64,000 nucleotides of DNA from positions 1 to 64,000 of the forward strand of contig JAAYHJ010000063.1 in assembly GCA_012735465.1 (NCBI GenBank), given 5' to 3'. How positions within the stretch are numbered: position 1 is the stretch's first letter; each line of letters starts with the position of its first letter. The stretch is from Clostridiaceae bacterium (GTDB taxonomy: Bacteria; Bacillota; Clostridia; SK-Y3). Shown here one piece after another: positions 1 to 64,000 of the stretch. The notes beneath the pieces are model-generated. The model was not told the origin of the DNA. It saw nothing but the letters and a program-made list of their open reading frames with translations, and searched no databases. The position numbers were made by a program, and so were the translations under genes.

Positions 1-33
1 AAAAAAACTCCAATATCAACAATTTTAAAGGGC

Positions 34-70
34 ATACAACGCAGCGGGTATGTGATATAGCCCGTTGTAT
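34..70. other. Imperfect inverted repeat upstream of smc
   Basis: The arms ATACAACG (34-41) and CGTTGTAT (63-70) are perfect complements. GGG and CCC inside them can add pairs. There is no T-run on either side, so it is not a standard terminator. It may be the 3' structure of the gene lying off the left edge, or a processing hairpin. Confidence 0.4.
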
Positions 71-142
71 CAAAAAGATGGGGATACCTTTAAGTTTAAT
101 TATCCTACAACAAATTGACACTATCGCGTAAAAGGGTTTGTG

Positions 143-170
143 TTGCTATTTTACGTTTTTATGTTAAAAT
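143..170 (+). promoter_or_regulatory. Candidate sigma-A promoter for smc
   Basis: TTGCTA (143-148) and TAAAAT (165-170) are separated by 16 bp, about 30 bp before the smc start. The match is fair. A TTGACA-like hexamer at about 115 has no good -10 partner. Confidence 0.4.
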
Positions 171-202
171 GATAATAGTTTGATCATTATGAGGTGTTAA
201 AG

Positions 203-3200
203 GTGTATTTAAAGACATTAGAAATTCAAGGATTTAAGTCCTTTCCCGATAAAGTGCGATTGGAATTTGGAAGGGGAATTACATCAATTGTGGGACCAAA
301 CGGAAGCGGTAAAAGCAATATTTCCGATGCAGTCAGGTGGGTACTGGGAGAACAAAGTACGAAGGTACTGCGGGGAAGTAAGATGGAGGATATTATTTTT
401 TCCGGTACGGAATCAAGAAAATCCGTTGGTTTTGCAGAGGTATCCATTACACTGGACAATTCCTGTCGAACGCTGCCAATTGATTATAACGAGGTAACCG
501 TTACACGGAGGTTTTACCGTTCCGGTGAAAGCGAGTTTTATATAAATAAGTCCAGTTGCAGACTTAAAGACATACACGAGTTGTTTATGGATACGGGTTT
601 AGGCAAGGACGGTTATTCCATAATAGGACAAGGTAGGATTGATGAAATATTAAGTACCCGTTCGGAAGACCGACGTCAGGTTTTTGAAGAAGCAGCCGGT
701 ATATCAAAGTATAAGTTTAGAAAACAGGAAGCCGAAAAAAAGCTTAATTTAACCCGCGAAAATCTTATAAGGTTAAAGGATATTATAGGGGAATTGGAAC
801 AGCAACTGGGCCCACTGGGAGAGCAGTCTGAAAAGGCAAAGAAATACCTGGACCTGATGCATCAATTGAAGGTGCTTGAAGTTAATTTATGCATTGAAAC
901 CATAGCCAAGCTTAAGCAACAATTGGATAAGATACAAAAAGACGATGAGACGATTTCCGCGCAGCTTTTGGAAAGTGAAAGATTGTTGGATAAGATGGAA
1001 TACGACCTGAGGGAAACTTTTGAACATATAAAAAAACAGGATGAGGAAGTGGATAGGGAAAGAATAAATCTGCACCAAATAGATTCTGCCATAATCCGAC
1101 TAAATAATGATATCTCCATGTATAATAAGTCCATCGAAAATAATAAGCTGAATATGCGCAAGATAAGCATTGACATGGAACATATTAAGGATAAGATAGA
1201 AGCCTTGAATAAGAAGTTGGGTGAAAAAAATGCCTTTTTATCCCAATGCATGGAGTTACAAAAGGAGCTCAAATCTTCTATTGCAGAATTAGAAAATAAA
1301 AACAAACAGATGCTACAGGCTATTGAACGGGAAAGCATAGCCATAGAAGATTTAAAAAGTGAAATGATAGAAAAGATGAATAAAGTATCGGATATTAAGG
1401 GTAAGAAAAATAGCCTTGAAGTGCTTCAAAATAATTTCATTGAACGGGAGAATGCCATTATAAAGGATATAAAGAATAAGGAAGAAGAGATACAAAAGCT
1501 CAGTATCCTGATACAAAGATTGCAGTATGATCATGAAAATTTTATGGATGAAATCAATAAAAAAAGAAATATATATAAAGAAAAGCGCAGTATAAGGGAG
1601 GATGAATTTAAGCAGTTAGAACGTTTAAAGGATCAGTATGAAACCTTGGTTTCGCTGAAGAAAGAAAAGGTATCTAAAAAGGCCATGCTAATAGAGATGG
1701 AAAAAAGATACGAAGGATACCATCGAAGCGTTAAACAGTTGCTCTTGGACTGGCAAAAGGGAAGGTTGCCGGGGATAAGGCTTTACAATGTGATTTCTAA
1801 ACTGATAAAGGTACCGGAACAATTGATAACGGCAATTGAAGTGGCTTTGGGTTCGGCAATGCAAAATATTGTTGTAGAAAGGGAAGAAGATGCAAAAATA
1901 GCCATCCAATTTTTAAAGCAAAATAACCTGGGAAGGGCAACCTTTTTACCTGTTTCGTCGGTTAAGGGCAGCACGCTGAAGGAAGATAGGGCAAGGTTAA
2001 CCAAATGTCCCGGGTATGTGGGTATTGCTTCCGAGATTATTGAATTTGATGAAAAATTTCGTGATATAATGAATTATCTGCTGGGAAGGGTTGTCATAGT
2101 GGAAAACCTGGATTATGGTATTCATATGGCAAGGGAATTTGGGTATCGCTTTAAGATCGTGACCCTGGACGGGGATGTTTTAAACCCGGGAGGTTCCATG
2201 ACCGGCGGAAGCAATAGCAAATCCGCCAGTTTTTTGAGTCGGGATATAGAGATTAATAACCTTGGTAAGGATATAATGCAGATTGAACATGCTATTGAGG
2301 AAAAAAATAATGAGTTAATGGAAAAAAATAAAAAAATACAGGAATTGGATAAATCCATCACTGAATTGGAAAACAGATTAAAAGAGCTGGAATCAATGTC
2401 CATTACCATAAAATCAGATATAAAACACTATAACGATATGTGTGCCCATTTTAAGGAAAGTATAGAAGCTCTAAAAAGTGAAAAAAAGCAGCTTGATGAA
2501 CAAATGGTGCATACGAAACAGGAAATGGATAGGTTGTTAAAACTTATTCATAGCATAAGCCAGGAAATCCATGACATGGAATCAGTCATATACAAAAAAC
2601 AAGAGGAAAAAAAGGCGGAAATGGCATCAAAAGACAGCGTGGTTAAAGCCATAACCGATAAAAAGATTGCCTTAAGCTCGGTGCAGAAGGATATTCACAT
2701 CGTTTCCGAACATATAAAAAGCATTAAGCATGAAATAGCTGAATGGGAGAAAAACCTACTGGATAAAGGGCAGGAGCTGGAAGTCTTAAAGAGCCAGAAT
2801 GAAGAGATGGAGCAGGGGATAAAAGACAGATATAAAGAGATTCATCGATTGGAGGACGAGCTTAAAGCCAGGAAGGCTAAGATTGAACAAGCATTGGCCA
2901 ATAAAAGTGAATCGGAAAGGAAGGTCCAGGTATACCAGGATAATATCAGGGATAAGCGAGAAGAGATTTCCCGCCTTAAAGAAGAGTATCGTAGATTGTC
3001 AAATAAAAAGATAAGATTGGAAATGGAGATGGAAGCCTCTGTCAACAAGCTATGGGATGAATATGGCCTCACTTTTACAACTGCCCGACAGTTTGCTGCA
3101 GATATTGGCAATCATGGGCTGGCTCAAAAAAAGATTAAAGCATTAAAAGAGGAGATAAAAGGACTTGGGCATGTTAACGTTAATGCCATTGAAGAATACA

Positions 3201-3769
3201 AAAGCGTAAGGGAAAGGTTTGAATTTTTAACTGCTCAAAAAAAAGATTTGGAAGAAGCAGAAGCGGACCTGGTCCGCGTAATCAATGATATGCAGTCATT
3301 AATGAAGAAGCAGTTTAGCCAACAGCTGGCTATTATTAATAAACGCTTTAACGAGGTCTTCCGTGAATTGTTTGAAGGCGGGAAGGCTGAAATAAGGCTT
3401 TCGGAACCGGATAATATCCTGGAAAGCGGGATTGAAATTGAGGTGCAGCCTCCGGGTAAGAAACTGCAAAATATAATGCTTTTGTCCGGAGGAGAAAAGG
3501 CATTTACTGCAATTGCATTATTATTTGCTTTCTTCCACGTAAGGCCTATGCCCTTTTGTATTCTTGATGAAATAGAAGCAGCCCTGGATGATGCCAATGT
3601 TTATAAATTTGCTCAATATATCAAGAAATATTCCGATCGTACCCAGTTCATCCTTGTAACGCACAGAAGGGGTACGATGGAAGTTGCGGATGTACTGTAC
3701 GGTATAACCATGCAGGAAAAAGGGGTTTCCAAAATAATATCTCTTGACATGGAAGAAGTAGCAAGCTGA
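203..3769 (+). CDS. smc: Chromosome partition protein SMC
   Basis: ATPase of the SMC-ScpAB condensin, which organises and segregates the nucleoid. Its partners ScpA and ScpB are encoded at 29.4-30.6 kb. The 1188-residue protein has the family's usual length. The Walker A motif GPNGSGKSN lies at about residues 31-39, then a long Lys/Glu-rich coiled coil, a hinge at about 510-670 with a Gly-rich GGSMTGGS stretch, and a second coiled coil. The head closes with the signature LSGGEKA near 1094 and Walker B DEIEAALDD near 1122. I chose the GTG at 203 because GAGGTG sits 6 bp upstream and the product then starts YLKTLEIQGFKSF as in homologues. The in-frame GTG at 194 lies inside that ribosome-binding site. 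ftsY follows after 30 bp, probably in the same operon. Confidence 0.97.
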   Translation: MYLKTLEIQGFKSFPDKVRLEFGRGITSIVGPNGSGKSNISDAVRWVLGEQSTKVLRGSKMEDIIFSGTESRKSVGFAEVSITLDNSCRTLPIDYNEVTVTRRFYRSGESEFYINKSSCRLKDIHELFMDTGLGKDGYSIIGQGRIDEILSTRSEDRRQVFEEAAGISKYKFRKQEAEKKLNLTRENLIRLKDIIGELEQQLGPLGEQSEKAKKYLDLMHQLKVLEVNLCIETIAKLKQQLDKIQKDDETISAQLLESERLLDKMEYDLRETFEHIKKQDEEVDRERINLHQIDSAIIRLNNDISMYNKSIENNKLNMRKISIDMEHIKDKIEALNKKLGEKNAFLSQCMELQKELKSSIAELENKNKQMLQAIERESIAIEDLKSEMIEKMNKVSDIKGKKNSLEVLQNNFIERENAIIKDIKNKEEEIQKLSILIQRLQYDHENFMDEINKKRNIYKEKRSIREDEFKQLERLKDQYETLVSLKKEKVSKKAMLIEMEKRYEGYHRSVKQLLLDWQKGRLPGIRLYNVISKLIKVPEQLITAIEVALGSAMQNIVVEREEDAKIAIQFLKQNNLGRATFLPVSSVKGSTLKEDRARLTKCPGYVGIASEIIEFDEKFRDIMNYLLGRVVIVENLDYGIHMAREFGYRFKIVTLDGDVLNPGGSMTGGSNSKSASFLSRDIEINNLGKDIMQIEHAIEEKNNELMEKNKKIQELDKSITELENRLKELESMSITIKSDIKHYNDMCAHFKESIEALKSEKKQLDEQMVHTKQEMDRLLKLIHSISQEIHDMESVIYKKQEEKKAEMASKDSVVKAITDKKIALSSVQKDIHIVSEHIKSIKHEIAEWEKNLLDKGQELEVLKSQNEEMEQGIKDRYKEIHRLEDELKARKAKIEQALANKSESERKVQVYQDNIRDKREEISRLKEEYRRLSNKKIRLEMEMEASVNKLWDEYGLTFTTARQFAADIGNHGLAQKKIKALKEEIKGLGHVNVNAIEEYKSVRERFEFLTAQKKDLEEAEADLVRVINDMQSLMKKQFSQQLAIINKRFNEVFRELFEGGKAEIRLSEPDNILESGIEIEVQPPGKKLQNIMLLSGGEKAFTAIALLFAFFHVRPMPFCILDEIEAALDDANVYKFAQYIKKYSDRTQFILVTHRRGTMEVADVLYGITMQEKGVSKIISLDMEEVAS

Positions 3770-3799
3770 GAAGAAATAATAATTAAATGGAGGATTAGT

Positions 3800-5086
3800 A
3801 TGGCAACAGAAAAGAAGAAAGGTTTTTTTTCAAGATTAAAAGAAGGACTATTTAACAACAGGTCAAAAAATCGTGCACAGGAAATGAATGAGTCAGAGCT
3901 AGAAAATAAGATTGATTTGCAGGAAAAAGATGCTCTGGAGGAAATGACTGAATTAAATGAATTAATAGAAAAGCCTGAGGAGCCAATAGAAAAGCCTGAG
4001 GAGGAAGAAAGAGTCCAGTTAAGTAAAGAGGACGAACCGGAAGAAAAGCCTGTAGAAGAGGCACCTGAAGAAGTGAAAAAAGAGGAAACGGGTAAAAAAG
4101 ATGAAACCCGTGAAGAAGTGGAAGCAAAAGAAGAAATAAAAAAAGAAGAAATTAAAGCAGAAGGAAAGGTTAAAAATGGATTCTTTGCCCGGTTAAAAGA
4201 AGGGTTAACTAAAACCCGCAATTCAATTACGGAAAAAGTGGACCAGGTACTAAAAACCTTTAGGAAAGTGGACGAAGAGCTGTTTGAAGAGCTGGAAGAA
4301 GCATTGATTACCGCGGATATTGGGGTCAATACCTCCGTGGAGATTATAAATAGATTAAGGGATTTGACAAAGGAAAGAAAAATATCGGACAGTGCGGAAG
4401 TAAAAGCTTTATTGAAGGAAATAATTGCGGATATGTTGGCGGATGAAAAAAGTGAGCTTAATGTTTCCGGAAGTCCTTCGGTGATTATGGTGATAGGGGT
4501 TAATGGAGTGGGTAAGACTACGTCCATTGCTAAGATTGCTTACAAATTGAAAAATTCGGGGAAAAAAGTTTTGCTTGCTGCCGGGGACACTTTCCGCGCC
4601 GCTGCAATAGACCAGCTGGAAGTTTGGGGTGAAAGAGTAGGTGTGGATGTTATAAAGCATCAGGAAGGGGCCGATCCTGCAGCCGTTATATACGATGCTA
4701 TTCAAGCAGCAAAGTCGAGGAAGATGGACGTGGTTATATGCGATACCGCAGGAAGGCTGCATACTAAAAAGAACCTGATGGATGAGTTGAGGAAAGTATT
4801 TAAGGTTATTGACAGGGAACTTCCCGAGTCCAGCCGTGAAGTGCTGTTGGTGCTGGATGCTACAACCGGGCAAAATGCTGTCAGCCAGGCGAAATTATTC
4901 AGTGAAGTTGCGGAAGTGACGGGTATTGTTCTTACAAAACTGGATGGTACGGCAAAAGGAGGAATTGTTATAGCAATTAAAGCGGAACAGAACATACCGG
5001 TTAAATTGATCGGAGTGGGAGAAAAGATTGACGATTTGCAGGAGTTTGATCCAAAGGCTTTTGCAGATGCCCTCTTTGCCGATTGA
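3800..5086 (+). CDS. ftsY: Signal recognition particle receptor FtsY
   Basis: SRP receptor GTPase that docks Ffh-ribosome complexes at the membrane. Of 428 residues, about 15-125 form a highly acidic Glu/Lys linker, and the NG core follows. G1 GVNGVGKTTS is at about 233, DTAGR at about 314 and TKLDG at about 379. The helix GFFSRLKEGL near the N-terminus recurs as GFFARLKEGL just before the N domain. The second copy is the usual FtsY start, so the first plus the acidic linker resembles the A-domain extension of E. coli FtsY. A good Shine-Dalgarno (GGAGG) precedes ATG 3800. The gene lies between smc and ylxM-ffh, the common Firmicute order. Confidence 0.96.
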   Translation: MATEKKKGFFSRLKEGLFNNRSKNRAQEMNESELENKIDLQEKDALEEMTELNELIEKPEEPIEKPEEEERVQLSKEDEPEEKPVEEAPEEVKKEETGKKDETREEVEAKEEIKKEEIKAEGKVKNGFFARLKEGLTKTRNSITEKVDQVLKTFRKVDEELFEELEEALITADIGVNTSVEIINRLRDLTKERKISDSAEVKALLKEIIADMLADEKSELNVSGSPSVIMVIGVNGVGKTTSIAKIAYKLKNSGKKVLLAAGDTFRAAAIDQLEVWGERVGVDVIKHQEGADPAAVIYDAIQAAKSRKMDVVICDTAGRLHTKKNLMDELRKVFKVIDRELPESSREVLLVLDATTGQNAVSQAKLFSEVAEVTGIVLTKLDGTAKGGIVIAIKAEQNIPVKLIGVGEKIDDLQEFDPKAFADALFAD

Positions 5087-5103
5087 GACTGAAAAATAAT
5101 AGC

Positions 5104-5132
5104 TTGACAAAGTATAGATAATCAAGTAAAAT
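5104..5132 (+). promoter_or_regulatory. Sigma-A promoter upstream of ylxM-ffh
   Basis: A perfect TTGACA (5104-5109) is spaced 17 bp from TAAAAT (5127-5132), immediately after ftsY. Transcription should start near 5138-5140, exactly at the 5' edge of the terminator hairpin that follows. Confidence 0.75.
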
Positions 5133-5136
5133 GCAT

Positions 5137-5172
5137 GTGTAAAGGCATTCACCTTTACACAAGTTTTTTTTT
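5137..5172 (+). terminator. Intrinsic terminator between ftsY and ylxM
   Basis: A perfect 9-bp stem GTGTAAAGG / CCTTTACAC with loop CATTCA (5137-5160) is followed by a run of nine T (5164-5172). It ends the smc-ftsY transcript. It also lies downstream of the TTGACA/TAAAAT promoter, so it could attenuate the ylxM-ffh operon. Confidence 0.9.
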
Positions 5173-5185
5173 GATGTGATGATCT

Positions 5186-5554
5186 ATGAATAAAAAACTG
5201 GAAGTTAGCATGCTTTACGATTTTTACAAAGAATTGTTAACTGAAAAGCAAGCGGATGCAATTAACCTGTATTACAATCAGGATTTGTCCCTTAGTGAGA
5301 TCAGTGAAGATCTGAATATTACGAGACAGGGAGTAAGAGACTGCATCAAAAGAGGAGAACGATTCCTATATGAATTGGAACAGCGTATGGGATTGGTGGA
5401 TCGTTTTATGAAAATCCAAAACAGCATTAAACTGGTAAATGATGCAATATCAGATGTGAAACGGTTGAATGATCAAGTGCTGCATTCGGAAGAGCTGAAT
5501 GAAAAGATAAATCTTATAAAGGCTGTTATAGATGATATTATTGAGAAGGTATAA
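5186..5554 (+). CDS. ylxM: YlxM/UPF0122 family helix-turn-helix protein
   Basis: Small SRP-associated protein of the YlxM family. The 122 residues contain a sigma-70 region-4-like helix-turn-helix (LSLSEISEDLNITRQGVRDC at about residues 31-51), followed by a helical tail. Family knowledge: YlxM homologues are encoded directly before ffh in most Firmicutes, and streptococcal YlxM affects SRP activity. Here the gap to ffh is 23 bp. The Shine-Dalgarno before ATG 5186 is weak (only GATGTGATG is visible). With the terminator just upstream, this suggests low or controlled expression. Confidence 0.9.
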   Translation: MNKKLEVSMLYDFYKELLTEKQADAINLYYNQDLSLSEISEDLNITRQGVRDCIKRGERFLYELEQRMGLVDRFMKIQNSIKLVNDAISDVKRLNDQVLHSEELNEKINLIKAVIDDIIEKV

Positions 5555-5577
5555 TGGGTTAGATTGGGGATGTTTAA

Positions 5578-6915
5578 ATGGCTTTTGAAAGCTTGGCATC
5601 AAAGCTTCAGGAAACCTTTAAGAAGTTAAAGGGCAGAGGAAAACTGACGGAAAAAGATGTAAAAGAAGCCATGAGAGAAGTTAAACTGGCTTTGCTTGAA
5701 GCTGATGTAAATTTTAAAGTGGTAAAGGATTTTGTTAAAAAGGTATCTGAAAGAGCAGTTGGTTCAGAAGTATTGGAAAGCCTGACACCGGCACAGCAAG
5801 TGATTAAAATTGTAAAGGATGAACTTACCAGTTTAATGGGAAGCTCTCAATCAAAAATAGTTTTTTCGCCAAAGCCTCCGACGGTCATCATGTTGGTAGG
5901 TTTGCAGGGAGCAGGCAAAACAACGACCTGTGGTAAATTGGCTGCAACCTTAAGAAAACAAGGCAAAAGGCCCCTGTTGGTGGCCGGAGACATATACAGA
6001 GCGGCAGCAATTAAACAATTGCAAGTGGTAGGAGCACAATTGGATATCCCTGTCTTCACCATGGGCGATAACACAAGCCCGGTTGATATTGCAAGGGCTG
6101 CAATAAGGCACGCCAATTCAAATGGAAATGATTTGGTTATAATAGATACAGCTGGTAGGCTTCATATTAATGAAGAGCTTATGCAAGAACTCCAGGATAT
6201 AAAGGAAGCGGTAAAGCCTACTGAAATTCTTTTGGTTGTAGATGCAATGACGGGCCAGGATGCAGTCAATGTGGCAGAAAGCTTCAACAGTAAATTGGAT
6301 ATTGACGGTGTTATACTGACCAAGTTTGATGGTGATACCCGAGGCGGCGCTGCCCTGTCGGTAAGAGCGGTCACGGGCAAACCAATTAAGTTTATTGGGA
6401 TGGGTGAAAAATTAAGCGATTTGGAGCCTTTTTACCCGGATCGCATTGCATCCAGAATACTAGGTATGGGCGATGTATTAAGCCTGATCGACAAGGCGCA
6501 GGAAGCTTTTGACCAGAAGAAAGCGCTGGAACTGGAAAAGAAGATTCGAGCCCAGCAGTTTACCTTTGATGATTTTCTGGTGCAGCTGGAGCAAATGAAG
6601 AATATGGGACCTCTTGAGCAGGTGCTGGGGATGATTCCGGGTGTTAACCCCAAAATGCTTAAAGAGGTGGAAATTGATGATAAACATCTGGCTCATATTG
6701 AAGCAATCATTAAGTCGATGACAAAGGAAGAGCGGGAAAACCCGTCCATCATTAATTCCAGCCGTAAGAAAAGGATTGCAATGGGTAGCGGTACAAGGGT
6801 ACAGGATGTGAATAACCTGTTGAAACAATTTGAGCAAATGCAAAAGATGATGAAACAGTTAAGCGATCCTAAAAAGTTCATGAAAGGCAAAAAAAGATTT
6901 CCTTTTTTTAGATAA
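5578..6915 (+). CDS. ffh: Signal recognition particle protein Ffh (SRP54)
   Basis: GTPase that binds signal peptides and 4.5S/6S-type SRP RNA. The 445 residues carry an N domain (1-90), G1 GLQGAGKTTT at about 108, DTAGR at about 190 and TKFDGD at about 248. A Met-rich M domain (about 295-435) contains the basic SSRKKRIAMGSG RNA-binding helix. The C-terminus is Lys/Met-rich (MMKQLSDPKKFMKGKKRF). Length and domain order are normal. The gene follows ylxM and is followed by rpsP 54 bp after the stop. Confidence 0.97.
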   Translation: MAFESLASKLQETFKKLKGRGKLTEKDVKEAMREVKLALLEADVNFKVVKDFVKKVSERAVGSEVLESLTPAQQVIKIVKDELTSLMGSSQSKIVFSPKPPTVIMLVGLQGAGKTTTCGKLAATLRKQGKRPLLVAGDIYRAAAIKQLQVVGAQLDIPVFTMGDNTSPVDIARAAIRHANSNGNDLVIIDTAGRLHINEELMQELQDIKEAVKPTEILLVVDAMTGQDAVNVAESFNSKLDIDGVILTKFDGDTRGGAALSVRAVTGKPIKFIGMGEKLSDLEPFYPDRIASRILGMGDVLSLIDKAQEAFDQKKALELEKKIRAQQFTFDDFLVQLEQMKNMGPLEQVLGMIPGVNPKMLKEVEIDDKHLAHIEAIIKSMTKEERENPSIINSSRKKRIAMGSGTRVQDVNNLLKQFEQMQKMMKQLSDPKKFMKGKKRFPFFR

Positions 6916-6969
6916 ATGGTAGCATTAATAGATATATGTATAGCTGTATATTTAAAGGAGGTGAGAAAA

Positions 6970-7242
6970 GTGGCGGTAAAAATCAGGTTGAGAAGAATGG
7001 GTGCTAAAAAGTCTCCATATTATAGAATTGTTGTTGCTGATTCCAGATATCCAAGGGATGGAAGGTTTATCGAAGAAATTGGTACTTACAATCCTTTGAC
7101 AAATCCTTCAAGTGTGAATATCGACCAGGAAAAAGCAGTTAAATGGTTAAAAAATGGTGCGCAACCGACAGATACTGTAAAGTCCTTATTAAAGAAAAAC
7201 GGAATTTTGGATGCGTTTGAAGCAGCGAAAAAGAATGCCTGA
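6970..7242 (+). CDS. rpsP: 30S ribosomal protein S16
   Basis: A 90-residue small-subunit protein starting [26 protein letters not shown], the conserved S16 N-terminus. I chose GTG 6970 because AAGGAGGTG sits 6-14 bp upstream and the length matches the family. An in-frame ATG at 6916, directly after the ffh stop, would add 18 non-conserved residues and has no ribosome-binding site. First ribosomal gene of the rpsP-khpA-rimM-trmD-rplS cluster. Confidence 0.97.
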
Positions 7243-7302
7243 AGTTGTTTAAAATAAAAGGCAGGCTTTGAAATAATACAGAGACCTTTTGGAGGTGTAT
7301 TG

Positions 7303-7536
7303 ATGTTGAAGGAACTGCTGGAAGTAATTGCAAAATCGTTGGTAGACCACCCTATGGATGTTTCTGTGAATGAAATAGAGGGAGAACAATCCGTTATACT
7401 TGAATTAAGGGTTGCACAGGAAGATATGGGTAAAGTTATAGGAAAACAAGGAAGAATTGCAAAAGCAATAAGGACTGTTGTTAAAGCTGCTGCTACAAGA
7501 GAAAACAAAAGGGTAATTGTTGAAATCCTTCAATAG
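7303..7536 (+). CDS. khpA: KH-domain RNA-binding protein KhpA (YlqC)
   Basis: A 77-residue single-KH-domain RNA-binding protein. The GKQG nucleotide-gripping loop (GKVIGKQGRIAKAIRTVVKA) is at about residues 45-62. Family knowledge: KhpA pairs with KhpB/EloR and binds many RNAs, with effects on cell elongation in streptococci. It sits between rpsP and rimM, its standard place. ATG 7303 is preferred over the overlapping TTG 7300 because GGAGGTG ends 5 bp before the ATG. Confidence 0.93.
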   Translation: MLKELLEVIAKSLVDHPMDVSVNEIEGEQSVILELRVAQEDMGKVIGKQGRIAKAIRTVVKAAATRENKRVIVEILQ

Positions 7537-7563
7537 GACATAAAAAATAAAATTGCCTAAATA

Positions 7564-7611
7564 TTATATGGGGAGGGAGTGGGGATAAAAAACCTCACTC
7601 TTACCATATTA
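7564..7611 (+). other. Hairpin in the khpA-rimM gap
   Basis: An inner stem GAGTGGGG / CCTCACTC (one mismatch) with an A-rich loop is enclosed by TTATATGG / CCATATTA. There is no T-run after it. It ends where the rimM Shine-Dalgarno CGGAGG begins, so it is more likely an mRNA processing or translation element than a terminator. Confidence 0.45.
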
Positions 7612-7621
7612 CGGAGGAAAC

Positions 7622-8143
7622 ATGAAGAATAAGCAAATTGAAATAGGTAAAATTATTAATACTCATGGCATACGGGGAGAGGTAAAAGTACTTCCCCTTA
7701 CCGATGACCCCACTCGTTATGAGGACCTGGATTGGGTATATGTTAAGCATGAAGGTCGGATGGAAAAAATGTATATTAAAAGCGTCCGATACCAAAAAAA
7801 TAATCTGATCATTAAATTTGACGGAATTGATTCCATTGATGATGCCCAAAAATTCAGGGATAAAATGTTATTAATTGACCGCGAGATGGCTGTTCCGTTG
7901 CCAAAGGATACTTATTTTATTTGCGACCTTATTGGAATGGAAGTCAGGACGCATACGGGAGAGATACTTGGTAATATTAATGATGTGTTTAAAACAGGCA
8001 GTAATGATGTATATGTGGTAAGGAATACGGAGGGAGTAAGAGTAAGAGATATTTTAGTCCCTGCTATTAAGGATGTTATAGTGGAAGTAAATATTGATGA
8101 TAATTACATGATTATAAAACCTTTAGAAGGGCTGATTGATTAA
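7622..8143 (+). CDS. rimM: Ribosome maturation factor RimM
   Basis: Assists maturation of the 30S head around S19. The 173 residues contain an N-terminal RimM barrel starting [25 protein letters not shown], then a PRC-barrel domain with [11 protein letters not shown] at about 99-109 and [15 protein letters not shown] near 140-154. The Shine-Dalgarno CGGAGG precedes the ATG. The stop codon overlaps the trmD start (TAATG), implying translational coupling. Confidence 0.96.
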
Positions 8144-8853
8144 TGCGGTTTGATGTTCTTACCCTGTTTCCGTCCATGTTTGAAGCCGTATTGGGGGAAA
8201 GCATAATTGGTCGTGCTAGAAGTAGAGGTATTATTACACTCAATTTTATAAATATAAGGGATTATTCGGAAGACAAGCACCGCAGGGTGGATGATTATCC
8301 CTATGGCGGTGGAAAGGGTATGGTAATGCAGCCAGGTCCCATTTATAATGCATATAAAAGCGTTGTGGAAGGCCTGGAATATAAGCCTAAAGTTATTTAC
8401 TTAACTCCCCAGGGTAAGGTCTTTAATCAGGCAATGGCAAAAGAGTTGGCAAAAGAGAAGCATTTGATTTTGTTATGTGGTCATTATGAAGGTGTGGATG
8501 AAAGAATTATTGAAGAAATTGTGGATATGGAACTATCCATTGGAGACTATGTTCTTACCGGAGGAGAAATACCCGCAATGGCTGTGATTGATGCAGTATG
8601 CCGGTTAGTGCCGGGGGTATTGGGAAATGAGGAGTCATTTAAAGACGAATCCCATTATTCCGGGCTTCTTGAGTATCCCCAGTACACCAGGCCGCCGGAA
8701 TTTTTAGGAAGAAGGGTACCGGAGGTCCTTTTATCAGGACACCATGCCAATATTGAAAAGTGGCGTAAAGAACAGTCCATACTAAGGACTTGTTCCAAGA
8801 GACCCGATCTGATGGATAAAATACTTTTAAAAGAGAAAAAAGAGCAGATTTAG
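8143..8853 (+). CDS. trmD: tRNA (guanine37-N1)-methyltransferase TrmD
   Basis: Makes m1G37 in tRNAs that read CNN/CGG codons, preventing +1 frameshifts. The 236-residue SPOUT enzyme starts [25 protein letters not shown]. The SAM-binding knot is visible as [13 protein letters not shown] (about 110-122) and [11 protein letters not shown] (about 131-141). A C-terminal helical domain follows. Its ATG overlaps the rimM stop by one base. A separate promoter for rplS lies just downstream. Confidence 0.97.
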
Positions 8854-8873
8854 AAAAACCAATAAAAAGGGTA

Positions 8874-8902
8874 TTGTGTTTGTTATTTTCATATGATATA
8901 CT
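8874..8902 (+). promoter_or_regulatory. Sigma-A promoter for rplS
   Basis: TTGTGT (8874-8879) is spaced 17 bp from TATACT (8897-8902), with an extended -10 TG at 8894-8895. It lies between trmD and the L19 leader, so rplS can be transcribed apart from the upstream operon. Confidence 0.6.
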
Positions 8903-8919
8903 ATTTCAATGTGTAGAAC

Positions 8920-8957
8920 AGATGGTCCGCTGTCCACTTGTATGGGCATGAACATCT
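8920..8957 (+). promoter_or_regulatory. Candidate ribosomal protein L19 mRNA leader
   Basis: An outer stem AGATG (8920-8924) / CATCT (8953-8957) encloses a second helix GTCC (8925-8928) / GGGC (8944-8947). It ends just before the Shine-Dalgarno AAGGAGG of rplS. Firmicutes are known to carry a short structured L19 leader thought to mediate autogenous control. Position and pairing agree, but I could not run a covariance model. Confidence 0.6.
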
Positions 8958-8978
8958 ATGAAGGAAGGAGGACAAAAG

Positions 8979-9320
8979 GTGGATATCATTAGAGCACTGC
9001 AACAAGAACAATTAAGGACTGATTTGCCGGACTTAAATGTTGGTGATACGGTAAGGGTTTATGTAAAGATAAAAGAAGGAAACAGAGAAAGAATACAAAT
9101 GTTTGAAGGAACGATAATCCGTAAGAAACATGGAGGTATCCAGGAGACCTTTACGGTAAGACGTGTTTCCTATGGAGTGGGAGTAGAAAGAACCTTCCCA
9201 GTGCATTCTCCGAATATTGATAGAATAGAAGTTGTACGTAAAGGTAAGGTTAGAAGAGCAAAACTTTATTACTTACGTAACCGGGTTGGTAAATCCGCAA
9301 AAGTTAAAGAAAAAATATAA
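8979..9320 (+). CDS. rplS: 50S ribosomal protein L19
   Basis: A 113-residue protein at the 30S-50S interface. It starts [45 protein letters not shown] and ends with the conserved [23 protein letters not shown] chose GTG 8979 because AAGGAGG lies 8 bp upstream. The upstream in-frame ATG (8958) would put the ribosome-binding site inside the gene. Preceded by its own promoter and leader, and followed by a terminator. Confidence 0.97.
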
Positions 9321-9323
9321 TAA

Positions 9324-9352
9324 AAAAAAAGGGACCGGTGAGTCCCTTTTGC
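9324..9352 (+). terminator. Intrinsic terminator after rplS
   Basis: The A-rich arm AAAAGGGAC pairs with GTCCCTTTT around a short GC-rich loop. It starts 4 bp after the rplS stop. The 3' T-run is only four long, so some read-through into lepB is likely. Confidence 0.7.
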
Positions 9353-9359
9353 TTATTGT

Positions 9360-9383
9360 GGGACGCTCTGAGGACAGCGCCCC
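9360..9383. repeat. GGGACGCT-type intergenic hairpin
   Basis: GGGACGCT (9360-9367) and AGCGCCCC (9376-9383) form an 8-bp stem with one mismatch before lepB. The same core, GGGACGCT...AGCGTCCC, recurs at 28625-28646. There is no T-run, so it looks like a short palindromic repeat rather than a terminator. Confidence 0.45.
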
Positions 9384-9412
9384 AACAACAGAGATAAAAG
9401 GGAGCGAGTAAA

Positions 9413-10030
9413 ATGGATAAAGAGCCTTTCAATGCACAGCCAAATGACAGCACCGATGTTCCGCAAGGGCAACAGGAACTTGCACAGGAAATTGAGAACC
9501 AGTTTGACTTAAAAAAGGAAATCATGGAATGGATACAAGCAATTGTTATTGCACTGGTTATTGCTTTTGTTATAAGAACATTTTTCTTTACCATGATACG
9601 TGTTGACGGACAATCGATGGAACCTACCCTTCATCATAATGATCGCTTAATTGTAACAAAATTTATGTACAAGCCTAAACAGGGAGATATTATAATATTA
9701 CGCCCGCCAATGCATAAAGATACACCCTATGTAAAAAGAATTATTGCTTTGCCCGGCCAGGAAGTTAATATTGATTTTGAAAATAAGATTGTATACGTGG
9801 ATGGGGTACCACTGGATGAGCCTTACATTGCAGAGCCTACGGCAACTAAAGGCGATATTGACTTTCCGGTAGTTGTACCGGAGGATACAGTTTTTGTTTT
9901 AGGAGACAATAGAAACAGAAGTCGTGACAGCCGGTTTAGCGATGTAGGGATGATCCCCTTTGACTCCATTATTGGAAAAGCGACCATCAGATTATGGCCG
10001 TTAAAGGATTTTGGGTCAATATATAAATAA
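9413..10030 (+). CDS. lepB: Signal peptidase I
   Basis: Membrane serine protease that removes signal peptides from secreted proteins. It has 205 residues with a polar N-terminal tail (1-40) and one membrane helix (about 42-62). The catalytic Ser68 lies in GQSMEPTL and Lys108 in YVKRIIALPG. The GDNRNRSRDSR box is at about 167-177. The Shine-Dalgarno GGAGCG precedes ATG 9413. lepB following rplS and preceding rbgA is the usual Firmicute arrangement. Confidence 0.96.
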   Translation: MDKEPFNAQPNDSTDVPQGQQELAQEIENQFDLKKEIMEWIQAIVIALVIAFVIRTFFFTMIRVDGQSMEPTLHHNDRLIVTKFMYKPKQGDIIILRPPMHKDTPYVKRIIALPGQEVNIDFENKIVYVDGVPLDEPYIAEPTATKGDIDFPVVVPEDTVFVLGDNRNRSRDSRFSDVGMIPFDSIIGKATIRLWPLKDFGSIYK

Positions 10031-10066
10031 GACTATTTATTATTTGCATCCTTTAAGGAGGTTTTT

Positions 10067-10915
10067 ATGAGTATTCAATGGTATCCAGGACATATGGCTA
10101 AGACGCGTAAAATAATACAGGAAAATATGAAGCTGGTGGATATCGTAATTGAACTTGTGGATGCGCGCCTGCCACGAAGCAGTAGGAACCCGGACATAGA
10201 TGCACTGTTAGGAAATAAACCAAGAATACTGGTAATGAATAAATGTGATATTGCGGATCCAGATTTAAACGAGTCCTGGGCAGAATGGTATGCCAGCCAT
10301 AATATTGCTGTTGTATTGGTTGATTCAATTTCTGGGAAGGGGTTAAATCAAATTGGTCCTTTATCGAGAGAGCTGTTAAAGGAAAAGATAGAACGGGACA
10401 GGCAAAAGGGGATTGTCAATCGTGCTGTGAAGGCTATGGTCGTAGGAATTCCTAATGTAGGAAAATCATCCTTTATAAATAAATTTTCTGGGAGGGCAAG
10501 TGCAAAGACCGGAGACCGTCCCGGTGTAACAAGGGGTAAACAATGGATACGTATAAGAAATGGTTTTGAGCTATTGGATACCCCTGGAATTTTATGGCCC
10601 AAATTTGAGGATGAAGAAGTTGGTAGAAAATTAGCTTATACAGGAGCCATTAAAGATGAGATCATTAATACTGAGGAGCTGGCCTGTAACCTATTGGTAT
10701 TCTTAAGGGATAATTATCCTGATAAATTGATGGAAAGGTATAAGCTGGATTCGGTAAAGGAAAAGGAAGGTTTTGAATTGTTGCATGCAGTTGGTAAGAA
10801 AAGAGGCTGCATTGTTTCAGGAGGAGATGTGGATACTTTTCGTGCTTCAGCAATTCTTCTTGATGAGTTCAGGGGTGCAAAGATTGGTCGTATAACTCTG
10901 GAAAAGCCTGAATAA
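10067..10915 (+). CDS. rbgA: Ribosome biogenesis GTPase RbgA (YlqF)
   Basis: Circularly permuted GTPase needed for late 50S assembly. It starts IQWYPGHMAKTRK, the family hallmark. The G motifs occur in permuted order: NKCD (about 58-61), then GIPNVGKSSFIN (about 127-138), then the DRPGVT switch and DTPG (about 173-176). The C-terminal RNA-binding helical region follows. The 282 residues are full length. AAGGAGG precedes ATG 10067, and a terminator follows at once. Confidence 0.96.
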   Translation: MSIQWYPGHMAKTRKIIQENMKLVDIVIELVDARLPRSSRNPDIDALLGNKPRILVMNKCDIADPDLNESWAEWYASHNIAVVLVDSISGKGLNQIGPLSRELLKEKIERDRQKGIVNRAVKAMVVGIPNVGKSSFINKFSGRASAKTGDRPGVTRGKQWIRIRNGFELLDTPGILWPKFEDEEVGRKLAYTGAIKDEIINTEELACNLLVFLRDNYPDKLMERYKLDSVKEKEGFELLHAVGKKRGCIVSGGDVDTFRASAILLDEFRGAKIGRITLEKPE

Positions 10916-10925
10916 TGTTTAAAAC

Positions 10926-10959
10926 AAAAATAGCTGCCCGCATATCAGCAGCTATTTTT
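10926..10959 (+). terminator. Intrinsic terminator after rbgA
   Basis: AAAAATAGCTGC pairs with GCAGCTATTTTT in a 12-bp stem with a 10-nt loop. It closes the housekeeping operon. Confidence 0.88.
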
Positions 10960-10963
10960 ATGG

Positions 10964-10999
10964 ATGTAATATATTAACCAAATGTAATATATTAACCAA
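10964..10999 (+). repeat. Tandem 18-bp direct repeat
   Basis: Two perfect head-to-tail copies of ATGTAATATATTAACCAA (10964-10981 and 10982-10999) lie just before the ribosome-binding region of the PII-like gene. Each copy contains TTAA and is AT-rich. It could be a double operator or simple slippage. Confidence 0.8.
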
Positions 11000-11016
11000 A
11001 GGAAAGAGATGATAAA

Positions 11017-11355
11017 ATGCAATTGTTAGTGCTGATTCTGAAAAAAATTGAATTAGTGGAAGAACTTATTAAACAGTTAGCAGAATCAGGTGTAACAGGA
11101 GGTACAATCATAGACGGTACAGGTATGGCAAGTGCATTGGCAAATATGGAGGACTTACCAATGTTTGGCTTGCTAAGAAATATTCTTGCAGGTGATGAAA
11201 AAGAAGCTTGTAAAGTAATGTTGTTTGTGCTTAAGGATGAAGTAGCCATATCAACCCGAGCAATAATAAAAAGAATTGTTGGCGACTTTAGTGAGCCTAA
11301 TACCGGCATCATGTTCTCTATACCTATCACATATGTAGAAGGGCTTGGTGAATAG
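11017..11355 (+). CDS. Small PII-like protein paired with an antiporter
   Basis: A 112-residue protein of ferredoxin-like pattern resembling PII signalling proteins. It starts MQLLVLILKKIELVEELIKQL, then GVTGGTIIDGTGMASAL, and ends GIMFSIPITYVEGL in the position of the last PII strand. The large T-loop of classical PII is shortened, and the GlnB uridylylation motif is absent. The gene ends 5 bp before the CPA2 antiporter gene. Inference: it senses a small molecule, perhaps a nucleotide, and gates the transporter, as other PII-like proteins do with their partners. Family assignment is by pattern only. Confidence 0.6.
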   Translation: MQLLVLILKKIELVEELIKQLAESGVTGGTIIDGTGMASALANMEDLPMFGLLRNILAGDEKEACKVMLFVLKDEVAISTRAIIKRIVGDFSEPNTGIMFSIPITYVEGLGE

Positions 11356-11360
11356 AAACC

Positions 11361-12527
11361 ATGTCATTAAATATATATACATATCTGGCTATAGCAATAA
11401 TTCTATCTCTTCTATCCAGCAAATTAATGAAAAAACTAAAGTTGCCCAATGTTACCGGATACCTTATCTTTGGTTTGCTTGCAGGGCCCTATTGCCTCAA
11501 TTTACTTCCGCGCGGAGTTATAAATGAGCTTTCAATCATACCTGATATTGCCCTTGGGTTTATAGCCTTTTCCATTGGAGCGGAGTTTAAGCTTTCCTAT
11601 CTAAAATCAGTAGGGAAGGCTCCTGTCATCATTGCATTTTTTGAAGCTTTTGGTGCAGTATTTGCTGTAGACCTTATATTAATTTTAATCGGAAATGATA
11701 TTCCCTTTTCCTTAGTGTTAGGGGCAATTGCTGCCGCTACAGCACCTGCAGCCACATTAATGGTTGTCCGCCAATATAAAGCAAAAGGACCTGTCACCAA
11801 TACCTTACTCCCCGTGGTTGCTATTGATGACGCAGTTGCTTTAATTGCATTCGGGCTATCCGTTGCAGTAGCAAAGGCCATTAATACTAAAGGTTCAGTA
11901 TCCCTGGCCTCCACCTTATTACAGCCGTTAATTGAAATTTTTGGTGCCTTTGTTTTCGGAGCAATTCTTGCTGTAATTATTAAATATTTGACCGATTGGT
12001 TTACCGGACGTGGTAACAGACTATCCGTAGCAATTGCAATGGTATTAATATGCATTGGAATTTCAGATATTGCCGGGTTTTCACCCCTATTGGCCTGTAT
12101 GACCATGAGTGCGGTATACGTAAACCTATCTGCTGTAAGCGATAAAGTACTTGAACAGGTGGACCGGATAACTCCCCCTATTTTCATGCTCTTTTTCTTT
12201 ATTTCCGGAGCAAATTTAGATATCGGTATACTGCCTAGTGTTGGAGTGACAGGCACATTATACGTGGTTTTCCGGGTAATCGGTAAAATTTTAGGCTCAG
12301 CAGCCGGTGCAACGATATCCAATACTGAACCCGTAGTAAAAAAATACCTGGGGTATACCTTAATACCTCAGGCAGGAGTGGCAATTGGACTTGCCGGTAT
12401 TTCTATGTCCGTAGTACCTGAATACGGCAGTCAAATACAGACCATTATATTATCGGGAACCGTAATCTACGAGTTAATTGGACCTGTCATTACAAAAATG
12501 GCACTAAAAAAAGCAGGAGAGATATAA
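11361..12527 (+). CDS. CPA2 family cation:proton antiporter
   Basis: Integral membrane Na+(K+)/H+ exchanger of the monovalent cation:proton antiporter-2 family. The 388 residues span about 12 hydrophobic helices, starting IYTYLAIAIILSLLSSKLMKKLKLPNVTGYLIFGLLAGP. That stretch is the family's first two helices with the conserved LPNVTGYLIFGLLAGP. A conserved acidic motif DDAVALIAF is at about 156-164. No cytosolic TrkA-N domain is attached, so control may come from the PII-like protein encoded 5 bp upstream. It ends 2 bp from the convergent dipeptidase gene. Confidence 0.88.
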   Translation: MSLNIYTYLAIAIILSLLSSKLMKKLKLPNVTGYLIFGLLAGPYCLNLLPRGVINELSIIPDIALGFIAFSIGAEFKLSYLKSVGKAPVIIAFFEAFGAVFAVDLILILIGNDIPFSLVLGAIAAATAPAATLMVVRQYKAKGPVTNTLLPVVAIDDAVALIAFGLSVAVAKAINTKGSVSLASTLLQPLIEIFGAFVFGAILAVIIKYLTDWFTGRGNRLSVAIAMVLICIGISDIAGFSPLLACMTMSAVYVNLSAVSDKVLEQVDRITPPIFMLFFFISGANLDIGILPSVGVTGTLYVVFRVIGKILGSAAGATISNTEPVVKKYLGYTLIPQAGVAIGLAGISMSVVPEYGSQIQTIILSGTVIYELIGPVITKMALKKAGEI

Positions 12528-12528
12528 T

Positions 12529-13479
12529 TCAATTTTTTAGAACCTTATCTACCAAGTTTAAGAAATTTACTGATGCAATTTTTTCTACCTGCTCCTGTGA
12601 ATAATTTAATTTAAGGAGTGAATCCAATAGGATTGTTATTTCTTTTACCCCGTAAAAACCCCTGGGCGTCTTGTCAATGCCGTCAAAATCCAAGCCTAAT
12701 CCTATATGATTTTCTCCGCCCAGGCTCATGAAATGCTCAATATGTTTTATAACGTCATTAATATCAGCGTAACCCTTTGCAGATAAAAAATCCGGATACA
12801 GGTTTATTCCTACAACTCCTCCACCTTTAACAATGGCATTAAACTGGTCATCGGACAGGTTCCTAGGATGGTCACATACTTTCCTGGCATTGGAATGGGA
12901 TGCAATAATGGGTTGGCTGCTTAAACTCACCACATCCCAGAACCCTCTTTCCGAAAGATGGGAAACATCTATCAGCATCCCAAGCCGATTCATTTCTCCA
13001 ATTACTTTTCTGCCAAAGGTGGTTAGCCCTCCATTGGTACATTCTTCTCCCACACCGTCTCCAATTTCATTGCGTCCGTTCCATGTAAGGCAGATACTCC
13101 GCACCCCCAGGCGGTAGAGCATGCGCAAGACACCCAAATCCCCCTGCAGGGCTTCTCCTCCCTCAACAGAAAGAAAAGCAGCTATCCTGTTGCTGGCCAG
13201 TACCCGCTTTAATTCTTCTGCATTTCTTACCAGGGATATATGTTCCTTATTTTGCTCTAAATGATAATAAAAAGCATCTATTATCTGAAGGCATCTTTTA
13301 AGGGCGGCATAAGGCGAATAATCCGGGCTAATCCAGGCTGCAAACATCTGTACAAAACCCTTGTACTCCTTCATTCTTACAAGGTCTACGTGACAATCAT
13401 TTTTAAAAAGGCTTTGATTATTTTCCATCAATCTTGTAATAGTATCGCAATGGGCATCAAATATTAAGAAATCTTTCAA
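12529..13479 (-). CDS. Membrane dipeptidase family (peptidase M19)
   Basis: Zinc dipeptidase of the renal dipeptidase family. About 316 residues begin KDFLIFDAHCDTITRL, where H and D of HCD are metal ligands. The bridging Glu is in SVEGGEALQG, and the His ligands are in DVSHLSE and ASHSNARKV. GLDFDGIDKTPRG near the C-terminus is typical. I prefer the TTG at 13479, which has GAGGTG about 9 bp upstream. The in-frame GTG at 13491 falls inside that site. Last gene of the minus-strand rnhB operon, 21 bp after yraN. Its substrate could be a cell-wall or antibiotic-derived dipeptide. Confidence 0.9.
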   Translation of the reverse strand: MKDFLIFDAHCDTITRLMENNQSLFKNDCHVDLVRMKEYKGFVQMFAAWISPDYSPYAALKRCLQIIDAFYYHLEQNKEHISLVRNAEELKRVLASNRIAAFLSVEGGEALQGDLGVLRMLYRLGVRSICLTWNGRNEIGDGVGEECTNGGLTTFGRKVIGEMNRLGMLIDVSHLSERGFWDVVSLSSQPIIASHSNARKVCDHPRNLSDDQFNAIVKGGGVVGINLYPDFLSAKGYADINDVIKHIEHFMSLGGENHIGLGLDFDGIDKTPRGFYGVKEITILLDSLLKLNYSQEQVEKIASVNFLNLVDKVLKN

Positions 13480-13512
13480 TAAAAAATACACCTCACTTTT
13501 TGCCCCACTTTA

Positions 13513-13887
13513 TTAAAGGGTAAATGCATTTTTAATCAGGTTTGTCGAATAAATAACCGGGACACCTCTTTTCAGTTTTATAAGTATTTCTATAACATCA
13601 AACCGAACATCTCCATCGTATTTTTTATAAGCCATATAAAACTGGGCTACCTGTATAATCTTCCTCTGCTTATAGTAATTTACCGCTTCTGCCGGGCAAC
13701 CGTACATTGCCGTATTGCGTGTTTTTACTTCAACAAACACCAGGTATTTACCGTCCTGGGCAATAATATCTATCTCACCTATTTTGCATCTAAAATTTTT
13801 TTCTAAAATTTTGTAATTATTTTTCACCAGTAGGTTTTCCGCATATTTTTCCCCCAGTGCGCCTATATCTTTTTTATATTCTGCCAC
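13513..13887 (-). CDS. yraN: UPF0102 / YraN family nuclease-fold protein
   Basis: A 124-residue protein with the restriction-endonuclease-like fold of the YraN family. It shows the conserved GxxGEKYAENLLVKNNYKIL start and FRCKIGEIDIIAQDGKYLVFVEVKTR, whose E-x-D...E-V-K residues are the nuclease core. Family members resemble Holliday-junction resolvases, but their role is unproven. The gene overlaps ylqH by 14 bp and is usually found near rnhB, as here. Confidence 0.9.
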   Translation of the reverse strand: MAEYKKDIGALGEKYAENLLVKNNYKILEKNFRCKIGEIDIIAQDGKYLVFVEVKTRNTAMYGCPAEAVNYYKQRKIIQVAQFYMAYKKYDGDVRFDVIEILIKLKRGVPVIYSTNLIKNAFTL

Positions 13888-14170
13888 TCTTACCCATCTC
13901 CTCTTTCAGCCGGTCCAAATCGCTTACAAATATCAGTATCCGGGCAATAACTTCATAAAGTTCGGGCGGAATTTCATCTCCTATCTGAAGTAAGTTTAAC
14001 AAATGGGCCGTTTCCGGGTCGTTATAAATAGGAACCTTGTTTTCTTCAGCTACTTTGATAATGTTTTCTGCAACTAACCCTTTACCCAATGCTACAACCT
14101 TTGGGGCATTATCCTGCGGATTATATTTTATAGCGGCAGCTTCCTTTACTTTTTTTTCCTGCTTTTTCAT
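13874..14170 (-). CDS. ylqH: YlqH: FlhB C-terminal-domain-like cytoplasmic protein
   Basis: A 98-residue soluble protein matching only the cytoplasmic tail of the flagellar export-switch protein FlhB/YscU. It has AAAIKYNPQDNAPKVVALGKG at residues 12-32 and then VPIYNDPETAHLL. FlhB self-cleaves at NPTH. Here the site reads NPQD, so autocleavage is doubtful. No membrane segment is present. It is encoded 3 bp after a FliK-like gene, the same ylqG-ylqH order as in Bacillus. Function is unknown. Confidence 0.85.
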   Translation of the reverse strand: MKKQEKKVKEAAAIKYNPQDNAPKVVALGKGLVAENIIKVAEENKVPIYNDPETAHLLNLLQIGDEIPPELYEVIARILIFVSDLDRLKEEMGKSGRI

Positions 14171-14173
14171 CTC

Positions 14174-15418
14174 CTACACCCTCACATCAAAGGATTCTTT
14201 GGAAACTTCCTGTTTCATTTTACCGGCTGCATTCATGATATTTATCCTTTCATTTAACAATTTATAGGATACATTAACCAGCTTATACCCATGGGCTTCC
14301 ATAATTTCATATAAGGGCAGAATATTGTCTTTTATAAATTCCACTGTTTCCCTTTCTTCTGCCTGGAAATTACATTCTATGTTTTTATTGTAAATGATTA
14401 CAAAGGCTTCTACGAGCCCCAGGTTTGCGGTTGAAAGGGATATAAAGAATGTCGCATTGGACGGGTCAATCTTTTTTTTACTCCGACCATCCCTAAACAC
14501 GTATAACTCTGCAGTTGTATTATTATCGTTAATATTTAACGGTATTTGAACAAAAGTGGTAAATTTGTTAAGCTGATTTAAGAACCCGAGCCCTTCTTCC
14601 ATATCCCTTATGGTTGCCAGTACATCCTCTGTTGCATTATATTTAAGCTGAATTGCGGTTGATTTAATATCCTCCAGCAACTCAATAGTCTGCTTTATGC
14701 TTTTTGACACATCTATCTCTTTGTGCAAGGATTCCAATTTTGACGAATCAATTTTTTTAATCAATGCACTGATTTGGTCTTTAAAATGGGAAATAGGCTC
14801 AAGCAATGCCAGGTTTTCTTTTGTAAGAATACTATTCTCAAGGTTTGCTAATTTCTCCATTAATGTCTCCAACTGTTCTCCCAGTTGAAGCTTATGATGG
14901 ATATACTGATGAAAAAGTGCAATATTTTTTTCTGTAACCGGGATCTCATTTTCGTGTAAAAACAATAGCTCACCTAGGTCCGCCTGGTTGTATTTATTAA
15001 GCAAAGCCAATGCCTTTTGAAAAGCTTCCCTTGTAATAGGAATATTATTTTTTATCATTTCACTGGCAACTCTAATGTTCTTGGAATCGGGTATTAACTG
15101 AAGTTTTAAAAGGTTTTCTTTAATATCTAATGATTTTTTTTCATCTGCCATGCCTTCTTTTACTATTTCCACATAGGTTTGAAAATCGGTTTTTGATTTT
15201 ACCTTTAAATATACATAATCTCCCGGCTTTATATCCAAAGGTATATTGCTGGCAGCACTCACCAGTGTTCCGTCCGGCAGGCGCAAGTACAGTAAATCGG
15301 CCTTTTGTTCTGCAACCTGTACCCTCAGCGTATCACCGATTTTTACATGGGCCAGCATACCTTTGGACTGGATTTTGCTTGACCATTGGGCTCCGGTATT
15401 AATATCATAAATTTTCAT
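14174..15418 (-). CDS. YlqG-like protein with FliK-type C-terminal region
   Basis: A 414-residue protein without signal peptide. The N-terminal ~90 residues are beta-rich (LRVQVAEQKADLLYLRLPDG, then a GDYVYLKVKSK strand). The middle is helical. The C-terminal ~120 residues (LNINDNNTTAELYVFRDGR..., then TANLGLVEAFVIIYNKNIECNF) resemble the hook-length-control (FliK) C-terminal domain. It precedes an FlhB-tail protein, so the two reproduce a FliK-FlhB pair outside a flagellar locus. Real function is unknown. It sits between rnhB and ylqH, with 18 bp to rnhB. Confidence 0.7.
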   Translation of the reverse strand: MKIYDINTGAQWSSKIQSKGMLAHVKIGDTLRVQVAEQKADLLYLRLPDGTLVSAASNIPLDIKPGDYVYLKVKSKTDFQTYVEIVKEGMADEKKSLDIKENLLKLQLIPDSKNIRVASEMIKNNIPITREAFQKALALLNKYNQADLGELLFLHENEIPVTEKNIALFHQYIHHKLQLGEQLETLMEKLANLENSILTKENLALLEPISHFKDQISALIKKIDSSKLESLHKEIDVSKSIKQTIELLEDIKSTAIQLKYNATEDVLATIRDMEEGLGFLNQLNKFTTFVQIPLNINDNNTTAELYVFRDGRSKKKIDPSNATFFISLSTANLGLVEAFVIIYNKNIECNFQAEERETVEFIKDNILPLYEIMEAHGYKLVNVSYKLLNERINIMNAAGKMKQEVSKESFDVRV

Positions 15419-15436
15419 TTTTCATCACCATTGAAA

Positions 15437-16213
15437 TCACATATTTATTTTTGTCAAAAAACTTTTTCGGTGTATGGGGCACATGCCAAATTTTTTAATT
15501 GCTTCAATATGCTCCCGGGTTCCATAACCTTTATGCTTGCCAAAGCCATATTGGGGATATAATGCATCCAACTGTTTTATATACCTGTCCCTGGATACCT
15601 TGGCAAGGATTGAAGCTGCTGCAATGGAAATGCTTAAGCTGTCCCCTTTTACAAGGGCCGTATGGGGTATGGGCATATCCTTAACCTCATTACCGTCTAT
15701 CAATACATGGCCGGGGTGCACCTCAAGACCTGTTACCGCTTCAATCATTGCCCTATGTACCGCCTTTAGAATACCCATCGAATCAATTTCTTTTTCTGAA
15801 ACACTTACGATACGGTAAGAGATAGCTTTGCTTATGATTATGGGATATAGCTGTTCCCTCTTTTTTTCACTAATTTTCTTAGAATCGTCTATACCTTCTA
15901 TGAACGTGTTGGGCGGCAAAATAACAGCGGCTGCAAAAACAGGTCCGGCAAGAGGCCCCCTTCCTGCTTCATCCACTCCTGCAATATACTTTTCACCCTT
16001 TTCGTATAATCTGTTTTCATACCAGTTAAGCCTTTGGAGCCGTTCAAGCTCATTATAATATTTATTAATTTTCATTAAATATTTTTCTGCCAATTTAGAA
16101 GCAGAAGAGCGGGTATCTTTTTTAAGCATATCCATATATTTTTCCAGTTCTTCTACAGGTAAACCGTTTAAATATGCATCAATCTGTTTTATACTCATGA
16201 TTGAAAAGTCCAT
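15437..16213 (-). CDS. rnhB: Ribonuclease HII
   Basis: Cleaves RNA of RNA-DNA hybrids and starts excision of single ribonucleotides from DNA. Of 258 residues, the catalytic core begins YIAGVDEAGRGPLAGPVFAAAV, with the DEAGRG motif at about 78-83. DGNEVKD and SILAKVSRDRY hold the further acidic and basic active-site residues. An N-terminal ~70-residue helical extension is common in Firmicute RnhB. ATG 16213 has GGAAGGA 8 bp upstream. First gene of the minus operon rnhB-ylqG-ylqH-yraN-dipeptidase, whose promoter carries a LexA-type box. Confidence 0.96.
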   Translation of the reverse strand: MDFSIMSIKQIDAYLNGLPVEELEKYMDMLKKDTRSSASKLAEKYLMKINKYYNELERLQRLNWYENRLYEKGEKYIAGVDEAGRGPLAGPVFAAAVILPPNTFIEGIDDSKKISEKKREQLYPIIISKAISYRIVSVSEKEIDSMGILKAVHRAMIEAVTGLEVHPGHVLIDGNEVKDMPIPHTALVKGDSLSISIAAASILAKVSRDRYIKQLDALYPQYGFGKHKGYGTREHIEAIKKFGMCPIHRKSFLTKINM

Positions 16214-16305
16214 GTATTCATTCCTTCCTTAAATTTTGCTAACCTTTAATTCTTAGAACCTCTTTTCTGATTTTTCAAGATACTTAGGGTTATATACCAT
16301 ATATG

Positions 16306-16317
16306 GAACTTATGTTC
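16306..16317 (-). promoter_or_regulatory. LexA (SOS/Cheo) box at the rnhB operon promoter
   Basis: GAACTTATGTTC is a perfect GAAC-N4-GTTC palindrome, the same form as the boxes at lexA/yneA in this window. It lies directly downstream of the -10 at 16320-16325, so it covers the predicted start site. A LexA dimer here would block rnhB transcription. Confidence 0.65.
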
Positions 16318-16319
16318 TA

Positions 16320-16348
16320 ATCATATCATTCATGGTAACTTTTTGCAA
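16320..16348 (-). promoter_or_regulatory. Promoter of the rnhB operon
   Basis: Reading the minus strand, TTGCAA (16343-16348) is followed by 17 bp and then TATGAT (16320-16325) with an extended -10 TG. It lies about 107 bp before the rnhB start. The long leader between holds the LexA box and the palindrome CCATATATGG. Confidence 0.65.
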
Positions 16349-16480
16349 CTGTTTTAGATAACAAATAGGAGCGTTCATCTTTCTGCCACAGAAGCGGAGC
16401 CTTCTCATTAAAATTTGGAAAATATCAAGTAAGTCGATATAATGCTGATATGATTAAATTGAAATTTACAAACAAAGAAC

Positions 16481-16507
16481 TTGCACTTTTTCAATATATG
16501 ATATAAT
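16481..16507 (+). promoter_or_regulatory. Promoter of the aminotransferase gene
   Basis: TTGCAC (16481-16486) precedes a perfect TATAAT (16502-16507) with extended -10 TG at 16499-16500. The 15-bp spacer is short, but extended -10 promoters tolerate this. A second TATAAT overlaps at 16507-16512. The rest of the 380-bp divergent gap shows no gene. Confidence 0.6.
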
Positions 16508-16593
16508 ATAATACTGTTATCAGAGAATCAAATGCATTTTACTTATGATTAAGATGCAATTAAAATATAATAAGCATGCAATGGAGGTAGGAA

Positions 16594-17793
16594 ATGAATC
16601 TGTATATATCAAGAAAAGCACAGTCAATTAGTCCGTCATCAACACTGGCAATTGATGCCAAGTTTAAAGCCATGAAGGCCAAGGGAATTGATGTGGTCGG
16701 GTTTGGGGCAGGAGAACCGGACTTTGATACTCCCTCACACATAAAAGAAGCTGCTATCAAAGCAATTAATGATGGCTTTACCAAGTATACACCTGCATCC
16801 GGTATGCCCCAGTTAAAGCAGGCCGTTTGCAGAAAATTAAAAAGAGACAATGGCTTGGATTATTCTCCGGAACAAATAGTTATCAGCAATGGTGCAAAAC
16901 ATTCACTGGTAAATGTTTTTACTGCCATTTGTGACCCCGGGGATGAGGTTATTATTCCGGCACCTTTTTGGGTAAGCTATCCTGAGATGGTAAAGCTGGC
17001 CGACGGTGTTCCGGTGTATGTTCACACCACGGAAGAAAATGGTTTTAAGTTTACCATTGAAGATTTGAAAAAAGCAATTACTCCCAGGACAAGAGCCCTT
17101 ATATTGAACAGTCCCAGCAACCCAACGGGAATGGTATATACAAGAGATGAATTGAAAAAAATTGCAGAAGTTGCAGTTGAAAACAATATATATGTTATTT
17201 CGGATGAGATATATGAAAAGCTAATTTATGACGGAATGGAACATGTTAGCATTGCTTCCTTTGGGGATGAAATAAAGGATTTGACCATCATTGTAAATGG
17301 GGTATCCAAAACTTATGCCATGACAGGATGGAGAATTGGCTATACCGCATCAAATGCTCAAATTGCAAAAGTCATGGGAAATGTGCAAAGCCATGCAACT
17401 TCCAATCCCAATTCCATGGCACAGGTTGCATCCATTACTGCTTTGGATGGGCCGCAGGAGGATATTGAGATAATGAAAAAAGCCTTTGTTGAACGCAGGG
17501 ATTATATGGTGGACAGGATTAATTCCATCGAAGGGTTATCATGTGTGAAGCCCCAGGGAGCCTTTTATGTATTGATGAATATAAAAAAGATACTGGGTTC
17601 AGAGTTTTACGGAACAGAAATAAATACATCCGATGAGTTTGCAGATGTGCTCCTTGAAAAGGCAAAAGTGGCCCTGGTTCCCGGTTCCGGCTTTGGAGCA
17701 GAAGGCTATGTTCGCTGGTCTTATGCAACTTCTATGGAAAACATTATAGAAGGATTGAACCGTGTTGAAAAGTTTATTAAGAATGAGCTGTAA
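16594..17793 (+). CDS. Pyridoxal-phosphate aspartate aminotransferase (class I)
   Basis: Transfers the amino group between aspartate and 2-oxoglutarate, feeding Asp-family amino acids. The 399 residues match the AAT subgroup Igamma. It starts SISPSSTLAIDAKFKAMKAKGIDVVGFGAGEPDFDTP. NSPSNPTGMVY is at about 170-180, and the PLP lysine is in NGVSKTYAMTGWRIGY at about 233-248. RWSYATS near the C-terminus holds the substrate-carboxylate Arg. AGGTAGGAAATG gives a usable ribosome-binding site. It is a single gene with its own promoter. Related prephenate or aromatic aminotransferases cannot be excluded. Confidence 0.9.
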   Translation: MNLYISRKAQSISPSSTLAIDAKFKAMKAKGIDVVGFGAGEPDFDTPSHIKEAAIKAINDGFTKYTPASGMPQLKQAVCRKLKRDNGLDYSPEQIVISNGAKHSLVNVFTAICDPGDEVIIPAPFWVSYPEMVKLADGVPVYVHTTEENGFKFTIEDLKKAITPRTRALILNSPSNPTGMVYTRDELKKIAEVAVENNIYVISDEIYEKLIYDGMEHVSIASFGDEIKDLTIIVNGVSKTYAMTGWRIGYTASNAQIAKVMGNVQSHATSNPNSMAQVASITALDGPQEDIEIMKKAFVERRDYMVDRINSIEGLSCVKPQGAFYVLMNIKKILGSEFYGTEINTSDEFADVLLEKAKVALVPGSGFGAEGYVRWSYATSMENIIEGLNRVEKFIKNEL

Positions 17794-17889
17794 ATATAAA
17801 ATTTTTTTTCAACCTCCAAAATTTCATTATTTGCGCTATAATAGTTTATTATACTGTTTTAATTCTACAAAAGTGAAAGGGAGATGGAG

Positions 17890-19320
17890 TTGAGAGATAC
17901 CTACGAAAGTCCTTTGAATTCCAGGTATGCCAGCAAGGAAATGCAGTATCTTTTTTCACCGGATATGAAGTTTAAAACATGGAGGAGGCTTTGGATTGCC
18001 CTTGCCGAGGCTGAAAAGGAACTGGGCTTGGAGATAACCGATGAACAAATAGAAGAGTTAAAAAGGTTTAAGGATGATATAAATTATGATGTGGCTGCCA
18101 AAAGGGAGGCAGAGGTGCGCCATGACGTAATGGCCCATGTTTATGCCTATGGGGAGCAATGCCCTAAAGCAAAGCCGATCATTCATCTCGGAGCCACATC
18201 CTGTTATGTGGGCGATAATACGGATATAATCATTATGACCGAAGCATTAAAGCTGGTCAAGAAAAAGATAATAAATGTGATAGCGCTTCTTGCGGATTTT
18301 GCAATGAAATACAAATCTTTGCCTACCCTTGCATTTACCCATTTTCAGCCTGCCCAGCTGACCACGGTGGGGAAAAGGGCATGCCTTTGGATTCAGGATT
18401 TATTGATGGATTTGGAAGATATTGATCATCAGCTTTCAAAAACAAAACTCCTTGGTTCAAAAGGCACAACGGGGACACAGGCCAGTTTCCTTGAATTGTT
18501 TAACGGTGACCATGAAAAGGTAAAGGCATTGGACCTGTTAATTGCAAAAAAAATGGGTTACGATAAGGTCTTCCCTGTATCCGGTCAAACCTATCCCAGG
18601 AAACTGGACAGCCAGATACTGAATATTTTAAGCGGAGTGGCACAAAGCGCTTATAAATTCAGCAATGATATCCGGCTGCTGCAGCACCTTAAAGAAGTGG
18701 AAGAACCCTTTGAGAAGAAACAGATAGGGTCATCGGCAATGGCATATAAAAGGAATCCCATGAGATCGGAAAGAATATCTTCCTTGGCAAGATATGTTAT
18801 AGTGGATGCACTTAATGCTGCCATAACCTCTTCCACCCAGTGGTTTGAAAGGACCCTTGATGATTCGGCCAATAAACGCATAAGTATTCCTGAAGCCTTT
18901 TTATGTGTTGATGCCATACTTAATCTGTATATCAATGTGGTGGATGGGCTGGTGGTGTATCCCAAAATGATTGAACAGCATATACGGCAGGAACTGCCTT
19001 TTATGGCCACAGAAAACATAATGATGAATGCGGTTAAAAAGGGAGGGGACCGCCAGGAGCTTCATGAAAGGATACGCATACATTCCATGGAAGCCGCAAG
19101 AAAGGTGAAGATGGAAGGAAAGGAAAATGACCTTATGGAAAGAATTGCACAGGATGAAATGTTTCAGCTTTCCATGGATGAGATTAAAGATATATTGGAT
19201 CCCAAGCTTTACATAGGAAGGTCGGCAGAGCAAACGGAAGAATTCATAGCTGAATGGATTGAACCGGTTTTAAATAAGAATAAGGATTTATTAGGGGTTA
19301 AAGTAGAAATAAACGTATAG
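17890..19320 (+). CDS. purB: Adenylosuccinate lyase
   Basis: Cleaves SAICAR and adenylosuccinate to release fumarate in purine synthesis. About 476 residues contain HDVMAHV (about 78-84) and the TSCYVGDNTD motif (about 105-114). The mobile signature loop IGSSAMAYKRNPMRSERI is at about 280-297. The start is uncertain. ATG 17884 directly abuts the Shine-Dalgarno AAAGGGAG. TTG 17890 is correctly spaced (6 bp) and gives RDTYESPLNSRYASKEM, so I use the TTG. The same GGGAG-ATG-N3-TTG arrangement recurs at the DUF3866 gene. A strong terminator follows. Confidence 0.95.
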   Translation: MRDTYESPLNSRYASKEMQYLFSPDMKFKTWRRLWIALAEAEKELGLEITDEQIEELKRFKDDINYDVAAKREAEVRHDVMAHVYAYGEQCPKAKPIIHLGATSCYVGDNTDIIIMTEALKLVKKKIINVIALLADFAMKYKSLPTLAFTHFQPAQLTTVGKRACLWIQDLLMDLEDIDHQLSKTKLLGSKGTTGTQASFLELFNGDHEKVKALDLLIAKKMGYDKVFPVSGQTYPRKLDSQILNILSGVAQSAYKFSNDIRLLQHLKEVEEPFEKKQIGSSAMAYKRNPMRSERISSLARYVIVDALNAAITSSTQWFERTLDDSANKRISIPEAFLCVDAILNLYINVVDGLVVYPKMIEQHIRQELPFMATENIMMNAVKKGGDRQELHERIRIHSMEAARKVKMEGKENDLMERIAQDEMFQLSMDEIKDILDPKLYIGRSAEQTEEFIAEWIEPVLNKNKDLLGVKVEINV

Positions 19321-19332
19321 TAATTTAAAAAG

Positions 19333-19361
19333 TTTGCCGGAATTTCCGGCAAACCTTTTTT
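19333..19361 (+). terminator. Intrinsic terminator after purB
   Basis: TTTGCCGG (19333-19340) and CCGGCAAA (19346-19353) form a perfect 8-bp stem. A run of six T ends at 19361. Confidence 0.92.
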
Positions 19362-19526
19362 GTGAGCAGAACCTTTAAAATTTGCTTTCCTTTCACTATT
19401 TAGTTGCTCAAAAGCAGATAAGGTAGTAATATATATATGTATAAATATGTATTGGTTTGATTCATATTAAGATACAAAAGTATATTTTTATACATAATAA
19501 TAAATAAGCAGGTGGGGGGTGCTTTT

Positions 19527-20357
19527 ATGGCATTAAGTGAAAAGAAAATCGGGTTCATCGGAGCCGGAAACATGGCCTCTGCAATTATACAGGGCTTAAT
19601 TGGTTCAGGTTTAATAAACAGGCAAAACATATTTGTGAGCGATTTGGATATTAATAAGTTAAAAGGGATGGAAGAAAAAGGCGTTGTTGCTTGTCCGGAT
19701 AATAAAACTCTGGCGGACAAAAGCGATATAATTATTTTGGCTGTTAAGCCAAATGTGTATGAAAAGGTATTAAAGGAAATTTGCTCAGTGTCGGACATTT
19801 ACAAAAAAATATTTGTATCCATTGCTGCAGGTATAACTATCCGTTACATAAAAAGCTTTTTTCCTGTAAATGTTAAGGTTGTCAGGACGATGCCCAATAC
19901 TCCTGCGCTGATCGGAGAAGGAATGACGGTCACCTGTTATGAGCCTCCCGTTTCAGAATCGGAATTTGAAGAGATAAATGAAATATTCCGCAGTATTGGA
20001 AAAGTGGAATCAATGAAAGAAAACTATTTGAATGAAGTGGTTGCGGTAAATGGGAGCAGTCCGGCCTATGTTTATATGATGATTGAAGCAATGGCCGATG
20101 CGGCAGTGCTGAGAGGCATACCACGGGATGTGGCCTATCGGCTTGTTTCCCAATCCATACTGGGTGCAGCCAAAATGGTGCTTGAAACCGGCCTTCATCC
20201 AGGACAACTGAAGGATATGGTATGTTCCCCGGGAGGAACCACCATTCAGGCGGTGTATGAATTGGAAAAAAGCGGTTTCCGTGCTTCCCTTATCAGTGCA
20301 ATGGAAAAATGTACCGAAAAAGCTATTGATTTAAGCCGTAAATATGACATTACATAA
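19527..20357 (+). CDS. proC: Pyrroline-5-carboxylate reductase
   Basis: NAD(P)H-dependent last step of proline synthesis. The 276-residue protein has the Rossmann motif KKIGFIGAGNMASAIIQGL at 6-24. The conserved VVRTMPNTPALIGEGMT lies near 117-133, and the C-terminal dimer signature is MVCSPGGTTIQAV. I chose ATG 19527 because a G-rich Shine-Dalgarno (GGGGGGTG) ends just upstream. The GTG at 19512 lies before it. The DUF3866 gene follows after 18 bp and is probably cotranscribed. Confidence 0.95.
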   Translation: MALSEKKIGFIGAGNMASAIIQGLIGSGLINRQNIFVSDLDINKLKGMEEKGVVACPDNKTLADKSDIIILAVKPNVYEKVLKEICSVSDIYKKIFVSIAAGITIRYIKSFFPVNVKVVRTMPNTPALIGEGMTVTCYEPPVSESEFEEINEIFRSIGKVESMKENYLNEVVAVNGSSPAYVYMMIEAMADAAVLRGIPRDVAYRLVSQSILGAAKMVLETGLHPGQLKDMVCSPGGTTIQAVYELEKSGFRASLISAMEKCTEKAIDLSRKYDIT

Positions 20358-20375
20358 TAAGTTAGGGAGATGCCT

Positions 20376-21449
20376 TTGATAAGAAAGAGAGTGGCATGGG
20401 TCAGGGAAATTTTATATAAAGATGACGATATTACGGAAGTGCTGGTGGAAGTTGAAAATAAGTGCCATAAAGCCATAAATTATAATAAGCTTACAGGGGA
20501 TGTCCAAATAGGGGATCGGGTTCAGTTAAATACAAATGCGATATACCTAGGGCTGGGCACCGGGGGCTATCACTTTATCATCCATAATGATTGCAATGAA
20601 GAAAGGGATTTTTCTTTCCCCGAAGGTCATATTATAAAATTGAGATATACTCCACTGCAGGTTAAATGCATTACTGTGGAAGAGCCCCAGAGCCCCTATC
20701 ATGAGCTGATTAAGGGTAAAGACACGATTGATGGTGCAAGGGTCATTATTGCTCCCTTGCATAGTATGCTATCCCCTGTTGTCCATATATTAAAGCATCA
20801 TGATGAACGTATTAAAATATCTTATATAATGACGGACAGCGCATGCCTGCCTATTTCTTTTAGTAAAACTGTAAAGTTATTGAAAAAACAGCGGATGATT
20901 GATTATACCATAACATGCGGCCAGTCTTTTGGAGGTGACCTTGAAACAGTAAACGTATACACTGCTCTTACAACAGCTAAATATGTTTGCAGGAGTGATA
21001 TAATTATTATTGCTCCCGGGCCTGGAGTGGTAGGGACGGGTACGGTGCTTGGCTTTTCGGGTATCGAGGGAGGACATCTTATTGACTGCGTAAATACTCT
21101 GAAGGGGATTCCAATATTTATACCAAGGATTAGTTTTGCCGATGAGAGGGAAAGGCATAGGGGTATTAGCCATCAGAGTATTACCGTACTGAGTAAAATC
21201 ACCCGTTCCGCAGCTTTAATTGGTATACCGCATTTGGAAGAAGATAAAGATAAGCTGATACTAAGCCAGATACGGGAGTATCGCATTGATAAATTACACA
21301 AGATAAGCTATGTGGAAGAAAACACCCTAGAAATACTTAAAAGCAGAGATGTGACGGTTCGGACGATGGGTAGGGGAATGGAGCAGGATGCGGACTTTTT
21401 TAAAACCGTTGGTGCAGCTGCTACACTGGCCCTGGACTTAAGATATTAA
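20376..21449 (+). CDS. DUF3866 family protein
   Basis: A cytoplasmic protein of about 357 residues matching the uncharacterised DUF3866 family. It starts IRKRVAWVREILYKDDDITEVLVEV, has GDRVQLNTNAIYLGLGTGGYHF (about 49-70) and a Rossmann-like IIIIAPGPGVVGTGTVLGFSGIEGG region near 210. No enzyme activity is known to me. ATG 20370 directly abuts AGGGAG, while TTG 20376 is spaced correctly from it, so I use the TTG. Family members are typically encoded near spoIIM and xerD, as here. Confidence 0.88.
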   Translation: MIRKRVAWVREILYKDDDITEVLVEVENKCHKAINYNKLTGDVQIGDRVQLNTNAIYLGLGTGGYHFIIHNDCNEERDFSFPEGHIIKLRYTPLQVKCITVEEPQSPYHELIKGKDTIDGARVIIAPLHSMLSPVVHILKHHDERIKISYIMTDSACLPISFSKTVKLLKKQRMIDYTITCGQSFGGDLETVNVYTALTTAKYVCRSDIIIIAPGPGVVGTGTVLGFSGIEGGHLIDCVNTLKGIPIFIPRISFADERERHRGISHQSITVLSKITRSAALIGIPHLEEDKDKLILSQIREYRIDKLHKISYVEENTLEILKSRDVTVRTMGRGMEQDADFFKTVGAAATLALDLRY

Positions 21450-21518
21450 TAAAAAATTATGTAATTATTCTCTTCCCTGGTGCATAAAATTTTTATGAAA
21501 GCACTGGGGGGGAAAAAA

Positions 21519-22160
21519 TTGAGGAATACAATTAATGATATTATAAAAAGCCATTTTATGAAGAACATAGTAACATATGCAATAACAATCCTGTCTTTTA
21601 CCATTGGTATCTCAACGGGTGCTTTTACGGTTAATGCATTGAGCAATACACAATCAAAAGAATTATATTCCTATTTACAAGAGTTCTTATATATAATGGG
21701 TACTCAGGATAGTATAAATGCCGTGGAGTTGCTAAAGCTTTCAGTTTTTAATCATCTGAAATTTATCATTATATTTTGGGTACTGGGAATAACAGTTATA
21801 GGTATACCGGTTATCCTGATAATCATTGGTATTAAAGGCTTTACGATAGGTTTTACGGTGGGGTTTCTAATTCGATACCTTGATTTTAAAGGGGTTTTGT
21901 TTACAATATTGGGAATACTGCCCCAAAGCCTTATTGTTATACCATGCTATATTTTGGTAGCGGTCATATGCATAAATTTTTCATTAAGCATTGCAAGGAG
22001 CAGGACAAAAACAAAATACAGGAGAGATGATGTAAGAACACAATTTTTTTCATATAGTACCTTTGTTCTATTATCATTTTTTGTTCTGGTGGTGGGCAGT
22101 ATCATAGAAGCCTATATTACCCCGGTTTTTATAAAATTACTGGCAGAAACATTAATATAA
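21519..22160 (+). CDS. spoIIM: Stage II sporulation protein M
   Basis: Membrane component of the SpoIIDMP machine that thins septal peptidoglycan and drives engulfment. With the TTG at 21519 the protein has 213 residues, close to Bacillus SpoIIM, and five hydrophobic segments (about 17-37, 77-99, 104-125, 130-150, 178-198). GGGGGG lies 6 bp before that TTG. The in-frame ATG 21495 and GTG 21480 lack a ribosome-binding site. The order spoIIM-xerD-phosphorylase-dacF matches Bacillus. Confidence 0.9.
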   Translation: MRNTINDIIKSHFMKNIVTYAITILSFTIGISTGAFTVNALSNTQSKELYSYLQEFLYIMGTQDSINAVELLKLSVFNHLKFIIIFWVLGITVIGIPVILIIIGIKGFTIGFTVGFLIRYLDFKGVLFTILGILPQSLIVIPCYILVAVICINFSLSIARSRTKTKYRRDDVRTQFFSYSTFVLLSFFVLVVGSIIEAYITPVFIKLLAETLI

Positions 22161-22348
22161 TTTAAAAATTGTTGTATAAAATGGCACAAACATGTTAATA
22201 ATTGTTTACGGAGATGAATATCGCTTTTGATTTTCAAATTTAACTATGAAAAACTTTAAGAACACTATGTACAAATGTTAAATTTTTCTGTAAAATATAT
22301 TTAATTGAAAGATTGTTTGCAACTAAATTGTGAAGGAGATCGTGGAAA

Positions 22349-23233
22349 ATGGAAGCTCTGGTTCAAAAATTTGTTGATTTTCTCGAACACGAGAAAGGGT
22401 TGTCGGATAATACACTACAGTCCTATAGGAGAGATATACAGCAATACATATCCTATTTAAATGAAATGAATATGACCAATATTGCAGGTGTGAATAAAAC
22501 CGCAGTAATCACATATTTGTTGTATTTGCAGAAAAAGGGAAGAGCTACTTCTACTATATCAAGAAATCTTGCTTCAATACGTTCTTTTTATCAATACTTG
22601 AATAAGCTAAATATGATTGAACAAGATCCGACAAAAAATCTTGAATCTCCAAAAGTTGAAAAAAAACTTCCACAGATTTTATCTACACAAGAAGTGGAGC
22701 TCTTACTGGAACAGCCTAAATGTGTGGATTTAAAAGGATATAGGGATAAGGCGATGCTGGAACTCTTATATGCGACCGGGATACGTGTTTCAGAGCTTAT
22801 TCAGTTGGATATTGACGATATTAATCTGGAAATGGGCTTCATAAAGTGTAACAAAGGAAATAAGGAAAGAATAATACCGCTGGGAAGTGTTGCGATTCAT
22901 GCTCTGGAAGAATACATTAATAAGGCTCGAAAGATGATGATTCAGGACCCGAATGAAACCGCCTTGTTTGTAAATTGCAACGGAAGAAGATTAACGCGTC
23001 AGGGCTTTTGGAAGATTATAAAGTTATATAAGAACCAGGCAAAGATTAATAAAGAGATTACCCCCCATACCCTACGTCATTCCTTTGCCGCACATTTATT
23101 GGAAAATGGAGCGGATTTAAAGTCGATACAAGAAATGCTGGGACACTCGGATATCTCTTCCACACAGATATATGCCCAGCTTACCAAGAACAGGATTAAG
23201 GAAGTTTATAATAAAACGCACCCAAGGGCTTAA
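22349..23233 (+). CDS. xerD: Site-specific tyrosine recombinase XerD
   Basis: Resolves chromosome dimers at dif. The 294 residues have an N-terminal SAM-like core-binding domain (1-100) and a complete catalytic domain: Arg146 in ATGIRVSEL, Lys in KGNKERIIPL, HTLRHSFAAHL, LGHSDISS and nucleophile Tyr275. AAGGAGATC precedes ATG 22349. Its position between spoIIM and the nucleoside phosphorylase matches Bacillus ripX/xerD and supports XerD rather than an integrase. Its stop codon lies in the loop of a terminator hairpin. Confidence 0.93.
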   Translation: MEALVQKFVDFLEHEKGLSDNTLQSYRRDIQQYISYLNEMNMTNIAGVNKTAVITYLLYLQKKGRATSTISRNLASIRSFYQYLNKLNMIEQDPTKNLESPKVEKKLPQILSTQEVELLLEQPKCVDLKGYRDKAMLELLYATGIRVSELIQLDIDDINLEMGFIKCNKGNKERIIPLGSVAIHALEEYINKARKMMIQDPNETALFVNCNGRRLTRQGFWKIIKLYKNQAKINKEITPHTLRHSFAAHLLENGADLKSIQEMLGHSDISSTQIYAQLTKNRIKEVYNKTHPRA

Positions 23234-23246
23234 CAGCCCTTTTTTT
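23224..23246 (+). terminator. Terminator overlapping the end of xerD
   Basis: AAGGGCT (23224-23230) pairs with AGCCCTT (23235-23241) around loop TAAC, which holds the xerD stop codon. A T-run extends to 23246. Translating ribosomes would disturb the hairpin, so termination here may depend on xerD translation. Confidence 0.75.
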
Positions 23247-23274
23247 GTAAGCATTTTTATAGGAGGGATATTTT

Positions 23275-24606
23275 GTGAGGGTTTATGATATCATCGCTAA
23301 AAAAAGAGATGGGCTTGAACTTTCAAAGGAAGAAATATATTTCTGGGTGAAGGGCTATACATCCGGTGAAATTCCCGATTACCAGATTTCTGCATTGCTT
23401 ATGGCTATTTTTTTGAACGGGATGAGTAAAAGGGAAACCATTGATTTGACCATGGCAATGGTTGAGTCGGGGAATACCCTGGATTTATCAGAAATAGACG
23501 GCATAAAGGCGGACAAGCACAGTACAGGCGGAGTGGGGGATAAAACCACCCTGGTTCTATGTCCCCTGGTTGCTTCTGCCGGTATAATAATTGCTAAGAT
23601 GTCCGGAAGAGGGTTGGGGCATACGGGAGGAACCGTTGATAAACTTGAATCCATACCGGGTTTTAATACACAAATGAATGTAAAACAGTTTTTGGAGTGC
23701 GTTAAAAGGGCCGGTATTGCGATTGTAGGGCAGACGGAAAACCTTGTACCTGCGGACAAAAAGATATACAGCCTGAGGGATGTTACAGCTACGGTTAACA
23801 GCATACCCCTTATTGCCAGCAGTATTATGAGCAAAAAAATTGCAGCTGGCTGTGATGGAATACTACTGGATGTAAAAGTAGGAAGCGGTGCATTCATGAA
23901 GGAATTGGACAAGGCCTGTGAGCTTGCAAGGGAGATGGTTGAAATTGGAGTTGGATTGGGCAAGAGTGTAACGGCTGTAATCAGCAACATGAACCAGCCG
24001 TTGGGAAATGCGGTTGGTAATTCCCTTGAAGTGATAGAGGCTATTGAAACATTAAAAGGTAAGGGGCCTGAGGACCTTACGGAACTGTGCCTTACTCTTG
24101 GCTCCCATCTGTTAAAGACGGTTAATAAAACCAAAACATTGGAAGAAGGAAGACAAATACTTATTGAAAAACTGCACACGGGAAAAGCCCTTGAAAAGTT
24201 TTGTGAGATGGTTGAGAACCAGGGCGGGGATACAAAAGTTATTTGGAATTATGGTTTGCTGCCCCATGCCAATTATAGCTTGGATGTGATTGCAGAAGCA
24301 GATGGATATGTGCAGCATATGAACTGTGAACAAATAGGTATTGCCGCATTGGAAAGCGGGGCAGGAAGAATTACAAAGGACAGTATAATTGACCTGGGAT
24401 CAGGTATTATGCTTCATAAAAAGGTTGGAGAAAGGGTAAGCAAAGGGGATATAATTGCAACTGTTTATACCAATGATGAAGAAAAGCTTAGGGATATCTG
24501 CCGGCGGGTAAAGTCTTCATACCATATTGCAGATGAAAGTGTGCCCATGACCCGTTTGATATACGGAGTTGTGGATTCACAAGGTATACACAAAGATTTT
24601 GAATAA
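23275..24606 (+). CDS. pdp: Pyrimidine-nucleoside phosphorylase
   Basis: Phosphorolysis of uridine and thymidine for pyrimidine salvage. The 443 residues start MRVYDIIAKKRDGLELSKEEI. The conserved DKHSTGGVGDKTTLVLCPLVASAG (about 80-103) and SGRGLGHTGGTVDKLESIPGF (about 108-128) bind phosphate and substrate. The C-terminal alpha/beta domain carries the usual LHKKVGERVSKGDIIATVY. GTG 23275 is preceded by AGGAGGG. It stands where Bacillus has drm-pupG. Confidence 0.95.
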   Translation: MRVYDIIAKKRDGLELSKEEIYFWVKGYTSGEIPDYQISALLMAIFLNGMSKRETIDLTMAMVESGNTLDLSEIDGIKADKHSTGGVGDKTTLVLCPLVASAGIIIAKMSGRGLGHTGGTVDKLESIPGFNTQMNVKQFLECVKRAGIAIVGQTENLVPADKKIYSLRDVTATVNSIPLIASSIMSKKIAAGCDGILLDVKVGSGAFMKELDKACELAREMVEIGVGLGKSVTAVISNMNQPLGNAVGNSLEVIEAIETLKGKGPEDLTELCLTLGSHLLKTVNKTKTLEEGRQILIEKLHTGKALEKFCEMVENQGGDTKVIWNYGLLPHANYSLDVIAEADGYVQHMNCEQIGIAALESGAGRITKDSIIDLGSGIMLHKKVGERVSKGDIIATVYTNDEEKLRDICRRVKSSYHIADESVPMTRLIYGVVDSQGIHKDFE

Positions 24607-24660
24607 TATGTAAATATAATGCATAACATTAATTAAGGAAAAAAACCAGGAGGTTTTAAT

Positions 24661-25824
24661 ATGAAAAAAATAATGAGATTTTTTTCTTTGATTAGTGTTA
24701 TGCTTATTCTCTTAAACTGCTCGGTGGCCGCACAAACCAATCCGACAGCCAGTCTTGATATAAAGGCCAAATCAGCTATTTTGGTGGAAGCATCCACGGG
24801 CAAAATACTGTTTGAATTAAACAGTCATGAAAGACTGCCCCCGGCCAGTGTAACAAAAACCATGACTTTGCTTTTAATTATGGAAGCCCTTGATTCAGGC
24901 AGGATCTCTCTTAACGATACGGTGACATGCAGTGAATATGCAGCAAGCATGGGTGGTTCCCAGGTATATCTTGCACCGGGTGAGCAAATGTCGGTGCATG
25001 ACATGCTTAAGGCAATAGCCGTTGCATCGGCAAATGATGCATCGGTGGCCATGGCGGAGCATATCTATGGCAGTGAAGAGGCCTTTGTAAAGGCAATGAA
25101 CGATAAAGCTGCCGAACTAGGGATGAAGGATACCCAGTTTATGAATTGCACCGGCCTTGATGCGGAAGGGCATTATTCCAGTGCTTATGATATTGCGCTT
25201 ATGTCAAGGGAACTTTTAAAACATCCAAAGGTACATGATTACCTTACTATTTGGATTGATTCTTTGAGGAACGGGCAATTTGGATTGGCAAACACGAATA
25301 AATTGATTCGTTTTTATGAAGGAGCAAATGGAATAAAGACGGGCTCTACAAGTAAGGCCCTGTATTGCCTGGCTGCTTCTGCCAAGAGGGATGGGATGCA
25401 ACTGATTGCAGTGATTATGGCTTCACCTACAACAAAAGATAGGTTTGACGGGGCAACGAAGCTTCTTAATTATGGTTTTGCCAATTATGCTATAGTAAAT
25501 GGTACAAAAGAAGGGGAAGCCATTGGAGAATTGGAAGTATTGAAGGGAATGAAAAACAAGGTGAACCTGGTTGCTTCAAAGGATTATAATCTTTTGGTTA
25601 AAAAAGGACAAAAAGGCAATATTGAAAGAAAGGTGGATGTTTCAGAAGATGTAATAGCACCTGTGGAAAAAGGCCAAAAGGTTGGTGAAATTACCTTTTT
25701 TGTAGACGGTGAAGAGCTGGGGAAGGTGGATATTGTTACGGCAGAAGCTGTGGAAAAGGTATCCGTTGGCAGGGTTTTTATAAAGCTTTTAAGGCAGTGG
25801 TTAAATGCAAAAGATAGTACCTGA
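24661..25824 (+). CDS. dacF: D-alanyl-D-alanine carboxypeptidase (DacF type)
   Basis: Secreted or membrane-anchored penicillin-binding protein that trims D-Ala from peptidoglycan stem peptides, probably in the spore cortex. The 387 residues have a signal peptide (about 1-25, ending VAAQ). The active-site SVTKTM (Ser-x-x-Lys) is at about 62-67, SAND (SxN) near 123, and the KTGST triad box near 226. A PBP5-type C-terminal beta domain and amphipathic tail FIKLLRQWLNAK complete it. The spoIIM-xerD-pdp-dacF context supports the sporulation-type name. A second paralogue is at 32 kb. Confidence 0.93.
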   Translation: MKKIMRFFSLISVMLILLNCSVAAQTNPTASLDIKAKSAILVEASTGKILFELNSHERLPPASVTKTMTLLLIMEALDSGRISLNDTVTCSEYAASMGGSQVYLAPGEQMSVHDMLKAIAVASANDASVAMAEHIYGSEEAFVKAMNDKAAELGMKDTQFMNCTGLDAEGHYSSAYDIALMSRELLKHPKVHDYLTIWIDSLRNGQFGLANTNKLIRFYEGANGIKTGSTSKALYCLAASAKRDGMQLIAVIMASPTTKDRFDGATKLLNYGFANYAIVNGTKEGEAIGELEVLKGMKNKVNLVASKDYNLLVKKGQKGNIERKVDVSEDVIAPVEKGQKVGEITFFVDGEELGKVDIVTAEAVEKVSVGRVFIKLLRQWLNAKDST

Positions 25825-25840
25825 TAAAGTTAATATATTA

Positions 25841-25896
25841 ATGGGGATGGTTGATAGATTTTATAGATATAAACCATCCCCATATTTGTTTTTTTA
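25841..25896 (+). terminator. Intrinsic terminator after dacF
   Basis: ATGGGGATGGTT pairs with AACCATCCCCAT in a 12-bp stem with an AT-rich loop. It is followed by TTTGTTTTTTT. Confidence 0.88.
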
Positions 25897-25913
25897 TTTC
25901 AATTTGTTATAAT
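25885..25913 (+). promoter_or_regulatory. Candidate promoter for the foldase gene
   Basis: TTTGTT (25885-25890) lies 17 bp before a perfect TATAAT (25908-25913). The -35 is poor and overlaps the terminator T-run. Confidence 0.4.
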
Positions 25914-25944
25914 AAACTTAATATACAAAAGAGGGGGAATCTTT

Positions 25945-27147
25945 ATGAGGAAAAAATTGGTACCTTTCATATGCGGATTTATAACTGCAGGTATTCTGGT
26001 GGGTAATACGGCTGTTGCAGGCAATATTTCCAAAACCATAGAAGTGGTTATGAATTCCATCAAGATTGTTGTAAATGGTAAACCTGTTGATGCGGACAAT
26101 ATTCTTTATAACGGCAGAACATACGTGCCGTTGAGGGCCATTTCCGAAATGCTGGGCAAGGACGTCCAGTGGGACGGAAATACCAGTACGGCATATATCA
26201 ATGATACCGGAAGCACGGCCCAGGGGGAAGATGCGGTTGTTGCCAGGGTTAATGGTGAAGAAATAAAGGTAAAAGATTTAAGGTATTATATCAGTAATGT
26301 ACAAGCCCAGTATCAAAACTTTGGTATTTATGCTGAACAAAGACAAATCAATGAACAGGCATTGCAGGATGCAATAACCGACAGAATATTATTGCAAAAG
26401 GCTAAAGAAATGAATATCTCCTTAACTGAGGAGGATAAAAAGAAGGTAGAAGAGCAAAGGAAACTAACCATGGATAATTATGGAGGAGAAGAAGCTTATA
26501 AACAAGTCCTGGCAAGTTATAAAATTGATGACAGTACATACACTAAAATGTTAAGTGATAGTATTATTCTGGAGAAGTTGTATTATAAGATTGCAGGACA
26601 AGTTACCGAAGATAGCATACCTGAAAAAGAGCTACGGGATTATTATGAAAAAAATAAAGAGAACTTCCTTCAGGTTCAGGTTAAACATATATTGCTTTCC
26701 ACCGTGAATGATTTAGGCAGTCCTATGTCTGAGGAAGATGAAAAGGAAGTAAAGAAGAAAGCTGAAGAGTTGTATTCAAGGATTAAAAAGGGTGAAAGCT
26801 TTGACAAGCTGATGAATGAATTTGGACAAGACCCGGGAGTTAAAAGCAATCCTGAAGGATATACCTTTACCAGGGGTCAAATGGTTAAAGAATTTGAAGA
26901 CACTGCATTTTCGCTAAAACAGGGAGAAGTGAGCAAACCGATAAAAACCAGTTATGGTTACCATATTATAAAATCGGTTAAAGCCCCCCACTATATGCCT
27001 TTTGAAGAAGCAAAGGCACAAATTAAGAATATCCTTATTGCGGAATTATCCCAAAAGAACTATCAAAAATATGTAGACCAATATAATATGTGGAGGCAGG
27101 AAGCCGTAGTTGAAACAAATGAAATAGTATTAAACAGCATACAATGA
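25945..27147 (+). CDS. Secreted parvulin-type foldase with CuAO-N stalk domain
   Basis: Extracytoplasmic peptidyl-prolyl isomerase/chaperone of the PrsA/SurA type. A signal peptide covers residues 1-26 (ends AVAGN), without a lipobox Cys, so unlike PrsA it is not an obvious lipoprotein. Residues about 32-92 form a copper-amine-oxidase N-terminal-like (stalk) domain: IKIVVNGKPVDADN, YVPLRAISEMLG, VQWDG. A SurA-N-like helical chaperone region follows (about 95-235), then a rotamase domain from VQVKHILLS (about 245) to SYGYHIIKS (about 335). GAGGGGG precedes ATG 25945. The stalk domain may bind the cell surface. Confidence 0.88.
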   Translation: MRKKLVPFICGFITAGILVGNTAVAGNISKTIEVVMNSIKIVVNGKPVDADNILYNGRTYVPLRAISEMLGKDVQWDGNTSTAYINDTGSTAQGEDAVVARVNGEEIKVKDLRYYISNVQAQYQNFGIYAEQRQINEQALQDAITDRILLQKAKEMNISLTEEDKKKVEEQRKLTMDNYGGEEAYKQVLASYKIDDSTYTKMLSDSIILEKLYYKIAGQVTEDSIPEKELRDYYEKNKENFLQVQVKHILLSTVNDLGSPMSEEDEKEVKKKAEELYSRIKKGESFDKLMNEFGQDPGVKSNPEGYTFTRGQMVKEFEDTAFSLKQGEVSKPIKTSYGYHIIKSVKAPHYMPFEEAKAQIKNILIAELSQKNYQKYVDQYNMWRQEAVVETNEIVLNSIQ

Positions 27148-27152
27148 TTATT

Positions 27153-27191
27153 AGGGACAGTTGCCAAATGAAAATTTTGGTAACTGTCCCT
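27153..27191. repeat. 15-bp intergenic inverted repeat
   Basis: GGGACAGTTGCCAAA and TTTGGTAACTGTCCC pair over 15 bp with one G-U, around a 7-nt loop. There is no T-run. It lies between the foldase gene and lysA. The length and GGGACAGT ends resemble the dispersed palindromic intergenic repeats of clostridial genomes. A structural terminator role is possible. Confidence 0.7.
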
Positions 27192-27270
27192 GCCTTTGCA
27201 ATCCCGCAGCTTGACACTTGCAAAAAACTGTGTTAAAATTTCATAAATATACCTAAAAGGTGGTGTAAGA

Positions 27271-28575
27271 ATGTTCATCTCCGAATGTTTAAGCGTAAAT
27301 AAACTTAATCATCTTGAAATTGGTGGCTGTGATACAGTCGAACTTGCAAAGGAATATGGCACCCCTCTCTATGTGATGGATGAGGGTTTAATCAGGAAAT
27401 ATTGCAAAATATATAAAAATTCGATGGATAAGTATTATGGGGGCAATGGATTGGTTCTCTATGCAAGCAAGGCCTTTTGCACTTATTATATGTGTAAACT
27501 GATAGAGCAGGAGGGCCTGGGACTGGATGTCGTATCCGGGGGAGAACTGTATACTGCTTTAAAAGCGAAATTTCCTGTCGAAAAAATTTATTTCCATGGT
27601 AATAACAAAACCTATGATGAGCTTTACATGGCCGTTGAAAACGGAGTAGGAAGAATTGTAGTGGACAATGAATATGAATTGGAAATGCTCAGCGGTATAG
27701 CCGAAAAGCTAGGGAAAAAGGTAAAAATTCTCTTTAGGATTAAACCGGGAATTGACGCTCATACCCATGATTTCATCCGAACAGGGCAGATTGACTCCAA
27801 GTTCGGTGTTGCACTGGAAAATGGGGAAGCGCTTGATATAATTAAAAAGTCCTTGGAATACACGAATATTGAACTGGTAGGACTGCACTGCCATATTGGT
27901 TCACAAATTTTCGATTTGGAACCTTTTGAACTGGCAGCAAAAGTGATGATGAATTTTATTGGCGATTTGAAAGATAAACTGGGAATAGAAATTCAGGAGT
28001 TAAATTTAGGTGGTGGCTATGGAATTAAATATGTTCCGGAACATGATCCCATTGAGTATGGCAGCTTCATTGAATCGGTTTCTAAGGTTGTGAAGCAGGT
28101 GGCTCAGGAACGGGGTGTGGCTTTACCCTTTATACTGATGGAACCGGGTAGGTCTATTGTGGGTCCTGCCGGTATAACTTTGTATACGGTAGGTGCAATA
28201 AAAAACATTCCCAATGTGAGAAAATACGTTTCAGTGGACGGGGGTATGGGAGATAATCCAAGGTATATCCTGTACCAGGCCCGCTATGATGCGGTGCTTG
28301 CAAATAATGCAACTGCGGAAAGAAAAGAAGTTGTCACTATAGCGGGGAAATGCTGCGAGTCCGGTGACATATTGATAAAAGATATTAAAATGCCGGTTAT
28401 GAAACCGGGTGATTATATTGCAGTATTGGCCACCGGTGCTTATAACTATTCCATGGCAAGCAACTATAATCGTATCCCACGGCCGGCCGTGGTCATGGTT
28501 AATGAAGGAAAAGCAAGACTAATTGTAAAAAGGGAAACCTATGAAGATTTGATTAAAAACGATGTACAGGAATAA
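27271..28575 (+). CDS. lysA: Diaminopimelate decarboxylase
   Basis: PLP enzyme making lysine from meso-diaminopimelate. The 434 residues have the Orn/DAP/Arg decarboxylase group 2 fold. The PLP lysine is in LVLYASKAFCTYYMC (about 62-76). HCHIGSQIFD is near 208-217, the phosphate-binding LNLGGGYGIKY near 244, and ACCESGD-like GKCCESGDIL near 363. AAAAGGTGGTG precedes ATG 27271. No lysine riboswitch is visible in the 123-bp upstream gap. Confidence 0.95.
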   Translation: MFISECLSVNKLNHLEIGGCDTVELAKEYGTPLYVMDEGLIRKYCKIYKNSMDKYYGGNGLVLYASKAFCTYYMCKLIEQEGLGLDVVSGGELYTALKAKFPVEKIYFHGNNKTYDELYMAVENGVGRIVVDNEYELEMLSGIAEKLGKKVKILFRIKPGIDAHTHDFIRTGQIDSKFGVALENGEALDIIKKSLEYTNIELVGLHCHIGSQIFDLEPFELAAKVMMNFIGDLKDKLGIEIQELNLGGGYGIKYVPEHDPIEYGSFIESVSKVVKQVAQERGVALPFILMEPGRSIVGPAGITLYTVGAIKNIPNVRKYVSVDGGMGDNPRYILYQARYDAVLANNATAERKEVVTIAGKCCESGDILIKDIKMPVMKPGDYIAVLATGAYNYSMASNYNRIPRPAVVMVNEGKARLIVKRETYEDLIKNDVQE

Positions 28576-28624
28576 TAATTAAAGTATGGACACGAATGGA
28601 TATAAATATTATAATAATATGTAG

Positions 28625-28646
28625 GGGACGCTGTTTGCAGCGTCCC
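28625..28646. repeat. GGGACGCTG palindromic hairpin
   Basis: A perfect 9-bp stem GGGACGCTG / CAGCGTCCC with a TTTG loop lies 35 bp before the M50 protease gene. There is no T-run on either strand. It shares its core with the hairpin at 9360-9383. Confidence 0.7.
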
Positions 28647-28680
28647 GAAAAATTATGAATTGAGAATAGGAAGTGTTTTC

Positions 28681-29346
28681 TTGTTTAGATTAACAAACCC
28701 TGTAGAATTACTTGCAATGATACCGGCTTTATTGTTTGCCATTACATTTCATGAGTTTTCCCATGGATATGTAGCGGATCGCTTGGGAGATCCTACTCCC
28801 CGTAATTACGGGAGGTTAACGCTAAATCCGCTTAAGCACCTGGATCCCCTGGGAACCATTGCGCTTTTGTTTTTACGTTTTGGATGGGCAAAGCCTGTAC
28901 CTATTAATCCTATGAATTTCCGTGATGTGAAAAAGGGAACTGCATTGGTTGGATTGGCAGGTCCCCTGTCAAATATTTTTCTTGCTTTTTGTTCGTTGAT
29001 GGTTGGTCAAGTGCTGGAAATAATTGTACAGCCGACCCATTATCCTTTTATTGGTGTAATTAGGTATTTATCCAATTTTTTAGAGTATATGCTGGTGTTT
29101 AATATCGGTCTGGCTGTTTTTAATATCATACCGGTCCCTCCTTTAGATGGGTCCAAGATTTTTGCATCGGTTCTGCCTTCTAAGTGGTATTATAATCTGA
29201 TGAGATATGAAAGTTATGGACAAGTTATTCTATTGATTTTGCTGTTTACCGGTGCATTAAGACCTGTATTAAATGTATTATGGGCGGTTGTTTACATTGC
29301 GCTAAGCATGGCAGTATCGTTTATATTTAAATTTATTGTTAGCTAA
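28681..29346 (+). CDS. Site-2-protease-type M50 membrane metallopeptidase
   Basis: Intramembrane zinc protease of the YwhC-type S2P subfamily. It has about 221 residues and five to six hydrophobic segments. The zinc motif ITFHEFSHGYVADRLGD (HExxH) is in the first helix, and the second active-site motif NIIPVPPLDGSKIF has the catalytic Asp. The TTG 28681 is preferred because AGGAAG lies 8 bp upstream and the product starts FRLTNPVELLAMIP. TTG 28660 would add 7 unconserved residues. The gene precedes scpA by 9 bp, a common clostridial arrangement. Confidence 0.88.
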   Translation: MFRLTNPVELLAMIPALLFAITFHEFSHGYVADRLGDPTPRNYGRLTLNPLKHLDPLGTIALLFLRFGWAKPVPINPMNFRDVKKGTALVGLAGPLSNIFLAFCSLMVGQVLEIIVQPTHYPFIGVIRYLSNFLEYMLVFNIGLAVFNIIPVPPLDGSKIFASVLPSKWYYNLMRYESYGQVILLILLFTGALRPVLNVLWAVVYIALSMAVSFIFKFIVS

Positions 29347-29355
29347 AAGGGTAGT

Positions 29356-30093
29356 ATGATGGAAAAAATATCATTTAAGCTTGAAGTTTTTGAAGGGCCT
29401 TTAGATTTATTATTGCATTTGATTGAAAAAAACAAGGTAAATATATATGATATACCCATTGCAGAAATAACCAGCCAATACTTTGAGTACTTAGAATGCG
29501 CATCCCAAATGGATCTTGAGCTTTCCAGCGAATTTATAGTATTGGCTGCGCAACTGCTATATATAAAATCAAAGATGTTATTGCCCCGCCATTGTGATCA
29601 AGAGGCTGAGGAAAATGAAGAAGACCCTAGACAGGAGCTGGTGGAAAGGTTATTGGAATATAAGAAATATAAAAATGCTACTGCATTCCTGGAAGAACGG
29701 GAAAAGAAATATAAAAAAATATTTTATAAAAATCCCGATGTAATTGAAGTTTCCGAACAATCCCTTTTTTTATCAATAAATGATTTGGTAGATGCTTTTT
29801 ACAGTGCCGTTTTGCGAAAACAGAGGGAGAACCCTGTTCAAAGGCCGTACTTTAATAATGTTTTAAATAAGGAAGAAGTATCGGTAAATGATAAGATGAA
29901 GGATATATTGCAAATTGTAATTACAAAGAAGGAGATACGGTTCATAGATATTTTTAAGAAAATGACTTCGAAATCGGAAATTATAGCAAGTTTTCTTGCA
30001 GTGCTTGAGCTGATAAAGCTGAATAAGATAATAGCAGAGCAGAAGCGACCGGATCACATATATTTGAGGTATAATGAAAGAATGGTGATTTAA
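29356..30093 (+). CDS. scpA: Segregation and condensation protein A
   Basis: Kleisin subunit that bridges the SMC heads. The 245 residues start ISFKLEVFEGPLDLLLHLIEKNKVNIYDIPIAEITSQY, the family signature. The C-terminal winged helix region is at about 165-245. A 1-bp gap to scpB implies coupled translation. Its partner SMC is at the left end of the window. Confidence 0.95.
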   Translation: MMEKISFKLEVFEGPLDLLLHLIEKNKVNIYDIPIAEITSQYFEYLECASQMDLELSSEFIVLAAQLLYIKSKMLLPRHCDQEAEENEEDPRQELVERLLEYKKYKNATAFLEEREKKYKKIFYKNPDVIEVSEQSLFLSINDLVDAFYSAVLRKQRENPVQRPYFNNVLNKEEVSVNDKMKDILQIVITKKEIRFIDIFKKMTSKSEIIASFLAVLELIKLNKIIAEQKRPDHIYLRYNERMVI

Positions 30094-30094
30094 A

Positions 30095-30634
30095 TTGGAT
30101 ATAAAAGAGGTAGAATCCATCATCGAGGGAGTTCTTTTTGCCAGTGGTTATGCTCTGCATATTAATAAGCTTGCGGAAATATTACAGATTGATAAGGATA
30201 CCTTGCGTTCTATTCTTGCTCGCATGATGGATTATTATAATTATGAGCGAAGGGGAATACAAATCATTGAAATAGATGACTGCTACCAGTTTTGTACCAG
30301 GCCTGAGCATTATGAATATATACAAAAGATTGTTGAGCCCAGGCAAAAGCAGGGACTATCCAAGGCAGCACTGGAAACGGTGGCAATTATTGCATATAAT
30401 CAGCCAATTACGCGTAGCGGTATAGAGGAAATACGCGGTGTTAATTGCGACAGTGCAATACGGAGTTTGCTTGAACGGGGTTTGATTGAAGAAAGCGGAC
30501 GATTGGATGCACCAGGGAAACCTATTTTATACAAAACAACCCAGGAATTTCTCAGGTGTTTTGGGCTTAAATCGTTGAAGGATTTGCCTCAGATTTATCC
30601 TTTGGATACATCCTTTATTGATAGGGAGGAGTAA
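30095..30634 (+). CDS. scpB: Segregation and condensation protein B
   Basis: Dimeric winged-helix protein that completes the SMC-ScpAB complex. The 179 residues contain SIIEGVLFASGYAL, then LSKAALETVAIIAYNQPITRSGIEEIRGVN and the RSLLERGLIEESGR wing. It uses a TTG start (30095) one base after the scpA stop. No clear Shine-Dalgarno is present, which fits translational coupling. Confidence 0.95.
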   Translation: MDIKEVESIIEGVLFASGYALHINKLAEILQIDKDTLRSILARMMDYYNYERRGIQIIEIDDCYQFCTRPEHYEYIQKIVEPRQKQGLSKAALETVAIIAYNQPITRSGIEEIRGVNCDSAIRSLLERGLIEESGRLDAPGKPILYKTTQEFLRCFGLKSLKDLPQIYPLDTSFIDREE

Positions 30635-30696
30635 AGATTTATCTGGTGGTATTATGTGCTTGGAGATGGAAATAATACCTAAACGAGGTGTTATTT

Positions 30697-31356
30697 ATGC
30701 TTTTAGGAATTTTAATAGTTCTAAGTATTCTGTTGATTATTTTACTGATCCCTATCAATATTAGCTTGGAATATGTCAGAAAGGAAGGAAAGAAGGAAGC
30801 CCGATTAACCCTTTTACCGTTGGGAAAAAGGTTGAAGATAAAAATTCCTTTATTTGATTTCCATAATAAAAAGGGATCAAAACTTTTTAAAAATAAAAAG
30901 AATATAAAAGAACAACAGTTACCTAATAGTTTTTCACAATTCAAAGAAGATATTATCCGGTTTTTTTCAAATTATCCAATTTACCGTAAGGTATTTAATT
31001 CCACAATGGGTTATTTACGTAAAAAGGTTATTTGCAATGAGCTTATATTCCAACTGGACATAGGTATGGATGATGCGGCCCTTACAGGTATAATAAGTGG
31101 CATGCTTTGGGGAACTGTTTACAATGTATTAGCTTTTTTTGATCGCTTTTTTATAATAAAAAAGACGGATATAAAAATACTGCCTTTTTTTAATGATGCT
31201 GTATTCAATGTGAAATTCTACTGCATATTTACATTTAGAGTGGTACATATTATTATTGGATTCCTGATATTAGTCTTTTCCCTTATTAAAGCTGTGCTAA
31301 AAGAAAAAGTATTCTCCGGAACATTTCATATGGGAAAGAATAATGTAAGGGCTTAG
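30697..31356 (+). CDS. DUF2953 family membrane protein
   Basis: A 219-residue protein with an N-terminal membrane helix (about 2-22) followed by a basic, beta-rich domain (LEYVRKEGKKEARLTLLPLGKRLKIKIP). A second hydrophobic helix near the C-terminus (VVHIIIGFLILVFSLIKAVL) closes it. It matches DUF2953, usually encoded just before the sporulation gene ytfJ, as here. Function is unknown. GAGGTG lies 6 bp before ATG 30697, so I prefer this over the GTG at 30688, which lies inside it. Confidence 0.85.
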   Translation: MLLGILIVLSILLIILLIPINISLEYVRKEGKKEARLTLLPLGKRLKIKIPLFDFHNKKGSKLFKNKKNIKEQQLPNSFSQFKEDIIRFFSNYPIYRKVFNSTMGYLRKKVICNELIFQLDIGMDDAALTGIISGMLWGTVYNVLAFFDRFFIIKKTDIKILPFFNDAVFNVKFYCIFTFRVVHIIIGFLILVFSLIKAVLKEKVFSGTFHMGKNNVRA

Positions 31357-31427
31357 GTATGTGTTTGCCATGATGCCAAAACGATGGAATTTTTTGTTTA
31401 AATATAATATAATAAGGTGGTGTTAAA

Positions 31428-31889
31428 ATGTCTGAGCATCCAATTCAAGGTTTAATGGAAACAGCCATGAAAAGCATAAAAGAGATGGTAGATGTAAATA
31501 CCATTGTGGGCGATGCGGTGGAAGCGCCCGATGGAACGGTAATCATACCTATATCCAGGGTAACCTTTGGTTTTGCTGCAGGTGGTTCTGAGTTTGGAAG
31601 AGTCATGGAAGTCCAGGAAGAAAATAGAGAAGCCTCTTCCAAGCTTCCCTTCGGAGGCGGAAGCGGTGCAGGTGTGACAATACAGCCTGTTGCTTTTATG
31701 GTTGTAGGACAAGGCCAAATTAAGCTGTTGCCTGTAAACATCAATTCTTCAGTGGATAAAATACTGGACCTTGTTCCCGATTTGATCAGTAAGCTTAATG
31801 AAGCAGTAAGGAAAAAGGTAAATATTAAGAAAAAGATTGAAAAGAACGATGAAGGAAAGACTACCACTACAGAGGTGGAAAACGAGTAA
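31428..31889 (+). CDS. ytfJ: Sporulation protein YtfJ (GerW family)
   Basis: A 153-residue protein of the GerW/YtfJ family, which in Bacillus is a spore protein needed for normal lysozyme resistance and germination. The conserved core reads MKSIKEMVDVNTIVGDAVE, IPISRVTFGFAAGGSEFG and GGGSGAGVTIQPVAFMVV. AAGGTGGTG precedes ATG 31428. The gene is followed by a hairpin that also embraces the ribosome-binding site of the next gene. Confidence 0.93.
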   Translation: MSEHPIQGLMETAMKSIKEMVDVNTIVGDAVEAPDGTVIIPISRVTFGFAAGGSEFGRVMEVQEENREASSKLPFGGGSGAGVTIQPVAFMVVGQGQIKLLPVNINSSVDKILDLVPDLISKLNEAVRKKVNIKKKIEKNDEGKTTTTEVENE

Positions 31890-31909
31890 TAAAGGATATT
31901 AAATAGGCG

Positions 31910-31977
31910 AATAAAATGAGCACCTGCTCATATACATGTAAATAGATATTTTTTACAGATGGGCAGGTGATTTTATT
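31910..31977 (+). promoter_or_regulatory. Hairpin sequestering the ribosome-binding site of the second dac gene
   Basis: ATAAAAT-(GAG bulge)-CACCTGC-T-CAT at 31911-31931 pairs with ATG-G-GCAGGTGATTTTAT at 31959-31976. The right arm contains AGGTGA, the only Shine-Dalgarno for the TTG start at 31977. A competing fold, the local palindrome ATGAGCA-CC-TGCTCAT (31916-31931), would free it. It could also act as a ytfJ terminator. Confidence 0.5.
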
Positions 31978-33119
31978 TGATTCGGAAAGGTATTGTGCTC
32001 CTGTGGGTGATGGCATGTTTTGCTTCTTTTTATTGTGATAGTGCAAGTTCAATGGACATATCCGCTTCTTCGGCTATTGTTATGGACACGGTAACAGGAA
32101 GAATATTGTTTGAAAAAAATGCATATCAAAAGCGGCCTATGGCAAGCACCACGAAGATAATGACCGCAATTATTGCCATAGAAAGCGGAAATCCTGATGA
32201 TATTGTAACAACCAGTGCCAAGGCAGCCCATATTGAAGGTTCTTCCATATGGCTGGAGGAAGGGGAAAAACAAAAGTTAATAGACCTTATTTACGGTATA
32301 ATGCTTAGTTCGGGAAATGATGCGGCAGTTGCCGTTGCAGAACATGTGGGCGGCTCGGTAGAAGGATTTGCTCATATGATGAATAAAAAAGCCCAGGAGA
32401 TTGGCGCGGTAAATACCAGCTTTAAAAATCCCAGCGGTTTGGATGAAGAGGGGCATTATACAACAGCCTATGATCTGGCCTTGATAACCCGTTATGCTTT
32501 GAAAAACAATACCTTTGCGGAGATTGTAAAAACTTGGGAAAAGAAAATACCATGGCAGGGACATAAATGGGATAGAGTACTTCAAAATCACAATAAGCTT
32601 TTAAAAATGTATGAGGGATGTGATGGTGTAAAAACCGGTTATACGAAAAAAAGCGGAAGATGTCTTGTATCCTCAGCCACACGCAATGGATGGCAGGTTA
32701 TTGCGGTAACATTAAATGCGCCCAATGATTGGGAAGATCATAAGAAAATGCTTGATTATGCTTTTAATAATTATGCATTAACAACCCTTTGCAGTGAAGG
32801 AGATTATATGAAGACGCTTCCTGTAAAAGACGGCAAACAAGATGTTATTTCTCTTGCTGCCTATTCCGATTTTAAAATTCCCCTTAAAGAAGATGAGCTG
32901 GGAAAAGTGGAAATACAGTATGATGTACCTGATTTTATTACCGCCCCGGTTAGTTACGGACAAAAGATAGGCAAAATAAGTGTTTTGCTTGAAGGCAATG
33001 AAATTGGAGAAGTACCTTTAGTATCTGTTAACAGCGTGGATAAAAAGGATATACGATTATCTTATATGAAAATTGTTCGAAACTGGTTGATAATGTTTAT
33101 TAGCAAATATGCATTTTAA
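31977..33119 (+). CDS. D-alanyl-D-alanine carboxypeptidase (second paralogue)
   Basis: A serine-type D,D-carboxypeptidase of 380 residues, paralogous to the dacF product. Signal peptide about 1-23 (VMACFASFYCDSASS). The active-site motif STTKIM (Ser-x-x-Lys) is at about 57-62, SGND (SxN) near 112, and KTGYTK near 219. A PBP5-like C-terminal domain and an amphipathic/hydrophobic tail MKIVRNWLIMFIS follow. It starts at TTG 31977 with AGGTGA 6 bp upstream. Its position after ytfJ and before rluB matches the dacB-type spore-cortex gene of Firmicutes. Confidence 0.92.
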   Translation: MIRKGIVLLWVMACFASFYCDSASSMDISASSAIVMDTVTGRILFEKNAYQKRPMASTTKIMTAIIAIESGNPDDIVTTSAKAAHIEGSSIWLEEGEKQKLIDLIYGIMLSSGNDAAVAVAEHVGGSVEGFAHMMNKKAQEIGAVNTSFKNPSGLDEEGHYTTAYDLALITRYALKNNTFAEIVKTWEKKIPWQGHKWDRVLQNHNKLLKMYEGCDGVKTGYTKKSGRCLVSSATRNGWQVIAVTLNAPNDWEDHKKMLDYAFNNYALTTLCSEGDYMKTLPVKDGKQDVISLAAYSDFKIPLKEDELGKVEIQYDVPDFITAPVSYGQKIGKISVLLEGNEIGEVPLVSVNSVDKKDIRLSYMKIVRNWLIMFISKYAF

Positions 33120-33134
33120 TAAGTATAAAATAAA

Positions 33135-33162
33135 GGCAGCAGGGTACCCGGTTGCTTTTTTT
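33135..33162 (+). terminator. Intrinsic terminator after the second dac gene
   Basis: GCAGC / GTTGC plus an inner GGGTACCC palindrome form the hairpin. TTTTTTT follows. Confidence 0.7.
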
Positions 33163-33204
33163 GTTTTTGGAGATTTATAATAGCTGAGGAAAGGAAGGAA
33201 TGAT

Positions 33205-33933
33205 ATGGAAGAGGAAGGCAGGATTAGGCTTCAAAAATATATTGCTCTTTCCGGTATCACCTCAAGAAGAAAAGCTGAAGAGTTGATTCTGAGCGGAAGA
33301 GTTAAGGTAAATAATAAGATAGTTCAGACACTGGGGGAAAAAGTAGATATAAATAGGGACAGGGTTGAGGTTGATGGAAAACATATCAGTATAGTTAAGC
33401 ATAATGTGTATATAATACTTAATAAGCCTGTGGGATATGTTACTACGGTATCGGATCAGTTTAACAGGCCGACGGTACTGGATTTGATTAAGGATGGTGT
33501 TAAAGAGAGGGTATATCCTGTGGGAAGGCTGGATTATGATACGGAAGGTTTGCTCATATTAACCAATGATGGGGATTTAACCTATAAGATTACCCACCCG
33601 CGGCATAACATACAAAAAGTGTACATTGCCGTTGTAGAAGGAATACCAACGCAAAAGGATCTTGATAAGTTCCGAAAGGGTATGAAAATTGATAATTATT
33701 TTACATCCCCCGCACAAATAAAAATACTTCAAACAATGGGAGGTAAGAGCAAGTTAAGAATAACCATTCATGAAGGTAAAAACCGGCAGGTTAGAAAAAT
33801 GTGCGAAAGCATAGGCTGCCCTGTAATCCGGCTTAAAAGAATTGCCATAGGGAATATAAGCTTGGGAGACCTTCCCAGTGGAAAGTGGAGATATCTTAAA
33901 AAGCATGAGGTAAATTATTTGAAAAATTTATAA
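33205..33933 (+). CDS. rluB: Pseudouridine synthase RluB family
   Basis: Converts a 23S rRNA uridine near position 2605 to pseudouridine. The 242 residues have an N-terminal S4 RNA-binding domain (RLQKYIALSGITSRRKAEELI, about 6-26). The catalytic Asp is in PVGRLDYDTEGLLILTNDG (about 110-128), and EGKNRQVRKM is near 190. AAGGAAGGAATG precedes the ATG. Close relatives RsuA and RluE/F cannot be wholly excluded, but clostridial context favours RluB. Confidence 0.9.
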   Translation: MEEEGRIRLQKYIALSGITSRRKAEELILSGRVKVNNKIVQTLGEKVDINRDRVEVDGKHISIVKHNVYIILNKPVGYVTTVSDQFNRPTVLDLIKDGVKERVYPVGRLDYDTEGLLILTNDGDLTYKITHPRHNIQKVYIAVVEGIPTQKDLDKFRKGMKIDNYFTSPAQIKILQTMGGKSKLRITIHEGKNRQVRKMCESIGCPVIRLKRIAIGNISLGDLPSGKWRYLKKHEVNYLKNL

Positions 33934-33951
33934 TGCTAATTATTATTAATA

Positions 33952-33980
33952 TTCCATTTTATAAATATATTTGATATAAT
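33952..33980 (+). promoter_or_regulatory. Promoter of speE
   Basis: TTCCAT (33952-33957) is spaced 17 bp from a perfect TATAAT (33975-33980) with an extended -10 TG at 33972-33973. Confidence 0.6.
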
Positions 33981-34033
33981 CTCTAAAAGATTTAGTTTAC
34001 AATTTAATTGGTACAAAGGAGAGTGTATGAATA

Positions 34034-34861
34034 ATGGAATTATGGTATACAGAAAAGCAGACGCCAAATGTTGGAATTACATGCAAGGTTAATAAGACCT
34101 GCCATAGGGAGAAAACACCGTATCAAGACTTGGCGGTGATTGATACAGAGCAGTTTGGTCGAATGCTGGTATTGGACGGGGTGGTTCAAACAAGCGTAGC
34201 AGATGAGTTCGTATATCATGAAATGATAACCCATGTACCTCTTTTCACTCATCCTAATCCAAAGAAGGCTTTGGTAGTAGGTGGCGGTGACGGGGGTTCT
34301 ATAAGGGAAATATTAAAGCATCCTACCATTGAAAAAGCAGTGCTTGTAGAAATTGACCAGGCAGTGGTTGAAGCCAGCAAAAAATATCTTCCAGAAATCA
34401 GCGTTGGATTAAGTGACAGCAAGGTTGAAGTTAATATAGCCGATGGAATTGAATACGTTAAACAGCATAAAAATGAATTTGATCTTATCGTGGTTGATTC
34501 TACTGACCCGGTAGGACCGGCCGTAGGCCTGTTTTCATTGGACTTTTATAAAAGTATCTTTGAGGCATTAAAAGAAGATGGAATATTTGTTGCCCAAACC
34601 GAATCGCCTTTTTATGAAAAAGAATTGATCAAAAAAGTATATAATGATGTTAAATCTATTTTCCCCATTACCCGCTTGTACTTATGCTCAATCCCGACTT
34701 ACCCAAGCGGATTATGGACTTTTACTTTGGGCTCGAAAAAATATGACCCGGTTGAAGTGGATGTGGAAAAAATACCTGAGTTAGATACCAAGTATTATTC
34801 GGGTCGAATACATAAAGCCGCTTTTGCGCTTCCTAAATTTGTAGAAGATATTATTAAGTAA
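34034..34861 (+). CDS. speE: Spermidine synthase
   Basis: Transfers an aminopropyl group from decarboxylated SAM to putrescine. The 275 residues start [49 protein letters not shown] (about 33-62) is the substrate region. The SAM motif is [16 protein letters not shown] (about 80-95), and the catalytic Asp is in [11 protein letters not shown] (about 155-165). It is a monocistronic gene with its own promoter and a strong terminator. speA/speD/speB are not in the window. Confidence 0.95.
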
Positions 34862-34895
34862 CATTATATTTGTGTAAAATTAGAGTTAAGAAGGG

Positions 34896-34927
34896 AATAA
34901 CCCAGGTATTATCCTGGGTTATTTTTA
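34896..34927 (+). terminator. Intrinsic terminator after speE
   Basis: AATAACCCAGG pairs with CCTGGGTTATT in a perfect 11-bp stem with loop TATTAT. TTTTAT follows. Confidence 0.92.
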
Positions 34928-35019
34928 TACAAATATACAATAAAAATTTCAAAAAATTTTATTCATTTTTTTTGCAGGAAAAAAAGAATTATATATAGAA
35001 TAATAGAAAATGGGGGAGA

Positions 35020-35174
35020 TTTGTTAAGTTTAGAAATTGTTTATTTTATAACAAAGTGGTGGTATAATATAATCAAACATCATTTTCGACAAGTTTCAAT
35101 GAGCGTTAAAGGTGTTTACACCTATAGATGGATACAGCAGGCGACAAGTAAAAATACAAATTTATTTTGCTTGT
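35020..35174 (+). promoter_or_regulatory. Promoter and leader region of the decarboxylase operon
   Basis: In the 369-bp gap before mmdA, an extended -10 promoter TGGTATAAT (35060-35068) with a weak TTTATT -35 is the best start. A 7-bp inverted repeat TTTGTTA / TAACAAA flanks the -35 region and could be an operator. Downstream are a small AGGTGT / ACACCT palindrome near 35109-35122 and a hairpin ACAAG...CTTGT (35144-35174) without a T-run. There is no ORF, and no riboswitch that I recognise. Confidence 0.45.
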
Positions 35175-35230
35175 TTACATAAATTTTGGTGTGCCCATGT
35201 AGCAATAAATTTTAGTTTGGAGGGATAGTA

Positions 35231-36781
35231 ATGAGTACGATGGATAAGCTATATGATCTACAGCACCGTAGAAGTATAATTGAGCAAGGCGGCGGTAGTG
35301 AAAGAATCAAGAAACAACATGATTCAGGGAAGCTGACAGCAAGGGAACGAATACATCTGTTGATGGATGAGGGAAGTTTTATTGAAGTGGATGCTTTCGT
35401 AAAGCATAGGGCCACAGAATTTGATATGCCAAATACGGAAGCACCCGGAGAAGGTGTGGTAACGGGTTACGGTACAGTGGATGGGCGTCTGGTATTTGTA
35501 TATGCCCAGGATTTTACCGTACTTGGTGGGTCGCTGGGAGAAATGCATGCAAAAAAGATATGCAAGGTTATGGATATGGCAATGAAAATGGGTGCTCCAA
35601 TTATTGGTATTAATGATTCGGGCGGTGCAAGAATCCAGGAAGGGATAGATGCGCTCAGCGGTTTTGGAGAAATATTTTACCGGAACACCCTTGCATCCGG
35701 TGTGATTCCTCAAATTTCAATTATCATGGGTCCCTGCGCCGGTGGTGCGGTTTATTCCCCTGCTATTACCGACTTTATATTCATGGTTGACAAGACCAGC
35801 CAGATGTTTATAACGGGGCCTCAGGTTATTAAAGCAGTGACCGGGGAAGATGTAACTTTTGAAGAGCTGGGTGGAGCAATGACCCACAACTCAAAAAGCG
35901 GGGTTGCGCATTTTATAAGCGCGAACGACCAGGAATGCATCCAGAAAGTAAAAGAGCTTTTATCTTACCTTCCGTCAAATAATTTAGAAGACGCACCGGC
36001 ATATGATACTAATGACGATTTGAACCGTCTTTCAGAAAAGCTTTCTTCCATAGTTCCCGATGATTCAAACAAGGCTTACGACATGAAAGAAGTAATTGCT
36101 GAGGTCGTGGACAATGGCGAGTTTTTTGAAGTGCAGCCTCATTTTGCAATGAATATTATAGTAGGTTTTGCAAGAATGAATGGAAGGACAGTGGGTATAA
36201 TTGCAAATCAGCCAAAGTATTTGGCAGGCGCATTGGATGTTGATTCGTCGGATAAAGCGGCAAGATTTATAAGATTTTGTGATTGTTTCAACATACCCCT
36301 TATAACCTTCACCGATGTTCCCGGATATCTGCCAGGAGTTTCCCAGGAGCATGCAGGGATTATTCGCCATGGTGCAAAACTGTTATATGCCTATTCGGAA
36401 GCCACCGTGCCCAAGGTAAACGTAATTATCCGTAAAGCTTACGGTGGAGCATATATTGCAATGAGCAGCAAGCATTTGGGTGCAGATGCTGTTTTTGCAT
36501 GGCCAACGGCAGAAATTGCGGTTATGGGGCCCGAAGGGGCAGCCAATATAATATTCCGCAAAGAAATTGCCAACAGTGCAGATCCTATTAAAACAAGAAC
36601 CGAAAAGATACAAGAGTACAGGGACAAGTTTTCCAATCCATATATTGCAGCAGCAAGGGGTTATGTGGATGATGTAATAGAGCCCGATTCAACCAGGCCC
36701 AGGATTATAGCTGCATTGGAAATGCTTGCAGGTAAAAGGGAAAACAGACCGGCCAAAAAACATGGTAATATTCCTGTGTGA
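35231..36781 (+). CDS. mmdA: Acyl-CoA carboxyltransferase (methylmalonyl-CoA decarboxylase alpha)
   Basis: Carboxyltransferase subunit that moves CO2 between methylmalonyl- (or propionyl-) CoA and the biotin carrier. The 516 residues have the crotonase-like tandem fold: [31 protein letters not shown] (about 118-130), [14 protein letters not shown], then DVPGYLPG and YGGAYIAM-type [14 protein letters not shown] oxyanion loops. First gene of a five-gene cluster with a Na+-pump gamma subunit, biotin carrier, beta pump subunit and a 5S-like transferase. Without an acyl-CoA carboxylase biotin-carboxylase gene nearby, decarboxylation or transcarboxylation is the likely direction. Confidence 0.93.
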
Positions 36782-36807
36782 TGTAAAACAAAGGTGGTGA
36801 GGAATAG

Positions 36808-37176
36808 ATGAGTATTTTAATGGAAGGATTGGCAGTAACCGTTATGGGAATGGGGACGGTTTTTGCCATACTATTTCTGCTATATCTGGTAATGGTTATT
36901 ATGGGACGTATTTTTTATAAAGGTGAAGCAAATAAAGCTTTGGACACCCGTCCGGTTGAATTGAAACAAGATACAGCATCCGTACAATCAAATGATCAAT
37001 CAAATGATGAGATTGATGAAAAAGAACTTATTGCAGTACTCACAGCCGCAGTGGCTGCTTGTCTGAACAAGTCGACATATAATTTGCGTATTAAATCCTA
37101 TAGAAGAATAGGAGAGGATTCGCCTATTTGGAATAGGGTAGGAAGAAAAGAACAATTGGAAAGCAGAATAATATAA
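36808..37176 (+). CDS. Sodium-pump decarboxylase gamma/delta subunit (OadG family)
   Basis: A 122-residue small membrane subunit that anchors the carboxyltransferase to the Na+ pump. One N-terminal membrane helix (VTVMGMGTVFAILFLLYLVMVIMGRIF, about 10-36) is followed by a polar linker. The IAVLTAAVAACLNKS segment (about 77-91) is typical of OadG/MmdD. The C-terminus is basic. GGTGGTGAGG precedes ATG 36808. Confidence 0.88.
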   Translation: MSILMEGLAVTVMGMGTVFAILFLLYLVMVIMGRIFYKGEANKALDTRPVELKQDTASVQSNDQSNDEIDEKELIAVLTAAVAACLNKSTYNLRIKSYRRIGEDSPIWNRVGRKEQLESRII

Positions 37177-37203
37177 AATTATAAAGTCAGGAGGATATTG
37201 ATT

Positions 37204-37602
37204 ATGAGAAAATTTGTGATAAATGTAAATGGGAAATCCTATGAAGTAGAAGTTGAAGAGATAAGCGATGGTGCTCCTGTTGCAGCACCGGTAAGCAGAC
37301 CTAAAGTTTATGATTCTGCACCAAAGCCAGCCTCTGCACCAAAAACAGCCCCTGCACCAAAGGCAGCCCCTGCAGCAGTACCGGCATCGGCTACTCCTGT
37401 TTCTGCTCCAATGCCCGGTACTATTCTCTCGGTTAATGTAAAAGTAGGGGATACGGTAAAAGAAGGAGATGTAGTATGTATTCTTGAAGCTATGAAAATG
37501 GAAAATGAAATAATGGCACCAAAGGGCGGAAAAGTTGTTGCGGTAAATGTTTCAAACGGAACATCAGTAAATAGCGGGGATGTTCTTGTTGCTATTGAAT
37601 AA
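37204..37602 (+). CDS. Biotin carboxyl carrier protein of the decarboxylase
   Basis: A 132-residue swinging-arm protein. The N-terminal part (RKFVINVNGKSYEVEVEEI) precedes a flexible Ala/Pro-rich linker (about 25-67). The biotinyl domain has the modified lysine Lys98 in EAMKMENEI. I chose ATG 37204, 10 bp after AGGAGG. TTG 37198 is in frame but only 4 bp away from it. The gene stands between the gamma and beta subunit genes, as in known Na+-pump decarboxylases. Confidence 0.93.
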   Translation: MRKFVINVNGKSYEVEVEEISDGAPVAAPVSRPKVYDSAPKPASAPKTAPAPKAAPAAVPASATPVSAPMPGTILSVNVKVGDTVKEGDVVCILEAMKMENEIMAPKGGKVVAVNVSNGTSVNSGDVLVAIE

Positions 37603-37639
37603 TGGCAGGAATATTCTCTGCCTGAATGGAGGGGTTTAA

Positions 37640-38815
37640 TTGTTTGAAATACTATCAGGTTCAATAGTAAAATTTTTAGATAAAAGTGCATTAAACCAAT
37701 TAGATATTTATACAATAATCATGCTCTGCATAGCCGGCGTACTGATTTACCTTGCTATAGGTAAAAAGTTTGAGCCGTTGCTCTTGCTTCCAATTGCTTT
37801 TGGTATGCTCCTTGCTAATTTGCCAAATGCAGGTCTTATGCATCCGGAGCTTTTTTCAGGAGAGCATATTGATATACAGGAGATAATTAAAAAAGGAGGA
37901 CTGTTGGACTTACTATATCTGGGAGTAAAATTAGGCATATATCCGCCGTTGATCTTCTTAGGTATAGGAGCAATGACTGACTTTGCCCCCTTAATTGCAA
38001 ATCCCAAAAGCATTTTCCTTGGTGCGGCAGCGCAAATTGGAATTTTTGTTACATTTATCGGTGCTATTTTATTGGGCTTTGATGTGATGGAGGCATCTTC
38101 CATAGGTATTATTGGAGGCGCAGACGGGCCGACAGCAATTTATGTTACTAAAACACTGGCTCCACACCTGTTAGGTGCAATTGCCATTGCAGCTTATTCA
38201 TACATGGCACTTGTTCCTATCATTCAACCTCCTATCATGAGAGCGCTTACCACTAAAAAAGAGCGTATGGTTGTAATGGAGCAATTGCGTCCCGTCAGCA
38301 AAATTGAAAAGATGGTGTTTCCCATTGTTGTAACCGTAATTGTATCAATAATCTTACCGGATGCAGCTACACTTGTTGGTATGCTGATGTTGGGAAATCT
38401 GTTTAAGGAAAGTGGTGTGGTTGACCGTTTGAGTAAAACGGCACAAAATGAATTGATAAATATTATAACCATATTCCTTGGGGTAACAGTAGGTGCTACA
38501 GCCAGTGCAGATACCTTTTTGAAGCCTCAGACATTATTCATTGTACTGCTTGGGTTGATTGCTTTTTCCATGAGTACTGCCGGTGGAGTGTTGTTTGGAA
38601 AGATAATGTATAAGCTTTCCGGTGGAAAAATCAACCCTTTAATTGGATCCGCTGGAGTATCGGCTGTTCCAATGGCAGCCAGAGTTTCTCAGGTTGTAGG
38701 CCAAAAGGAAAATCCGTCAAATTTCCTGTTGATGCATGCTATGGGACCTAATGTTGCAGGTGTTATAGGATCGGCTGTAGCAGCGGGCGTTTTTCTTGCC
38801 ATGTATGCAAAATAA
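37640..38815 (+). CDS. Sodium-ion-translocating decarboxylase beta subunit
   Basis: The membrane pump that decarboxylates carboxybiotin and exports Na+. The 391 residues have about nine to eleven hydrophobic segments. The conserved [18 protein letters not shown] region is at about 110-127, [15 protein letters not shown] (about 156-170) carries the essential Asp, and [16 protein letters not shown] (about 337-352) holds the second Na+-site motif. It starts at TTG 37640 with GGAGGGG upstream. It fits the MmdB/OadB family. The choice between substrates rests on the neighbouring subunits. Confidence 0.93.
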
Positions 38816-38877
38816 GCAATCGGAAATATATCGGAATGAAATATGTTTAGATAGGCATAAATGTGTGGGATATATGT

Positions 38878-38907
38878 AACAGGAGCAGCTAATTGGCTGC
38901 TCTTGTT
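38878..38907 (+). other. Strong hairpin before the 5S-type gene
   Basis: A 12-bp stem AACAGGAGCAGC / GCTGCTCTTGTT (one G-U) with loop TAATTG lies between the beta-subunit gene and the next gene. There is no T-run. It ends 3 bp before AAGGAGG of the following gene. A stabilising or RNA-processing role within the operon is likely. Confidence 0.7.
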
Positions 38908-38923
38908 AAGAAGGAGGAATAGT

Positions 38924-40321
38924 ATGGCTAAAGTAAAGATTACAGAAACCGTTTTAAGAGATGCCCATCAGTCGTTGATTGCGACCAGGATGACCACCGA
39001 CGAGATGCTGCCAATTATCAGTGAAATGGATAAAATAGGGTATCATTCCCTTGAAGCCTGGGGCGGTGCAACTTTTGACTCTTGCTTGAGATTCTTAAAT
39101 GAGGATCCATGGGAACGGCTAAGAAAGATTAGGAATGCAGCAAAGAAAACAAAGCTTCAAATGCTGTTCAGGGGTCAGAATATTCTGGGTTATAAGCATT
39201 ATGCCGATGACGTAGTTGAGTATTTTGTTCAAAAATCCATTGCAAACGGTATTGATATTATCAGGATTTTTGATGCATTAAATGATGTCAGAAACCTGCA
39301 AACCGCAATCAGGGCATGTAAAAAAGAAAAAGGACATGTACAGGCAACCGTATGCTATACGATAAGCCCTGTTCATAGTATTGACTCTTTTGTTAAGCTG
39401 GCAAAACAGTTGCAGGATATGGGTGCCGATTCCATATGCATTAAGGACATGGCCGGATTGCTTACACCCTATGTGGCATATGACCTTGTGAAGGCAATGA
39501 AGGCTGCCGTTAAGGTTCCGATCCAGCTGCATACCCATTATACCAGTGGAGTTGCATCCATGACCTATTTAAAGGCTATTGAGGCAGGAGTGGACATTGT
39601 GGATACGGCCATTTCACCCATGGCTTTGGGTACATCCCAGCCTCCGACAGAGCCATTGGTTGCAACCCTTAAAGGCACAAAGTATGATACGGGATTGGAC
39701 CTTGCGGCATTAAATAAAATTGCAGAGTATTTCAGGCCATTGAGGGAAAAGTATATTGCAAGCGAACTGTTGGATCCAAAGGTAATGGGAGTGGATATAA
39801 ATACCTTGTTGTACCAGGTTCCCGGAGGAATGCTTTCAAACCTTGTGTCCCAATTGAAACAGCAGAACAAGGAAGATAAGTTTGAAGAAGTGCTGAAGGA
39901 AATCCCGAGAGTGCGTGAAGATTTCGGATATCCTCCACTTGTTACCCCTACAAGCCAGATTGTAGGAACACAAGCCGTATTAAATGTTATAGCCGGTGAA
40001 AGGTATAAGATGGTTTCAAAAGAATCCAAGGCACTTGTAAAGGGAGAATACGGTAAAACTCCTGTGCCAATAAGTGAAAAAATTAGAAAGAAGATTATTG
40101 GTGATGAAAAGCCAATTACGTGCCGTCCTGCCGACCTGATTAAGCCGGAGCTCGATAAGTATAGGGAAGAAATAAGAGAATTTTTGGAGCAGGATGAAGA
40201 CGTATTGACCTACGCCCTGTTCCCGCAGGTGGCAAAAAAGTTTTTTGAATTCCGCCGGGCACAAAAGTATAAGATTGACGGGGATATGGTGGACATGGAG
40301 AACAAGGTACATCCGGTTTAA
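38924..40321 (+). CDS. Pyruvate/oxaloacetate carboxyltransferase (5S / OadA without biotin domain)
   Basis: TIM-barrel carboxyltransferase that exchanges carboxyl between oxaloacetate/pyruvate and carboxybiotin. The 465 residues start AKVKITETVLRDAHQSLIATRM, with the metal site and substrate Arg. CIKDMAGLLTP holds the carbamylated Lys, and QLHTHYTSGVA the metal His pair. It ends after the conserved PycB helical part and lacks the C-terminal biotinyl domain of OadA, so it must use the carrier encoded 1.3 kb upstream. ATG 38924 follows AAGGAGG. An in-frame ATG at 38861 lies before the hairpin and is rejected. The gene set resembles a transcarboxylase. Confidence 0.9.
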   Translation: MAKVKITETVLRDAHQSLIATRMTTDEMLPIISEMDKIGYHSLEAWGGATFDSCLRFLNEDPWERLRKIRNAAKKTKLQMLFRGQNILGYKHYADDVVEYFVQKSIANGIDIIRIFDALNDVRNLQTAIRACKKEKGHVQATVCYTISPVHSIDSFVKLAKQLQDMGADSICIKDMAGLLTPYVAYDLVKAMKAAVKVPIQLHTHYTSGVASMTYLKAIEAGVDIVDTAISPMALGTSQPPTEPLVATLKGTKYDTGLDLAALNKIAEYFRPLREKYIASELLDPKVMGVDINTLLYQVPGGMLSNLVSQLKQQNKEDKFEEVLKEIPRVREDFGYPPLVTPTSQIVGTQAVLNVIAGERYKMVSKESKALVKGEYGKTPVPISEKIRKKIIGDEKPITCRPADLIKPELDKYREEIREFLEQDEDVLTYALFPQVAKKFFEFRRAQKYKIDGDMVDMENKVHPV

Positions 40322-40328
40322 ATATAAG

Positions 40329-40967
40329 CTAGCAGTCCATATGTAAATAAATAAGATTTGGTTTGTTGCTGGTATACCTTAGAGCTTTTACTTTGGTAAA
40401 GGGCTCTAAGGTTTTTCCACATTTCAAGCAGCTATAATGCTTACCAGGCATTATTTCCACGCTTGTTTGTACGGGTAATTTCCCGTATTTTTCCCAACTC
40501 TTCCAGCCGGTCTTGCATAATTTGCGCCGGTTATCATAATCCGCATACACCCAACGCAGTATTCTGTGAAAGTGAAAGGGGTATTTGGTGTATGTAATGT
40601 ATTGTTTAGGAAATCCCAGAGAAATAGCATATTCCTCAAAAGTCTTTTCCACCTTATCCTGTAAAAAACCTGTAATGTGTGTGCTCTTCCATGAATATTT
40701 ATTTTCGCTTAACCAGCTTCTTAATTTATCAAACATATACCCCTGGCATATTTCAATTGGGTCTTCCTGATTTATTGACAGTGCTTTAAAGCCTCGTTTA
40801 ACGATTTCAATTACATAATCAAGATATTTCTTTTCCTGGAAATATTCCTTTGAATAATACTTAATTGGTATGATTTCGTAATAGTATTCCATTGTATCCG
40901 TATTCATGATTCCTATACATGTACCCCCAATCAGGCTTCCGCTGCCCGAATCATCAATTTGGACCAA
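40329..40967 (-). CDS. Uncharacterised protein with C-terminal zinc-ribbon-like cysteines
   Basis: A 212-residue cytoplasmic protein I cannot name. It starts VQIDDSGSGSLIGGTCIGI and then EYYYEIIPIKYY, a beta-hairpin pattern like the first strands of an RNase H fold, with an Asp pair in the first strand. Helical stretches follow. The C-terminus has Cys-x2-Cys in YSCLKCGKTL, and ends in a final Cys. TTG 40967 has AAGGAAG 9 bp upstream. It converges on the decarboxylase operon (7-bp gap) with no clear terminator between. Confidence 0.65.
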   Translation of the reverse strand: MVQIDDSGSGSLIGGTCIGIMNTDTMEYYYEIIPIKYYSKEYFQEKKYLDYVIEIVKRGFKALSINQEDPIEICQGYMFDKLRSWLSENKYSWKSTHITGFLQDKVEKTFEEYAISLGFPKQYITYTKYPFHFHRILRWVYADYDNRRKLCKTGWKSWEKYGKLPVQTSVEIMPGKHYSCLKCGKTLEPFTKVKALRYTSNKPNLIYLHMDC

Positions 40968-41114
40968 GAAATCACTTCCTTATATCTAATTTTGAATTTT
41001 AAAGAATATGTATTAGTATTTCATAAAAAGGGTCATATTATAAAAAAGTAAAAATACTTGATTTTTGTGATATTAAATAATAATATAGGATAATAAAGTT
41101 AATGGAGGTATACC

Positions 41115-41282
41115 ATGGGCGATGTTAGTAAACTGGAATTAAAAGCAACTTTGGAAGTATCACAGAATGATGAGCTGTATAAAATCATTGATTTTTTAAA
41201 TAAAAATCTAAAGCAAAAAAATGTCATTTTTGGACTGGCTCAAAAAGACGATAAAATGGTGATTACAGTTTACGAAACCTGA
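41115..41282 (+). CDS. YpmA-like DUF4264 small protein
   Basis: A 55-residue protein reading MGDVSKLELKATLEVSQNDE, then LYKIIDFLNKNLKQKNVIFG and LAQKDDKMVITVYET. It has a good Shine-Dalgarno (GGAGG, 7 bp before ATG 41115). The length and the LYKIIDFLN...KNVIFGL...MVITVYE pattern match the DUF4264/YpmA family of small Firmicute proteins of unknown function. An AT-rich promoter-like stretch (TTGATT, 17 bp, TAATAT) precedes it. It lies 42 bp before the RpiR regulator. Confidence 0.8.
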   Translation: MGDVSKLELKATLEVSQNDELYKIIDFLNKNLKQKNVIFGLAQKDDKMVITVYET

Positions 41283-41324
41283 TTATTATTAATTTTTGAG
41301 CCAAAAAGGAGGTTATTTTGTACA

Positions 41325-42218
41325 GTGGATAAAAAACAAGATTTAATATCCAGGATATATTCTTCCATGAAGGAGTTTAGCAAGGGACAAAAATTAATTG
41401 CCCGTTATATTTTAAATCATTATGATAAGGCAGCTTTTATGACCGCTGCCCGGTTAGGTTCAGTAGTAGGTGTAAGTGAGTCCACCGTAGTGCGGTTTGC
41501 AATGGAGTTGGGATATGATGGATATCCCAAATTACAAAGAGCATTACAGGAATTGATTAGAACAAAGCTTACGGCTGTACAAAGAATGGAGATAACTTCC
41601 GATAGAATAGGAGACCAGGATATTTTGACTGCTGTATTACAGTCGGATATGGATAAGATCCGCCAGACCTTGGAAGAGATTGATAAGGAAAGTTTTCAGC
41701 AAATCGTAGAAATTATTTTAAAAGCCAGGAAAATTTACATACTGGGGTTCAGGAGCTCTGCTGCCCTTGCAAGCTTTTTAGGTTTTTATTTTAACTTGAT
41801 TTTTGATAATGTTCGTTTGGTGCATACCACCAGTGCAAGTGAAATGTTTGAACAAATACTTAGGGTCAGCCCTGAAGATGTGGTAATAGGTATAAGTTTT
41901 CCCCGCTATTCAAGGCGTACAATAAAAGCCCTTCAGTATGCAAAGGATCAAGGAAGCAAGGTTATTGCCATTACGGATACATATATTTCTCCCCTGGCAG
42001 AATATGCGGACCATACCATAATTGCACGAAGTGATATGGCCTCTTTCGTAGATTCTTTGGTTGCACCTTTAAGCGTTATTAATGCCCTTATTGTTACATT
42101 GGCAATGAGAAAGAAGGAAGAGGTTTATAGTACCTTTGAAAAGCTTGAGCATATCTGGGATGAATATCAGGTGTATGAAAAATATTCCCATGGTAGTGAA
42201 GATGAGTTAAAGGTATGA
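41325..42218 (+). CDS. RpiR/MurR family transcriptional regulator
   Basis: A 297-residue regulator with an N-terminal helix-turn-helix domain (about 1-77; GSVVGVSESTVVRFAMELGYDGYPKLQ) and a C-terminal SIS sugar-phosphate-binding domain (about 120-260; KIYILGFRSSAALASF, VIGISFPRYSRRT). RpiR proteins usually sense phosphosugars. The start is GTG 41325. The AAAGGAGG upstream is about 12 bp away, slightly long. The stop overlaps the phosphatase gene by 4 bp (ATGA), so the two are cotranscribed. The neighbour suggests a link to sugar phosphate or cobalamin-type phosphate metabolism, but no target is evident. Confidence 0.92.
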   Translation: MDKKQDLISRIYSSMKEFSKGQKLIARYILNHYDKAAFMTAARLGSVVGVSESTVVRFAMELGYDGYPKLQRALQELIRTKLTAVQRMEITSDRIGDQDILTAVLQSDMDKIRQTLEEIDKESFQQIVEIILKARKIYILGFRSSAALASFLGFYFNLIFDNVRLVHTTSASEMFEQILRVSPEDVVIGISFPRYSRRTIKALQYAKDQGSKVIAITDTYISPLAEYADHTIIARSDMASFVDSLVAPLSVINALIVTLAMRKKEEVYSTFEKLEHIWDEYQVYEKYSHGSEDELKV

Positions 42219-42826
42219 TAAGGAAAAGATTATATTTAATACGGCATGGCTTGACCGAGTGGAACAGATGCAACCGTTTTCAGGGAGCGTCCAATATATC
42301 CCTTTGTGAAGAAGGCATAGAACAGGCGAAGAGGCTTTCTAAAAGGATGAGCAAGTTTCCGCTGGATGCTGTTTATGCAAGTGATTTGGATCGGGCACTT
42401 CAAACCGCACAAATCATTGCACAGCCCCATGACTTGCCTGTAAATATTGTTCCCCAGTTGCGGGAGATAAACTTTGGTGAATGGGAAGGTTTGACAAAGG
42501 AAGAAATAATTAAACTCAAGAAATATGACTATAACGCATGGAGGGATATGCCTCATAAGGCATTATTTCCGGGAGAAGGAAACCTTGAAAAGGTACGGCA
42601 GCGTGTTATGACAGGTATGAAAAGCATCCTTGAAAGGCATGAAACGGGCAATATAGCTGTGGTATCCCATGGGGGATGTTTAAAGATTATTATTATGTCC
42701 CTGCTTGGACTGGATTTATCTTTTTATAAGCATTTTTGGCTGGGGAATACTTCATTAAGCATCATTGATGTGCATGAGGACAGGAAGGTTTTAAGTTTGC
42801 TAAATGATATGAGTCATCTTGAATGA
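42215..42826 (+). CDS. Histidine phosphatase family protein (phosphoglycerate-mutase-like)
   Basis: A 203-residue broad-family phosphatase. The catalytic His is in LYLIRHGLTEWN (RHG, about 7-9). The acid Glu lies in REINFGEWEGLT (about 85-96), and the second His is in VVSHGGCLKII (about 151-161). It could be a CobC-type alpha-ribazole phosphatase, a PhoE-like phosphatase or a mutase. No cobalamin genes lie nearby. It overlaps the RpiR gene by 4 bp. Confidence 0.9.
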   Translation: MIRKRLYLIRHGLTEWNRCNRFQGASNISLCEEGIEQAKRLSKRMSKFPLDAVYASDLDRALQTAQIIAQPHDLPVNIVPQLREINFGEWEGLTKEEIIKLKKYDYNAWRDMPHKALFPGEGNLEKVRQRVMTGMKSILERHETGNIAVVSHGGCLKIIIMSLLGLDLSFYKHFWLGNTSLSIIDVHEDRKVLSLLNDMSHLE

Positions 42827-42850
42827 ATACCTGGTATTGGAGTGAATGGA

Positions 42851-44083
42851 TTGGAAAGTGAAAGAAGAGTTGTGGTTATAGGCGGCGGTGCTGCCGGAAT
42901 GATGGCAGCAGGAACAGCCGGAAGCCGCGGCCTTAAGGTTTTTTTGGTTGAAAAAAATAATCGCTTGGGTAAAAAGCTTCTCATTACCGGCAAGGGAAGA
43001 TGCAATATTACCAACAACACGGATGTGGAAGGCTTAATTGAAAATGTTCCTGTAAATGGTAGCTTCCTTTACAGTGCGTTTTATACTTTTTCCAACACCG
43101 ATTTAATGAATTTTTTCAGGGAATATGGGCTGGAGCTTAAGGTGGAACGGGGTGGCAGGGTATTTCCCCTGTCTGACAAGGCAGAAGATGTGGTTAAAAC
43201 CCTGGAAAAGTATCTAAGGCGCAATAATGTAAATCTGATAAAAGGTGAAGCGGTGGAAGTGATTGCAGAGCAGGGAAGGGTAAACGGAGTCAGGCTCAAG
43301 GACGGAAGAACGATTTATAGTGATAGCGTGATAATTGCTACCGGAGGGGCTTCTTATCCTGCAACAGGTTCTACGGGAGACGGCTATGAATTTGCAAGGC
43401 GGCTTGGGCATACCATAACCCCCTTAAAACCATCCCTGGTTCCCCTTGAGACAAAGGAAGAATGGGTTAAAGAGTTGCAGGGGCTATCCCTTAAAAATGT
43501 ATCCATTACCGTTATGGATGATAAAAATAAAAAAGTGTACCAGGATTTTGGCGAGATGCTGTTTACCCATTATGGCGTGTCAGGGCCCATAATCCTCAGT
43601 GCCAGTTCCCATATGAGGGATATTAAAAATACCTCTTACCGTATTGTCATTGATTTGAAGCCGGCACTAAGTGAAGAACAACTGGATAAAAGGATACAAA
43701 GGGATTTTGAAAAATATTCCCGCAAACATTTTATAAATGCTTTGGACGATTTACTCCCCAGGAAGATGATACCGGTTATTGTAAAGCTTTCAGGCATACC
43801 GGGGGACAAGCCTGTAAATCAGATTACCAGGGAAGAAAGAAGGATACTGGCTGCCCTGTTAAAGGGGCTCAAATTAAATATACGGGGGGTTAGACCTTTG
43901 AAAGAAGCAATTGTAACCTCAGGAGGTGTTAAGGTGGACGAGATCAACCCCGGCACAATGGAATCAAAAAAAATAAAGGGGTTATATTTTGCCGGTGAGG
44001 TTATTGATGTGGACGGATATACGGGAGGGTTTAACCTGCAAATAGCTTTTTCAACCGGCTTTTTGGCAGGAAGTTTTTGCTGA
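42851..44083 (+). CDS. HI0933-family FAD-dependent oxidoreductase
   Basis: Flavoprotein of about 410 residues. The FAD-binding motif is VVVIGGGAAGMMAAGTAGSRG (about 6-26), followed by KNNRLGKKLLITGKGRCNITNN, the family hallmark. IIATGGASYPATGSTGDGY is near 160-178, and DVDGYTGGFNLQIAFSTGFLAG ends the protein. Members include the BaiN/YtfP-type reductases, and the substrate is unknown. I prefer TTG 42851, which has GGAG 9 bp upstream. GTG 42842 lies next to that site. It is 16-24 bp after the phosphatase gene. Confidence 0.9.
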   Translation: MESERRVVVIGGGAAGMMAAGTAGSRGLKVFLVEKNNRLGKKLLITGKGRCNITNNTDVEGLIENVPVNGSFLYSAFYTFSNTDLMNFFREYGLELKVERGGRVFPLSDKAEDVVKTLEKYLRRNNVNLIKGEAVEVIAEQGRVNGVRLKDGRTIYSDSVIIATGGASYPATGSTGDGYEFARRLGHTITPLKPSLVPLETKEEWVKELQGLSLKNVSITVMDDKNKKVYQDFGEMLFTHYGVSGPIILSASSHMRDIKNTSYRIVIDLKPALSEEQLDKRIQRDFEKYSRKHFINALDDLLPRKMIPVIVKLSGIPGDKPVNQITREERRILAALLKGLKLNIRGVRPLKEAIVTSGGVKVDEINPGTMESKKIKGLYFAGEVIDVDGYTGGFNLQIAFSTGFLAGSFC

Positions 44084-44193
44084 TTCCGGTTGCTGTAAAC
44101 ACAAGCTGTCTACAATGCGGTGTATTTTTTCCCCTTTCAGTGCATAATAATACTATGGGCAGTTTAGGATATTTTGGCATTGGAGGGGTTATA

Positions 44194-44685
44194 TTGATAT
44201 TAAAAAAAATAGAAAATTTTTTTCGTGCCGTAGGTTCGCTAAATATTTTTGACAGAAAGATAGAAATATTGCTGGTGTTTATTTCCCTATTATGTTTTCT
44301 TTCGCTTATTATTGCGCAGATAGGGTTGGTGAATGAAACAACAAGGACTTTTTTTACAAATATAAGCGAATATGAAGGGGTAAACATCAATGATTTAAGC
44401 AATATTTTTACACAGGGGGAGCTGTCACTTCAGCTTATTGGAATAGAACCCAATAATCAAATTACCGTTTTGTTAAACGGTATCCCTTCCTATTGTTTTG
44501 ATACGGATACCCTGTTTATAAAGGTTAAAAATAAATGTGTGGTTGAAATTGACGGTACAAAAGTAAAAGAACCCTTTAGGGTTAAAATAACTAATGCCAG
44601 TGATAATATTGCCACCAATTGCCTGGGGAAGGAAGTAGAAATTCACTCAAATATTGCAGTTTTAACAAGAATTTTATTAAAATAA
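44194..44685 (+). CDS. Small single-span membrane protein of unknown function
   Basis: A 163-residue protein I do not recognise. A basic N-terminus (KKIENFFRAVGSLNIFDRK) leads into one membrane helix (IEILLVFISLLCFLSLIIAQIGLV, about 21-44). An extracellular beta-rich domain follows, with one Cys pair (SYCFDTDTLFIKVKNKC). I chose TTG 44194 because GGAGGGG lies 5 bp upstream. The longer reading from 44077 overlaps the flavoprotein gene end and has no ribosome-binding site. It precedes the HutP-family gene by 64 bp. Confidence 0.65.
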   Translation: MILKKIENFFRAVGSLNIFDRKIEILLVFISLLCFLSLIIAQIGLVNETTRTFFTNISEYEGVNINDLSNIFTQGELSLQLIGIEPNNQITVLLNGIPSYCFDTDTLFIKVKNKCVVEIDGTKVKEPFRVKITNASDNIATNCLGKEVEIHSNIAVLTRILLK

Positions 44686-44749
44686 TATTTACTAGCATGA
44701 CCCGTTTGCTATATAATAATATTAAATAATGTTACGGGAGTATTTACAA

Positions 44750-45163
44750 ATGAAAAACCTAGGGAGTAAAGAGATTGCCTCGGTGGCCATTCAGCTTGCC
44801 ATAACCAGTGACCGGCAGCAGGAAAAAAGGATGCAGGCAGAGTTTTTAAAGATGGGCATTCGTACTGCTGCAGTGGATTACGGCGGCGAATTTATTAATT
44901 CAATGATGAAAATAGTTGAAAGATCTGTTGTTTCTGCAAAACGAGAAGGAGTTATCGGAGATACCCATGTGGAAGAAGGGGCAATTGCAGGTGCAACCCG
45001 GGAAGCCTTGTCGCAGATTATGAGCAAGGCAATGGGCCTGAATGTTGGTGGCAAGATAGGAATTGCCCGTTACAATGATCATATAAGCGTAGCTATTTTT
45101 TTTGGAATAGGATTGTTGCATTTGAATGAGGTGGCCATTGGGTTAGGGCATAGGGTAGTATAA
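44750..45163 (+). CDS. hutP: HutP-family RNA-binding protein
   Basis: A 137-residue protein of the HutP family, histidine- and Mg2+-dependent RNA-binding antiterminators in Bacillus. The conserved clostridial form is visible: GSKEIASVAIQLAI, MGIRTAAVDYGGEF, GDTHVEEGAIAGATREALSQ, and GLLHLNEVAIGLGHRVV with the His-rich C-terminus. No histidine-utilisation genes are present here, so the target RNA is unknown. ATG 44750 has CGGGAG 9 bp upstream, better than the in-frame ATG 44729. aroH follows after 15 bp, so both are probably cotranscribed. Confidence 0.82.
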   Translation: MKNLGSKEIASVAIQLAITSDRQQEKRMQAEFLKMGIRTAAVDYGGEFINSMMKIVERSVVSAKREGVIGDTHVEEGAIAGATREALSQIMSKAMGLNVGGKIGIARYNDHISVAIFFGIGLLHLNEVAIGLGHRVV

Positions 45164-45178
45164 AAGAGAGGGTTTGTA

Positions 45179-45541
45179 ATGGTTGTAAGGGCAATACGTG
45201 GTGCAATAACCGCGGATCAAAACAGTAGGGAAGAAATAATTGCAAAAACAAAACAATTGTTAAAAGATATGATTGAATTAAATGAAGTGGATGTTAGCAA
45301 CGTTATAAGCATCTTTTTTACCTGTACCAAGGATCTCGATGCAGTATTTCCGGCAGTGGCAGCAAGGGAGTTGGGACTGACCAACATACCTTTAATGTGT
45401 GCCAATGAAATGGATGTTCCAGGAAGCCTGCCGAAATGTATACGTATTTTGCTTTCGTTTAATACGGATAAGTCTTTAGACGAGATCAAACATGTTTATC
45501 TGGGTGAAGCAAAAAAGTTAAGACCGGATCTGGTTAAATAA
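45179..45541 (+). CDS. aroH: Chorismate mutase (AroH type)
   Basis: Converts chorismate to prephenate for Phe and Tyr synthesis. The 120 residues match the trimeric monofunctional Bacillus-type AroH. It starts MVVRAIRGAITADQNSREEI, where Arg7 contacts substrate. IISIFFTCTKDLDAVFPAVAAREL and IPLMCANEMDVPGSLPKCIRIL (with the active-site Cys and Arg) are conserved. It is encoded with hutP and followed by a strong terminator. Confidence 0.94.
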   Translation: MVVRAIRGAITADQNSREEIIAKTKQLLKDMIELNEVDVSNVISIFFTCTKDLDAVFPAVAARELGLTNIPLMCANEMDVPGSLPKCIRILLSFNTDKSLDEIKHVYLGEAKKLRPDLVK

Positions 45542-45557
45542 CAAATAAAGGTTTATG

Positions 45558-45590
45558 CTTGTTAGTTGTTGACAACTAACAAGTTTTTTT
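45558..45590 (+). terminator. Intrinsic terminator after aroH
   Basis: A perfect 12-bp stem CTTGTTAGTTGT / ACAACTAACAAG with a TG loop is followed by seven T. Confidence 0.95.
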
Positions 45591-45659
45591 GCAAAAAAAA
45601 GAGGATTTTTGGTTTTTATATAGAATATTTAATAATTATATGGCGAGGTGCAGTTTTAG

Positions 45660-46331
45660 ATGTCAACAGTAAAAATAGCAATTGACGGGCCTGCCGGTGC
45701 AGGGAAGAGCACTATTGCAAAGGAGATAGCAAAAAAACTGGGCTTTACATATATCGATACCGGAGCCATGTACAGGGCCGTGGCTTTAAGAGCAATAGAA
45801 AGTGGGATTGATACAAAGGATGTTAAAGGAGTATGTGACATCCTTGATGATATAGATATTGATATACAACACGATACAAACGGACAAGTTATCCTGTTAA
45901 ATGGCAGGGATGTAACCCTTGATATACGCACACCAGAGGTATCAAAAGGTGCATCGGATGTTGCGGTAATACCGCAGGTCAGGATGAAACTGGTGGAGCT
46001 TCAGCGGAAACTGGCATCCAATCGAAATATTATAATGGATGGCAGGGATATTGGTACCTTTGTATTGCCCGATGCGGATATAAAAATATTTTTAACAGCT
46101 TCGGTTGAAGAACGGGCAAGGCGTAGATACGAGGAAATGAAGGAAAAAGGATATACTTGCAGTTTTGAAGATATAAAAAAGGATATAAAATATAGGGATG
46201 AAAACGACAGCAACAGGGCTTTTGCCCCGTTAAGGGTTGCTGATGATGCGATTATCCTTGATACAACGGGAAATGACCTGGAACAATCAATTAATACTGT
46301 ACAAAAATTAATTAAGGAAAGATTAAAATGA
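45660..46331 (+). CDS. cmk: Cytidylate kinase
   Basis: Phosphorylates CMP and dCMP. The 223 residues have P-loop IDGPAGAGKSTIAKEIAKKLGFTYIDTGAMYRAVA (about 7-41), MDGRDIGTFVLPDADIKIFLTAS (about 126-148) and the Arg-rich lid EERARRRYEEM. GGCGAGGTG lies upstream of ATG 45660. It overlaps plsC by 4 bp and heads the cmk-plsC-ispH/rpsA operon seen throughout clostridia. Confidence 0.96.
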   Translation: MSTVKIAIDGPAGAGKSTIAKEIAKKLGFTYIDTGAMYRAVALRAIESGIDTKDVKGVCDILDDIDIDIQHDTNGQVILLNGRDVTLDIRTPEVSKGASDVAVIPQVRMKLVELQRKLASNRNIIMDGRDIGTFVLPDADIKIFLTASVEERARRRYEEMKEKGYTCSFEDIKKDIKYRDENDSNRAFAPLRVADDAIILDTTGNDLEQSINTVQKLIKERLK

Positions 46332-46915
46332 CGTTTTATAATGTTGCTAAAGTAATAGTAAGAGCAATTATATGTATTATATTTAGAGTCAAAATAGAAG
46401 GATTGTCAAATATCCCTAAAGACGGCCCCTGTATTCTTTGTTTTAATCATAAAAGCCTTCTTGATCCTCCGGTTATAGGAGTATTTATACCAAGACAGCT
46501 TATTTTTATGGCAAAAGAAGAGCTTTTTAAAATACCAGTCTTGGGTTTTATTATCAGGAAACTGGGAGCATTTCCTGTCAAACGGGGTGTAGGAGATATA
46601 GCGGCCATTAGGACATCGTTAGATGTTCTGAAGCAAGGAAAGGTATTAGCAATGTTTCCTGAAGGGACAAGGAATAAAGATAATACGATTGGACAGGCAA
46701 AGCCTGGAATTGCCCTTATTGCAATCAGAGCACAGGCTCCTGTTGTACCGGTTGGAGTTGGTGGGCAATATAAGCTTTTCCATCGTTTGAGTATTCGTGT
46801 TGGTAAACCGATTGTATTAGAGGAATACTATAATCAAAAGTTACCGGTGGAAAAGTTGAGTGAGATCAGCAATGAGATCATGAACCATATTAGAGAATTG
46901 GCGGAGGTTAATTGA
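46328..46915 (+). CDS. plsC: 1-acyl-sn-glycerol-3-phosphate acyltransferase
   Basis: Makes phosphatidic acid from lysophosphatidic acid at the membrane. The 195 residues show [14 protein letters not shown] (the HX4D motif, with H-K-S-L-L-D, about 38-51). [10 protein letters not shown] is near 117-126, and VPVGVGG lies near the C-terminus. A hydrophobic N-terminal helix ([16 protein letters not shown]) anchors it. It overlaps cmk by 4 bp and ends 1 bp before the ispH fusion gene. Confidence 0.94.
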
Positions 46916-46916
46916 C

Positions 46917-48911
46917 TTGGAAATCATTGTAGCTCAAACAGCGGGATTTTGTTTTGGGGTTAAGAGGGCCGTGGATACCGTATATGATAATATAAATATA
47001 GCGCAAAATAAAACAAAAATTTATACCCTTGGTCCAATTATTCATAATCAACAGGTTATAAAGGATTTGGAGAGCAAGAATGTATTTGCCATAGATTCTT
47101 TAGATAATATAGAAAAAGATGCTAAAGTTATTATCCGAACTCATGGAATTCCTAAAAGCACTTACCAGGAATTAGAAGATAAAAAAATACAATATATTGA
47201 TGCCACATGTCCTTATGTAAAAAAGATACATCGAATTGTGGAACAGTTTTATAAGGATGGTTATCAGATAGTTATCGTGGGTGATCCAAATCATCCGGAG
47301 GTAATAGGGATTAATGGTTGGTGTGATAACACGGCTGTTATTGTCCAGGGCCCGGAAGATATAATGGATAACTTTAAATGTGCTAATAAAACATGTATAG
47401 TTGCGCAAACTACCATCAGCAGAGAAAGATGGGATAAAATAACCCAATATTTTAAAAATAATTGTCAAAACCCTGTGATTTTTGATACAATATGCAGTGC
47501 GACGAATTTAAGACAGTCTGAAGCTGAGAAAATTGCCAAGCAGGTAGATATGATGATTGTTATTGGGGGTAAACATAGTTCCAATACACAAAAATTATAT
47601 TCTATTTGCAAGCAGTTCTGTAGTGATACGTATTTTATTGAAACCTTTGAGGACCTTCCTCAGGACGTGGACTACAGAGATAAAAAGATAGGTATTACTG
47701 CCGGTGCATCTACACCGGTGTGGATAATAAAGGAGGTAATTAAAAATATGGAAGAAAAAAGTAATGTTCAGGTGGGCAACGCGGACCTTGATTTTGCGGA
47801 GGCTTTTGAACAATCTCTTATTACTTTAAATACAGGTGACACAGTAAAAGGTACCGTAATTGGTATGTCAAGTAATGAGGTGTATGTGGATCTTGGTTTT
47901 AAATCCGACGGAATCATTCGTCTTAGTGAGTTGACCGATGATCCTACAGCAGTGCCCGAGGATATTGTAAAAATTGGAGATGTGATTGATGTATTTGTAA
48001 TTCGCGTGGATGATGGCGAAGGAAATGTGCTGTTGTCCAAAAAAAAGCTGGATTCAATCAGAGGTTGGGAATCCATTGAAAATGCCTTTGAAAAGAAAGA
48101 GGTTCTCCAAGGTAAGATTATTGAGGTGGTAAATGGTGGCGTTATTGTACTGGTTAACGGTATAAAGGTTTTTGTACCGGCATCCCATGTTAGCGACCGT
48201 TACGTATCCGATTTAAATGTTTTCCTTAAAGACAATGTGTCATTGCAGATTATTGATGTTAATAAGAGAAAGAGGAGAGCCGTAGGTTCTATAAGAAATG
48301 TTATTGTGGAAGAAAAGGAAAGGAAAGCTCAAATGTTCTGGAGCACTGCGGAAGTAGGTAAAAAATATACAGGAACAGTTAAGAAAATTACTGATTTTGG
48401 TGCATTTGTTGATATAGGTGGAGTTGATGGACTTATTCATATATCCGAGCTTTCCTGGAATAAGATAAAGCATCCTTCTGAAGTGTTAAAAGAAGGCGAT
48501 ATTGTTGAAGTATATATTATAGAATTGGATAAAGAAAAGAAAAGAATTTCATTAGGTTATAAAAAGGCAGAGGATAACCCTTGGGTTATTGCCAAGAATA
48601 AATTTAATGTAGGTGATGTGGTTAAATGCAAAGTAGTGCGATTGGTTCCTTTTGGTGCCTTCGTTGAGCTTATTCCCGGTGTGGACGGTTTAATTCATAT
48701 ATCCCAGATATCTAACAGAAGAATTGGAAAACCTGCTGATGTTTTATCCATTGGAGAAGAAATTGAAGCCAAAATTATTGAAATGGATCTGGATAACCAA
48801 AAAATCAGCCTCAGCAGACGGGAAGTGCTTAATGCAGCAGAAGCTCCTGCAGTAAACAACGAAAAAAAGGCAGATGACCAGCCTCAACCTAATGAGGATG
48901 ATGTAAAATAA
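46917..48911 (+). CDS. ispH: IspH reductase fused to four S1 RNA-binding domains
   Basis: Bifunctional 664-residue clostridial fusion. Residues 1-~280 are 4-hydroxy-3-methylbut-2-enyl diphosphate reductase (LytB/IspH), with the Fe-S cysteines in [22 protein letters not shown] and [13 protein letters not shown]. Residues ~300-640 hold four S1 repeats. Two end with the typical [12 protein letters not shown] / [12 protein letters not shown] strand. The first two are more diverged. A polar tail ([12 protein letters not shown]) follows. The fusion couples isoprenoid synthesis to a ribosomal-protein-S1-like module. It starts at TTG 46917, 1 bp after plsC, and ends at tandem terminators. Confidence 0.95.
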
Positions 48912-48919
48912 AGAACAAG

Positions 48920-48958
48920 ACTAACCCATAGTTTTTTTTATGGGTTAGTTTTATTTTT
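48920..48958 (+). terminator. Intrinsic terminator after ispH-rpsA
   Basis: ACTAACCCATA pairs with TATGGGTTAGT in an 11-bp stem. TTTATTTTT follows. Confidence 0.9.
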
Positions 48959-48985
48959 GCGTGGCCGCATGTCACGCTTTTTTTT
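48959..48985 (+). terminator. Second, backup terminator
   Basis: GCGTG / CACGC makes a 5-bp stem directly after the first terminator, followed by eight T (48978-48985). Confidence 0.65.
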
Positions 48986-49075
48986 GTACAGTTCTGTGAT
49001 AGAATAATTGGGCATGATAAATTATTATCTTTAGTGCGGTAATCGGATATAACAAAGGGAGGGGGGACACCGCAA

Positions 49076-49852
49076 GTGTATATTCGTGACTATGAAGATT
49101 TTAAAAATGAAATTTATAAGATGACAGGTATAAATTTATCTTGTTACAAGGAAAAGCAGATGAAGAGGCGGATTGAATCCTTAATAAAGAAAAACGGATA
49201 TGATTCCTATGATGAATATACACATATGCTTAAAACAGATAAAGATCTATATAATGAGTTTATTAATTATCTTACAATAAATGTATCGGAATTTTTCAGG
49301 AATCCAAAGCAGTGGGAAGTATTGGAAAAGGATATAATTCCCTTGCTGTTTAGATATAAAAACTCTTTAAAAATTTGGAGTGCTGCTTGTTCCACGGGGG
49401 AAGAACCCTATTCATTGGCAATGGTTTTAACAAAATTTGTCCCGATGTACTCAATTCATATTATTGCTACAGATATAGATAAAGAAGCATTGGCTAAAGC
49501 CAGCATCGGGTTATATAATGAAAAAAGTCTGACAAATATGCCAAAAGAATACATCTTAAAATATTTTACAAAGGAAGGAAAATTTTTTAAGATTAAAGAT
49601 GAAATTAAAAGATGTGTTCATTTTTCACAGCATAATTTATTAAAAGACCCCTATTATTTAAACTGCGATTTGATTGTCTGTAGGAATGTACTTATTTATT
49701 TTACTGAAGAAGCAAAATCAGAAATATATTATAGGTTTAACAGGGCATTAAGACCGGAGGGAATTCTATTTGTGGGCAGCACGGAACAGATTATTATGCC
49801 TAATCGATACGGATTCCAGCCTATCCGTACCTTTTTTTATCAAAAAATATAA
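49076..49852 (+). CDS. cheR: CheR-type protein-glutamate methyltransferase
   Basis: Methylates glutamates of chemoreceptors with SAM. The 258 residues have the N-terminal CheR helical domain (MYIRDYEDFKNEIYKMTGINLSCYKEKQMKRRIE), NVSEFFRNPKQWEVLEKDIIP, and the SAM motif IWSAACSTGEEPYSLAMVL (about 100-118). CDLIVCRNVLIYFTEE is near 199-214. It starts at GTG 49076 after a G-rich ribosome-binding site. It stands alone, with no chemotaxis operon in the window, so the receptor partner is unknown. The terminator hairpin follows directly after the stop. Confidence 0.94.
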   Translation: MYIRDYEDFKNEIYKMTGINLSCYKEKQMKRRIESLIKKNGYDSYDEYTHMLKTDKDLYNEFINYLTINVSEFFRNPKQWEVLEKDIIPLLFRYKNSLKIWSAACSTGEEPYSLAMVLTKFVPMYSIHIIATDIDKEALAKASIGLYNEKSLTNMPKEYILKYFTKEGKFFKIKDEIKRCVHFSQHNLLKDPYYLNCDLIVCRNVLIYFTEEAKSEIYYRFNRALRPEGILFVGSTEQIIMPNRYGFQPIRTFFYQKI

Positions 49853-49880
49853 CTTGGGTACACTTTTATGTGCACCCAAG
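49853..49880. terminator. Hairpin between convergent cheR and small peptide genes
   Basis: CTTGGGT-A-CAC / GTG-C-ACCCAAG forms a 10-bp stem with one mismatch. On the minus strand it is followed by TTATATTTTTT, so it mainly terminates the small-peptide transcript. For cheR it lacks a T-run. Confidence 0.7.
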
Positions 49881-49941
49881 AATTACGATATTGGATAAGT
49901 ACTGGAAGGATAACATCATTGCAGCATATCAAAAATTTATG

Positions 49942-50058
49942 TTATTTCTTACATCCGTACCCATATCCGCCGCACAAGCAGAAGAAAAGAATGATGATTA
50001 TAATGATCCAGATCCATGAACCACCAAAATAGCCATATCCTTGTACATTATCGGACAT
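49942..50058 (-). CDS. 38-aa Gly/Tyr/Cys membrane peptide (YjcZ-like)
   Basis: A short ORF with an excellent Shine-Dalgarno (TAAGGAGG, 8 bp before the ATG at 50058). The product reads MSDNVQGYGYFGGSWIW, then an unbroken run of isoleucines as membrane helix (about 16-28), then FFCLCGGYGYGCKK. The Gly/Tyr-rich start, single helix and Cys-rich end resemble the YjcZ-type small sporulation proteins of Firmicutes. I infer an envelope or spore role. It lies 41 bp after a second such gene, probably in one transcript. Confidence 0.72.
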   Translation of the reverse strand: MSDNVQGYGYFGGSWIWIIIIIILFFCLCGGYGYGCKK

Positions 50059-50099
50059 TTTATAATACCTCCTTATTCTATATCAGCACAGACGTACCT

Positions 50100-50243
50100 C
50101 TATGCTTCACTAACATTTGTCCCATAGCCACCGTAAGACGGACCACACCCGCGACATCCCCAGAACAGCAGCAAGAACAGGATGATAAAAAATAAAATTT
50201 CGCTGTCATCTCCAAATAATCTGCCGAAGAATCCTTCTGACAT
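50100..50243 (-). CDS. 47-aa membrane peptide with Cys/Gly-rich tail
   Basis: AAAGGAGG lies about 8 bp before ATG 50243. The product starts MSEGFFGRLFGDDSE, continues with one membrane helix (ILFFIILFLLLFWG, about 16-29), and then CRGCGPSYGGYGTNVSEA. The layout mirrors the 38-aa peptide downstream: short polar start, one helix, Cys/Gly/Tyr end. Function is unknown. The pair looks like spore- or envelope-associated peptides. No recognisable sigma-A promoter stands upstream, so a sporulation sigma factor is possible. Confidence 0.7.
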   Translation of the reverse strand: MSEGFFGRLFGDDSEILFFIILFLLLFWGCRGCGPSYGGYGTNVSEA

Positions 50244-50489
50244 CAGATTGAACCTCCTTTATGCATGATGTATTGCTTTAGGTTTTTTGTTTATCCATCC
50301 TATAACAGTATATTAGAGGGGCGGTTATAGTGTTACTGTTAAACAAAAATATATATTGTAATAAGTAAAACTAAAACTTTATATTGATGCTTAATGCGCT
50401 AAACATCATTGACAAAACATGTTCAATACGTTAAGCTATTATTATATTGGGAATCCATTATGAGTACAAAATAAAAGGGGGAAAATGAA
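50244..50489. other. Divergent intergenic region without genes
   Basis: AT-rich gap between the minus-strand peptide genes and the anchored protein gene. The only notable site is a perfect TTGACA at 50409-50414 on the plus strand, with no convincing -10 at 16-18 bp (TAAGCT at 17). I see no RNA gene or ORF. Confidence 0.5.
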
Positions 50490-51824
50490 ATGGAGCGCAG
50501 GAAATACTACATTATAGCAGCTGCAGCACTTGTATTGATCATTGTTTTTTCAGTAATCTTCTTACAGATGCAGCGAAAAGATAATCCTGTAGATGTGAAT
50601 CAAAATGAAAATAAAAATGATAATACGTCATCGAATACCCAGACTTCAGCAGATATAGATGCAATAGAAACCATTAGTATTGAACAGGAAGTGGAACGTC
50701 TTTTAAAGGAAATTGTTGAGAATGGTCCTAAGGATATTTCCGGCTATCCTGAATACCTGAAAAATAACTCATCTTTTGAAAAACTTGTTGCGTTGGGAAG
50801 ACCTGCTTTGGAATACATGTTTGAGCTTTTTAAGAAAAGCGGCGGAGATGAGTTGAAGGAATATGTAATGGCTTGTGCCAGCGCAAAAATAATGGGTATC
50901 TATAATGAAGAAAATGCTATTGGAAATACAAGCGGAAGGGAATGGTTTTATCAGTACGGAGAATATGAAGAGCAAAATGCACTTAACGTAGTTGATGAGG
51001 ATGTTAATCAATATAAAAAGGGTGAAGATGTGGGCGGTATTACTCTTCCCGAGGGCGTTGACCGGACAAACCTGGAAGATGTGATTTCCAACTATATTTT
51101 GGCATGGAATCGTTCTTTCTATAAAATAGGTGAAAAAGCCATTGAAGCCCATAAGATATATAAGGACGAGGTAAAAGACGATGTCACCACTATATATATG
51201 CTGGTTCGGTTTGCATGGTTTGAGTTTGCAAATGATGTTTTTACACCGGTAGAGGACAATCAGGCAGCACCGGTGGTTATGCAGCTTCGTTCCACTGAAA
51301 ACGGGTATGAACCCTTGGGATATAAACAATCCCTTGGTGGTGCCTACCTGGAACAGTCAGTAGCAAAAATGTTCCCAGAAGATATAAGGAAGCTTGTACT
51401 GGATGAATACGAAAAAGTGGATAAAGAATTGAAAGATGAGCAAGTAAAAAAAGCAAAGGAATACCTTGCCAAGCTTAACAGGAGTGACGTTCCCATAGGC
51501 GAGGTTGATAAAAATGTGGAAGATGAAAATATGCGCAAGGCAATATATCTTGTTCAGCGTACACGCCCGGATTTCCCTGATTGGAATGGCACTAGGGAAA
51601 TACTGGTAAGCGCAGGGGAAAAGTTCAATGGGGCTAAAATACAATGTACTTTAGAAACAAAGGCTGAAAAATCAGGTGATTTTTATATTGTGACATTAAC
51701 CAGGAGATGGGGAATTGAGATAATGGGTGAAAAACCGGTAAGTTACTGGAGGTATAAAGTGGAAGGAGATAAAGTTGAATTAATAGAAACAGTGGATAAT
51801 GATCCTGTAATTCTTTTACAATAA
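50490..51824 (+). CDS. N-terminally anchored secreted protein of unknown function
   Basis: A 444-residue protein with a basic start (MERRKYYI) and an uncleaved-looking membrane helix (AAAALVLIIVFSVIFLQM, about 10-27). An Asn/Asp/Thr/Ser linker (about 30-60) follows, then a mixed helical/beta extracytoplasmic region with several Trp/Tyr. DVISNYILAWNRSFYKIGEKAIEAHKIYKDEV (about 188-220) and the beta-rich end from TLETKAEKSGDFYIVTLTRRWGIEIMG resemble general lumenal domains, but I recognise no family. GGGGG precedes ATG 50490. Monocistronic, with a strong terminator. Confidence 0.75.
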   Translation: MERRKYYIIAAAALVLIIVFSVIFLQMQRKDNPVDVNQNENKNDNTSSNTQTSADIDAIETISIEQEVERLLKEIVENGPKDISGYPEYLKNNSSFEKLVALGRPALEYMFELFKKSGGDELKEYVMACASAKIMGIYNEENAIGNTSGREWFYQYGEYEEQNALNVVDEDVNQYKKGEDVGGITLPEGVDRTNLEDVISNYILAWNRSFYKIGEKAIEAHKIYKDEVKDDVTTIYMLVRFAWFEFANDVFTPVEDNQAAPVVMQLRSTENGYEPLGYKQSLGGAYLEQSVAKMFPEDIRKLVLDEYEKVDKELKDEQVKKAKEYLAKLNRSDVPIGEVDKNVEDENMRKAIYLVQRTRPDFPDWNGTREILVSAGEKFNGAKIQCTLETKAEKSGDFYIVTLTRRWGIEIMGEKPVSYWRYKVEGDKVELIETVDNDPVILLQ

Positions 51825-51841
51825 TTAGAGCTGTTTATAAT

Positions 51842-51877
51842 AAAAAGCATGATGAAAAATATCATCATGCTTTTTTT
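51842..51877 (+). terminator. Intrinsic terminator after the anchored protein gene
   Basis: AAAAAGCATGATGA pairs with TCATCATGCTTTTT in a 14-bp stem, followed by further T. Confidence 0.95.
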
Positions 51878-52011
51878 GCTGTGTACAGGAATCAATCACA
51901 AATTAAAAAGGGATTACATATTCTAATAATATAATAAAATTAACATAATATTATTATGGTAATCTAATAAGGTAATTGGAATAAATAGGCTAAAAGTGTT
52001 CAGGAGGCAAA

Positions 52012-52635
52012 ATGGTGAAAAGTGCAGAAGAGCTATTTATTATAGGTATTGCAGCAATTCTTCCAACGTATCAATTGGGGATAGGAGATATTAGTACAAT
52101 TATTGATAATAATGGAAATGAATATTTGGTGGCAAGCAAGGTAAAAACCATACTGAACAGGCTAGCACGCATATATGCTTTGGACTTGAAACAGGTACGC
52201 CGCAAATACTCTCATGTCATACGCCAGAAAAACATTGTACCTATTCCTTTCAGTGAGCATTTTATATTGATTCCGTTTAAAATCAGGAAACCAAAAGCGG
52301 AAAACGATGGAAGCTTAGGTTATATTTCATTGGAATCCATTTATAAAATTGAAGAAATAAAAGAAGAAAATAATGTTTTTATTATATTAAAAAGTGGCAA
52401 ACGAATAAAATGCCTGGTAAGCTATAAAACAGCCAACAGGCACATACAAAATGCCCATATAGTAAAAAATCACTATCGCGAGCTTCATTCACAATTCTGT
52501 ATCTCAGTACAGGAACGAGATATTGCAAATCCCTGGGAACAGCCTGCCACAAAAAGGGATATAGCGCTTCTGGCAAGTCAGATTGCAGAATTAAAGCGGT
52601 TTCTGAATATAAATAAAAAGATACCCTTATCATAG
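52012..52635 (+). CDS. ComK-like competence/transcription regulator
   Basis: A 207-residue protein whose middle resembles Bacillus ComK. IVPIPFSEHFILIPFKIRKP, then LGYISLESIYKIEEIKEENN, then VFIILKSGKRIKCLVSYKTANRHIQNAHIV follows the ComK pattern of a strand, GxIS...V, V-F-NGK and SY...Q..A. The N-terminus differs and is longer, and the C-terminus is helical. CAGGAGG precedes ATG 52012. No competence genes are nearby, so it may control something else. It converges with the DUF1624 gene and overlaps it by 6 bp at the stops. Confidence 0.55.
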   Translation: MVKSAEELFIIGIAAILPTYQLGIGDISTIIDNNGNEYLVASKVKTILNRLARIYALDLKQVRRKYSHVIRQKNIVPIPFSEHFILIPFKIRKPKAENDGSLGYISLESIYKIEEIKEENNVFIILKSGKRIKCLVSYKTANRHIQNAHIVKNHYRELHSQFCISVQERDIANPWEQPATKRDIALLASQIAELKRFLNINKKIPLS

Positions 52636-53322
52636 AAGACCAAGGCTGTTTAATAAATATAGCATTGCAAGGAGCACAGGCTGATGCAATAGATAAATAA
52701 CAAGGGAATGTTTTCCTAAATATGAAAAAGGGTCTTTGCTTAGAGTGAATGGCAATAGTCTTTTACCTTTCCTATAAACGCCTTTGCCGATTATAATACC
52801 AAGTACAAATATACTAAGCCAAGGTAATAAAGGATAATAGTCCATAGAACTAAAATTTTTATTCACGAGGCCTATAAAAAACAAGTAGGGAGACTCCACT
52901 GTCATTTTAGAAAATATATTACCTACAATAAGCGTACAAACAGATATAATGGACAGTAAAATGTAATTTAATTTACTGAATAAAGGAGATAAAAGCATAG
53001 CCGTACCTAAAAAATGCAGTATTCCAAACCGAATATAAATTGAAGAATTATAAAGGTATGTAATTATTGTTATAACCATTCCACACATGAATACAGTGAT
53101 ACCGCGCTTTACCGGGTTCCTGCCTAAAGTGCTGCTGATTCCGGCAATTATGATAAAGAGGATGGCTGATATTTTACCTTCATAATACCAAAAGCCGCTC
53201 AGGTATTCTATATTGTACGTATAAAAGTCTTTTAAATCGACAATGAGATGAAATATTATCATCAGAACAATTGCAATGCCTCTGAAAAAATCTATTTCCC
53301 ATATGCGCTTTTTTGCTTCCAT
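52630..53322 (-). CDS. DUF1624 / HGSNAT-like membrane protein
   Basis: A 230-residue integral membrane protein with about seven hydrophobic helices. The N-terminus KKRIWEIDFFRGIAIVLMIIFHLIVDL is the acyltransferase-type start found in DUF1624 and heparan-alpha-glucosaminide N-acetyltransferase-like proteins. FIIIAGISSTLGRNPVKRG follows, and SLVIYLLHQPVLLAMLYLL ends it. It probably acetylates a cell-surface sugar, but the substrate is unknown. AAAGGATAAC lies before ATG 53322. Confidence 0.85.
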   Translation of the reverse strand: MEAKKRIWEIDFFRGIAIVLMIIFHLIVDLKDFYTYNIEYLSGFWYYEGKISAILFIIIAGISSTLGRNPVKRGITVFMCGMVITIITYLYNSSIYIRFGILHFLGTAMLLSPLFSKLNYILLSIISVCTLIVGNIFSKMTVESPYLFFIGLVNKNFSSMDYYPLLPWLSIFVLGIIIGKGVYRKGKRLLPFTLSKDPFSYLGKHSLVIYLLHQPVLLAMLYLLNSLGLL

Positions 53323-53429
53323 AATTGTTATCCTTTCTTAATGATATGGTAATACTATCATACACAATTTATTTTAAAAATTCCAGCCTTATTTAAAATA
53401 TTGATTATTTCATGGTCTTTTGGCTATGC

Positions 53430-53458
53430 TTGAATATTTGACTGGAGAATATTATAAT
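53430..53458 (+). promoter_or_regulatory. Promoter of miaB
   Basis: TTGAAT (53430-53435) is spaced exactly 17 bp from a perfect TATAAT (53453-53458). Confidence 0.75.
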
Positions 53459-53526
53459 AGTAAGCATACATTGAGTGATGATTTAAACATTATTATATGA
53501 AAAGGAATATCGGAGGCATTAATACT

Positions 53527-54960
53527 ATGAAAAGAAACAGGGAAGTTTATTTATCTGAGGAGCAGATACAAAAACAAAAAGAAATTATGGCAAGGATAAG
53601 AGAAAGGATGGATATAGAGAAACAAAGAAGCGGAAAGGATAAGCTTGCTTTTATACAGTCCTACGGCTGCCAGCAAAATGAAAATGACGCAGAACGCCTG
53701 AGAGGAATGCTTAGGGAAATGGGTTATTCTTTTACAAATAATAAGGAGGAGGCAGACCTTATACTTTACAATACTTGCTGTGTGAGAGAAAATGCAGAAC
53801 TGAGGGTATTTGGCAATGTTGGTGCGTTAAAGCATTTAAAAGCACGTAAGCCCCATTTGCTGATAGGGGTATGTGGATGCATGATGCAGCAGGAACATAT
53901 AGTAAAAGAGATTAAAACCAGGTACAAGCATGTGGATATGGTTTTTGGCACGCACACCCTGTACAAATTCCCTGAGATATTGGAAAAGGCAATGAATGAG
54001 TCCTATACCGTGATTGATATAATGAACAGTGACGGATACATTATAGAAGATATGCCCATTTACAGGGTAGGCCGGGTTAAAGCCTGGGTATCCATCATGT
54101 ATGGGTGCAATAATTTTTGTTCCTATTGTATTGTTCCCTATGTCAGGGGCAGGGAACGCAGCAGAAATCCGGAGGATATATTGCAGGAAGTCAGACAACT
54201 GGCTTCAGAAGGGTATAAGGAAGTTACACTGTTGGGGCAAAATGTAAATTCCTATGGAAATGACCTGGAGGATAATATTGATTTTGCCGATCTTTTAAAA
54301 ATGGTTAATGATATAGATGGAATTCATCGTATACGCTTTACAACTTCCCATCCAAAGGATATAAGCGATAAATTAATACGGACTATGAGTGAATGCAAAA
54401 AAGTATGCGAACAGCTTCATTTACCCTTCCAGGCAGGAAGTAACCGCGTGCTGGAAAAAATGAACCGAAAATATACCAGGGAAAGATATTTGGAAATCAT
54501 TCGCAAGGTAAAAGAAGCAATACCAAATATTGCTTTGTCCAGTGATGTTATCGTAGGATTCCCGGGAGAAACCAATGAAGATTTTGAAGATACACTGGAT
54601 TTGGTCAGAAAAGTGGAATTTGATTCCTTGTTTACGTTTATTTATTCTCCCAGAAAGGGAACTCCTGCAGAAAAAATGGAGGATGTGTTAACTCCCCAGG
54701 AAAAGCAAAGAAACTTCCAAAGATTATTGGATGTACAAAATGAAATAACATTGAGAAAAAACCAGCAATACCTTGGACAAGAAGTAGAGGTGTTAGTGGA
54801 AGGAGTCAGCAAAAATGAGCCCGATAAGTTCACAGGGAGGACCAGAACAGGCAAAATAGTCAATTTTAAAGGCAATGAGGAAATGGTGGGGAAACTTGTA
54901 TACGTTAAGATTAATGAAGCACTGATGTGGTCCTTGTCGGGAGAAGTAGTTGAGAAGTAA
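53527..54960 (+). CDS. miaB: tRNA-2-methylthio-N6-dimethylallyladenosine synthase MiaB
   Basis: Radical-SAM methylthiotransferase acting on A37 of tRNA. The 477 residues have the UPF0004 N-terminal domain with Fe-S cysteines (QSYGCQQNENDAERL, NTCCVRENAE, GVCGCMMQQ). The radical SAM motif YGCNNFCSYCIVPYVRGRERSR (Cys-x3-Cys-x2-Cys) is at about 195-216, and a C-terminal TRAM domain (LGQEVEVLVEGVSKNEPDKFTGRT) follows. I chose ATG 53527, 10 bp after CGGAGG. ATG 53497 lies upstream of that site. mutS, mutL and miaA, often found next, are absent here. Confidence 0.95.
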   Translation: MKRNREVYLSEEQIQKQKEIMARIRERMDIEKQRSGKDKLAFIQSYGCQQNENDAERLRGMLREMGYSFTNNKEEADLILYNTCCVRENAELRVFGNVGALKHLKARKPHLLIGVCGCMMQQEHIVKEIKTRYKHVDMVFGTHTLYKFPEILEKAMNESYTVIDIMNSDGYIIEDMPIYRVGRVKAWVSIMYGCNNFCSYCIVPYVRGRERSRNPEDILQEVRQLASEGYKEVTLLGQNVNSYGNDLEDNIDFADLLKMVNDIDGIHRIRFTTSHPKDISDKLIRTMSECKKVCEQLHLPFQAGSNRVLEKMNRKYTRERYLEIIRKVKEAIPNIALSSDVIVGFPGETNEDFEDTLDLVRKVEFDSLFTFIYSPRKGTPAEKMEDVLTPQEKQRNFQRLLDVQNEITLRKNQQYLGQEVEVLVEGVSKNEPDKFTGRTRTGKIVNFKGNEEMVGKLVYVKINEALMWSLSGEVVEK

Positions 54961-54997
54961 TATTACAAGAACGAATAAAACACACAACCAAACCCTC

Positions 54998-55026
54998 TTC
55001 ACAACCACCAAAAGTTATAATATAAT
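54998..55026 (+). promoter_or_regulatory. Candidate promoter of the degenerate recombinase gene
   Basis: TTCACA (54998-55003) is spaced 17 bp from a perfect TATAAT (55021-55026), about 80 bp before the start. Confidence 0.55.
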
Positions 55027-55106
55027 ATCCATAACAAGGTGCCACAGGTACCCCCCTCATCCACAAAAGACGAATAAATAAGATTGTACAGAAAGGGGTA
55101 AGTACA

Positions 55107-56003
55107 ATGACTGAACAAGAATTATGCAATTTGTTTTATGCTGGTAAAACAAAAAATACCATAATTTCATATAAAAGGGAAATTGAAAACTTTTTAGCTG
55201 CAGTCTGTAAAAAATCCTATGCATCCGTTACAAAAGATGATGTAAAGAAATACTATGATAATTTAATAACTCAAATGAATAATGGAACTAAAAAAAGAGC
55301 AACGGTGATACGCATTCTTCGCACTTTACATAAGTTTTATAATTTGGGAATTGAAAATAATGTATTTTCAGAAAACTGGTTTAATCATTTTAAGGTTCCT
55401 AAGCAGGATGTGGGTTATGTAAAAGAGGATCGCATATTTACTCTCGATGAGCTGGAAAGGTTTTTAACCTGTGCCAAAAATAGCGGTACAAGGGATTACT
55501 TAATTGTACTTTTATTTATCACTTCCCGTTTTTCGGTATTGGAAGTAAAAAACATATGCTGGGGTAACCTTATTATAGACGCCCTTGGACATTACGGGGC
55601 TGAAGTTAAGTCAAAGGCCGGAAAGAGGCGTATAATTCCAATCCGGAAAGATGTGTTTGAGCTGTTCATTCAATACAGGTCAGAACTGGGGCTACCGCCA
55701 CAAATAGACAGGGAAAAAGAAGCCAACAACCCCATATTTCTAAATCGATACGGCCAGCCTCTTTCGGAAACCGGAGTTCGCAAGATTGTGTATAAGCTGT
55801 GCGAAGAAGCCGAAGTAAAACATATTTCTCCCAAGGACCTGTTTCATATGTGCATGATACTTGGGCGTATTCACGGGGCTACCGACAGCCAATTGGTGGA
55901 CCAGGCAGGTTTTTCCGATGTCAAGTTTTTAGAAAAATATAAATATGCTCTCAGGATACTGCAAGAACCTGCTTGCAATTTTATTCAGCTTCCAAAGCAT
56001 TAA
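55107..56003 (+). CDS. Degenerate tyrosine-recombinase-fold protein
   Basis: A 298-residue protein with the two-domain layout of Xer integrases: an N-terminal SAM-like domain (NTIISYKREIENFLAAV... to about 95) and a C-terminal catalytic-like domain. Aligned by eye with the intact neighbour, the first catalytic Arg is Ser143 (TSRFSVLEV). The HxLRH box reads KDLFH (243-247), so His and Arg are lost. The LGH His is Phe269, while Tyr278 and a basic AGKRR hairpin remain. It is therefore unlikely to cut DNA, but the frame is intact and a GGGG ribosome-binding site is present. A DNA-binding or partner role for the adjacent recombinase is possible. Confidence 0.8.
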   Translation: MTEQELCNLFYAGKTKNTIISYKREIENFLAAVCKKSYASVTKDDVKKYYDNLITQMNNGTKKRATVIRILRTLHKFYNLGIENNVFSENWFNHFKVPKQDVGYVKEDRIFTLDELERFLTCAKNSGTRDYLIVLLFITSRFSVLEVKNICWGNLIIDALGHYGAEVKSKAGKRRIIPIRKDVFELFIQYRSELGLPPQIDREKEANNPIFLNRYGQPLSETGVRKIVYKLCEEAEVKHISPKDLFHMCMILGRIHGATDSQLVDQAGFSDVKFLEKYKYALRILQEPACNFIQLPKH

Positions 56004-56015
56004 AAGTTTTATAAT

Positions 56016-56044
56016 GGGCGTACAGGTAGGTGCGCCTATTTTTA
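56016..56044 (+). terminator. Terminator after the degenerate recombinase gene
   Basis: GGCGTAC (56017-56023) pairs with GTGCGCC (56030-56036, one G-U) around a 6-nt loop. TATTTTTAT follows. Confidence 0.6.
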
Positions 56045-56095
56045 TGCTTAAAAATAAATATATATGTATGGACAGAAAGTTAAAAAATGTGATAA

Positions 56096-56125
56096 GATTA
56101 TACAAAATAAAAATTTTGTATAATC
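56096..56125. repeat. Perfect 13-bp inverted repeat before the intact recombinase gene
   Basis: GATTATACAAAAT (56096-56108) and ATTTTGTATAATC (56113-56125) flank AAAA. Read another way, 11-bp arms flank an 8-bp centre, the layout of tyrosine-recombinase crossover sites. It ends 1 bp before the GGGGG ribosome-binding site and overlaps the start site predicted from a weak promoter (TGGACA 56069, TAAGAT 56093). Operator, recombination site and translation-blocking hairpin are all possible. Confidence 0.8.
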
Positions 56126-56137
56126 GGGGGAATAAGC

Positions 56138-57103
56138 ATGAACAATTTTAATGAAGCGCCACAAATACTTCGGGATTACCTGAACTATATTGGCACTATC
56201 AGAGGAAAATCAAACAGCACCATAAAAGAATATTTTTTTGACCTGAGAACCTTTTTTAGATTTATGAAAATGCATAAAGGCCTTGCAGACAGCAGCACGG
56301 AATTTGAAAAAATCCCTATTGATGATATAGATGTAAACTTTATAAAATATATTACGTTAAGCGATTTATATGAATACATGGCCTATGTAAGCCTTGACAG
56401 GGGTAATAATGCCAGTTCAAGGGCCAGAAAAGTTGCCAGCATCAAATCTTTTTTTAATTATCTACATTCAAAGGCACGATTAATTGACTATAATCCTGCT
56501 AAAGAGCTGGAATCCCCAAAAATACAAAAACGCATGCCCAGGTATCTCAGCCTTGAGGAAAGCAAACAACTGCTTAATTCCGTAAGCGGGAAGCATCGCC
56601 AAAGGGATTACGCTATTCTTATGCTTTTTTTAAACTGTGGTTTAAGGCTTTCGGAGCTTGTAAGCATTAATATAAATAGGATTAAAAATGATACCTTAAC
56701 CGTAGTCGGTAAAGGCAATAAAGAGCGAACCATATACCTAAACAAAGCCTGCGTAAATGCTATCCAACAGTATCTACGCGTGCGACCCGTAGACGGTGTA
56801 AAAGATAAAAATGCCCTGTTTCTTAGCGAAAGAAAGCAACGTATCAGCAAAAAAACAGTCCAGTACATAGTAAAAAAGTATCTTCAGCAAGCCGGTTTGG
56901 ATCCTCATAGATATTCAGTTCACAAACTAAGGCATACTGCAGCAACCCTAATGTACAAATACGGAAATGTTGACATAAGATTATTACAGGAAATCTTGGG
57001 TCATGAAAATCTTTCTACCACCGAAATTTATACCCATGTGGACAATGAACAGCTGCGCAATGCCGTAGACAGCAATCCCCTTGCAACAATGGGTGAAGAA
57101 TAA
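56138..57103 (+). CDS. Tyrosine recombinase, intact (XerC/XerD-like)
   Basis: A 321-residue site-specific recombinase with all six catalytic positions: Arg170 (NCGLRLSEL), Lys192 (VVGKGNKERT), His262 and Arg265 (HKLRHTAA), His289 (LGHENLSTT) and Tyr298 (EIYTHVDNEQL). The N-terminal SAM-like domain carries a 15-20-residue insertion (around GLADSSTEFEKIPIDDIDVNF). This XerC/XerD-like form is common next to lexA in clostridia. A true XerD is encoded at 22.3 kb, so this may be the XerC partner or a dedicated integrase. The frame is preceded by the 13-bp inverted repeat. Confidence 0.92.
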   Translation: MNNFNEAPQILRDYLNYIGTIRGKSNSTIKEYFFDLRTFFRFMKMHKGLADSSTEFEKIPIDDIDVNFIKYITLSDLYEYMAYVSLDRGNNASSRARKVASIKSFFNYLHSKARLIDYNPAKELESPKIQKRMPRYLSLEESKQLLNSVSGKHRQRDYAILMLFLNCGLRLSELVSININRIKNDTLTVVGKGNKERTIYLNKACVNAIQQYLRVRPVDGVKDKNALFLSERKQRISKKTVQYIVKKYLQQAGLDPHRYSVHKLRHTAATLMYKYGNVDIRLLQEILGHENLSTTEIYTHVDNEQLRNAVDSNPLATMGEE

Positions 57104-57115
57104 TACTTCACCCAT
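57089..57115 (+). terminator. Hairpin overlapping the end of the recombinase gene
   Basis: ATGGGTGAAG (57089-57098) pairs with CTTCACCCAT (57106-57115) in a perfect 10-bp stem. The stop codon is in the 7-nt loop. A loose T-rich stretch (CTCTTTTATT) follows. It lies between convergent genes. Confidence 0.6.
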
Positions 57116-57126
57116 TTACTGCTCTT

Positions 57127-57456
57127 TTATTCAATAGGTATCTTCAAAGTCTGCCCCTGCACAATTAATGGTGATTTCAAGTTATTTTCAATCATAATCC
57201 TGTCAATATAGTCGCGTATATCTATATTGCCATGTTTATATCTTAATGCTATATCCCAAAGTGTATCCCCTTCTACAATATAAACAATATCATAATTACT
57301 CTTTTCTCTTCCCTGTACGGATATTTGTGTCATAAAAATACATATTGGTATGGATAGACTAATCAATAATAATGTTACAAATATTAGGAAACGTTTCCTG
57401 TTTACTATCCTAATTTTTAATGAGAATAGATTGGAAAGAGTTATGCTTTTACTCAT
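57127..57456 (-). CDS. yneA: YneA-like SOS cell-division suppressor with LysM domain
   Basis: A 109-residue protein with a basic start and one membrane helix (FLIFVTLLLISLSIPICIFMT, about 23-43). A C-terminal LysM domain (YIVEGDTLWDIALRYKHG...IMIENNLKSPLIVQGQTLKIP, about 59-107) follows. This layout and its divergent position to lexA match Bacillus YneA, which is made after DNA damage and delays septation. AAAGGAGCG precedes ATG 57456. Its promoter carries a LexA box between -35 and -10. Confidence 0.88.
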   Translation of the reverse strand: MSKSITLSNLFSLKIRIVNRKRFLIFVTLLLISLSIPICIFMTQISVQGREKSNYDIVYIVEGDTLWDIALRYKHGNIDIRDYIDRIMIENNLKSPLIVQGQTLKIPIE

Positions 57457-57508
57457 AAATGTCGCTCCTTTCTGTCAATCAATACAACTAAAACAGCACA
57501 TACAAAAA

Positions 57509-57520
57509 GAACAAACGTTC
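57509..57520. promoter_or_regulatory. LexA box 1 (yneA side)
   Basis: GAACAAACGTTC is a perfect GAAC-N4-GTTC palindrome downstream of the yneA start site. Confidence 0.88.
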
Positions 57521-57532
57521 TTGATGGATATT

Positions 57533-57561
57533 ATATTATCAGAACATTTGTTCTTAGTCAA
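57533..57561 (-). promoter_or_regulatory. Promoter of yneA
   Basis: On the minus strand TTGACT (57556-57561), 17 bp and TAATAT (57533-57538) form a promoter. Its spacer is occupied by LexA box 2. Confidence 0.75.
57542..57553. promoter_or_regulatory. LexA box 2 (inside the yneA promoter spacer)
   Basis: GAACATTTGTTC is a perfect GAAC-N4-GTTC box within the yneA -35/-10 spacer, so bound LexA would block RNA polymerase. Confidence 0.9.
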
Positions 57562-57582
57562 TATATTTTTCAAAAAAATTCC

Positions 57583-57594
57583 GAACATTAGTTT
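57583..57594. promoter_or_regulatory. LexA box 3 (on the lexA -35)
   Basis: GAACATTAGTTT matches the box with one deviation and overlaps the lexA -35 TTGATA by two bases. This is the expected site of autoregulation. Confidence 0.75.
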
Positions 57595-57621
57595 GATATA
57601 TTGTAAATACTATGATATAAT
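57593..57621 (+). promoter_or_regulatory. Promoter of lexA
   Basis: TTGATA (57593-57598) is spaced 17 bp from a perfect TATAAT (57616-57621) with extended -10 TG at 57613-57614. Confidence 0.85.
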
Positions 57622-57678
57622 AATAAATAATAAAAATTGTCATAAATATTACAAAAATATGGAAGGGTGTCCTATTAT

Positions 57679-58323
57679 ATGCATAAAGATTTAACCGAAA
57701 AACAACAAGCTATACTTGATTTTATTAATAAGCAAATTAAAGAAAAAGGATATCCCCCCTCTGTGAGAGAGATATGCAGTGCAGTTGGACTCAAGTCTAC
57801 TTCCACGGTCCATGGACATTTGGCAAGGCTTGAGAAAAAAGGGCTTATACATAAAGATGCTTCTAAGCCCAGGGCATTAAAGGTTATAGAAAGCAGGTTG
57901 GCACGAAGCAGTCCTATAACATCACCCTTAGGCCGTTTTTATTCCGAAGAAATAATAGATGTTCCTATTGTGGGTAAAGTCACTGCGGGCCAGCCTATTT
58001 TGGCTGTTGAAAATATAGAAGGTACTTTTCCCCTTCCCGTTAAATTTGCAGGTAATAGCGAACTATTTGCACTGAGGATAAAAGGAGACAGCATGATTGA
58101 TGCCGGTATATTGGATGGAGACCTGGTAATTGTACAAAAACAAAGCGTGGCACAAAATGGTGAGATTGTTGTAGCTCTCATTGGTGATGAAGCAACGGTA
58201 AAAAGGTTTTATAAGGAAAAGGGATATTTCCGTTTGCAACCAGAAAATAAGTACATGGACCCAATCATCGTTAAAGAGGTTTCTATACTTGGCAAAGTTA
58301 TTGGTATATTTAGAAGACTATGA
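57679..58323 (+). CDS. lexA: LexA repressor
   Basis: SOS repressor that self-cleaves when stimulated by RecA filaments. The 214 residues have an N-terminal winged helix ([44 protein letters not shown]). The cleavage site is Ala103-Gly104 (KVTAGQPI), and the catalytic pair is Ser138 (GDSMIDAG) and Lys174 (EATVKRF). ATG 57679 is used. The in-frame GTG 57667 overlaps the Shine-Dalgarno GGAAGGG. It is divergent from yneA with three LexA boxes between them. Confidence 0.97.
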
Positions 58324-58327
58324 CAAA

Positions 58328-58345
58328 GGCGAGTATTATCTCGCC
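58328..58345. terminator. Short hairpin between convergent lexA and the lyase gene
   Basis: GGCGAG (58328-58333) pairs with CTCGCC (58340-58345) with a TATTAT loop, 5 bp after the lexA stop. The T-rich stretch starts only 22 bp later on the plus strand (TTTTATTTTTTAT), and minus-strand support is weak. Confidence 0.45.
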
Positions 58346-58371
58346 TCATCTCTGCCCTACCCTTTTATTTT

Positions 58372-59664
58372 TTATAACACAATCAATCCCTTTTCCACCA
58401 TATCTTGAAGCGCAATCATTATACCCAATTTCGCATGGTTCCATATAAGACCTCCTTGCATATAGGCAATATAGGGAGGTTTTATAGGAGCATCGGCACT
58501 AAGTTCTATGGATGAGCCTTGTATAAATGCCCCTGCTGCCATAATAACAGGAGAGTCATAACCAGGCATATCCCACGGTTCAGGTTTTACAAAGGAATCT
58601 ATGGGTGCCCCCTTTTGTATTCCTTGGCAAAAGCTTATTACTAAATCAGGACTGTTAAATTTAATAGCTTGAATTATATCTGTCCTTGCCTCATCCGGTC
58701 CGGGGCATACTTCAAAACCTAACCTGTGAAATAATGCAGAACAAAAAAGTGCTGCCTTTAGGCTTTGAGCAACAATATGTGGAGCCATAAAAAACCCTTG
58801 AAACAAATACCTGTTCATTCCAAGGGATGCTCCGCACTTCTTCCCTATTCCCGGTGAAGTCAGTCGATAGGAAGCCAGTTTCACGTATTCCTTCTTCCCT
58901 GCAATATAACCTCCTGTTGGTGCCAGCCCACCCCCCGGGTTTTTTATAAGGGAGCCTGCAATTAAATCAGCCCCTACCTCGGTAGGTTCTTTTTCTTCTA
59001 CAAATTCACCATAGCAGTTATCCACCATGCATATTGTATTAGGGTTTATTTCTTTAATAATACCAATTATTTTTTCGATTTCCTGAATTGTCAAGGACGG
59101 CCTCCAGTCATATCCTTTTGACCTTTGAATCATAGCCACTTTGGTATTGCTTGTAATAGAATGCTTTATTGCTTCATAATCCACTTTTCCTTGAGGAGTA
59201 AGGTCCACTTGTTTGTAATTCACTCCCATTTCCTTTAACGATCCATTATTTCTGCCCCTTATTCCTATTACTTCTTCCAATGTATCATAAGGCTTTCCCG
59301 TTACCGATAACAGTGTATCTCCCGGTCGCAGTACCCCAAAAAGGCATAAGGAAATGGCATGGGTACCGGAGACAATATTATGTCTAACCAGTGCATCCTC
59401 GCATCTAAAAGTATCGGCATAAACCGCATCCAATGAATCCCTTCCCAGGTCACCATAACCATATCCCGTTGTCTCAACAAAATGGCTATCGCTTATATTT
59501 TGGTTTTGAAATGCCTTTAAAACTTTATATTGATTATATTGGCTTATTTCATCAATGGTTTTAAATTTATGTAGTATTTGTTCTTCAACTTCTATAGATA
59601 GTTTATAAACTTCTTTACTAATGTTAAATTCATTGAGCAATAATTCAGCTATATTTTTTTGCAT
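58372..59664 (-). CDS. Methionine gamma-lyase family / aluminium-resistance protein (YnbB-like)
   Basis: A 430-residue PLP-dependent protein of the Cys/Met-metabolism fold. It contains ATGYGYGDLGRDSLDAVYADTF-like VETTGYGYGDLGRDSLD (about 64-80) and HNIVSGTHAISLCLFGVLRPGD. IQRSKGYDWRPSLT (about 177-190) and CMVDNCYGEFVEEKEP carry the PLP-contacting Asp. The PLP Lys is in LIKNPGGGLAPTGGYI (about 236-251). It is historically called an aluminium-resistance protein, and the true substrate is unproven. It is frequently near lexA/glnR in Firmicutes. AAAGGAAGAG precedes ATG 59664. Confidence 0.88.
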   Translation of the reverse strand: MQKNIAELLLNEFNISKEVYKLSIEVEEQILHKFKTIDEISQYNQYKVLKAFQNQNISDSHFVETTGYGYGDLGRDSLDAVYADTFRCEDALVRHNIVSGTHAISLCLFGVLRPGDTLLSVTGKPYDTLEEVIGIRGRNNGSLKEMGVNYKQVDLTPQGKVDYEAIKHSITSNTKVAMIQRSKGYDWRPSLTIQEIEKIIGIIKEINPNTICMVDNCYGEFVEEKEPTEVGADLIAGSLIKNPGGGLAPTGGYIAGKKEYVKLASYRLTSPGIGKKCGASLGMNRYLFQGFFMAPHIVAQSLKAALFCSALFHRLGFEVCPGPDEARTDIIQAIKFNSPDLVISFCQGIQKGAPIDSFVKPEPWDMPGYDSPVIMAAGAFIQGSSIELSADAPIKPPYIAYMQGGLIWNHAKLGIMIALQDMVEKGLIVL

Positions 59665-59753
59665 AATAATCTCTTCCTTTCTTTCAATGCGTATATTTTA
59701 ACACATCACTGTATTCTCAACAATAATACTTCATCGTAAATTATAATTGAAAA

Positions 59754-59789
59754 TTAAAAAATGGACTACCCCATTACAGGGTAATCCAT
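59754..59789 (-). terminator. Intrinsic terminator after the GH43 gene
   Basis: Minus strand: ATGGATTACCC pairs with GGGTAGTCCAT (one G-U) and is followed by TTTTTTAATTTT. It terminates the GH43 transcript coming from the right. Confidence 0.9.
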
Positions 59790-59806
59790 TTACTATATGC
59801 AGTCCT

Positions 59807-62800
59807 TTAATCCAGTATCACAACATCTGACAATGGAATCATATTTGTCTTAGAAAGATCGGTTCCGTCCCATACAAACACTTTTACTTTATAACCATCG
59901 GTATTTGGAGGTAGTCTAAACCCAGCCCTTAAGTTTTCTGTTTTCCCAACAGAAATTGACCTGGAGTTATATGACATATTTATCATTCTATCATTTTCAT
60001 CGTATAAAGCAACTATTGCCATAACTGATTTTATACTGCTTTTAATGTTTGTTACAGATACATTTGCATCAATTGTATTACCCGGCTTCAATTCATCAAG
60101 GTTAAAAGTAGTATTAATATCAAATACCGGTTTAATAGAATTATTGGCCTCGTTCATCACTTCTCTTACTTGAGCAGAAGAAAGAGGAGTATCGTATATG
60201 CGGAAATCATATAGTTTACCGTTTAATTCAGGATCTGAGCCATACTGCGACTTTCCAATATAGAAAAAGTTCTTGCTTGGATCCTGATCGATAATTTGAG
60301 AAATGCCAAGGGTTACATTGGTGTTATACCCTACCAGGACACCATCAAGATATACCCGCATCGTTGTATTGGCAGAATCCAAAACCACTGCAAGATGATG
60401 CCATTCATTAAGTGGTATAGGATCAACAGTTACTCCTTGTTCAGCACCATTAATATAACTGTTGATGGAGATTTTTGTATTGTAGGTCTCTGTAGGCATA
60501 CAAAATAGATACTTCTTATCATTTATTCCAAAATCAAAAAATCTCTGATAATTTGCACTGCTATTTACGTATATCCATCCGGTAACAGTTATACTATCCG
60601 TGCCGTATAGCACATCACCGGGTATCTGTACATAGTTACCGTTCTTACCTCCGGGAAGACTTAATACTGTACCAAACTTAGAATCAAATACAAAAGAAGC
60701 CGTTGGAAGCCCCACACCCTTATGTAAGATTCCGTGGTTTTTATTTTCTGTTGAATCGTTAACATCTCCGTCAAACAAATATTGCAAAATAGGATTTGGT
60801 TTGATACTACTTGTGGATTCACTAAATTCAAACCAGTTTACATTGAAATTACCATCGGTTTTATATACCAAGTATAAGTCATGAATACCCGTGACTCTCT
60901 CAATATTGGCCGTAACCGTTTGCCACACTTGTTCACCGTCTGTGCTTGGCACCGATATACTGCCCAATAATTTACCACTGGGCCCATCTACCCTTACTTC
61001 TATACTTCCTGGACTTGTACCGGCAACTCTTACAGAAATCATAGCTGCCCCACTTGCAAAATCAATATTACTATAGGAAGTATAGCCATCATTACCTGTA
61101 ACCACTATATTTTGTCCCTTTTCAACATCAGAACAGGATTCAACCTCTATATTGCCGCTTTGAGCGGTAAAACTTTCAGCTTCAATTTTAGAAAATGCGT
61201 CAATAGGTTTTTCATTGTACCTATAATCAAACCAATCTACATCCACATATCCACTTTCTGCCTCATTGTTGTAACAGTAAATGCCAATTCGATTTCCGCG
61301 GTAATTAGCACCTGATAAATTATAGGTTCCTCCAAGTTGGGTAAAATTCTTTCCATCTAAACTATACATAAACGCAATGTTCTGTGAGTTATTCATAATT
61401 GATTTAAACCATACGGTCGTAGCTGAAGATGATATCTCAGGTCCTAGTATATCAGGGCCATTTGGATATTCTCTGTACCTGAAATACTTTACTCCGTTTT
61501 TTTGTACCACACCTATAGTACAATATCTCGATCCACCATCGAAATGAGTTAATCCTGCTTCTTGTCCATTGGCCATATTTCCAATATCTATTTTAGTAGT
61601 GGCTACTCCAAAATCAGTTCTCATAAAGCGCTGAGAAATAGTGTTCCCTGCTTTAAATAAATTATCTGTTGACAAAGGTTTAAAAGCATGAAGACGTAAA
61701 TACCCCGGCCTTTCGCTAAGAGACCATTTATCTGCTCTTGGTTGATAATTCCACTCCCACTGGGGTGAGAGAGTAAGACTTTCAAAATCATCCGACGACT
61801 GGGGAAACTTTATTGGATACCCGTTTATAGGTTTAGTTCCGCTCCAAACCATTTCCCCTATACCGTCATTATTACTATCTACTCCTAAAATAGGCCAATC
61901 ATCTACCCAAGAAATAGGCAAGAGGCTTACAGGCCGTCCCTCTAAACTCATTGAACCGTGATGAGTAACAAAATACCACGAACCATCCTCAGTTTGTACT
62001 AAACCCCCCTGATTAGGTTCTCGGTCATTTCCAATTGACTGTATTACACATTTGTGTTCATAGGTTCCTGCTTTACCCGGTGATCCTCCGTCACCAAAAA
62101 TATTTTTTGAACGCAACATATAGACATTTCTTCGTCCGGTAGTAGTTTCGCTGTGGAAAAAATAATAGTATCCGTTAATCTTATAAATCTTATTTGCTTC
62201 GCTTCCACTTTCCTGATGAATAACCGTATCACTGGATGAAATAAGTTTTTTACCATCTTCACTCATTTTAAAAAGATGAATCTTATACCCGTCATAAAAG
62301 TTAGTTCCAACAAAATATCCTTGTCCATCATCATCCCAGAAGGGACAGCAATCATTCCAACCTGCTCCAGGGAAATTCGGGTCATTATCCATTGTTACTC
62401 TTGTTAACGGTTCCCATGGACCGGCAGGATTGGTGGCAGTACTCATGAAATAACCTACTTCAGGTACTCCAAAATATACCCAAAACTTGTTATCATGATA
62501 CCTTATAGCACCTGCCCAAATACCCCTACCGTAACCATCCATTCTAGTATAGTTATAGGATTCACTGATTTGAGTCATATCATTGACCACATGACCTATG
62601 ATTTCCCAATTTACAAGATCTTTAGAATGTAAAACAACCATTCCAGGAGATAATTGCATAGTAGAACTAATCATATAGTAATCGCTTCCTACTCTAATTA
62701 CGTCCAGATCACTATAGTCTCCCGGTATGATAGGGTTTATATATGTACCGTCTCCTTGATCTCCCCATGCCCCTTTGAAGCCCACATCTGCTTTTACATT

Positions 62801-62893
62801 TACATATGTCAAGCTTATTATCACAACTAACATATAAATAATCAAACTTATTTTTTTATAGTAATGACCTGTTTTTTTCATAAGCCTTTTCAC
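59807..62893 (-). CDS. Secreted modular GH43 enzyme (xylosidase/arabinofuranosidase type) with CBM6 and LamG
   Basis: Extracellular hemicellulase of about 1028 residues. A signal peptide ends near VKA (residue ~35). The GH43 five-blade catalytic domain (about 45-355) starts INPIIPGDYSDLDVIRVGSDYYM with the catalytic-base Asp at about 62. The usual D-P-D there is D-L-D. A Glu in SGSEANKIYKINGYYYFF is the likely acid. A beta-sandwich GH43-C2-like domain (about 366-560), a CBM6 (about 570-690, IEAESFTAQSG...), a LamG/concanavalin domain (about 700-910) and a ~110-residue beta-rich tail follow. There is no dockerin and no S-layer motif, so it is probably a free enzyme. The start is GTG 62893, better spaced from AAAGGAG than GTG 62899. 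Confidence 0.92.
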   Translation of the reverse strand: MKRLMKKTGHYYKKISLIIYMLVVIISLTYVNVKADVGFKGAWGDQGDGTYINPIIPGDYSDLDVIRVGSDYYMISSTMQLSPGMVVLHSKDLVNWEIIGHVVNDMTQISESYNYTRMDGYGRGIWAGAIRYHDNKFWVYFGVPEVGYFMSTATNPAGPWEPLTRVTMDNDPNFPGAGWNDCCPFWDDDGQGYFVGTNFYDGYKIHLFKMSEDGKKLISSSDTVIHQESGSEANKIYKINGYYYFFHSETTTGRRNVYMLRSKNIFGDGGSPGKAGTYEHKCVIQSIGNDREPNQGGLVQTEDGSWYFVTHHGSMSLEGRPVSLLPISWVDDWPILGVDSNNDGIGEMVWSGTKPINGYPIKFPQSSDDFESLTLSPQWEWNYQPRADKWSLSERPGYLRLHAFKPLSTDNLFKAGNTISQRFMRTDFGVATTKIDIGNMANGQEAGLTHFDGGSRYCTIGVVQKNGVKYFRYREYPNGPDILGPEISSSATTVWFKSIMNNSQNIAFMYSLDGKNFTQLGGTYNLSGANYRGNRIGIYCYNNEAESGYVDVDWFDYRYNEKPIDAFSKIEAESFTAQSGNIEVESCSDVEKGQNIVVTGNDGYTSYSNIDFASGAAMISVRVAGTSPGSIEVRVDGPSGKLLGSISVPSTDGEQVWQTVTANIERVTGIHDLYLVYKTDGNFNVNWFEFSESTSSIKPNPILQYLFDGDVNDSTENKNHGILHKGVGLPTASFVFDSKFGTVLSLPGGKNGNYVQIPGDVLYGTDSITVTGWIYVNSSANYQRFFDFGINDKKYLFCMPTETYNTKISINSYINGAEQGVTVDPIPLNEWHHLAVVLDSANTTMRVYLDGVLVGYNTNVTLGISQIIDQDPSKNFFYIGKSQYGSDPELNGKLYDFRIYDTPLSSAQVREVMNEANNSIKPVFDINTTFNLDELKPGNTIDANVSVTNIKSSIKSVMAIVALYDENDRMINMSYNSRSISVGKTENLRAGFRLPPNTDGYKVKVFVWDGTDLSKTNMIPLSDVVILD

Positions 62894-62920
62894 TCTCACT
62901 ATCTCCTTTGCAAAATATTT

Positions 62921-62951
62921 TGCCCATTAGCAAATAAGTTGCCAATGGGCA
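62921..62951 (-). terminator. Hairpin between the ACT gene and the GH43 gene
   Basis: TGCCCATTAGCAA and TTGCCAATGGGCA pair over 13 positions with one mismatch around ATAAG. On the minus strand only AAATATTTT follows, so it is a weak terminator for the ACT transcript. It may also shield GH43 from read-through. Confidence 0.5.
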
Positions 62952-63021
62952 TTTTGATTCTTACTCCCAATAGATGCGCACGTGTTTCCTTGCTATGTAA
63001 AATAATGGGAAACTAATTAAA

Positions 63022-63453
63022 TTACAACTCGTATACCCTTTCGGCAGGTAATACTCTTATGTTATTCTTATCTAACACTTGTACGGCTTTTTCCGGTTCC
63101 TCCACACGCAAAATTACCAGAGCTTCATTTGTTGCCTTTCCTACGAAAGCATACATGTATTCAATTCCAATGGATGCATCATCAAGAACACGTAATGCCG
63201 CTGCCAGGCCCCCCGGTTCATCTACAACCGCAATTGCAATCACATCCGTACAACTTACCGTAAAGCCGTTTTCTTTTAATATTCTCTCCGCTTGTTCAGG
63301 TTTATTGACAATCAGCCTGAGAATACCAAAATCGGTTGTATCTGCTATGGATAATGCACTAATGTCTATATCGTTTTTGCCAAGGATACTGGTCACTTCG
63401 GCTAATCGTCCGGATTTGTTTTCAAGGAAAACAGAGATTTGCTTGACTAACAT
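63022..63453 (-). CDS. Tandem ACT-domain regulatory protein
   Basis: A 143-residue protein made of two ACT amino-acid-binding domains: KQISVFLENKSGRLAEVTSILGKNDIDISALSI (1-~67), then VIAIAVVDEPGGLAAALRVLDDASIGIEYMYAF (~70-143). AGGAGG lies 7 bp before ATG 63453. Such proteins are regularly encoded with a phenylacetate-CoA ligase homologue, as here (78 bp apart on the same strand). A role as an amino-acid sensor for that enzyme is inferred. Confidence 0.9.
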   Translation of the reverse strand: MLVKQISVFLENKSGRLAEVTSILGKNDIDISALSIADTTDFGILRLIVNKPEQAERILKENGFTVSCTDVIAIAVVDEPGGLAAALRVLDDASIGIEYMYAFVGKATNEALVILRVEEPEKAVQVLDKNNIRVLPAERVYEL

Positions 63454-63531
63454 AAGAATACCTCCTTTTTATCATATATGGATAATTACCCCATTATAGA
63501 GCCTTTATAACGTAAAAGGGGAACTAATCCA

Positions 63532-64000
63532 TTATTTTAAGTTTCTCTTATCAATGACTCTTTTTGCTTTTCCTTCACTTCTTTCAATGGTTTTTGGCTC
63601 AACCAACCGAACTTTTGCCGTTATGCCCAGTGTGCTTTCAATCTCGCGCCTGATCTTGTTTTCCAATTCCTCCAAACGTTTTATTTCGTCAGAAAACAGT
63701 TTATCCGATACTTCTACCAATATTTCCAGTGTATCCAATTTTCCTACCCTGTCCACAATCAACAGGTAATGAGGCGCTGTTTCACCAATTTCTAACAATA
63801 CGCTTTCAATCTGCGACGGAAATACATTCACACCTCGAATTATCAACATATCGTCGGTACGTCCGGAAACCCTACTCATCCGCACAAGGGTTCTACCACA
63901 TTCACATTTTTCATAGGTAAGGGAAGAGATATCCCTGGTGCGATAGCGTATCAGAGGAATTCCTTCTTTTGTAATGGTGGTAAATACTAATTCCCCTTTT
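63532..64000 (-). CDS. paaK: Phenylacetate-CoA ligase, C-terminal part (cut by window edge)
   Basis: The last ~155 residues of an adenylate-forming ligase whose start lies beyond the window. It reads in frame from 64000: [24 protein letters not shown], then the ATP/CoA hinge [23 protein letters not shown]. The catalytic Lys is in [17 protein letters not shown], the PaaK C-terminus. It makes aryl-CoA from phenylacetate or a related aromatic (indole-, hydroxyphenyl-) acid, often from amino-acid fermentation. The adjacent ACT gene supports a link to amino acids. Confidence 0.92.

Follow-up and report, generated by a model that had tools for sequence, protein, structure and literature searches.

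A palindrome in a duplicated promoter segment ahead of rnhB is a plausible lineage-specific LexA operator in a Clostridiaceae bacterium

The LexA (Cheo/DinR-type) box of Firmicutes such as Bacillus subtilis and Clostridioides difficile is the palindrome GAAC-N4-GTTC (PMC4234289), and a perfect copy of it stands ahead of rnhB in a Clostridiaceae bacterium, within the window analyzed here (the whole stretch of 64,000 nucleotides of contig JAAYHJ010000063.1). Is this copy a LexA operator, and would it place RNase HII under SOS control? The first-pass annotation had described a perfect box directly after the -10 of a TTGCAA-17-TATGAT promoter reading into rnhB, and both this arrangement and its coordinates proved right. 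The palindrome, GAACTTATGTTC on the plus strand (16306-16317), reads GAACATAAGTTC on the minus strand, where it is preceded by a -35 hexamer (TTGCAA, 16343-16348), a 17-nt spacer, a -10 hexamer (TATGAT, 16320-16325), and the dinucleotide TA, and followed by 92 nt up to the ATG of rnhB (16213). The putative operator lies 2 nt downstream of the -10. The promoter scan rates this promoter as a 9/12 match only, with a TG ahead of the -10 (extended -10). Downstream on the minus strand are rnhB itself (RNase HII, PF01351, 15437-16213), a ylqG-like gene with a FliK C-terminal domain (PF02120, 14174-15418), a ylqH-like gene with an FlhB C-terminal domain (PF01312, 13874-14170), yraN (UPF0102, PF02021, 13513-13887), and a membrane dipeptidase gene of peptidase family M19 (PF01244, 12529-13491). 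Because these genes are closely spaced (gaps of -14 to +21 nt), they plausibly form a single operon; its upstream, divergent neighbor is an aminotransferase gene. A second candidate operator, GAACCTCTTTTC at 16256-16267, was rejected, as it has one mismatch and falls outside the ten best matrix scores of the window.

LexA, including its DNA-binding domain, is encoded within the window (lexA, 57688-58323, plus strand; PF01726 DNA-binding domain and PF00717 S24 peptidase). The interval between the yneA-like gene (minus strand) and lexA (plus strand) holds three LexA boxes, GAACAAACGTTC, GAACATTTGTTC, and GAACATTAGTTT (57509-57594), which served as reference sites; they had earlier been taken to share one form, which is true of the two perfect boxes, whereas the third, GAACATTAGTTT, has one mismatch. 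Like the known Firmicutes boxes, the rnhB site is the same palindrome laid over a promoter start, in a genome whose LexA and RecA genes carry such boxes. It differs from them in that rnhB and yraN would be the controlled genes, and in that its flank and one inner base are off consensus: in GAACTTATGTTC, one side carries T instead of R (GAACT, or A before GTTC), and one flank is G/C, without the usual A/C flank. The R/Y inner bases and the A/C..T/G flanks of the LexA consensus are a preference, not an absolute requirement.

We scored the site with a matrix built from 60 lexA and recA boxes of relatives, for which the lexA and recA upstream regions were taken from up to 30 relatives; the lexA and recA boxes of the genome itself were included and the rnhB site was left out. 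The rnhB box reached 15.3 bits, the 17th percentile of the 60 real boxes (range 9.8-20.9). Sites scoring like it are expected by chance approximately 3 times per Mb with this matrix, or about 0.2 times in the window, where the next-best non-lexA site scored 9.3 bits. With a matrix of only five own-genome sites, the score was 13.5 bits and the density 5.3 per Mb. The lexA region of a class-level relative (G009) contains the identical 12-mer, GAACTTATGTTC, twice, so at least one LexA system accepts the unusual inner bases of the rnhB box. The same kind of deviation from the consensus is seen in a minority of real boxes, for example CGAACTTATGTTCG at the G009 lexA.

A box just after the -10 is a frequent layout, not a universal one. 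In the same genome, the SOS promoters of recA (TTGACC-17-TATAAT) and dinB (TTTACA-17-TATAAT) also have the box after the -10, at 6 and 9 nt, respectively, versus 2 nt at rnhB; they differ in matching the promoter consensus at 11/12 positions instead of 9/12, and in box scores of 17.9 and 19.7 bits, respectively, versus 15.3 bits. The dinB box (L060, G000:C8:26353-26364) lies 29 nt before the start of the gene, which encodes an IMS polymerase. A promoter 0-10 nt from the site occurs by chance at approximately 7% of random intergenic-like positions, and it was seen at none of six in-gene box look-alikes. The lexA boxes and two further boxes discussed below (L008 and L082) likewise have no promoter at 0-10 nt by this criterion. 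The combination of score and position found at rnhB is unlikely by chance.

The box lies in a duplicated promoter segment (16294-16383, minus strand), which the first-pass annotation had not foreseen. This segment of approximately 90 bp has one further copy in the genome (G000:C39:18805-18895), which is 84% identical (alignment score 63.5, against at most 24.5 after shuffling); weaker similarity runs on to about 16463. In the second copy the box is identical and the promoter is better (TTGATA-17-TATAAT); an omega-RNA-like IS605 right end and an AEC-type transporter gene follow it. Although the copies differ at 16 of 92 alignment columns, both retain the same box, the same 20-mer around it, ATTAGAACATAAGTTCCATA, and a second, upstream block, CTATTTGTTATCT. 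When the differences are placed at random, the chance of box survival is 0.09 and that of the longest identical run is 0.17; we regard these values as weak evidence for selection, and the rnhB and C39 copies as one event, not two independent observations. The exact 20-mer was found in none of 390 other class genomes and in no viral contig, and matches to it with two mismatches are about as frequent in the class genomes as for the reversed control.

Conservation of the box upstream of rnhB in relatives, which had been proposed as a check, turned out against the earlier reading: none of the 29 relatives compared, five of them from the same family, has a box ahead of rnhB (within 500 bp upstream, or as far as the contig reaches). 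The best rnhB-upstream score in these five genomes is 1.2 bits, and only one relative, a distant genome, exceeds 6, with 9.2 at position -463. As positive controls, 18/20 lexA and 16/26 recA regions of relatives contained a perfect or one-mismatch box; within the family, three boxes were present in 4/4 lexA regions and a perfect box in 5/5 recA regions, compared to 0/5 for rnhB. The nearest relatives compared have RnhB proteins 58-66% identical, in a set that includes no other genus member, and at this distance the gain of the box may be recent or older within the genus. Hairpins followed by T-rich stretches were seen by eye between the ylqF-like gene and rnhB in G001 and G002, so rnhB probably has its own, boxless promoter in these genomes. 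Peripheral SOS genes vary between species, so conservation at the same gene supports membership and does not define it.

The absence of the box in relatives favors an explanation in which a chance palindrome lies in the promoter segment, has no LexA function, and occurs twice because duplication or capture of the segment carried it along. The genome-wide counts, which come from pattern searches, point the same way. Perfect GAAC-N4-GTTC occurs 22 times in the genome (2.32 Mb, 98.6% complete, approximately 38% GC judging by the sampled loci), mostly within genes; the reversed-pattern control occurs 31 times, and Markov sequence yields approximately 7 sites per Mb. With no enrichment of the bare pattern, the box by itself is no proof. 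Five look-alikes scoring at least as high as the rnhB box are inside genes, and about 0.8 intergenic sites of such a score are expected by chance genome-wide, assuming an estimated 0.3 Mb of intergenic sequence. The listed intergenic sites of at least 15.2 bits are those at lexA (three), recA, and dinB, and the rest are the rnhB/C39 pair (one event), L008, and L082, the GAACNNNNGTTY sites being those among the matches listed (contigs to 92). The survival values given above for the two segment copies would also fit an absence of selection. Against this stand a score in the range of real boxes and a position like that of the recA and dinB boxes, and we consider a chance palindrome unlikely, though it deserves serious weight. 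If the site were of this kind, it would be a warning that the perfect core is at chance level in a 38% GC genome.

The site could also be the operator of another repressor, acting on both copies, that is, on the rnhB promoter and on the promoter before the omega-RNA-like remnant and the AEC transporter. The retention of the 20-mer and the upstream block in both copies is consistent with this, and the genome offers a parallel: another perfect GAAC-N4-GTTC (L004, G000:C8:2800-2811), with a 12/12 promoter and the box 8 nt after the -10, adjoins a gene of the arsR family and probably serves as an operator for ArsR, hence a false positive in LexA box scans. Because this palindrome has the promoter layout too, the two together do not identify LexA. 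It resembles the rnhB site in being a perfect palindrome next to a sigma70 promoter, but it adjoins its own presumed regulator gene, has TGAAC..GTTCA flanks, and scores only 11.4 with the LexA matrix. At neither segment copy does a candidate regulator adjoin, and the 20-mer does not recur in the class genomes above the control level, which makes another repressor quite improbable. Far less probable still is that the conserved segment acts as a regulatory RNA, or as the end of a mobile element, instead of as a promoter with an operator. Its second copy does precede an IS605-type right end, but the segment has no Rfam match and shows no folding advantage over shuffled sequence (z -1.1 to +0.6), and a riboswitch or other RNA element was rejected on these grounds. 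A phage, plasmid, or viral origin was also rejected, with no matches in phages, plasmids, or viral contigs, as was a left end of the genome's IS605-type element, with no similarity at its tnpB locus (C78).

We favor the reading of the rnhB palindrome as a lineage-specific LexA operator, with a probability of roughly 0.6; the position raises these odds, and the non-conservation and the low-end score reduce them. The rnhB operon is a plausible new SOS target. The original LexA-type reading keeps the support of the score, the G009 core, and the recA/dinB-like position, and loses that of conservation. Damage induction of the rnhB operon is somewhat less likely than LexA binding. LexA on the palindrome would cover the transcription start of the operon promoter and keep RNA polymerase off; upon DNA damage, RecA-stimulated self-cleavage of LexA would then increase transcription of rnhB-ylqG-ylqH-yraN-dipeptidase. 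The operator may have come with, or arisen in, the promoter segment that the genome carries twice. For rnhB, LexA binding, repression, damage induction, and any physiological benefit are inferences from the sequence.

Ribonucleotides are inserted into DNA by SOS polymerases, and their removal begins with RNase HII (in E. coli with Pol V; PMC3493448). The full texts of LexA studies in C. difficile (PMC4234289) and Streptomyces venezuelae name no rnh or RNase gene. If the LexA reading is true, SOS control of rnhB would connect SOS polymerases and ribonucleotide removal directly at the level of regulation, the poorly understood YraN would gain a DNA-damage context, and the duplicated segment would illustrate a one-step route into the SOS regulon, whereby a gene acquires an operator-bearing promoter. 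A wider proposal, which is tentative and on balance doubtful, is that a lineage-specific LexA promoter makes RNase HII and the nuclease-fold YraN damage-inducible, coupling ribonucleotide removal to DinB synthesis, and that the same cassette also puts the AEC transporter/solo omega-RNA-like locus in the SOS regulon.

Several other loci were noted. A top-scoring LexA box, AGAACAAATGTTCT (20.0 bits; L008, box at 1501, G000:C18:8013-8024), is intergenic and lies 256 nt before a 151-aa ORF without a Pfam match, a candidate SOS gene. Another high-scoring LexA box, of 18.9 bits (L082, box at 1499, G000:C45:15098-15109), is just ahead of a Y1/IS200-like transposase gene that is apparently frameshifted. 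The IS605 right end at the second segment copy (L010/L129, G000:C39:18805-19040) is a solo omega-RNA-like element without tnpB, directly downstream of the segment and upstream of the AEC transporter gene; it has a weak RAGATH-18 match and resembles the right end following the genome's own tnpB (74%) and the G055 copies (81%). The tnpB locus itself (L128 1100-2760, G000:C78) is a degraded IS605-type element in which an omega-RNA-like right end comes after a tnpB that has an early stop; an apparent remnant of TnpA is also present. A further omega-RNA-like element that stands alone, the 4 kb inspected there containing no tnpB, is found in a same-family genome (L127, G002:C19, ~304500-304570), directly upstream of a gene whose product starts MASLKLKNVY and is probably a transporter ATPase.
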